Source: a virus
Length of the DNA: 26,940 nucleotides
Virus record (IMG/VR): IMGVR_UViG_3300021963_000554
Span: 1-26,940 of that record
Reading direction: 5' to 3' (one strand)
Shown: one piece after another, positions 1-26,940 of the stretch
How positions within the stretch are numbered: the first letter of the stretch is position 1
Layout: every line of letters begins with the position of its first letter
The notes under the pieces: generated by a model
Seen by the model: only the letters and a program-made list of their open reading frames with translations
Databases searched by the model: none
Told to the model about the DNA's origin: nothing
Translations under genes and position numbers: made by a program

Positions 1-1
1 A

Positions 2-124
2 AAGTTTGAATTCGAACAAGAAGTAGATTCAAACGAACAAGATCTTGATTTTAACGAATCAACAAAGAAAGAAGTTGAAAATCAACTTCTGGAACAATGG
101 AAAAATTATAAAACCCAAGGATAA
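2..124 (+). CDS. 3' end of an unidentified gene (partial)
   Basis: The open frame enters from the left edge and ends at TAA 122-124, giving the last 40 residues of a protein whose start is outside the window. The tail is strongly charged, with many Glu, Gln, Asn and Lys (for example DLDFNESTKKEVENQ), and looks like a helical, hydrophilic C-terminus. No domain can be named. It ends 4 bases before the next ATG, and its final codons (CAAGGA) double as that gene's ribosome binding site, so the two are probably co-transcribed. Confidence 0.6.
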   Translation, partial: KFEFEQEVDSNEQDLDFNESTKKEVENQLLEQWKNYKTQG

Positions 125-128
125 TATC

Positions 129-971
129 ATGGATTTCAAAGCACTAGTATCTAAAATTGCAAGTTTCGAGACACCTGCTAAAAAAGCAGCTACGATAACT
201 GAAGCCGCAAAGCCAAAGATTCAGCTATCAGAAGATGCTGAAATCCGTGTACTTGCTGGCGTGTCGACTATTTTATCAGAATCTAAAAAAGCAAAACCAG
301 ACTTTTTAGATGTTGACAAAGACGGCGACAAAAAAGAGCCAATGAAGAAAGCTGCTAAGGCAGTTAAAGAAGAAATGAAAGTTGGTGATACAAAGAAAAC
401 TGCCAAGGGCGGCACTGTTACTAAAACTAAAACAGGTATCACACATAAAGCAGGTCCTGGCAACTACGGTGGATCTAGCGATAAAGACACAGATTTAGAT
501 GCCGATGACGACAAGTCAAAAGACAAAAAGAAAAATGTTAAAGAAGCTGCCAACGCTAAACAGCAGGCTGCTATAGCTATGGCTAAGAAAAAGAAAGAAA
601 AGAAAATGGAAGAAGGTGCTAAGCCAGACTTCCTTGACATGGACAAAGATGGTGACAAGAAAGAGCCAATGAAAAAAGCCGTTGCTGACAAAAAGAAAGG
701 TGCTGCTCCTAAGAAAGGTGTAAATCCTTTTGCTAAGAAAAAAGCTGTTAAAGAAAGCGAAGACAAATTAACATTCAAACGTTGTTTGAAAATTGTAGTT
801 GAAAGTCAAGGTTCAATGCAGATTGATCCAGTAGACAAAACATTGTGGACATGGGCTAACAGAGTTGGTGCTAGTAAATTTACTGAATCTGTCAAGGCAC
901 AAGCATTTGCCGCTGCTACTTACGAAAAAATGGGCGGAGAATGGGATCTTCGCAAAACTTTATCAGAGTAA
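129..971 (+). CDS. Lys-rich phage protein with two EF-hand-like DxDxDG repeats
   Basis: A 280-residue protein of unknown function. The ATG at 129 is preferred over an in-frame ATG at 45 because AGGA lies 7 bases upstream and position 45 falls inside the preceding gene. Residues 1-50 are helical. Residues 56-75 and 165-184 are near-identical copies of KPDFLDVDKDGDKKEPMKKA, whose DxDxDGxxxE core matches EF-hand/Excalibur-type calcium loops. Between them is a low-complexity Lys/Asp/Ala stretch with another acidic run (about 120-131). Residues 229-279 form a different, Trp-containing globular C-terminus. Its place beside the endolysin and an incomplete upstream gene suggests a virion or prohead component. 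This is inference; proteins with this repeat are recalled from marine T4-like phages. Confidence 0.8.
   Translation: MDFKALVSKIASFETPAKKAATITEAAKPKIQLSEDAEIRVLAGVSTILSESKKAKPDFLDVDKDGDKKEPMKKAAKAVKEEMKVGDTKKTAKGGTVTKTKTGITHKAGPGNYGGSSDKDTDLDADDDKSKDKKKNVKEAANAKQQAAIAMAKKKKEKKMEEGAKPDFLDMDKDGDKKEPMKKAVADKKKGAAPKKGVNPFAKKKAVKESEDKLTFKRCLKIVVESQGSMQIDPVDKTLWTWANRVGASKFTESVKAQAFAAATYEKMGGEWDLRKTLSE
294..353 (+). repeat. Calcium-loop repeat, copy 1
   Basis: Encodes residues 56-75 of the Lys-rich protein (KPDFLDVDKDGDKKEPMKKA). It matches copy 2 at 19 of 20 residues, the only difference being V62 against M. The DNA of the copies differs at several third codon positions, so the protein sequence seems to be what is conserved. 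Confidence 0.85.
621..680 (+). repeat. Calcium-loop repeat, copy 2
   Basis: Encodes residues 165-184 (KPDFLDMDKDGDKKEPMKKA). Spacing of D170, D172, D174, G175 and E179 fits an EF-type metal-binding loop, but no flanking EF helices can be asserted from sequence alone. Confidence 0.85.
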
Positions 972-981
972 AGGGTAACCA

Positions 982-1599
982 ATGATTCTTTTAGAACAAA
1001 TTCAAGAAGCCTTTCCCGAGGCAAAAAAACAAAGAGTAGCAGATTTATACGAAGGCTTTGTAGAAACATTTGAATTGTTTGACATTATGACACCAGCAAG
1101 ACAAGCAGCATTTCTTGCTCAGTGTGCTCATGAAAGTGGTAATTTTAATTTCATGGTTGAAAATCTTAACTATGGAGCTAAAGGTCTTAGAGGTACATTT
1201 CCAAAGTACTTTCCAACAGATGCTTTAGCAGCCGAGTACGAACGTAAACCAGAAAAGATTGCCAATAGAGTGTATGCTAATAGAATGGGCAATGGCGACG
1301 AAGCAAGCGGTGACGGATTTCGTTATCGTGGTCGCGGCTTAATCCAAGTTACAGGTAAAAATAATTACACAGCTTGCGGCGAAGCATTAGGAGCAGATTT
1401 GTTAGAAGAACCAGAATTACTTGAAACTTCCCCGGGAGCAGTACTATCAGCCGGGTGGTTCTGGGCTGCTAACAAACTTAATCAATTTGCTGACTCAGGT
1501 GATATTCTAACAATGACCAAACGCATTAACGGCGGAACTATCGGTCTAGAAGATCGTATCAAACATTACAATCACGCACTTCATATTTTGGTAGATTAA
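982..1599 (+). CDS. Endolysin, glycoside hydrolase family 19 type
   Basis: A 205-residue lytic enzyme expected to cleave the beta-1,4 glycan chains of peptidoglycan for host lysis (GH19 chitinase/lysozyme fold). The GH19 hallmark AQCAHESGNF holds the probable catalytic Glu51. The second acidic residue is probably Glu107 in NGDEASGDGFRYRGRGLIQ, a segment typical of phage GH19 endolysins. Length is normal for a single-domain GH19 endolysin, with no separate cell-wall-binding domain. There is no signal peptide, so export would need a holin or other route; the three-helix membrane protein starting at 1913 is a possible but unproven candidate. AAAGGG lies just before the ATG. The family is clear; the exact bond is inferred. 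Confidence 0.93.
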   Translation: MILLEQIQEAFPEAKKQRVADLYEGFVETFELFDIMTPARQAAFLAQCAHESGNFNFMVENLNYGAKGLRGTFPKYFPTDALAAEYERKPEKIANRVYANRMGNGDEASGDGFRYRGRGLIQVTGKNNYTACGEALGADLLEEPELLETSPGAVLSAGWFWAANKLNQFADSGDILTMTKRINGGTIGLEDRIKHYNHALHILVD

Positions 1600-1602
1600 T
1601 TC

Positions 1603-1632
1603 TTGCTCTAAGGGGCCGTAGTCATATATAAT
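1603..1632 (+). promoter_or_regulatory. Sigma70-like promoter for dsbA
   Basis: TTGCTC (1603-1608), an 18-base spacer and a perfect TATAAT (1627-1632) lie in the 56-base gap after the endolysin. The -35 also resembles a T4 MotA box, although spacing to the -10 is longer than usual. TATAATAA is also two bases off the T4 late element TATAAATA. Transcription would begin near 1639. Confidence 0.5.
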
Positions 1633-1657
1633 AACTATTAACAAGGAGTTATTATAT
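1626..1657 (+). promoter_or_regulatory. Perfect 11-bp hairpin covering the dsbA ribosome binding site and start
   Basis: ATATAATAACT (1626-1636) pairs perfectly with AGTTATTATAT (1647-1657) around a 10-base loop. The Shine-Dalgarno AAGGAG (1643-1648) sits in the loop and first stem bases, and the first two bases of the ATG are in the stem. The left arm contains the promoter -10, so RNA started there would lack that arm and could not fold the hairpin. Confidence 0.65.
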
Positions 1658-1916
1658 GACAAAAATGTACGGTCCTGAAGAGAAAGCAAAACTTGAACGC
1701 CTTATCAACGAAGGCTCAACTGTACTACGCGAAGTTGAAGATCTACAAGAAGGTCTTAAAGAAACAGTCAAAGCAGTAGCCGAAGAACTGCAAATCAAAC
1801 CCAGTATTATCAACAAAGCAATTAAAATCGCACACAAAGACAATTGGAAAGATCACGAAGCAGAGTGGAACGAAATTGAAATGATCTTAGGTGTAACAAA
1901 GCATTTGCCTGAATGA
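1656..1916 (+). CDS. dsbA: DsbA-like double-stranded DNA-binding protein
   Basis: An 86-residue, highly charged, mostly helical protein. The N-terminal half (EEKAKLERLINEGSTVLREV) reads as a helical or coiled-coil segment; the centre (VAEELQIKPSIINKAIKIAH) looks like a helix-turn-helix DNA-binding unit; the C-terminus is helical. Length and pattern match T4 DsbA, about 89 residues, which binds double-stranded DNA near late promoters. The assignment rests on remembered resemblance. The start is fixed by AAGGAG six bases upstream. It overlaps the next gene by ATGA. Expression may be controlled by the hairpin over its start. Confidence 0.75.
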   Translation: MTKMYGPEEKAKLERLINEGSTVLREVEDLQEGLKETVKAVAEELQIKPSIINKAIKIAHKDNWKDHEAEWNEIEMILGVTKHLPE

Positions 1917-2203
1917 TTGAATTTTTTCAAAATTCTTATAAGTGGGCAAAACAAGATTATCGAGCATGGCCGCTGAGATTTATTCTAGAAATCACTGCTT
2001 GGTTCATGAGCATTTGTTGTACCATATGGATGGGTGCTACTTTGCCCAATCCTCCATTTTTAATACTGTATCCTTTGTTTATTATTCAATGCTCAATTTT
2101 TGGCTGGGCAGCTTGGACAAGGCGTAGTACAGGAATGGTAGCAAATTATCTTTTAATTGTCACTATAGACATAGTAGCATTGATACGTTTAATAAATATC
2201 TAA
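1913..2203 (+). CDS. Small membrane protein with three predicted helices
   Basis: A 96-residue protein with hydrophobic segments at about 22-44, 48-68 and 76-95, expected in the inner membrane. The N-terminus (about 20 residues) is polar with aromatic residues, and basic residues (RR 70-71) lie between helices 2 and 3. The start overlaps the dsbA stop (ATGA), so translation is probably coupled. No family is recognised. Closeness to the endolysin makes a lysis role (holin-like) thinkable, but dsbA lies between them and no holin motif is visible. Confidence 0.75.
   Translation: MIEFFQNSYKWAKQDYRAWPLRFILEITAWFMSICCTIWMGATLPNPPFLILYPLFIIQCSIFGWAAWTRRSTGMVANYLLIVTIDIVALIRLINI
2191..2198 (+). promoter_or_regulatory. 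Possible late promoter element AATAAATA
   Basis: AATAAATA is one base off the T4 late element TATAAATA and fits the looser NATAAATA used by marine T4-like phages. It lies at the end of the membrane protein gene, 76 bases before the polymerase start. The motif is short and the DNA AT-rich, so a chance match is possible. Confidence 0.25.
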
Positions 2204-2242
2204 GAGAAAGGTTTAATCAGCCATAAATGATTATGTTGGTAT

Positions 2243-2268
2243 TTGTGAGCCCTAAATCACAAGGAGAG
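2243..2268 (+). promoter_or_regulatory. Candidate translational operator of DNA polymerase
   Basis: TTGTGA (2243-2248) and TCACAA (2257-2262) form a 6-bp stem with an 8-base loop GCCCTAAA, followed at once by the Shine-Dalgarno GGAGAG (2263-2268) and the ATG at 2274. T4 gp43 represses its own translation by binding a hairpin with an 8-base loop next to its ribosome binding site. The geometry here is the same; the loop sequence is not. Confidence 0.55.
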
Positions 2269-2273
2269 AAAAA

Positions 2274-4943
2274 ATGAGTTACGTAGATGCTTTCTACGAC
2301 AGAGACAATGATCTTATCTCTGTTGTTGAACGAGACAAAGAAGGTCGCAGACATTTCAAAGAATATCCTGCCAAATATCTGTTTTATTATCCAGATTCCA
2401 AAGGCAAGTATGTCAGCACACACGGCACACCACTGAGTCGTGTTACTTGTAAAAACCTAAAAGAATTTCACAAAGAACAAAAAATACACGGAAGTCAGAA
2501 ACTATACGAGTCTGACATCAATCCAATATTCCGCTGTTTAGAAGATAACTATCTCAACGTAGATGCTCCAAAACTAAATGTAGCATGGTTCGATATTGAG
2601 GTAGACTTTGATCCAGAGCGTGGGTATGCTAGTCCCGATGATGCGTTCATGCCCATAACTGCTATTGCTGTACACTTACAATGGTTGAATACTCTTGTGT
2701 GTTTAGCTGTTCCGCCAAAGTCTATGACTATAGAAGAAGCAGAAAAGTTAGTTGCTGGAATTCCAAATACATATTTGTTTGACAACGAAGCAGATATGTT
2801 AGACAATTTCCTAACACTGATTGAAGATGCTGATGTATTATCAGGTTGGAACTCAGAAGGCTTCGATATTCCTTACACAGTTAATCGTGTAACCAAAGCA
2901 TTAAGCAAAGAAGACACTCGCAGATTTTGTTTGTGGAATCAATTTCCCAAAAAACGTGAATACGAAAAATATGGAAAAGCCGCTGTTACTTATGATCTTA
3001 TTGGTCGTGTTCATTTGGACAGTCTCGAGTTGTACCGCAAATATACCTATGAAGAACGACACACCTATCGACTGGACGCAATTGGAGAGATGGAGATAGG
3101 CGAGAATAAAACTGTCTACGAAGGCACACTTGATCAACTATACAATAATGACTTCCGCAGATTTATTGAATACAACAGACAAGACTGTGCTTTACTTGAT
3201 AAACTAGACAATAAATTAAAATTCTTAGACTTAGCTAATAAAATTGCTCACGAAAACACAGTGTTGCTTCAAACTGCTATGGGTGCTGTAGCTGTAACTG
3301 AACAAGCTATTATCAACGAAGCTCATAGACGCGGTATGATTGTGCCAAATCGAGTTCGTCGAGAACCTGGAAGTGAGCCAGCCGCAGGTGCTTATGTTGC
3401 GTATCCTAAAAAAGGTATTCACGAATGGATTGGGTCAGTCGACTTGAACTCACTGTACCCGTCGGCGATTCGTGCGTTGAATATGGGGCCAGAGACTATT
3501 GTTGGTCAACTACGTCCAGACTATACTAAAAATTACATTGACGAACAAATGGTACGTCACGGCAAATCATTTGCTGCTGCTTGGGAAGGGTTGTTTGGTT
3601 CTTTAGAATACGAATTAGTTATGGAACGTAACGTTGCTAAAGAAATCACCATTGACTGGGAAGAAGGCGGCAAAGATGTTCTTACTGGCGCACAAATAAG
3701 CGATTTGATTTTTGATTCTGGACAACCGTGGATGCTTAGTGCTAACGGTACTATCTTTACCTACGAAAAAGATGGCATTATTCCAGGACTGTTAAAACGT
3801 TGGTATGCTGAACGTAAAGAGATGCAGGCCAAACTAAAAGAATGTATTGCCAGTGGCAATAAGATTGAAGAAGAATACTGGGACAAACGACAATTGGTTA
3901 AAAAGATTAACTTGAACAGTTTGTATGGTGCCATTCTTAACCCTGGCTGTCGTTTCTTTGATAACCGCATTGGGCAATCAACAACATTAACTGGCAGAAC
4001 CATTGTTAAACATATGGCTGCTAAGATTAACGAAATCATTACAGCTGAATATGACTACAAAGGTCGTGCTGTGATATACGGCGATACCGATTCATGTTAT
4101 TTTACAGCTTATCCAATCCTAAAGAAAGAAATTGAAAGTGGTAAATTGCCCTGGACCAAAGAAACTGTAGTACAACTTTATGATCAGATTGCCGATGAAG
4201 TAAATCAGAGTTTTCCTAAAATGATGACTGATAAATTCCATTGTCCTAAGACTCGTGGTGAAGTTATCAAAGCTGGACGAGAAATTGTTGCTATCAAAGG
4301 TCTGTTTATTACTAAGAAACGTTATGCGGTTCTTTACTACGATAAAGAAGGAAAGCGTAAAGATGTAAACGGCAAGCCTGGTGAAATCAAAGCTATGGGT
4401 CTAGATCTCAAACGTTCAGACACTCCTGTAGTAATTCAAAACTTTTTAAGTGAAGTTCTTGAAAAAGTTCTTACAGGACACACTAAAGAACAGGTCCTTG
4501 AACACATTACAAACTTTAGAACAGAGTTTAAAACTCGGCCTGGCTGGGAAAAAGGCAGTCCCAAACGTGCCAACAACATCACAGAATATGCTGCTAAGGA
4601 AAAGAAAGCAGGTAAAACTAACATGCCCGGACACGTTCGTGCTAGTTTGAACTGGAACACTTTGAAGCGTATGATGGATGACAAATACTCTATGAATATT
4701 GTTGACGGAATGAAAGTAATTGTTTGTAAAGTCAAAGACAATCCAATGGGGTATACCAGTGTTGCGTATCCTGTAGACGAACTTCGCTTACCACAATGGT
4801 TTAAAGACATGCCGTTTAATGACGGCGAAATGGAAACCACTGTTATTGACGAAAAACTAGAAAACCTTATTGGTGTTCTAGAGTGGGATATTAGTCAAAC
4901 AAGAAGCGACAACACTTTTAACAAATTATTTGATTTTGAATGA
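2274..4943 (+). CDS. 43: DNA polymerase, family B (T4 gp43 type)
   Basis: The replicative polymerase with proofreading, 889 residues against 898 in T4. The exonuclease half has Exo I WFDIEV (D107, E109), Exo II GWNSEGFDIPY (N193, D198) and Exo III YNRQD (Y300, D304). The polymerase half has motif A DLNSLYPS (390-397, D390), motif B KINLNSLYG (544-552) and motif C YGDTDS (602-607, D604 and D606). All catalytic residues are present and the gene is intact, without intein or split. AAGGAG precedes the ATG. It should work with the clamp encoded just downstream. The hairpin before the start may allow autoregulation. DNA around motif A (about 3430-3495) is richer in G+C than the rest of the gene. 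Confidence 0.98.
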   Translation: MSYVDAFYDRDNDLISVVERDKEGRRHFKEYPAKYLFYYPDSKGKYVSTHGTPLSRVTCKNLKEFHKEQKIHGSQKLYESDINPIFRCLEDNYLNVDAPKLNVAWFDIEVDFDPERGYASPDDAFMPITAIAVHLQWLNTLVCLAVPPKSMTIEEAEKLVAGIPNTYLFDNEADMLDNFLTLIEDADVLSGWNSEGFDIPYTVNRVTKALSKEDTRRFCLWNQFPKKREYEKYGKAAVTYDLIGRVHLDSLELYRKYTYEERHTYRLDAIGEMEIGENKTVYEGTLDQLYNNDFRRFIEYNRQDCALLDKLDNKLKFLDLANKIAHENTVLLQTAMGAVAVTEQAIINEAHRRGMIVPNRVRREPGSEPAAGAYVAYPKKGIHEWIGSVDLNSLYPSAIRALNMGPETIVGQLRPDYTKNYIDEQMVRHGKSFAAAWEGLFGSLEYELVMERNVAKEITIDWEEGGKDVLTGAQISDLIFDSGQPWMLSANGTIFTYEKDGIIPGLLKRWYAERKEMQAKLKECIASGNKIEEEYWDKRQLVKKINLNSLYGAILNPGCRFFDNRIGQSTTLTGRTIVKHMAAKINEIITAEYDYKGRAVIYGDTDSCYFTAYPILKKEIESGKLPWTKETVVQLYDQIADEVNQSFPKMMTDKFHCPKTRGEVIKAGREIVAIKGLFITKKRYAVLYYDKEGKRKDVNGKPGEIKAMGLDLKRSDTPVVIQNFLSEVLEKVLTGHTKEQVLEHITNFRTEFKTRPGWEKGSPKRANNITEYAAKEKKAGKTNMPGHVRASLNWNTLKRMMDDKYSMNIVDGMKVIVCKVKDNPMGYTSVAYPVDELRLPQWFKDMPFNDGEMETTVIDEKLENLIGVLEWDISQTRSDNTFNKLFDFE

Positions 4944-4951
4944 TTTCGTGG

Positions 4952-4980
4952 TTGATTTTTATTCACAATCTAAATATAAT
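4952..4980 (+). promoter_or_regulatory. Sigma70-like promoter for the sliding clamp gene
   Basis: TTGATT (4952-4957), a 17-base spacer and a perfect TATAAT (4975-4980) lie in the gap between polymerase and clamp genes. Transcription would start near 4987, leaving a leader of about 16 bases with CCGGAGAA as the ribosome binding site. This would let the clamp be made independently of the polymerase message. Confidence 0.6.
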
Positions 4981-5002
4981 CTTAATATAACCGGAGAATT
5001 TC

Positions 5003-5740
5003 ATGAAAGACATTTTACAAGACATTGTTAGTCACACCCAGAACCTAGGGTTTTTAACTACTGTTAAAATTACAGGCACAGAAAACGATACTTCATTCTT
5101 TTCAATGGCAGACGATCGTTCTGTTATTATGGAAGCTGTAACATATCAACCATATCCAGACATGATTGGTACATTTGGCATGCCACAACTTCAAAAGCTC
5201 AAGTATCTTTTAGATGGTGCTGAGTACAAAGAAAATGCTAAAATTAGTATTACAACTGCTGAACGCAACGGCGACACTATTCCTGTGGGTATTCACTTTG
5301 AAAATAAAGATGGCGATTTTAAAAACGACTATCGTTTTATGAATCAAGAAATTATTAACGAAAAAATGAAAGCAGTTAAATTCCGTGGTGTTAAGTGGGA
5401 CGTAGAAATTGAACCAACAGTAGCTAGTGTTCAGCGTTTTAATTTCCAAGCAGGCGCTCACAGCGAACATCCAACATTCCTTGCTAAAACTGAAAGCGGA
5501 AATCTTAAATTTACGTTTGGCGACATGTCAACACATGGTGGTGAATTTATTTTTGCTCAGAATGTAGCAGGAAAATTAGATCGCGGTTGGACTTGGCCAG
5601 TTTTACCGATCTTGAGTATCCTTAAGATTGCAGATGTCAACAACACTAAAATGTCTTTGAGCAACGAAGGTGCTATTCAAATCACTCTAGACAGCGGTGT
5701 TGCTATCTACAAATATATTATTCCAGCACAAGCGGCCTAA
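5003..5740 (+). CDS. 45: DNA polymerase sliding clamp (T4 gp45 type)
   Basis: A 245-residue processivity clamp, close to the 228 residues of T4 gp45. The family forms a trimeric ring around DNA that tethers gp43 and, in T4, also activates late transcription. The sequence has the expected alternating strand/helix pattern of two clamp repeats, including a conserved first-repeat segment FGMPQLQKLKYLLDGAEY (about 58-75) and a C-terminal strand pair ending in IYKYIIPAQAA. No catalytic residues are expected. CCGGAGAA lies upstream of the ATG. Location directly after gp43 supports the call. The loader subunits gp44 and gp62 are not in the window. Confidence 0.88.
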   Translation: MKDILQDIVSHTQNLGFLTTVKITGTENDTSFFSMADDRSVIMEAVTYQPYPDMIGTFGMPQLQKLKYLLDGAEYKENAKISITTAERNGDTIPVGIHFENKDGDFKNDYRFMNQEIINEKMKAVKFRGVKWDVEIEPTVASVQRFNFQAGAHSEHPTFLAKTESGNLKFTFGDMSTHGGEFIFAQNVAGKLDRGWTWPVLPILSILKIADVNNTKMSLSNEGAIQITLDSGVAIYKYIIPAQAA

Positions 5741-5742
5741 AT

Positions 5743-6111
5743 ATGATCAAAGGTATTAATCCTAACGGAAAGTATATTACAGTTTCGGGTGGTTCGCCAT
5801 CTAGTACATACATTAGCCCCGGATCAGTTGGGGCTGGTATGATTCGTTGGAACTCAAACATGAGTTGTATGGAAGTCAACGACGGAAATATGTGGAAAAC
5901 TATCGAAATGAATTATGCTTCTGTAGGATTATCACCCGAAGCCGAATCGTTACTTGATTGGGCACATAAGAAACGTGACGAAGAAGTAGCATTACAGGCC
6001 TTGGCTAAAAAGAATTCTGCTGTTAAAATAGCACTAGACAACTTAGAACAGGCACAACAACAATTAGAAATTACAGCACACTTAGCGAGAGATTATGAAA
6101 CCACCAGTTAA
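5743..6111 (+). CDS. Conserved phage protein of unknown function
   Basis: A 122-residue protein in two parts. The N-terminal 55 residues are Gly/Ser-rich and strand-like, with a stretch (GAGMIRWNSNMSCMEVNDG) resembling short beta modules at the ends of phage fibre or structural proteins. Residues 65-115 are helical and coiled-coil-like, rich in Ala, Gln and Glu. It begins two bases after the clamp stop and overlaps the dpdA-like gene by 17 bases, so all three may share a message. The structural resemblance is weak. Confidence 0.7.
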   Translation: MIKGINPNGKYITVSGGSPSSTYISPGSVGAGMIRWNSNMSCMEVNDGNMWKTIEMNYASVGLSPEAESLLDWAHKKRDEEVALQALAKKNSAVKIALDNLEQAQQQLEITAHLARDYETTS

Positions 6112-7618
6112 TTTAACACCATTACAAAAAGACTACGCAGTCTATTTGCCTGCGATTAGTTGTTTTTATTCAACTTATGTTAGTAAACAAAGATTTAGTG
6201 ATTTTGTTCCTCAAGATCGAATTCCGCAAGGGTTTGATCGTGGCATTGAAGGAATGAACTTTCTAAATCCCGAACAAGGCTACTTTACCTACAAGTACGG
6301 CCTGTATTCAGCAGGTCACGCACAACTTGACTTAGAAAAAACCATCACACAAGATGCTATGATTCAAGATCGAGATCGTGCTAACACAGTTATTGTTGGT
6401 GATTCTGGTGGTTATCAGATTGGTAAAGGTGTGTTAAAGTTTGATTGGCAAAACTTTGAAGGTGCTGCTGCTAACAAAACTAGAGATAGTATTCTCAACT
6501 GGTTAGAACTTACTGCTGATTGGTCAATGTTGCTTGACGTTCCAACATGGGCCTGTGATCATATTCATAGTCCAAAGACAGGTCTTAAGAGTTTTCAAGA
6601 TTGTTTAGACAAAACCTTACACAACAATGACTATTTCATACGCAATCGGTTAGGTCAAACTAAATTTTTAAACGTGCTACAAGGCAGTGACTGGGAAACT
6701 GCGCAGGCATGGTACGAAGCTGTTAAACACTTGCCAACTGAAGGTTGGGCAATGGGCGGGAAGAATATGTGCGACATGGAAATCGCACTCAAAAGACTCA
6801 TCATCCTTCGTGATGAGAAACTATTAGATAATAGGAACTGGATGCACTTTTTGGGCACTGCTCAATTAGATTGGTCATGTTATCTAACTAGTATTCAACG
6901 ACAAGTAAGGAAAAACATCAATGAAAACTTTACCATATCTTTTGATTGTGCCAGCCCGTTCATCGCAACAGCACACGGACTCGTCTACACCAATGCCCAA
7001 CACACCAACAAGCGTTGGTCGGTCATCATGGACAAAGCCCCAGACAATAAGGCCCTTAGCCAGGCTTTTAATATCCCCTTCCCGTTCGAATCAGAAATTG
7101 GTCGAAGATTAACTCAAGGCGATATCTGTTGGTATAAACCCGGAATGCTGAATAAAGTAGGTAACGAAGGTAAGACATCTTGGGATAGTTTTGGCTATGC
7201 TCTAATGATGGCTCATAATACCTATTGTCATATCACTGCTGTACAACGTGCCAACAACTTAATGGACATCGAAACAGCTCGTTTCCAACCAGATTGGAGA
7301 GAGTGGAAAAAGATCAAAGACGCTGATATGAGCGATGAATACAGCGACTGGGTTCCACGCAACATATTGTACTTTGATCGCTTTGTTGAAGAATTGTTTA
7401 AAAGCGAAACTCCAATGGACATGATTGAACAAGCTCGACCAATGCTTAACAACATGATGGGCATGAGATTAAAAGGCGGCCTTGCTAAAAATACCTATAA
7501 TGTTTTGTTTGAAGAAGAACAAAAAACTGGTGATGTAGAAGATTTTATGGATCCAGAAGATGAAAAACTCCGCGAACTTGAAGAACTGTATCATGAGCAG
7601 GAGGCTCAAAATGTATGA
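6095..7618 (+). CDS. dpdA: DpdA-like 7-deazaguanine DNA transglycosylase (TGT superfamily)
   Basis: A 507-residue member of the tRNA-guanine transglycosylase superfamily. TGT landmarks occur in order: DSGGYQ (D103, base-binding Asp; DSGGFQ in TGT), LLDVP (D148, matching the second base-binding Asp), NVLQGS (193-198; IVQGG in TGT), AMGGK (219-223; the GG loop), HFLGT (251-255) and FDCASPF (D284, the predicted nucleophile). The TGT zinc site CxCxxC is not seen, which argues against a tRNA enzyme. DpdA proteins exchange guanine in DNA for preQ0 or a related base, protecting against restriction. FolE, QueE and a QueD-like protein in the same window support this role. An Asp/Glu-rich tail of about 30 residues ends the protein. 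Translation probably starts at GAGAG-spaced ATG 6095. A divergent tRNA enzyme is the alternative. Confidence 0.82.
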   Translation: MKPPVNLTPLQKDYAVYLPAISCFYSTYVSKQRFSDFVPQDRIPQGFDRGIEGMNFLNPEQGYFTYKYGLYSAGHAQLDLEKTITQDAMIQDRDRANTVIVGDSGGYQIGKGVLKFDWQNFEGAAANKTRDSILNWLELTADWSMLLDVPTWACDHIHSPKTGLKSFQDCLDKTLHNNDYFIRNRLGQTKFLNVLQGSDWETAQAWYEAVKHLPTEGWAMGGKNMCDMEIALKRLIILRDEKLLDNRNWMHFLGTAQLDWSCYLTSIQRQVRKNINENFTISFDCASPFIATAHGLVYTNAQHTNKRWSVIMDKAPDNKALSQAFNIPFPFESEIGRRLTQGDICWYKPGMLNKVGNEGKTSWDSFGYALMMAHNTYCHITAVQRANNLMDIETARFQPDWREWKKIKDADMSDEYSDWVPRNILYFDRFVEELFKSETPMDMIEQARPMLNNMMGMRLKGGLAKNTYNVLFEEEQKTGDVEDFMDPEDEKLRELEELYHEQEAQNV

Positions 7619-7820
7619 AAATAGAATTAAAGTTTTAGAAGAAACACATCGTCTACTAGATGCTGAAATTGCCAAACTTGAAAAGAATGGCAATTTCAAA
7701 GATGAATATTTGTCCGAATTGAAGAAAAAGAAGTTGCTTTATAAAGACGAAATTGCTAAACTTAATAGACTTCAATGGGAACATGATCACGAAAGCATCG
7801 ACTATGACGAAGAAAGATAA
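7611..7820 (+). CDS. YdcH/DUF465-like coiled-coil protein
   Basis: A 69-residue, fully helical protein. The start at 7611 is chosen because AGGAGG lies 7 bases upstream; a longer in-frame ATG at 7560 has no such site. The pattern of two helices, LEETHRLLDAEIAKLEK and LKKKKLLYKDEIAKLNR, separated by a short loop, closely follows the YdcH family of small bacterial proteins, whose function is poorly known. It overlaps the end of dpdA by 8 bases and the next gene by 17, so it is probably made from the same message. Family resemblance is by eye. Confidence 0.75.
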   Translation: MYENRIKVLEETHRLLDAEIAKLEKNGNFKDEYLSELKKKKLLYKDEIAKLNRLQWEHDHESIDYDEER

Positions 7821-8034
7821 ACACTACGTTCCAAATCAGTTTGCGCTTAATAGAACGCAGATTGAAAAACTCGCAACAATGGCTGCTCACTTTAAAGAAG
7901 TTGAGTGGTTTACTCTAGAAGAAAGCAGCAGCAGCGGAATAGGTCCTATCGTTGTTGTTAAGTTCAACCTGTTCAACGATGACGACAAGGACATCGATAC
8001 TACCGTTGATATCACTGACGTAAGCACATGGTAG
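7804..8034 (+). CDS. Small conserved phage protein, unknown function
   Basis: A 76-residue protein starting with MTKKDKHYVPNQFALNR. The ATG at 7804 is preferred over one at 7753, which would bury 68 bases in the preceding gene. It has a helical first part, a Ser-run loop (ESSSSGIGP, about 38-46) and a hydrophobic strand VVVKFNLF followed by an acidic stretch DDDKDID. No family is recognised. It overlaps both neighbours. Confidence 0.65.
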   Translation: MTKKDKHYVPNQFALNRTQIEKLATMAAHFKEVEWFTLEESSSSGIGPIVVVKFNLFNDDDKDIDTTVDITDVSTW

Positions 8035-8195
8035 AAAAATGTAAAACCTGCGGTGATATATACACACCTGCGTGTGATTATAATCAAGGACGATGCCCGC
8101 ATCATCCGTCTGCTTTGGATCAAATACTGCTTGACAATTACAAAGCAAGATATTATAATTTGTTTAACTCCATTAAAAACTGGTTCAAGCGATGA
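8028..8195 (+). CDS. Very small zinc-ribbon-like protein
   Basis: A 55-residue protein, MVEKCKTCGDIYTPACDYNQ at its start. Cys5, Cys8, Cys16 and Cys23 with His25/His26 could bind one zinc ion; the CxxC pair is typical of a zinc ribbon. The C-terminal half is a basic, aromatic helix (NYKARYYNLFNSIKNWFKR) that could bind nucleic acid or membrane. It overlaps the upstream gene by 7 bases and the downstream gene through ATGA, an arrangement typical of real phage genes. A consensus promoter lies within it. Function is unknown. Confidence 0.65.
   Translation: MVEKCKTCGDIYTPACDYNQGRCPHHPSALDQILLDNYKARYYNLFNSIKNWFKR
8131..8159 (+). promoter_or_regulatory. Perfect-consensus sigma70 promoter inside the zinc-ribbon gene
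   Basis: TTGACA (8131-8136), a 17-base spacer and TATAAT (8154-8159): both hexamers and the spacing are ideal. Transcription would start near 8166, about 26 bases before the ATG at 8192, and serve the cluster that includes the QueD-like and glycosyltransferase genes. Confidence 0.7.
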
Positions 8196-8725
8196 AACGA
8201 AATTATCAATCAGGCGAAACTGATTCTATTACCTTCTTTACAGGTATTGAAATTGAGTATACGCCTGCGTATGGAATGAAAACTTTATTTGTTGTTGGTG
8301 TTCATGATCCATATGTAATCATGGAACTTGCTCGTAATTATAAATGCGAACATATCTACTTTGGTGCTAATCAAAGTTTTAAAACCAAAGGTGTCAATGA
8401 CGCAGAAACTTGGCGTCCTTGGGAAGATATGATTTATGTTTGTCTAGATGCCGAGGACGGATTCTGGTGTACCTTGGACTTCGACGTTAAAGAAACAGAA
8501 GGATTGTTAGAAAGCGGTCTTACTGAAAAGCGTAGATTTATTCCACAGATCAGTGTAAAATTACCGTATCTAAATCAATTGGGCTATAATGCTACACTAA
8601 AAATTGACGACAAAGATTTTAACGCATCTAATCCTGGGGTTTGGTGCCATAACCTACAGGACCTACTTGGTAGAGATAAGTTTACCAATTGGGATCAATA
8701 TGGCAAAGATGAGATTATAAAATAA
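8192..8725 (+). CDS. Conserved marine-phage protein, unknown function
   Basis: A 177-residue soluble protein, probably alpha/beta. A strand-helix start (YGMKTLFVVGVHDPYVIMEL, about 27-46) followed by CEHIYFGANQSF resembles a Rossmann-like layout. The C-terminal half has LKIDDKDF and NPGVWCH. The spacing of aromatic and acidic residues (WRPWEDM, WCTLDFDV) suggests an enzyme, but no catalytic motif is recognised. It is the first gene after the perfect promoter at 8131 and sits two genes before the QueD-like gene, so a role linked to modified bases is possible but only guilt by neighbourhood. Related proteins are recalled from marine T4-like phages. Confidence 0.8.
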   Translation: MKRNYQSGETDSITFFTGIEIEYTPAYGMKTLFVVGVHDPYVIMELARNYKCEHIYFGANQSFKTKGVNDAETWRPWEDMIYVCLDAEDGFWCTLDFDVKETEGLLESGLTEKRRFIPQISVKLPYLNQLGYNATLKIDDKDFNASNPGVWCHNLQDLLGRDKFTNWDQYGKDEIIK

Positions 8726-9084
8726 TGGGTACAATGGGATATGCTAATGTTGTTGGCTCTAAACAACGCAGAAGTGTAGGCGCTATTAGGCCTGCTCGCA
8801 AAATTAGGAAAGAACCAATGAAAATATCATTAAAGCAGCGGATCCGCAACTGGATAATGTCCGACGATTACGAACAAGACATTCCCCAAACTATTGAAGC
8901 TGATCGACTAAACAGTGAAGGCATGCGACTACAGGTATATCGTGCTTCTGGCGGTTTTGTTATTGAAACACGCAATTACGATCGTCGAAAAGACGAAAAT
9001 ATTAATAATATGTATGTTATTACTGACGACAAAGAACTTGGCGCTGAAATAGGTAAAATTATCACTATGGAAAGTCTACGATGA
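8725..9084 (+). CDS. Conserved phage protein, unknown function
   Basis: A 119-residue protein. The first 31 residues are basic and disordered-looking (RRSVGAIRPARKIRK). The rest has a helix (LKQRIRNWIMSDDYEQD) and a two-strand segment (LQVYRASGGFVIETRNYDRR) ending in a conserved-looking ELGAEIGKIITMESL. The ATG at 8725 overlaps the preceding TAA by one base; an internal ATG at 8818 has AGGA 10 bases upstream and would give an 88-residue form. Which start is used cannot be settled here. Confidence 0.75.
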   Translation: MGTMGYANVVGSKQRRSVGAIRPARKIRKEPMKISLKQRIRNWIMSDDYEQDIPQTIEADRLNSEGMRLQVYRASGGFVIETRNYDRRKDENINNMYVITDDKELGAEIGKIITMESLR

Positions 9085-9308
9085 AACATCCTGATCTAAA
9101 TATTAAAAATATTACTGTTAAAGAAAACTCAGCCTACAGAGTTCGTGTAGAATCTTGGGAATGCCTTCGACCTAAAGAATTATTGGCCATAGACATTATT
9201 CAAGAAAGCCTAGACGACAAAGGTGAAGTTTCTTCTTCTAGCACTTATAACTTTCATATGACTAGAGAAGAAATTAAAAAACTCTGTGAAGGGCTAATGT
9301 CAGTATGA
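9081..9308 (+). CDS. Small phage protein, unknown function
   Basis: A 75-residue protein with a strand-rich centre (YRVRVESWE, then SSSSTYNFHMT) and a C-terminal helix (REEIKKLCEGLMS). It is linked to both neighbours by ATGA overlaps, which supports real translation. No family is recognised. Confidence 0.7.
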   Translation: MKHPDLNIKNITVKENSAYRVRVESWECLRPKELLAIDIIQESLDDKGEVSSSSTYNFHMTREEIKKLCEGLMSV

Positions 9309-9700
9309 TTATTAAACAAGATGTTCGACCTAACAAAATGATCTGGGTTACCTTCCGCAAAGAAGGCATTCATAAATATCCTGCAGCACTAACAGACCCT
9401 AGTCTAGCTACAGGAGATGAATATGACGTATCATTTTTGGGTTACCCTCATCGCCACATCTTTCATTTCAGGGTGTGGATCGGTGTGTCACATAATGACA
9501 GGGACATCGAGTTCATCCAATTCAAACGATGGCTCGAGTCGCTGTATAATGGTCAAGGTTCCGTTTTAAGCCTTGATCACAAAAGTTGTGAGATGATGTC
9601 AGACGAATTGTACAACATCATTGCACTAAAGTATCCAGATCGTGAGATTTGGATTGAGGTCTCCGAAGACGGAGAAAATGGTTCATTCATCAAATATTAA
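9305..9700 (+). CDS. QueD/6-pyruvoyltetrahydropterin synthase-like T-fold protein
   Basis: A 131-residue protein whose pattern follows QueD. H23 in GIHKYP matches the first zinc His (AAHRLP in E. coli QueD); H49 and H51 in YPHRHIFHF match the HGH pair; DIEFIQFKRWLESL (68-81) matches the segment IIDFAELK; LDH (90-92) matches the catalytic Asp-His; SDELYNII matches PTSEVLAKWI; and E121 in EVSEDGENG matches the substrate-binding Glu. QueD converts dihydroneopterin triphosphate to 6-carboxytetrahydropterin, the step between FolE and QueE, both encoded here. The catalytic Cys expected four residues before H49 is Leu45, so the chemistry may differ; C95 is the only nearby Cys. Joined to its upstream neighbour by ATGA. 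The alignment is by eye. Confidence 0.65.
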   Translation: MIIKQDVRPNKMIWVTFRKEGIHKYPAALTDPSLATGDEYDVSFLGYPHRHIFHFRVWIGVSHNDRDIEFIQFKRWLESLYNGQGSVLSLDHKSCEMMSDELYNIIALKYPDREIWIEVSEDGENGSFIKY

Positions 9701-9709
9701 GAGGAAATG

Positions 9710-9952
9710 ATGAGCAAAAACTACAAGGACTATCGGTACTTTGAAAACCGTCCTGACGTTGTTAAGGTCTGGAACGATCTTGACACATACCTCGACTTTT
9801 GTCGATTTGAATTACGCCCGTTTGATCCGGCGCACCTCTATAGGAAAGACAACGATAACTATCGTGCTTTCTTAGATAGCCAAAGGCCTAAACGCCAATG
9901 GCAAAACAATCGTCCTAGAGGGCAGACTAACTATCGGTCTCGCAATCAATGA
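9710..9952 (+). CDS. Small basic phage protein, unknown function
   Basis: An 80-residue protein. ATG 9710 is chosen over 9707 because GAGG (9701-9704) is better spaced from it. The first 50 residues are aromatic and acidic (NYKDYRYFENRP, FCRFELRPFD). The last 25 are Arg/Asn/Gln-rich (QRPKRQWQNNRPRGQ), like a disordered nucleic-acid-binding tail. It overlaps the glycosyltransferase start by ATGA. No family is recognised. Confidence 0.7.
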   Translation: MSKNYKDYRYFENRPDVVKVWNDLDTYLDFCRFELRPFDPAHLYRKDNDNYRAFLDSQRPKRQWQNNRPRGQTNYRSRNQ

Positions 9953-11025
9953 GTAAAATATTTCTAGTTGATCTAGAAGCTGTTGAAACAAGGTATACAG
10001 GTCAGTGGAAAACCCACTTGCCTGCCTTGTTACTAAAGAAAGGACACAATGTTCAAATTATCTCTGGCCCTGAGGATATTCCTTCAGCCACTACTCCTGG
10101 TGCTTTTCTTAATTTTGGTGGCACCAATATATACAAGTCTAGTCAAGTTGAGCAGATGGGCCGTTTATTTTGTAACGGAGCCGTTCATCCCGGCGATCAC
10201 TTTATTTTTACTGATGCTTGGCACCCGGGTATCATAAATTTAAAGTACATGAGTGAACTGTTAGGAATTCCTGTAGTCACTCACGGTCTATGGCATGCTG
10301 GCAGTTATGATCCTCAAGACTTTTTAGGTCGGCTTGTTGGTGATAAGCCTTGGGTTAGACACGCAGAGAAATCTTTCTTTGCTGCGTTTGATCATAATTA
10401 CTTTGCTACTAAGTTTCACATTGACATGTTCTGTGATGAACTTTTATGGGAAACTTTAGAAGATACTATACGTGATTTTAAAGACGAAGGTAAAATTGTA
10501 AAGAGTGGTTGGCCTATGGAATATATGCCCAATACTCTTATGATGTATAAGAACATGCCCAAACGTGATCTTATTTTATTTCCACATCGTATTGCTCCTG
10601 AAAAACAACTTCCTATTTTCGAAGATCTTAAAAAACATCTTCCACAATACGAATTTAAAGTATGTCAGGAATATCCGTTAACTAAGAACGAATATCATAA
10701 TATGCTAGGCGAAGCTAAACTTGTATTCAGTGCTAATCTACAAGAAACTTTAGGTATTAGTTGGTATGAAGGTGCGTTGGTAGATGCTATTCCAATGGTT
10801 CCAGATAGACTAAGCTACAGTGAAATGGCTATAGACACATTTAAGTACCCTTCAGAATGGACTGAAAGTTTTGATTTATACGAAGTTCATAGAAAAAAAG
10901 TATGCCATAAAATTATCCAATACATGGAAAATTATGAAAAGTTTTTACCTAGCCTAAATAAACAGGTAGAACTGCTAACTAAAAACTTTTTTAGTTGCGA
11001 TCAACTATTAAAGATGTTAAAATAA
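9949..11025 (+). CDS. GT-B glycosyltransferase (GT4-like)
   Basis: A 358-residue enzyme with the two-domain GT-B layout. The N-terminal domain starts with a Rossmann strand (KIFLVDLE) and contains GGTN and THGLWHAGS. The C-terminal domain has FPHRIAPEKQLPIFEDL (211-227) and the EX7E signature ETLGISWYE (E266, E274) that contacts the sugar nucleotide in GT4-type enzymes, followed by GALVDAIPMVPDRLSY. It should move a sugar from a nucleotide donor to an unknown acceptor. DNA modification, as by T4 glucosyltransferases, and glycan decoration are both possible. Being in the run with QueD-like and FolE genes makes a sugar on a modified base worth considering, but nothing shows it. ATGA overlap upstream. 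Confidence 0.82.
   Translation: MSKIFLVDLEAVETRYTGQWKTHLPALLLKKGHNVQIISGPEDIPSATTPGAFLNFGGTNIYKSSQVEQMGRLFCNGAVHPGDHFIFTDAWHPGIINLKYMSELLGIPVVTHGLWHAGSYDPQDFLGRLVGDKPWVRHAEKSFFAAFDHNYFATKFHIDMFCDELLWETLEDTIRDFKDEGKIVKSGWPMEYMPNTLMMYKNMPKRDLILFPHRIAPEKQLPIFEDLKKHLPQYEFKVCQEYPLTKNEYHNMLGEAKLVFSANLQETLGISWYEGALVDAIPMVPDRLSYSEMAIDTFKYPSEWTESFDLYEVHRKKVCHKIIQYMENYEKFLPSLNKQVELLTKNFFSCDQLLKMLK
10995..11023 (+). promoter_or_regulatory. Sigma70-like promoter for folE
   Basis: TTGCGA (10995-11000), a 17-base spacer and TAAAAT (11018-11023) overlap the last codons of the glycosyltransferase gene. A start near 11030 gives a leader of about 37 bases that holds a small inverted repeat, ATGAC (11033-11037) and GTCAT (11044-11048), before the Shine-Dalgarno CGGAGAA. 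Confidence 0.45.
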
Positions 11026-11066
11026 TACATATATGACATCCACGTCATTAACTCGGAGAATTATAA

Positions 11067-11891
11067 TTGACAGAAAAATTTACACCTGACCCTATCTTAA
11101 ATGAGAAAGTCGATAAAGAATTTAAAAAAGACGAATATCACCCATTAGGCAAAGAAGTATATGTTAAAGCCGGAGACATGATGTCTGACAAAGGCTATAA
11201 AGAAGCATACTTTGCCGATGTCATCCGATTTAAAATGAAACGTGATAAAAAACGTTTCTGGGCGGGCGACAACATCAGCGACTATGTCACTGAAGAAGAT
11301 AAAGCAAAACTTATTGACGAAGCAACTGAAGCATTTGAACTAGTGCTTGATCGTTTGCTAATCGATCGTGAGAATGATCCTAACAGTCAAGGCACAGCTC
11401 GTCGTCTTGCTAAAATGTACTTTAACGAAATAATGGCAGGAAGATATGAACCAGCACCCAACGCAACAGCATTTCCAAATGACTCGCAGGACCGTTACGA
11501 AGGTATGCTGGTTGTTCGTAGCGAGCTTCGCAGTATGTGTAGCCATCATCACCAACCCGTTACTGGCGTTGCTTATATTGGTCTTATTGCTGCCGAAAAA
11601 CTCATCGGCCTCTCAAAATACACACGCATCGCTCAATGGTGTGCCCGACGTGGAACTCTCCAGGAGGAACTTTGTAATGACATTGCTAGGGAAATCCAAA
11701 AAGCCACAGGCGCAAAAGACCTAGGCGTTTATATTCAAGCAGTACACGGTTGTTGTGAAAACCGTGGTATTATGGCACACTCTAGTCTCACACAGACCAC
11801 TGTGCTAAAAGGCGCATTTAAAGAAGATGGAAATACAAAGAAAGAATTCTTTGACAACATTAAATTACAACAGGAGTTTGCCCCAAGATGA
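11067..11891 (+). CDS. folE: GTP cyclohydrolase I (FolE)
   Basis: A 274-residue enzyme converting GTP to 7,8-dihydroneopterin triphosphate, the first step of folate and of 7-deazaguanine synthesis. Zinc ligands are C158 and H161 in RSMCSHHHQPVTG and C229 in VHGCCENRG, matching the CEHH and HxC sites of E. coli FolE; H160 pairs with the catalytic His. AYIGLIAAEKLIGLSK and IAQWCARRGTLQEEL are typical family blocks. A helical N-terminal extension of about 75 residues precedes the core, so it is longer than the bacterial enzyme (about 220). Translation starts at TTG 11067 with CGGAGAA 7 bases upstream. With QueE and DpdA nearby, supply for modified DNA bases is the likely role. Codons around the first zinc site (about 11520-11720) are unusually C-rich. 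Confidence 0.95.
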   Translation: MTEKFTPDPILNEKVDKEFKKDEYHPLGKEVYVKAGDMMSDKGYKEAYFADVIRFKMKRDKKRFWAGDNISDYVTEEDKAKLIDEATEAFELVLDRLLIDRENDPNSQGTARRLAKMYFNEIMAGRYEPAPNATAFPNDSQDRYEGMLVVRSELRSMCSHHHQPVTGVAYIGLIAAEKLIGLSKYTRIAQWCARRGTLQEELCNDIAREIQKATGAKDLGVYIQAVHGCCENRGIMAHSSLTQTTVLKGAFKEDGNTKKEFFDNIKLQQEFAPR

Positions 11892-12091
11892 GAAAACAAT
11901 TAATCGATGCTAGTCGACAGCACTATCTAGCACACATTGAAAAACATCGTATCAATGTAGAAGTTATTTTAAACAATCCAATGGCTATTCACGATCACTC
12001 AGATATCATGGATGCTATCGAAAAAGAAGTTTCTCAGATCGCAGAATACATGGATAAAGTAGAAGTATTAGAAAAATATTTTAAAGAGTAA
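11888..12091 (+). CDS. Small helical phage protein, unknown function
   Basis: A 67-residue, wholly helical protein (DASRQHYLAHIEKHRINVEV, then DIMDAIEKEVSQIAEYMDKV). It overlaps the folE stop by ATGA. It resembles a short protein recalled from marine T4-like phages, also of unknown function. It could be a small DNA-mimic or assembly factor, but nothing shows this. Confidence 0.78.
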   Translation: MRKQLIDASRQHYLAHIEKHRINVEVILNNPMAIHDHSDIMDAIEKEVSQIAEYMDKVEVLEKYFKE

Positions 12092-12100
12092 AGGAAATAT

Positions 12101-12331
12101 ATGGAAGAGTGTTCAGCAATTATAACTTCGTTTTCAATTCTTGGCGGCGTAGTAGTTGGTTGTTTAACTGTGCTGTTAATTGTTGCTACCGCAATCGTTA
12201 TTAACAAAGTGTTAAGAAATTATTGGGTTCCTGTAAGAATGGTTCGTTATATCGATACATACATTCATTATGATCCAGAAGGAAAACCTATTGCCACCGA
12301 AGAGCCTCCGGCAGTAAAAACTAAGAAATGA
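12101..12331 (+). CDS. Single-pass membrane protein
   Basis: A 76-residue protein with one long hydrophobic helix at about 8-36 (IITSFSILGGVVVGCLTVLL within it). A basic segment follows (KVLRNYWVPVRMVRY), and the tail is polar and Pro/Lys-rich. The basic side suggests an N-out, C-in inner membrane topology. AAAGGA precedes the ATG. Function unknown. Confidence 0.75.
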   Translation: MEECSAIITSFSILGGVVVGCLTVLLIVATAIVINKVLRNYWVPVRMVRYIDTYIHYDPEGKPIATEEPPAVKTKK

Positions 12332-12338
12332 GATTATA

Positions 12339-12812
12339 ATGATTCAGAAATTTCTCACCTGGCTAGATAGTATTGATCGTAAACGTATTATTATGGATCG
12401 TGAAAGCAACGAACCATATTTAGAACGTTACTATCTGTTCTTAAAAGAACGTAAACATTTTCCATTTAATGTGTTTTTACATAAATTTCTTAAGGGCGAT
12501 CCAGACGATATCCATGACCATCCGTGGCCTTATGCTACCTTAATCTTAAAAGGCGGCTACTATGAATGGGTTCCTGAATTTGATACCAACGGTATCAAAG
12601 TTAACGAAATTCGTCACTGGCGTAAGCCCGGACATTTTCGCATTTGTTCTCCTACTTCTTATCATCGTATTGAATTAAAAGATGGAGTTACTGCGTGGAC
12701 ATTGTTTATGCCCGGACCTCACAAACGTGATTGGGGGTTCCTAGTTAATAACAAATGGATTCAGCATGAAAACTATATTGCATCGAGGAAATTAACAAGT
12801 GGAAAAGCATAA
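12339..12812 (+). CDS. Cupin-like protein
   Basis: A 157-residue protein with a single cupin-like barrel. Likely metal ligands are H48, H59 and H61 (DDIHDHPW) and H109 (TSYHRIEL), with strand pattern YATLILKGGYYEW and KPGHFRICSP between them, which fits cupin motifs 1 and 2. The C-terminus continues with GVTAWTLFMPGPHKRDWGF. Phage cupins of this type have no settled role; dioxygenase, sugar isomerase and metal-binding roles are all possible. The ribosome binding site is weak (GAG). It overlaps the phosphoribosyltransferase by 14 bases. Confidence 0.75.
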   Translation: MIQKFLTWLDSIDRKRIIMDRESNEPYLERYYLFLKERKHFPFNVFLHKFLKGDPDDIHDHPWPYATLILKGGYYEWVPEFDTNGIKVNEIRHWRKPGHFRICSPTSYHRIELKDGVTAWTLFMPGPHKRDWGFLVNNKWIQHENYIASRKLTSGKA

Positions 12813-13362
12813 CGTAAGTTGGCAGCAGTATCAGAATTTAATTGGTAAAATTTGTCGAGACATAGTTCTCAGCGGTTGGCGTCCTGATTATGTTGTAGGT
12901 ATTACTAGAGGCGGATTGCCGGCGGCTGTTATGCTTAGTCATTATTTTAATGTTCCTTGCGAAACGTTAAAAGTTAGTCTACGTGACGGCAGTGAATGTG
13001 AAAGCAATCTTTGGATGGCCGAGGACGCTTTTGGAAATCCAGATAATGAAATTGATTTTTATGAAGGAGATCCCACAACGCTGTTTGCCAAAGATACTAC
13101 TAAACAAATTTTAATTGTTGACGATATCAATGATTCAGGTGCTACATTTAACTGGATCATGAGTGACTGGGCTAGTGGGTGCCATCCTAATCACGATGTA
13201 TGGAAAGACGGAGTGTGGAATGTTAATGTTAAATTTGCTGTATTGTTCGATAACACAGCTAGCAAATGCAATGTTAAAATGGATTTTGTTGGTGAAGAAA
13301 TTAACAAAGCAGAACGAGATATATGGATTGATTTTCCATACGAAGACTGGTGGACTAAATGA
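12799..13362 (+). CDS. Phosphoribosyltransferase
   Basis: A 187-residue type I phosphoribosyltransferase. The PRPP-binding signature is ILIVDDINDSGATF (104-117, acidic pair D108-D109). The pyrophosphate loop is GITRGGLPAAV (34-44). The C-terminal IDFPYEDWW resembles the hood end of xanthine/hypoxanthine enzymes. It should join a base to PRPP or the reverse; the base is not deducible, though purine-type is more likely. Translation starts at GTG 12799 with GAGG about 10 bases upstream. Salvage of bases from degraded host DNA is the obvious role. A link to the 7-deazaguanine bases made elsewhere in the window is only a thought. Confidence 0.85.
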   Translation: MEKHNVSWQQYQNLIGKICRDIVLSGWRPDYVVGITRGGLPAAVMLSHYFNVPCETLKVSLRDGSECESNLWMAEDAFGNPDNEIDFYEGDPTTLFAKDTTKQILIVDDINDSGATFNWIMSDWASGCHPNHDVWKDGVWNVNVKFAVLFDNTASKCNVKMDFVGEEINKAERDIWIDFPYEDWWTK

Positions 13363-13586
13363 TTGACTCAAAAATAAAAATACGGTGTACAGATAACGGA
13401 AAAGATCTAGACGTTCATGTACTTGGATTTAAACCAAAGGCGTTTTTAGAAGTTGCTGTTCAGACTGTAAAACTAAGAATGGTATATAAAGAAAACACTA
13501 AAGTATTTGTTGGTAATATGGTAGGGCGAGAATTTGTTATTAAAGAAGAAGACCTGCCACAAGAACGTAAGGAATTTTCTAGATGA
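13359..13586 (+). CDS. Small conserved phage protein, unknown function
   Basis: A 75-residue protein with a strand-rich layout (IKIRCTDNGKDLDVHVLGF) followed by the pattern AFLEVAVQTVKLRMVY and VFVGNMVGREFVI. It is tied to both neighbours by ATGA overlaps and recalls short proteins of marine T4-like phages without known function. Confidence 0.72.
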   Translation: MIDSKIKIRCTDNGKDLDVHVLGFKPKAFLEVAVQTVKLRMVYKENTKVFVGNMVGREFVIKEEDLPQERKEFSR

Positions 13587-13969
13587 GTAATAAACAGTAT
13601 TATACTTTACAAGATGCTGCCGCAGCTGGTGTGGCTCCTTGGACTGAAAAAGTACAAGAAGATTTTCATGTTGTAATTTTTGAAGACAAATATCCATGTA
13701 CTCCCGGGCATTTATTATTTGTTCCGCAATATGCTGCCGACGGCGTTATTGAAGATTGTTTTGCCGATGCGTTCAAACACGGAAAAGAAATGATGGAAAA
13801 AGGCGAATGGGACGGATTTAATATTGGTCTTAACTGGGGAGAAGCTGCTGGTCAAACAGTGATGTATCCACATGTTCATTTAATTCCAAGACGCAAAGGC
13901 GATGTTGAAGATCCTGTAGGGGGTGTAAGGAATACAATTCCCGGAAAAGGAAACTATAGAAAGGGCTAA
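13583..13969 (+). CDS. HIT-family nucleotide hydrolase or transferase
   Basis: A 128-residue histidine triad protein. The C-terminal signature is GQTVMYPHVHLIPRRKGD: H97 aligns with the catalytic nucleophile and H99 with the third His, but the first His of the HxHxH triad is Tyr95. The helper segment NIGLNWGEAAGQ (80-91) and the strands HVVIFEDKYP and HLLFVPQ are in the right order. The tail DPVGGVRNTIPGKGNY resembles the C-termini of some phage and bacterial HIT proteins. These enzymes cleave nucleoside phosphoramidates, dinucleoside polyphosphates or nucleotidylated amines. A housekeeping role in nucleotide turnover fits the neighbouring phosphoribosyltransferase. Length is normal. Confidence 0.88.
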   Translation: MSNKQYYTLQDAAAAGVAPWTEKVQEDFHVVIFEDKYPCTPGHLLFVPQYAADGVIEDCFADAFKHGKEMMEKGEWDGFNIGLNWGEAAGQTVMYPHVHLIPRRKGDVEDPVGGVRNTIPGKGNYRKG

Positions 13970-13971
13970 AA

Positions 13972-14160
13972 ATGATTGTAAAAGAAGGTTCAAGATGGAC
14001 AGGAAACAACGGCGACATGTTTCATGTCATACATGTAGTTGAGATTGAAGGTCACACGTGGGTTCATTATATTAAAGAAAAAGCTCCAGAAGACTCAAAT
14101 AGAGAATATAGTTGTTACTTAGAAAGTTTTTTACAACGTTTTAGATCGGTGCCAGATTGA
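13972..14160 (+). CDS. Small beta-rich protein, unknown function
   Basis: A 62-residue protein with a compact beta pattern (GSRWTGNNGDMFHVIHVVEI, then TWVHYIK) and a C-terminal segment YSCYLESFLQRF. This resembles small SH3-like or DUF-type domains that carry W and F at fixed points, but no family can be named. AAAGGG lies upstream of the ATG. It ends in a TTGA overlap with the next gene. Confidence 0.7.
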   Translation: MIVKEGSRWTGNNGDMFHVIHVVEIEGHTWVHYIKEKAPEDSNREYSCYLESFLQRFRSVPD

Positions 14161-14351
14161 ATACAATAACTGTACCTTGGGAAAATCAAAGTAATGTATG
14201 GTGGAACGAAACTTGTGCTAACATTATAGAACATTTTGGTTTGCCGGGCGATAGATATACATCCCACCCTAGCGAAAATTATATGAAATTTGTTTTTAAA
14301 AACGATAAAGATGCGTTTATGTGTAGATTGTTAATAAGCGAGGCGCTATGA
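14157..14351 (+). CDS. Small phage protein with TTG start, unknown function
   Basis: A 64-residue protein that seems to begin at TTG 14157, which overlaps the preceding TGA (TTGA). No ATG is near, and the Shine-Dalgarno is poor, so it probably depends on re-initiation by ribosomes ending the upstream gene. The protein has a Trp-rich start (VPWENQSNVWWNETCANII) and a KFVFKNDKDAFMCRLL end that looks like a beta-alpha unit. Overlaps the next gene by ATGA. Confidence 0.62.
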   Translation: MNTITVPWENQSNVWWNETCANIIEHFGLPGDRYTSHPSENYMKFVFKNDKDAFMCRLLISEAL

Positions 14352-15166
14352 GTAGAGCAGTATTTTTAGGTGATAGTCATACCTGCGGGTATATCACTGA
14401 GCCTGGAAAATTAGGACCTAACAGTTATTCTCTATGGAATGACAACAATTACGCAGAATTTTACGCAAAAAAAAACAATAAAAATGTTTCTGTATACGCA
14501 ATACCAGGTGCGGCTAATAAAATTTATCCCGATTGGCTCAGGACTATGTTAGATAAACATCCAGACACTGACGAAGTGTTTGTGTTGTTAGCTAGCTGGA
14601 ATAGGTTTATATTAGCATTTAACGAAACTTTATCTCCAGAAGTTATTCCATCTGACTACTTTACTGAATTTTATAAAAACAAACACGGGTTAGTTGACAT
14701 CTATCAAGATTGTATTTTTAAAGAAGATCGTTTTCAATTATTAAACAAACCTACGTTTGAAGATTTTGGCAAAGTAGCCGATATTAATTTCAATTATCAA
14801 AATGGTCTTGTTACTCCGGATCTTCGAAAAGACTGTTACATGGATATAAAATTATTTTTTGAACTAAACACACACTTAGAACAAAGAGAGTTTTTTAAAG
14901 ATATTTCAGTAATGGACTCGATGTGTCAAGAACACGGATGTAAATTATATTTGTTTAACATGACCGATCGTGTTAAATTTCCAACTAAATTAGATTTTTA
15001 TTCAAAATTAAAATCAACTAAAATTTCATCTGTAACTGTAGAGTCTTATTTTAAGAAAAAATTTATAGATCATAGTAAATTTTTCTTACCAGACAACGAA
15101 CACTACAACGAAGAATATCATCAAATGATTGCTTCAAATTTCATTCCATGGCTGAAACAAAGTTAA
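14348..15166 (+). CDS. SGNH-hydrolase-like protein, first of a tandem pair
   Basis: A 272-residue protein with a weak SGNH/GDSL pattern. Block I is VFLGDSHT (Ser10, the would-be nucleophile); a Gly in YAIPGAANKI may stand for block II; LLASWNR may stand for block III with Asn; and DNEH (D249, H252) matches the DxxH of block V. Members are esterases or acyltransferases on sugars and lipids. No signal peptide is seen, so it would act in the cytoplasm unless carried on the virion. GAGG precedes the ATG. It overlaps the second SGNH-like gene by 19 bases. Confidence 0.65.
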   Translation: MSRAVFLGDSHTCGYITEPGKLGPNSYSLWNDNNYAEFYAKKNNKNVSVYAIPGAANKIYPDWLRTMLDKHPDTDEVFVLLASWNRFILAFNETLSPEVIPSDYFTEFYKNKHGLVDIYQDCIFKEDRFQLLNKPTFEDFGKVADINFNYQNGLVTPDLRKDCYMDIKLFFELNTHLEQREFFKDISVMDSMCQEHGCKLYLFNMTDRVKFPTKLDFYSKLKSTKISSVTVESYFKKKFIDHSKFFLPDNEHYNEEYHQMIASNFIPWLKQS

Positions 15167-15744
15167 GAATACTGTTAGCAGGCGATAGTTTTGCTGCGGA
15201 TTGGAACAGCGAGATTCTCGGCTGGCCAAATATGCTGGCTAAAGAATTTGAAGTTAAAAATGTTGCGCAAGCAGGAATAAGCGAATACAAAATTTTAAAA
15301 CAAATTGAAAAAAATAATCCCAATGAGTATGATTTAGTAATTGTATGTCATACTAGTCCTTTTCGAATACATACTCCGCTACATCCGCTAGAAAGAACAG
15401 GACTACATAAAGATTGCGATCTTATTTTTAATGATCTAGATCACAACCGCGACGATAATAATCAAAGTTTAATTACCGCATTAAATTGGTTCAAATATCA
15501 TTACGACGAAACGTTTCAAGAAGATATTTACAAATTGATGCGTAAACAAATTGATTCATTAATTACTGTTCCTTATCTTGCTATAGATCATTCTATATCA
15601 AGTTTGCCATTTAAATTTGAAAAAGAACATTTAGAGTTTTCAACATTTTGGCCAAGGAATCGAGGAAAAGTAAATCACTATTCCGATAGAGGAAATCAAT
15701 ACGTGTATAACACTGTATCTAAAAAATTAAAGGCAATTAAATGA
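15148..15744 (+). CDS. SGNH-hydrolase-like protein, second of a tandem pair
   Basis: A 198-residue protein with ILLAGDSFAADW (block I, Ser14), NVAQAGISEY (block II Gly), VIVCHTSPFR (block III position, without the usual Asn) and VNHYSDRGNQYV (H177, the likely catalytic His of block V). It is more compact than its neighbour. Similar layout and adjacent position suggest an old duplication or a functional pair, but direct similarity is low by eye. Possible substrates are acyl groups on surface sugars or on a DNA modification. No catalytic Asp two or three residues before H177 is seen, so activity is not certain. Confidence 0.62.
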   Translation: MAETKLRILLAGDSFAADWNSEILGWPNMLAKEFEVKNVAQAGISEYKILKQIEKNNPNEYDLVIVCHTSPFRIHTPLHPLERTGLHKDCDLIFNDLDHNRDDNNQSLITALNWFKYHYDETFQEDIYKLMRKQIDSLITVPYLAIDHSISSLPFKFEKEHLEFSTFWPRNRGKVNHYSDRGNQYVYNTVSKKLKAIK

Positions 15745-15923
15745 AATCTTGGACTTTAACTGTAGAAGAAGATCCCGAAAATGGAGATGCTATTTTAACC
15801 TTTCCTCCAGAACTTTTAGAAGAAGCTGGTTGGAAAGAAGGCGATACCCTAGAATGGATTGATCGCAAAGATGGCAGTTGGCAACTTAAAAAAGTTGACA
15901 AACCTACTAAAAAGAGTGTATAA
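15741..15923 (+). CDS. AbrB/MazE-like small protein
   Basis: A 60-residue protein matching the swapped-hairpin AbrB/SpoVT pattern: WTLTVEEDPENGDAILTFPP, then ELLEEAGWKEGDTLEW and a final strand SWQLKKV. In bacteria such domains bind DNA, often as antitoxins or transition regulators. No toxin gene is next to it, so a free-standing DNA-binding role is more likely. It starts in an ATGA overlap with AAAGG upstream. The end of its gene carries the perfect promoter for queE. Confidence 0.68.
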   Translation: MKSWTLTVEEDPENGDAILTFPPELLEEAGWKEGDTLEWIDRKDGSWQLKKVDKPTKKSV

Positions 15924-15924
15924 T
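15895..15924 (+). promoter_or_regulatory. Consensus sigma70 promoter abutting the queE start codon
   Basis: TTGACA (15895-15900), an 18-base spacer and TATAAT (15919-15924) match the consensus at all twelve bases. The ATG of queE is at 15930, so the predicted transcription start falls on or beside it, giving a leaderless message. The -35 lies in coding sequence, so chance must be weighed. Confidence 0.6.
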
Positions 15925-15929
15925 AAACT

Positions 15930-16781
15930 ATGAGCAAAATTAAAATCGCAGAGCTGTTTTACAGTATTCAAGGTGAAGGACGCTATATGGGTGTGCCTTC
16001 TGTTTTCTTACGTACATTTGGCTGTAACTTTAAATGTGCTGGGTTTGGCATGCCTAGGGGAGAATTAAGTGAAGAAGCTAACAACATTAACCCAGAGCTT
16101 TATAAGCAGTATGGAGACTTACCCCTGGTATCTACAGGTTGTGATTCATATGCTAGTTGGGATCCTCGCTTTAAGCATCTTAGTCCCGTACTATCTACTG
16201 ATGCGATTGCCGATGCTATTGTGGATACGCTACCTTACAAGGAATGGCGGGACGAACATCTCGTGATTACAGGTGGTGAGCCATTGTTGGGTTGGCAACG
16301 TGCTTATCCAGACTTATTGCGTCATCCTAAAATGAAAGGATTGAAAGAGATCACTTTCGAAACAAACGGTACTCAACCACTAAGTCCAGAGTTTGAAGAA
16401 TTTTTGGCCATTGAATGGTTAATGCCACAAATTGATTTTACTCGTGAAATTACTTTTAGTGTCAGTGCTAAACTTCCTTGTAGTGGAGAAAAGTGGGAAG
16501 AAGCTATCCTTCCAGATGTAGTTTGTAGTTATGAAGAAGTAGGTACAGCATATCTTAAGTTTGTTATCGCTACAGAGCAAGACTTTGCCGATGCTGAATG
16601 TGCTATTGCCGCATATCGTAAGGCAGGGTTTACAGGTCATGTGTATCTAATGCCAGTGGGTGGCGTAGAAAGTGTATACGCACTAAACAATCGCACAGTG
16701 GCAGACTTGGCAATGAAAAACGGATTACGATATAGTGATCGTTTACAAGTGCCGTTATTTAAAAATGAATGGGGAACTTAA
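15930..16781 (+). CDS. queE: 7-carboxy-7-deazaguanine synthase (QueE), radical SAM
   Basis: A 283-residue radical SAM enzyme that turns 6-carboxytetrahydropterin into 7-carboxy-7-deazaguanine. The QueE start YSIQGEGRYMGVPSVFLRTFG (split here as motif YSIQGEG, 11-17) is clear. Cluster ligands are C32 and C36 (GCNFKC) and probably C71 (TGCDSYASWD), so the third Cys is 34 residues further on than in a CX3CX2C enzyme. ITGGEP (113-118) and FETNGTQ follow. Length exceeds typical QueE (about 220) because of the insert and a longer C-terminus. No good Shine-Dalgarno is seen; a leaderless message is possible. It should act with FolE and the QueD-like protein. Confidence 0.92.
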   Translation: MSKIKIAELFYSIQGEGRYMGVPSVFLRTFGCNFKCAGFGMPRGELSEEANNINPELYKQYGDLPLVSTGCDSYASWDPRFKHLSPVLSTDAIADAIVDTLPYKEWRDEHLVITGGEPLLGWQRAYPDLLRHPKMKGLKEITFETNGTQPLSPEFEEFLAIEWLMPQIDFTREITFSVSAKLPCSGEKWEEAILPDVVCSYEEVGTAYLKFVIATEQDFADAECAIAAYRKAGFTGHVYLMPVGGVESVYALNNRTVADLAMKNGLRYSDRLQVPLFKNEWGT

Positions 16782-17215
16782 TGAAAAAAGTTATTAAAAA
16801 ACTTTTAGGGCTTGACAAGTTAGAAGCAGAAAAAGAAGAATTACAGGCAGCAAGAGACAAAGCTGTAGCAGAAACTGTTCGTGCCCAGGAAGAAGCTGAG
16901 TTAGCAAAACTTACACCTAAAGAACGTGCTACTAAAAAAGGCGAACCATATATTGCTGTGTTAGATACACATGTTAACAAAGACAACATTCGCAACGGGT
17001 TTTTTGAACTTGACTGGAACGAACTTTTTGTGTTAAAATTAAAACAAGAAGGATACGGGTTTGAAGGTGATCCAGAAGAAGAAATTGTAGATCGCTGGTT
17101 CCGAGATATTGTTAGAAATATGCTAACAGAAGAAGGCATAGCTGAGCCAGAAAGAGTTGGCTCAGGTTTTATTAATGTAACACCCCTAGCTAAAGGAAAG
17201 AGCGAAGTTTCATGA
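16781..17215 (+). CDS. Conserved marine-phage protein with N-terminal coiled coil
   Basis: A 144-residue protein. ATG 16781 overlaps the queE TAA by one base and has GGGG upstream; an in-frame ATG at 16769 is less well placed. Residues 1-50 are a basic-acidic helix (KLEAEKEELQAARDKAVAET). Residues 52-120 are globular with YIAVLDTHVNKDNIRNGFFE and FELDWNELFVLKL. Similar proteins are recalled from marine T4-like phages; function unknown. Overlaps the exonuclease gene by ATGA. Confidence 0.8.
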   Translation: MKKVIKKLLGLDKLEAEKEELQAARDKAVAETVRAQEEAELAKLTPKERATKKGEPYIAVLDTHVNKDNIRNGFFELDWNELFVLKLKQEGYGFEGDPEEEIVDRWFRDIVRNMLTEEGIAEPERVGSGFINVTPLAKGKSEVS

Positions 17216-18198
17216 GTTACATTTTAGTAGATACCGCTAATACATTTTTTCGTGCTAGACACGTTATACGTGGCGATGCCGATATTAAAATTGGCATGGC
17301 ATTTCATATAACTCTAAATTCAATCCGCAAAGCATGGAAAGATTTTGAGGGCAAACATGTGGTCTTTTGCTTAGAAGGTCGTTCGTGGCGTAAAGACTAT
17401 TATGCTCCTTATAAGCGTAATCGTTCAGATGCTCGTGCTGCTCTAACAGCTACAGAACAAGAAGAAGACAAACTGTTTTGGGAAGCATTTGATACGTTCA
17501 AAGAATTTATTACAGACAAGACTAACTGTACAGTATTACAACACCCACAACTAGAAGCAGATGATCTAATTGCTGGCTGGATTCAGAGCCATCCTAACGA
17601 TAGTCACGTAATTATTTCAACAGACACAGATTTTGAACAATTGATAGCACCAAATGTAAAACAATACAACGGTGTCAGTGAAACAACTATTACACACGAA
17701 GGATACTTTGATGAAAAAGGAAAACGCATCAAAGATAAAAAAACCGGTGAAGAAAAAGCCGCACCAAATCCAGAATGGCTCTTATTTGAAAAGTGTATGC
17801 GTGGTGATACCAGTGATAATGTCTTCTCAGCGTATCCAGGTGTGCGTACTAAAGGCACAAGCAAAAAAGTGGGTCTTACTGAAGCGTTCGAAGATCGTAA
17901 AAGCAAAGGATTTGCGTGGAACAATCTCATGTTACAGAGATGGACTGATCACGAAGGTCAAGAACATCGCGTGTTAGAAGATTACAATCGTAATCGACAA
18001 TTAATTGACCTAACAGCGCAACCAGACGACATTAGAGACATTATTAAAAATACTATCAATACATCAACAACAGCTAACAAAGACATAAGTCAAGTAGGAA
18101 TAAGACTTATGAAATTTTGTAATTTGTTTGATCTTAAAAAGATAGCAGATCAAGCACAATCATACGCAGAACCACTTAATGCGAGGTACACACTATGA
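17212..18198 (+). CDS. 5'-3' exonuclease / flap endonuclease (T4 RNase H type)
   Basis: A 328-residue FEN-type nuclease, expected to remove RNA primers from lagging strands (T4 Rnh role). Metal-binding acids lie in the expected blocks: D7 in ILVDTAN; EGRSWRKDYYAPYKRNR (55-71), the arch-like basic segment; EADD (E115, D117, D118); STDTDFEQL (D138, D140); and GDTSDNV (D199, D202). A helix-hairpin-helix-like segment PGVRTKGT follows at 209-216. Length is close to the 305 residues of T4 RNase H. There is no clear terminal gp32- or clamp-binding motif. Overlaps both neighbours by ATGA. Confidence 0.92.
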   Translation: MSYILVDTANTFFRARHVIRGDADIKIGMAFHITLNSIRKAWKDFEGKHVVFCLEGRSWRKDYYAPYKRNRSDARAALTATEQEEDKLFWEAFDTFKEFITDKTNCTVLQHPQLEADDLIAGWIQSHPNDSHVIISTDTDFEQLIAPNVKQYNGVSETTITHEGYFDEKGKRIKDKKTGEEKAAPNPEWLLFEKCMRGDTSDNVFSAYPGVRTKGTSKKVGLTEAFEDRKSKGFAWNNLMLQRWTDHEGQEHRVLEDYNRNRQLIDLTAQPDDIRDIIKNTINTSTTANKDISQVGIRLMKFCNLFDLKKIADQAQSYAEPLNARYTL

Positions 18199-18671
18199 CA
18201 GACTTACATGCTAAACCAATCATTGACGACAAGTTTTGGATTGTTGAAAAAGACGGAAATCGTTTTGCCACATTAAGAAAAAATGAAGATGAACATTTTA
18301 TTCTTAGCAACGAAGCCGGAATCAAAATCTATCCAAACAAAGAAAGTTTAACTAGACAATTTGGCAAAGATTTTTTTATAGCAAAAATTGTTAAAGAAAA
18401 ACGAGATGCTGAAGAATTAGAAGTTCACGACTTCCCTACAAGCACTGTTCCACATAATGCCATGTTTGACATAAAACGTAAACTACCGTTGTTTACAAAA
18501 AGTGGCGACTCGAAAAGTTTGTATTGCGCAGGATACTATACAATTAAATTTGAAAAAGGATGGGTTAAAAGTTTTTGCCCTAAATTAATCACACTACAAC
18601 GATACGAATATCGAGGTCCGTTTAAAACCGAAATTGAAATGCGTCAGGTACTTTCACATGTCTCAAAATAA
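18195..18671 (+). CDS. Conserved marine-phage protein, unknown function
   Basis: A 158-residue protein with FILSNEAGIKIYPNKESL, IKRKLPLFTKSGDSKSLYCA, and WVKSFCPKLITLQRYEYRGP as dense, conserved-looking blocks. The mix of basic and aromatic residues suggests nucleic acid or protein binding. It is tied to the exonuclease by ATGA, so a replication role is plausible. Close relatives are recalled from marine T4-like phages without a function. Confidence 0.8.
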   Translation: MTDLHAKPIIDDKFWIVEKDGNRFATLRKNEDEHFILSNEAGIKIYPNKESLTRQFGKDFFIAKIVKEKRDAEELEVHDFPTSTVPHNAMFDIKRKLPLFTKSGDSKSLYCAGYYTIKFEKGWVKSFCPKLITLQRYEYRGPFKTEIEMRQVLSHVSK

Positions 18672-18906
18672 TATCCCAGAAAGACTTGGCAGTGTTGAAA
18701 GAATTATCCAACGAGTAGCAACTGCCGAAAAAACCAATCAAAAAGAAATTCGCATAACTTTACAAGAAGCCAAAGAGTTAATCACTGACCTAGCATTAAT
18801 TACATCAAAATTAGGTAAAACTATCGATGATATTAATGGCAAATTGGACAAATTGACTGTACAGACCCAGGAAATAAACGTATCAATGGATGGGGGAACT
18901 TTTTAA
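18658..18906 (+). CDS. Small coiled-coil phage protein, unknown function
   Basis: An 82-residue helical protein. ATG 18658 is preferred over an in-frame ATG at 18634 because it gives a short (14-base) overlap and has AGG about nine bases upstream. The heptad-like run RIIQRVATAEKTNQKEIRIT and DLALITSKLGKTIDDINGKL suggests a coiled-coil oligomer. The end (QEINVSMDGGTF) is strand-like. Function unknown. Confidence 0.75.
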   Translation: MSQNNIPERLGSVERIIQRVATAEKTNQKEIRITLQEAKELITDLALITSKLGKTIDDINGKLDKLTVQTQEINVSMDGGTF

Positions 18907-18909
18907 GAA

Positions 18910-18917
18910 GATAAATA
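18910..18917 (+). promoter_or_regulatory. Late promoter-like element GATAAATA
   Basis: GATAAATA sits in the 39-base gap before the gene at 18946. It is one base off T4 TATAAATA and fits the looser NATAAATA form used by marine T4-like phages. Nearby TATTAT (18926-18931) could be a vegetative -10 with a weak TTAAGA at 18903. Confidence 0.4.
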
Positions 18918-18945
18918 TATGCGTGTATTATAGTTGAGAATATTA

Positions 18946-19236
18946 ATGAGCAGACCAAAACCTAAAGTATTACTTGAACATGCTAACAAAGAAAACCATA
19001 AGGTTGAACAAGTGTTAGAGTCAGAAGCCATTTGGGCAGTATTTTATAAAGGGGCTCCTTTTAATCTCAAAAGCGGAAGTTTGATACTCAGTTATCCCGG
19101 ACCTAAATATAAAAAAGTAAGTTTTTCAAATCCTGGTCATGCTCATAATCTTGCTAAGAAGATGAACAAGATGTTTAAGACCACTGACTTCGAAGTTGTC
19201 AAACTGACACAAGGCGAAGTTATTGGTAGACAATGA
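18946..19236 (+). CDS. Conserved marine-phage protein, unknown function
   Basis: A 96-residue protein. ATG 18946 is preferred over an upstream in-frame TTG (18934); GAG lies 8 bases before it. It has an N-terminal strand-turn segment (RPKPKVLLEHANKENHKVEQ), a conserved-looking core (AIWAVFYKGAPFNLKS, SYPGPKYKKVSFSNPGHAHN) and a C-terminal strand. The core is rich in Gly, Pro and Lys. No function is known to me. Overlaps the next gene by ATGA. Confidence 0.78.
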   Translation: MSRPKPKVLLEHANKENHKVEQVLESEAIWAVFYKGAPFNLKSGSLILSYPGPKYKKVSFSNPGHAHNLAKKMNKMFKTTDFEVVKLTQGEVIGRQ

Positions 19237-19622
19237 ACAACAAAGATACATACACAAAAACATTTTTATCCGCAGCAGACATTGAACCAACAGACCAGTT
19301 AATAGAAAGTAAACGAGCAGAGTGGTGGTACAATGTTAGACAAAAAGACGGTGGTGGGTTACGTCTTACAGAACAAGGAATTGACTTTGTTCAAAATCAA
19401 TCTAAACTTAAAACCTATAACATAAAATTTCCAGGGCAATTTACAATAACTCCACAAATTCTTGTGTGGCTTGACAAATTTATTGAAACCCCGTATTATA
19501 TTACTAAGAAAGACATAACAGTAATATCCGAAAGAACTGCGTTTGAGTTGTATCTATTTTCCGGTGATGTTCAAAAAATGGGATACAGTAAAGCACTATC
19601 AAAACGCATGAGCCAAGATTAA
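19233..19622 (+). CDS. Conserved marine-phage protein, unknown function
   Basis: A 129-residue protein with GLRLTEQGIDFV, FPGQFTITPQILVWLDKF, PYYITKKDITVISERTAFEL and LFSGDVQKMGYSKAL in order. The pattern of repeated short helices with a basic central loop looks like a winged-helix-type fold, but this is a guess. The gene carries a strong promoter-like sequence. Overlaps its upstream neighbour by ATGA. Confidence 0.78.
   Translation: MNNKDTYTKTFLSAADIEPTDQLIESKRAEWWYNVRQKDGGGLRLTEQGIDFVQNQSKLKTYNIKFPGQFTITPQILVWLDKFIETPYYITKKDITVISERTAFELYLFSGDVQKMGYSKALSKRMSQD
19471..19499 (+). promoter_or_regulatory. Near-perfect sigma70 promoter inside a coding region
   Basis: TTGACA (19471-19476), a 17-base spacer and TATTAT (19494-19499) match 11 of 12 consensus bases. 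It would start RNA near 19506, about 150 bases before the gene at 19655, and could serve the block up to thyX. Confidence 0.5.
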
Positions 19623-19642
19623 TCACCCTTTAAAAAACACAC

Positions 19643-19650
19643 TGTAAATA
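19643..19650 (+). promoter_or_regulatory. Late promoter-like element TGTAAATA
   Basis: TGTAAATA in the 32-base gap before the gene at 19655 differs at one base from T4 TATAAATA. RNA starting just after it would have almost no leader. Weak evidence. Confidence 0.25.
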
Positions 19651-19654
19651 TATC

Positions 19655-19915
19655 ATGATGGATATTAACCCGTTAGATGTTTTAAACAAACGAGCATTGA
19701 AATGGATGCCTCCTCATTTTTCTAAAATTAAATTAAGTGCTGATAGCCTATTTTTAAATCAAGAAATTGAAGATTGGATAAAATATAAATTGAAGGGTAG
19801 ATACTGTTTAGTCAACAGACCAGAAAGTTCTGGAATGTTTACTTTTGTGGGTTTTGAAGAAGAAAAAGAACTCACGTATTTTATGCTAGCATGTACACAA
19901 ATAAGGAGTCAATAA
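19655..19915 (+). CDS. Conserved marine-phage protein, unknown function
   Basis: An 86-residue protein; ATG at 19655 or 19658, neither with a visible Shine-Dalgarno. It has KWMPPHFSKIKLS, EIEDWIKYKLKGRYCLV and FVGFEEEKELTYFMLACT, an alpha/beta pattern in which the last block is the most conserved-looking. Similar short proteins are recalled from marine T4-like phages. Its stop is directly followed by the next ATG. Confidence 0.75.
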   Translation: MMDINPLDVLNKRALKWMPPHFSKIKLSADSLFLNQEIEDWIKYKLKGRYCLVNRPESSGMFTFVGFEEEKELTYFMLACTQIRSQ

Positions 19916-20155
19916 ATGACAGATGAAGCAAAGAAGCCTGAGGCAGCTCCCGCAGAAGCAGCAGCTCCACAGACACCAGAATTGACCATCAATGATCTCA
20001 ACGCTTTGAGAACCATTTTAGATGTAGCAACTACTAGAGGTGCTTTTAAGGCAAGCGAGATGGAATCCATTGGTAAAGTCTATAACCGGTTGAATACGTT
20101 CTTGGAGAGTGTAACACCTCCACAGCAACCTGCTCAGCCACCAAAACAAGGATAA
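19916..20155 (+). CDS. Conserved marine-phage protein, unknown function
   Basis: A 79-residue protein in three parts: an Ala/Pro/Glu-rich disordered start (residues 1-22), a helical core (NDLNALRTILDVATTRGAFK, ASEMESIGKVYNRLNTFLES) and a Pro/Gln tail. AAGGAG precedes the ATG by 7 bases, a strong site. The core recalls short proteins of marine T4-like phages of unknown role. Confidence 0.78.
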   Translation: MTDEAKKPEAAPAEAAAPQTPELTINDLNALRTILDVATTRGAFKASEMESIGKVYNRLNTFLESVTPPQQPAQPPKQG

Positions 20156-20159
20156 AATC

Positions 20160-20771
20160 ATGGCAACTAACCTAAAACACGTAGGAAGAATGAAAAATAA
20201 CAAGGCTAAAGTACTTGTTGCTTTTCGTACACTTCCAGACGATCCGCACAGCGCATTAGTAGTAGGAACCGCACAATTAACCGACGATCAACATAATGCT
20301 ATTATTAATTTAGTAGATAGTCAACAAGCACAAGATTGCTACGAATTTGGCGAAATCCTATCTTCACGCTATTTTCCAGACGGAAGACCAATGTTAGCTG
20401 CGTTACATCAAGACGGCAGACTTGTTAAAGTTGGTACTAAAGATGTAGAAATGACTCCAACTACCACTGACTCAATTTCGTTAGACGAATTAAACAAATT
20501 GATCGCAGAACAACGAGGCTTAACTCTTGAAGAGCTAGCTGTTAAAGAACCAGGCGCAGCAGAAAAACCTAGAGAAGCTGCTAAAATACAAGAAGTGCCA
20601 GCCCCTGTATCATCCAGCAATGATCCACTAAGCGACAAAGATCTAGCTAGAAGTTATAGAAGTCAGGCAGATGCTATGTACAAAGAAGCAGCAAAACTTC
20701 GAAAACAAGCAGACGACTTAGATCCTCCGCAAAAGAAAACTACTAAAAGTAAAGAAGAAGTAGGTGCCTAA
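20160..20771 (+). CDS. Conserved marine-phage protein, unknown function
   Basis: A 203-residue protein. Residues 1-100 are globular, with MATNLKHVGRMKNNKAKVLV, a strand-rich DPHSALVVGTAQL and YFPDGRPMLAALHQDGRLVK. Residues 105-135 hold a helix (SLDELNKLIAEQRGLTLEEL). Residues 140-203 are disordered, then helical and Lys-rich (SYRSQADAMYKEAAKLRKQA). Such proteins occur in marine T4-like phages; a virion role is possible but not shown. It overlaps the next gene by 8 bases. Confidence 0.8.
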   Translation: MATNLKHVGRMKNNKAKVLVAFRTLPDDPHSALVVGTAQLTDDQHNAIINLVDSQQAQDCYEFGEILSSRYFPDGRPMLAALHQDGRLVKVGTKDVEMTPTTTDSISLDELNKLIAEQRGLTLEELAVKEPGAAEKPREAAKIQEVPAPVSSSNDPLSDKDLARSYRSQADAMYKEAAKLRKQADDLDPPQKKTTKSKEEVGA

Positions 20772-21072
20772 AAAATTTGTCAAACCTCCGAAGGATGTCA
20801 TAAAAGAATGGCCGGAGATATTTGAAGACATCTACATGAGTTCTATGCCAATCAAATACATCCATGGCGTAGAAATTTCTTTTACTAACGGTAGAGTGTG
20901 GGGTATTGATCTTGGTGAACAATTAGAATTTAACAATGAAGACGAAATCGTAGAAAAATTAATGGTTGCTTTAAAAGATTATCAAGAAGATATTCAAACA
21001 ATTAATTTTCAAGTAGATGTAGAAAGATTAAAAAATGATGTTATTAATTCAACGAAAGGCTTACTTGGGTGA
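20764..21072 (+). CDS. Conserved marine-phage protein with GTG start
   Basis: A 102-residue protein that starts at GTG 20764 inside the end of the previous gene, with GAAGAAG-type purines upstream. It has EWPEIFEDIYMSSMPIKYIH, ISFTNGRVWGIDL and a C-terminal helix DVERLKNDVINSTKGLL. The fold is probably alpha/beta. Function unknown. Confidence 0.75.
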   Translation: MPKKFVKPPKDVIKEWPEIFEDIYMSSMPIKYIHGVEISFTNGRVWGIDLGEQLEFNNEDEIVEKLMVALKDYQEDIQTINFQVDVERLKNDVINSTKGLLG

Positions 21073-21075
21073 TTC

Positions 21076-21744
21076 ATGAATGTTAAACTTTTATCATATT
21101 CCCAACCAACTGGCGAATTTAGAGACATGGGCATCGCAGATGCGCAGGAACTCATTGCGTATTGCGCCCGTGTCTCAAATCCCGCAAACCAACTTAACAC
21201 CGAGACATCAGAGAAACTCATCAGATACTTGGTCAAACACCAACACTGGAGCCCACTCGAAATGGTCTCCGCCTGTATCGAAATTACCACTACCCGAGAT
21301 ATCGCTCGACAAATCTTGCGACACAGAAGTTTTAGTTTCCAAGAATTCAGTCAACGCTATGCTGACCCAACTCAAGATTTGGCGTTCGTTACAAGGGAAG
21401 CTAGACTTCAAGACACAAAAAACAGACAGAATAGTATCCAAACGGATGATGAGCGCCTACAACGAGATTGGGAACATCAACAACAACAGGTCATCGACTA
21501 CGCTCGCAGTGCCTATCAATGGGCTATCGCTAAGGGCATAGCCAAAGAACAAGCTCGGGCTGTTCTTCCAGAAGGTCTTACAGAAAGCCGATTATATATG
21601 AATGGTACACTACGTTCATGGATTCACTTTATTGAATTGCGTAGTGCTAACGGCACACAACTAGAGCATCAAGAAGTTGCCAAAGCCTGTGCTAAAGTCA
21701 TTGCTGAAATATTTCCGATGACTACTGATTTTGTTAATCAGTAA
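21076..21744 (+). CDS. thyX: Flavin-dependent thymidylate synthase (ThyX)
   Basis: A 222-residue enzyme that makes dTMP from dUMP using FAD, NADPH and methylene-tetrahydrofolate. The ThyX signature RHRxxSxxxxSxR is RHRSFSFQEFSQR (82-94). HWSPLEMVS (57-65) and ARAVLPEGLTESRLYMNGTL near the C-terminus are further family blocks, with the dUMP-binding Arg and Ser in the last. Length is normal. A weak site (GGGTGA) precedes the ATG. The stop overlaps the stop of the convergent radical SAM gene by 7 bases. DNA from about 21115 to 21500 is C-rich and unlike the rest of the gene. Confidence 0.96.
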   Translation: MNVKLLSYSQPTGEFRDMGIADAQELIAYCARVSNPANQLNTETSEKLIRYLVKHQHWSPLEMVSACIEITTTRDIARQILRHRSFSFQEFSQRYADPTQDLAFVTREARLQDTKNRQNSIQTDDERLQRDWEHQQQQVIDYARSAYQWAIAKGIAKEQARAVLPEGLTESRLYMNGTLRSWIHFIELRSANGTQLEHQEVAKACAKVIAEIFPMTTDFVNQ

Positions 21745-23141
21745 CTTTTACACAAATTATAAAACTTTGTCATTTCGGGGAACGTGCTTAAAAAGTTCGT
21801 TCCTCGTCTCTTATCGTGTTCATCAACAAATAACGCAAAATCTTTTCTGTGTCGAATTTTATCTACGCTAGCATCAAGTATTTTTGGTTCAAATACTTTT
21901 AACAATCTTTCTAATTTTTGAGTTTCAGATTTATAAAACTCTTTATTAGCATTCATATAATCAATTGAAGATTGTATTTGCGGAATATAGTCAGCAGTAA
22001 GAATTCCTACAGTTTGATGAGGCGGATTATTTAGATAAGGTATATCTAGCATTAAAGGATGTTGTCCTAAATTACCAGACACAAACAAATTAGCCACAGA
22101 TTGATACCATTTCTTTTTGCTGTGTGTATAATTTAACAACCACATGTCTTTTAAAAAATCAGTATAACTAGTGACTGATAGAGCGTTATATGTGCTCATA
22201 ATACCTAACTTAGCGTATGGAACTCTTTCTAAAAACAAATTACAATTTGAAAACCATTTGGCATAGTTAAGTCCGTGGCGAACATACTCTGCCTTAGCGC
22301 CAGCAGCTTCACAACTAGTATAAATTATCAAATGTTTTACTAGACGCTTTTTTTGAATAATTTCTAATTTAGATAAAAATTTTTCAAACAAATCATCAGG
22401 TACACAAAAATTACTGTTTATTCCAAGTTCTAAATTTTTGTTAGGGTTTTCAATTATATAATCTAACACTCGAAAAGTGTGTTTGCTTAATAATGGCTCA
22501 CCGCCAGTAATTCGAAATGTATGTAAATTTTTATACAAATCTGGCCACCATTTCCAAAACGCTTCTACGTAAGGATTATACTCACGCTCAGGAATAGGCA
22601 TTTTATCTTGTTGTTCAATCCAATCTATATTGTTATAACGTATAGAGGTAGGATATGGACCATGTTGTTTAATTTCTTCCATCCACTGACTGCTAACGTC
22701 GGGGGAGCAATAACTACATTTAAAATTACAAACATTTGAAAAACTAACTTCTAAATATGTTGGATCAACATTACCGTCTGCTCCAGCTTTTATAAACCGG
22801 TCAAAATAATCACGACTCCATGGTTCATAACTTTTTAAAATCCTATCACTGAGCGGTTCGCCAGCATCTTCTACTTTCCAACAATAATCGCATTCAGTTG
22901 GACGCTCACCATTAAGCATCTGTTTTCGAATATTCTTTTTAAATGTAGTATTGTGTAAAGCACTAGGATTTTCTACAATTTCATGTATAGGAATAAAATG
23001 TGTTCTAGGATGGTGACAACTATGATTATGGCCAGTGCCAAGATGAACTGTGACCTGCGACCATTTAGCCGTACAGAATCCGTGACCTATTTTATCTAAG
23101 TCCTGCTTGTAATCAAGTCTATCGTTGTACCACTTGTTCAT
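21738..23141 (-). CDS. Twitch-type radical SAM protein
   Basis: A 467-residue radical SAM protein, last gene of the minus-strand operon. The cluster motif is CNFKCSYC (C138, C142, C145) after VSFSN; TGGEP (213-217) follows. N-terminal Cys residues (C23, C42, C84, C87, the last two in ECDYCWK) could bind an auxiliary cluster, as in SPASM/twitch enzymes, although such domains usually sit at the C-terminus. The rest looks like a partial barrel and a long C-terminal domain. Proteins of this type occur with glycosyltransferases in phages and marine bacteria; the substrate is unknown. Epimerising or rearranging a sugar, or modifying a peptide, are options. It overlaps its upstream gene by 23 bases. 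Confidence 0.83.
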   Translation of the reverse strand: MNKWYNDRLDYKQDLDKIGHGFCTAKWSQVTVHLGTGHNHSCHHPRTHFIPIHEIVENPSALHNTTFKKNIRKQMLNGERPTECDYCWKVEDAGEPLSDRILKSYEPWSRDYFDRFIKAGADGNVDPTYLEVSFSNVCNFKCSYCSPDVSSQWMEEIKQHGPYPTSIRYNNIDWIEQQDKMPIPEREYNPYVEAFWKWWPDLYKNLHTFRITGGEPLLSKHTFRVLDYIIENPNKNLELGINSNFCVPDDLFEKFLSKLEIIQKKRLVKHLIIYTSCEAAGAKAEYVRHGLNYAKWFSNCNLFLERVPYAKLGIMSTYNALSVTSYTDFLKDMWLLNYTHSKKKWYQSVANLFVSGNLGQHPLMLDIPYLNNPPHQTVGILTADYIPQIQSSIDYMNANKEFYKSETQKLERLLKVFEPKILDASVDKIRHRKDFALFVDEHDKRRGTNFLSTFPEMTKFYNLCKSY

Positions 23142-23799
23142 AAGATTTTTTTAACCATGTAAAGTCATTTATTTTTTGTATTTCTTCAGGACGATTTTTA
23201 TTGTTGTTTCCGTAGTCTCTACCGTGTAGTGCGCCAATTTTTACATATTCTGCGTTTTCGACATTGTTAAATTTTTCGCACCAAGTTGTTAATCTATATT
23301 CATTATCTATACTGTTGCCATTAACAATTGTTGACGAACTTAACTTAACACATTCCCTAAATGCTGTTCTCCAAGCATGAAACGGATCTGTGTTAAAACG
23401 ATGAATATTTAAAGTCTTTTTTACGGTACGTATTTTTCCTAAAAAACTTGTAGAAAAATCTACTACGTTTGTATTTTCAAAAAATTTACGTTGAAAAATT
23501 TTTATTCCGCCATGGCCGTATTCAAGATCATTAATTGGATTAATCGCAGAAAAAATATAAACCCAATTTGGATCTTTACATATATTATAAATTTCTACCA
23601 AATTAAAATTGTCTAACAAATATGCGTCAGCATCTACAACCATAAATTGACTAGTTAGAGATTGTTTTCCGCAGACCTGATGACTAGCTGCTATAGATTC
23701 TTTTGTGTTTACTTGAATAATATCCGGCATGAATAATCTAGCCTTAGATAAATTTTCTACTAAGTTAGGATCGTCGTAACTTAAGAAAAACTTTTCCAT
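23119..23799 (-). CDS. GT-A-like glycosyltransferase, paralogue B
   Basis: A 226-residue protein with a GT-A-like start FFLSYDDPN, the metal-binding DxD in VVDADAYLLDNF (D56, D58), YGHGGIKIF (94-102) and DPFHAWRTAFRECVKL. These blocks occur in the same order in the gene next to it, so the two are paralogues; this one is 74 residues shorter, lacking the C-terminal helical part. It would use a nucleotide sugar. It overlaps the upstream gene by 19 bases and the radical SAM gene by 23. Confidence 0.72.
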   Translation of the reverse strand: MEKFFLSYDDPNLVENLSKARLFMPDIIQVNTKESIAASHQVCGKQSLTSQFMVVDADAYLLDNFNLVEIYNICKDPNWVYIFSAINPINDLEYGHGGIKIFQRKFFENTNVVDFSTSFLGKIRTVKKTLNIHRFNTDPFHAWRTAFRECVKLSSSTIVNGNSIDNEYRLTTWCEKFNNVENAEYVKIGALHGRDYGNNNKNRPEEIQKINDFTWLKKSYEQVVQR

Positions 23800-24683
23800 A
23801 TCGGTGCCTTGTTATAATACGTTTGACCTAATGCTATAGATTCTTCATACATTTCACAAATATATTCGCTTTGTTTAGAATCAAAGTTAGCCCAATTTAA
23901 TCCAAGTTCGTTTCTTAATGTAACTGATAATTCTTGTATATCTTTTTCTATTTGATCGTGTTTGACATTAGCATCGTAGATATTTTTAAGAACATCAAAA
24001 TCTCTAACATCAACATAATTCCAATCTGTACAATAGGTCATCCAACTGCCCATTCTAGCTCCCAATACTGCGTAATTTCCGTTAGGAACGTGTGCGCCAA
24101 CACAACTCCACATACGTAGACGATGTAGATTGTGCCAATAGATATCTGTTTTTATCTTAGACTTTTCTATTTTAACTCCATCTTTAAGTAGCATCTTAAC
24201 ACCTTCACGGAATCCTGCTCTCCATGCTTGAAAAGGATTAGTGTTGATTATTGTTTCGCTAAACACCGTTGGAAAATTCATGTACCCTGTTTCCCAACAA
24301 AAATCAACCTGTGCGTTTTCACTATCAGCAGCTTCGTGGGTTTTCATATCTAAAACAAATTGTTTATTCCAAATTTTTAATCCACCGTTGCCGTATCTTA
24401 ACCCATTGATTGAATTTTTTCCACACCAACTATAAACGTTAATGCCTGGAAGTTTTTCTATTTCAATATTAAAAAATTTAGGATCAACTTTATTATCGCC
24501 GTCCACAGTGATGAACCATTCAGTTGACGATAATTCAGCTGCTGCTTTGTGGGCGTTATCACTGCCTTTTACACCGTGTATACGTTTAGCCCAAGGAGCT
24601 TTATTTTCCAAATCAGCAAAATTAATATCTGCGTTTGGCTCATCATAACTGATAAAAATTAAATCTAAGTTTGCTGTTTTCAT
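23781..24683 (-). CDS. GT-A-like glycosyltransferase, paralogue A
   Basis: A 300-residue protein with FISYDEPN (10-17), a SDNAHKAAAELS segment, DxD in ITVDGDNKVDPKFF (D61, D63), YGNGGLKIW (97-105) and NPFQAWRAGFREGVKM. The order fits a GT-A fold with a metal site and an acceptor loop. The C-terminal 90 residues are helical and absent from its paralogue. Related proteins are common in marine phages without known substrate. It is joined to the upstream gene by ATGA. Confidence 0.75.
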   Translation of the reverse strand: MKTANLDLIFISYDEPNADINFADLENKAPWAKRIHGVKGSDNAHKAAAELSSTEWFITVDGDNKVDPKFFNIEIEKLPGINVYSWCGKNSINGLRYGNGGLKIWNKQFVLDMKTHEAADSENAQVDFCWETGYMNFPTVFSETIINTNPFQAWRAGFREGVKMLLKDGVKIEKSKIKTDIYWHNLHRLRMWSCVGAHVPNGNYAVLGARMGSWMTYCTDWNYVDVRDFDVLKNIYDANVKHDQIEKDIQELSVTLRNELGLNWANFDSKQSEYICEMYEESIALGQTYYNKAPIWKSFS

Positions 24684-25270
24684 TCTATTATGTAATACAC
24701 TGTTTTGAAAATTTTTCTGTAGTAGATGCTAAAATTATTCTGAAATAAATTATCAGGATCTACACGTTCAATAGGATATACTATTTCATAGTTTTTGTCC
24801 AATTGATCAAAGTTGGTATGAAATGCTTCATACAAACAATTTATATCATTTAACGCAGTAACATAGAAATCTAAATTATGTCTTTTTGGGTCTTTTAATA
24901 ATTCTGGATCACCAACAAATTTAATCGACAGATACGGTTTAAATTGTTTACTAAAAATTTTTAAAACTACATCTGCGTATGCCGGAGGATTTTTTCTATA
25001 TCCTGTTAACATGAACCATTTACCGTACTCAGGATCATCAGATGATAAATCATCTAAGTTAAAAATTTTAAAATCTTTGCTTTCTACGTTTACTTTTAAT
25101 CTACCAAGTGATAATTCACCTGTTTTAACCTTATCAAAAATATTGGAAAATTGATCAGGCACAGTATAACTGACGTACACCGAACTATCTAATTCAGGTA
25201 ACTCGCTGTTAGTATACATGATCACAGACCCTGTGGTCTTTTCAACCCATATTTTATAAAGATCATCCAT
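24680..25270 (-). CDS. Unknown protein in glycosyltransferase operon
   Basis: A 196-residue protein with no recognised motif. It has a strand-rich first half (YKIWVEKTTGSVIMYTNSEL, VYVSYTVPD) and a second half with a few long helices (LNDINCLYEAFHTNFDQL) and a Tyr-rich end. The start overlaps the upstream stop by 8 bases and the end is joined by ATGA to a glycosyltransferase, so it is almost surely translated with them. It may be a virion part carrying the glycan or an accessory to the transferases; neither is shown. Confidence 0.7.
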   Translation of the reverse strand: MDDLYKIWVEKTTGSVIMYTNSELPELDSSVYVSYTVPDQFSNIFDKVKTGELSLGRLKVNVESKDFKIFNLDDLSSDDPEYGKWFMLTGYRKNPPAYADVVLKIFSKQFKPYLSIKFVGDPELLKDPKRHNLDFYVTALNDINCLYEAFHTNFDQLDKNYEIVYPIERVDPDNLFQNNFSIYYRKIFKTVYYIIE

Positions 25271-26114
25271 TGATTTTTAATCCTTGAATCATCATTTGTT
25301 GATAATTTTTAATCATGTTTTCAAGATCAATGTCTTTGTCGGCATAATGAACAATATCTGTTTGAGAAAATTGTCCAATTTTTAATTTGTTGTTTTTCTT
25401 AAAATAGTATCCTAAATCTAAACCTGTACGAGAAATAGGTATATGAAAATCTTGTGCCAACGGTTTCATATGAACAAATCTAGGAAATGACATTTTATAA
25501 GCCACTTGATCCTCAATATCTAAAATTTTAACTGCTAGTCCAAATGCTTCATCAGTTCCTATTACTTCCGGAGGTGATTTATCAAAATAGTTGTTTTTAA
25601 ATTCTAAAGGATTTTCAATTATCATTCTTTGTAAATTAAAAAAATCTCTAGCCAATTCACTGGTTTTGTTAAAATAAGTGTATGCTGAATATACACTAGG
25701 GATATTATTTTTTACAAATGTTTCTCTGTAATACGTAGAAGTTACTGGATCACCCCTAAACGTATACGCAGTTGGCGATATGTACAGCTCACAATTTTTT
25801 ATAAAATAGTCTACCCAGTGACTGTAATCTCTTGTAAAAATCATATCAGCATCGAGACAGATAGTTTCAGCCCAAGGACTTAATTTATCCATCCAACTGC
25901 GGCCATCCCAATGTTTTTTTTGATCCCAATATATAACTCTGTCAAAGTAAGGTAAATTTCTAAAAATTTTTAATTGTTCTTCGCTGTCAGTGACCAACGC
26001 AACATTATCATACCCTGACGGTTGAGTATGTTTAATAGACATTGCTAACAAAGAGGCCATAGCTCCATAATTTTTATCAGCATTGTTTGAAACTACAATT
26101 AAGTATCCAAACAT
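25263..26114 (-). CDS. GT-A glycosyltransferase, GT8-like
   Basis: A 283-residue protein. The start at 26114 (MFGYLIVVSNN) is preferred over 26126 because GGGAG lies just before it. It has the pattern of GT8-type enzymes: an N-terminal YLIVVSNNADKNYGAMASLL, then WMDKLSPWAETICLDADMIF with the DxD at D88/D90, and later VIGTDEAFGLAV and a His in FPRFVHMKPL that may complete the metal site. It should move a hexose from a nucleotide sugar. It overlaps the upstream gene by 16 bases. Confidence 0.8.
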   Translation of the reverse strand: MFGYLIVVSNNADKNYGAMASLLAMSIKHTQPSGYDNVALVTDSEEQLKIFRNLPYFDRVIYWDQKKHWDGRSWMDKLSPWAETICLDADMIFTRDYSHWVDYFIKNCELYISPTAYTFRGDPVTSTYYRETFVKNNIPSVYSAYTYFNKTSELARDFFNLQRMIIENPLEFKNNYFDKSPPEVIGTDEAFGLAVKILDIEDQVAYKMSFPRFVHMKPLAQDFHIPISRTGLDLGYYFKKNNKLKIGQFSQTDIVHYADKDIDLENMIKNYQQMMIQGLKING

Positions 26115-26929
26115 GCTAACTCCCATAAACTTTGATAATTTTCTAAAATATTTTTTTTGTTTAAAAAATGTACATCGTATCCGGATACTGGAATTATAAT
26201 ATTTTTTGAATTAGTAACTGCTTGAATTAATATTTGATTGTCATCAACAGACAATATAGTGTCAGTGTCTGTAAAAAACAGCGGCGAGGGCAAATGTGTA
26301 TCAACTTCTTTAAATCCGTTTATTATATGATTGGCAATTGAAAAGGCAATGTCATTACGGAAATTTCTAGGATCAAATTCATATAAATCTGAAAAATATC
26401 TATATTCTTGTTTTACGTATTCTACAAGATCAAATATTTTTTCAGTATAGCTATTTTTTGTAAACATTATTGCCGTAGCCCAACGTAATTGTATACTGTG
26501 ATCAGATACTCTTAAATCGTCGTTGTCTAATTTGGTTCCAGTAATATCGTTCATTCTACCGCACATTACAAAATCATCCGACTCCCAATGCTGAGCTAAA
26601 CTATCAGACAACACTAACAAGTCAGAATCTATTACCAGTGTACGCTCAAATGGAGTTAGTTTCCAAGCAGAAAATCTGTTGCCGTTAATAAATTGGCAAC
26701 GTTGATTATTTAAATTTCTGTAATTATTGACCTCTGGCCTAGGGATTAGTTTTACATAATCAACGTATTTGTTGATATTAATGTCTGTTTGATCAATGCT
26801 GTATTGATCAGTAACTAAACAAACTGGTACATTTAAATTTTTTTTAACAAGCCCAGCGGCTATTAAAGACATCTTTAAATAATTTAATGTCTCTGAATTA
26901 TGGGCAAATATCAATGCTCCAGCGTTCAT
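26099..26929 (-). CDS. GT-A-like glycosyltransferase at the start of the minus-strand operon
   Basis: A 276-residue protein beginning MNAGALIFAHNSETLNYLKM. It has a Rossmann-like start, NGNRFSAWKLTPFERTLVID, then DSD (D101, D103) in VIDSDLLVLSD, which is the DxD-type metal site. QLRWATAIMF and a central RNFRNDIAFSIANH follow. It resembles the neighbouring GT8-like enzyme in layout. The start lies 11 bases from the window edge, so its ribosome binding site and promoter are not fully visible; a further upstream gene may exist. Confidence 0.72.
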   Translation of the reverse strand: MNAGALIFAHNSETLNYLKMSLIAAGLVKKNLNVPVCLVTDQYSIDQTDININKYVDYVKLIPRPEVNNYRNLNNQRCQFINGNRFSAWKLTPFERTLVIDSDLLVLSDSLAQHWESDDFVMCGRMNDITGTKLDNDDLRVSDHSIQLRWATAIMFTKNSYTEKIFDLVEYVKQEYRYFSDLYEFDPRNFRNDIAFSIANHIINGFKEVDTHLPSPLFFTDTDTILSVDDNQILIQAVTNSKNIIIPVSGYDVHFLNKKNILENYQSLWELACLDT

Positions 26930-26940
26930 ACTTTACGTGA

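Follow-up and report, generated by a model that had tools for sequence, protein, structure and literature searches.

A hairpin holding a predicted promoter probably insulates phage dsbA from read-through expression

The dsbA locus and the structure around its start

The DNA analyzed here (the window) is one strand of a viral sequence, positions 1 to 26,940 of IMG/VR record IMGVR_UViG_3300021963_000554. Its upstream unit begins with g308 (45..971, plus strand, like the neighboring genes and the leader elements of dsbA), which was placed by tblastn synteny and has no Pfam family. A relative of g308 was found by tblastn upstream of dsbA in loci with sufficient upstream sequence. Next comes a GH19-type endolysin gene (982..1599; PF00182, phrog_181), the proposed source of read-through RNA, which lies directly before dsbA only in the clade of the window. 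The dsbA gene itself (1656..1916, 86 aa) encodes a Phage_DsbA protein that belongs to PF11126 with 29.5 bits against a curated cut-off of 25, and it also falls in phrog_639 (transcriptional regulator). The following gene, o96 (1913..2203, assigned by synteny), starts within the last 4 nt of dsbA (ATGA) and is possibly translationally coupled to it, so a drop in dsbA translation may lower that of o96 as well. A family B DNA polymerase gene (polB, 2274..4943; PF00136, phrog_262) runs in the same direction as the dsbA operon.

Several other features of these loci were recorded. A late-type motif, AATAAATA, lies at 2191-2198, shortly before o96 ends and some 76 nt upstream of where the DNA polymerase gene starts, and polB may have a late promoter as well. 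In three relatives (L020, L026, and L028), about 2.2 kb of extra DNA, absent from other relatives, separates dsbA from o96. Farther along the window, GTP cyclohydrolase-like and QueE-like genes (11067-11891 and 15930-16781; phrog_2197 and phrog_2076) suggest a 7-deazaguanine pathway, and strong inverted repeats occur at 7664-7698 and 10937-10990 (88% complementary, with arms of 16 and 17 nt). Rfam and tRNA searches of the window gave no matches.

An earlier reading of the sequence alone had described a perfect 11-bp hairpin around the Shine-Dalgarno (SD) sequence and start of dsbA, with TATAAT in its left arm. This inverted repeat is exact: the left arm ATATAATAACT (1626-1636) and the right arm AGTTATTATAT (1647-1657) are separated by a 10-nt loop, and TATAAT is present at 1627-1632. 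The right arm holds the end of the SD sequence AAGGAG (1643-1648), whose AAGG is in the loop and whose AG is paired, as well as the start codon, with the dsbA ATG (1656-1658) lying within the hairpin stem. What that reading overlooked is that the element is larger. In the read-through structure, an outer left arm (1602-1620), identified by folding and co-variation, pairs with an outer right arm (1668-1686) that folding places inside dsbA, at codons 5-11. The 11-bp hairpin is therefore the core of a stem spanning approximately 1602-1686.

All conclusions about RNA are based on folding computed at 37 C without ribosomes. By this measure, the 11-bp hairpin alone in 81 nt is only mildly unusual for DNA this rich in A and T (z = -1.8; 9 of 200 shuffles equally good), whereas the whole 111-nt element (1590-1700) folds with -30.3 kcal/mol and z = -4.5, which none of 200 shuffles equaled. 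RNA from 1639 onward is unstructured (z = -0.2). The cost of opening the ribosome binding site (RBS) is 12.5 kcal/mol in the read-through RNA versus 5.0 in the promoter RNA. The folding energies of the two transcripts support the proposal that read-through RNA would hide the dsbA start and promoter RNA would not. Among 41 gene starts in the window, dsbA ranks first both by fold z-score (-6.1; next -3.2) and by RBS opening cost. In G001, the 364-kb contig of a relative (L083), dsbA ranks 2 of 437 by folding energy and 12 of 437 by RBS cost, and many of the starts ranked higher by cost look like mis-called starts. A separate candidate, the stem GCTC-UAAG-GGGC (1605-1616) as a terminator remnant, was rejected because it has no T-run and its bases pair better with dsbA codons.

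The left arms also carry the elements of a predicted promoter. Pattern scans placed a -35-like block, TTGCTC, at 1603-1608, where it is also part of the outer left arm; three of its six bases match the -35 consensus, and it lies 18 nt from TATAAT. The TATAAT -10 box is inside the left arm, is part of an invariant block, GTCATATATAATA (1621-1633), and occupies the same place in relatives of the terminator type described below. Motif spacing predicts a transcription start at 1639, the seventh base after TATAAT, giving a 17-nt leader. A consensus promoter scan of the window does not list this site, and the promoter call therefore rests on comparison. Motif position and folding fit a predicted promoter whose RNA drops the 5' strand, with a weak -35.

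Conservation among relatives and two kinds of leader

Protein-based and pattern scans of IMG/VR yielded 212 loci with a dsbA relative, representing 92 distinct leaders. The endolysin gene lies directly before dsbA in five of these leaders, which fall into four lineages: the window with L001 and L002; L083/L188; L084-L089; and L216/L262. Three pattern scans of IMG/VR for this endolysin type returned only the same 11 contigs, i.e., the same four lineages, the later two of them adding no leader of the type. All four lineages share the invariant blocks TTGCTCT and GTCATATATAATA on either side of a variable spacer, a pattern expected of a promoter given that the blocks lie at promoter spacing. The distance from TTGCTC to TATAAT is 17 nt in L216 and 18 nt in the other lineages.

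The inner hairpin is also kept in all four lineages and measures 11 bp in the window; L083 has 12 bp, as a base inserted on each side forms a G-U pair, L084 has 10 bp, and the stem of L216 is bulged. The start codon or adjoining bases are paired in every lineage, and read-through RNA folds with z-scores of -4.5 (window), -6.0 (L083), -5.7 (L084), and -1.8 (L216). Pairing was compared by arm swaps that need no alignment and by a mutation null; column-wise pair counting on the MAFFT alignment A1 was set aside, because the leaders vary in SD-ATG spacing and gaps are misplaced in it. In the outer stem, CTTCAGGGCC/GGTCCTGAAG of L083 versus CTTCGGGGC/GGTCCCGAAG of L084 amounts to an A-U to G-C double change. 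Swapping the arms of these two lineages reduces the outer duplexes from -23.6 and -23.3 kcal/mol to -19.1 and -21.0, a loss of 2-5 kcal/mol in the outer helix. For the mutation null, the same number of left-arm changes was placed randomly outside the two blocks in 1,000 variants. When the target was the window, L083, or L084, only 0-71 of 1,000 variants folded as well as the native sequence. The expectation that paired bases would be conserved in related phages thus holds for these three lineages, in which both arms co-vary, but fails for L216 (728-880 of 1,000 variants as good as native), where the outer arm is changed or lost and the inner stem alone is left.

No terminator was found between the endolysin gene and dsbA in any of the four lineages, the window included, which agrees with the idea that endolysin RNA could read through into dsbA. 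Most other leaders are organized differently. In 77 of the 92, an intrinsic terminator (e.g., GCCAGTCA..TTGACTGGCTTTTTTT) directly precedes dsbA and the endolysin gene is absent. In these terminator-type leaders, the 3' arm of the terminator doubles as the -35 element (TTGACT or TTGACC), and wherever the -35 is of the TTGAC type (82 leaders), exactly 17 nt separate it from the -10 box. This terminator-promoter fusion, approximately 70 to 20 nt before dsbA, was seen in L003, L007, L011, and most other dsbA loci. In L005, L006, L010, and L012, the module is followed by an inserted reading frame and lies 493-500 nt upstream. Even in L285 and L321, whose DsbA is only ~46% identical, a different terminator, GCGTTGACAAAACGCTTTTTTT, also holds the -35. 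In 121Q, a Salmonella relative, and Vibrio phage 2.275.O, a terminator lies between tail-fibre-region genes and dsbA. A literature search on terminator-promoter overlaps gave nothing relevant. The window lacks a GC stem with a T-run that holds the -35 in its 3' arm.

The fusion of the sister phages matches the window in downstream gene order and in where the -10 box lies relative to dsbA, but it acts at transcription, and the RBS hairpin is usually weak there. Median RBS opening cost is 12.5 kcal/mol in the five endolysin-type leaders versus 5.6 in the 77 terminator-type leaders, and 4.4 in 39 terminator-type leaders from an unselected first scan. A rank test of endolysin-type against terminator-type costs gives p = 5e-5 with relatedness ignored; there are only four endolysin lineages in one clade, and therefore the comparison is not phylogenetically independent. 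The scan that yielded L162-L200 required TATAAT and then TTATATG, a pattern that favors hairpin-like leaders; their enrichment among the controls counts against the contrast. Two terminator-type leaders, L200 and L187, have strong RBS hairpins too, and a small dyad around the -10 box, GACTATATAATAGTC, occurs in many terminator-type relatives.

Similar pairing was found at the dsbA leaders of two cultured jumbo phages, MIJ3 (L324 5925-5980; z = -3.4) and, more weakly, Phosso (L323 5925-5980; z = -1.5), in which the dsbA SD is paired with the promoter spacer or the -10 box. The Pseudomonas phages PA5oct and MIJ3 resemble the window in having dsbA before polB, a TTGACT-17-TATAAT promoter, and an SD sequence (CGGAG) paired with promoter-spacer bases. 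They differ in that the left arm is the spacer and not the -10 box, the sequence is unrelated, and the upstream gene is no endolysin. The dsbA leaders of Atu_ph07 and SCTP-2 have no significant hairpin; the gene upstream in SCTP-2 is divergent, and therefore no read-through is expected.

Promoter classes and the likely order of expression

The sequence TTGACN-N(15-17)-TATAAT occurs 37 times in G001, versus 2 times for the reversed pattern, and many of these sites lie at both contig ends, which are dense in short genes. The T4 late form NATAAATA occurs 42 times upstream of genes in G001, compared to 11 on the reverse strand there and 1 in the coding control. Each of the five large relatives tested has a gene for a gp55-like late sigma factor. 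Each of 10 loci examined has at least one NATAAATA site (mostly two) 1.0-2.4 kb upstream of dsbA, and the four endolysin lineages have two such motifs each, 1.9-2.4 kb upstream. A terminator after the late motifs was detected in five of six non-endolysin loci; in the sixth, L065, a GCCGGC..TTGACCGGC stem with a T-run can be seen, though the crude terminator search missed it. Given the late motifs upstream and the lack of a terminator, late RNA in the endolysin lineages would be expected to continue through g308 and the endolysin gene into dsbA.

The late motif NATAAATA is absent from the hairpin, and there is no ATAAATA between 1600 and 1660, the nearest in the window being at 2192. The T4 late promoter (TATAAATA) is thus not found as the inner promoter. 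From the motif classes, we infer that the promoter of dsbA belongs to the early class, with a weak -35 in the clade of the window. A MotA profile search gave no match and is uninformative because the control was also silent.

By position and motifs, dsbA heads the polB operon, the late promoters precede the endolysin gene, and the inner promoter is of the sigma70/early type. The timing is therefore probably inverted relative to T4 gene e, with late read-through RNA silenced and an early-type promoter inside the fold. The sequence-only reading had likened the logic to that of gene e, with timing possibly set by promoter choice, and the timing parallel is not supported in that form, since in every T4 case the hairpin belongs to a late gene present on early transcripts and has a late promoter inside. 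As a separate observation, the original gene e arrangement may be seen elsewhere in G001: the RBS of a heme oxygenase gene (PF01126; L356, near base 1500; G001 287670-288227, minus strand) pairs with a left arm that contains the late motif AATAAATA, although the arrangement is less clear in a 73%-identical relative (L357).

A proposed translational insulator and its alternatives

We consider it probable that the 1602-1686 element shields dsbA from read-through expression by blocking translation. Late RNA of g308 and the endolysin gene, entering from upstream, would carry both arms and would fold into the long stem; the start codon of dsbA would then be paired, and DsbA would not be made. RNA begun near 1639 at the sigma70-type promoter would lack the left arm and would be translated. 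The outer left arm starts only a few bases past the endolysin stop (1599), and a ribosome terminating at that stop might overlie some of the arm, whereas the inner stem (from 1621) should be out of its reach. The analysis shows the sequence and its computed fold, their conservation, the classes of motif, and the order of genes; promoter firing near 1639, late read-through, and the block to translation are the steps we infer. Since the endolysin leaders lack a terminator and most others have one, it looks as if the dsbA-polB operon can be insulated against T4-type late read-through by either the hairpin or the terminator. The promoter-fused terminator would hold this boundary in most relatives, and the hairpin would take its place in the endolysin clade.

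Other explanations of the fold seem less probable. The original gene e scheme, in which a late or middle promoter lies inside the hairpin and early read-through RNA is silenced to delay DsbA until late, has an exact anatomical parallel according to two reviews (PMC3014915, PMC2988022), and PMC2988020 connects DsbA of T4 with late promoters. The TTGCTC block is in addition a poor -35. It also loosely resembles a T4 MotA box. We nevertheless regard this scheme as unlikely, because the late motif of the group is missing from the hairpin and lies upstream of the endolysin gene, and because the TTGACT/C-17-TATAAT promoter of dsbA in relatives is of the class clustered at the gene-dense ends of G001. 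More doubtful still is processing of the long stem by RNase III, with a cut that separates the endolysin and dsbA messages and destroys the dsbA start. The stem has ~25-30 pairs, which makes it a plausible RNase III substrate, and it forms only in read-through RNA, but it contains bulges and internal loops, and processing would not need the start codon or adjoining bases to be paired in every lineage. RNase III cutting may also be combined with translational insulation.

The inverted repeat could instead be a DNA operator at the -10 box, for example for self-repression by DsbA, with the RNA fold as a by-product. Binding of T4 DsbA to A/T-rich sites at late promoters, described in PMC2988020, would suit such an operator, as would the small -10 dyad of many terminator-type relatives. 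However, the conserved pairing extends from the -35 to dsbA codon 11, far from the center of an operator dyad, and it includes G-U pairs, which suit RNA over a DNA palindrome, leaving this explanation quite improbable. We give slightly less credence yet to a functionless residue of template switching off the dsbA start. The left arm does resemble a shortened inverted copy of that start, and the outer part is gone in L216, but the shuffled sequences never folded as well, and the left-arm changes in three lineages preserve the fold far better than random changes do.

Translational insulation by the hairpin has precedents in known systems. In T4, the genes e, soc, 49, and I-TevI have an RBS hairpin with a late promoter inside, according to PMC3014915 and PMC2988022, and the latter describes all such genes as late genes carried on early and middle transcripts. 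The wider T4 gene e type (e, soc, 49, I-TevI/II/III, segB, and Aeh1 mobE) shares with the window a hairpin that sequesters the RBS, an SD and/or AUG paired (here by folding) only in longer transcripts, and phages with a T4-type late sigma factor. In that type, a promoter in or beside the 5' strand gives RNA without the left strand, as the predicted promoter of the window would. It differs in that its inner promoter is late and serves a late gene, whereas here a sigma70-type promoter serves a gene heading the polB operon. In the window, unlike the T4 type, the stem also reaches some ten codons into the coding sequence. Another precedent is the fold-back RNA that protects transposase genes of IS10 and IS200 from outside transcription, reportedly described by Davis (1985) and Beuzon (1999). 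Both studies are cited in PMC2965389, which names a 5' terminator as the other known insulator of insertion sequences. The purpose is the same, in that outside RNA folds over the start and RNA from the gene's own promoter is open, which in the window is seen by folding only. Unlike IS10 and IS200, dsbA is at a conserved place before polB with no transposase or mobile element, and the sequence is unrelated. The window element works like both of these systems and fully matches the definition of neither.

A broader proposal seems to us evenly balanced: that jumbo phages with T4-type late transcription guard dsbA-polB by one of two insulators that make use of the same promoter, either a terminator that holds the -35 or a hairpin that uses the -10 or spacer, that the hairpin inverts the gene e logic, and that the two forms interchange in evolution. 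The T4-style leaders of the RBS-hairpin type serve late genes, according to the reviews (PMC3014915, PMC2988022). If our reading is true, a hairpin with an early-type promoter would here silence late RNA, and would do so at the boundary where sister phages have a promoter-fused terminator as guard. Insulation from read-through would then itself be under selection and could switch between transcription and translation. PA5oct-like phages would offer a laboratory system for this hairpin logic. The role of DsbA in T4 is described as unresolved in PMC2988020, and the arrangement would provide a context for it, in that these phages may need DsbA kept off late RNA.
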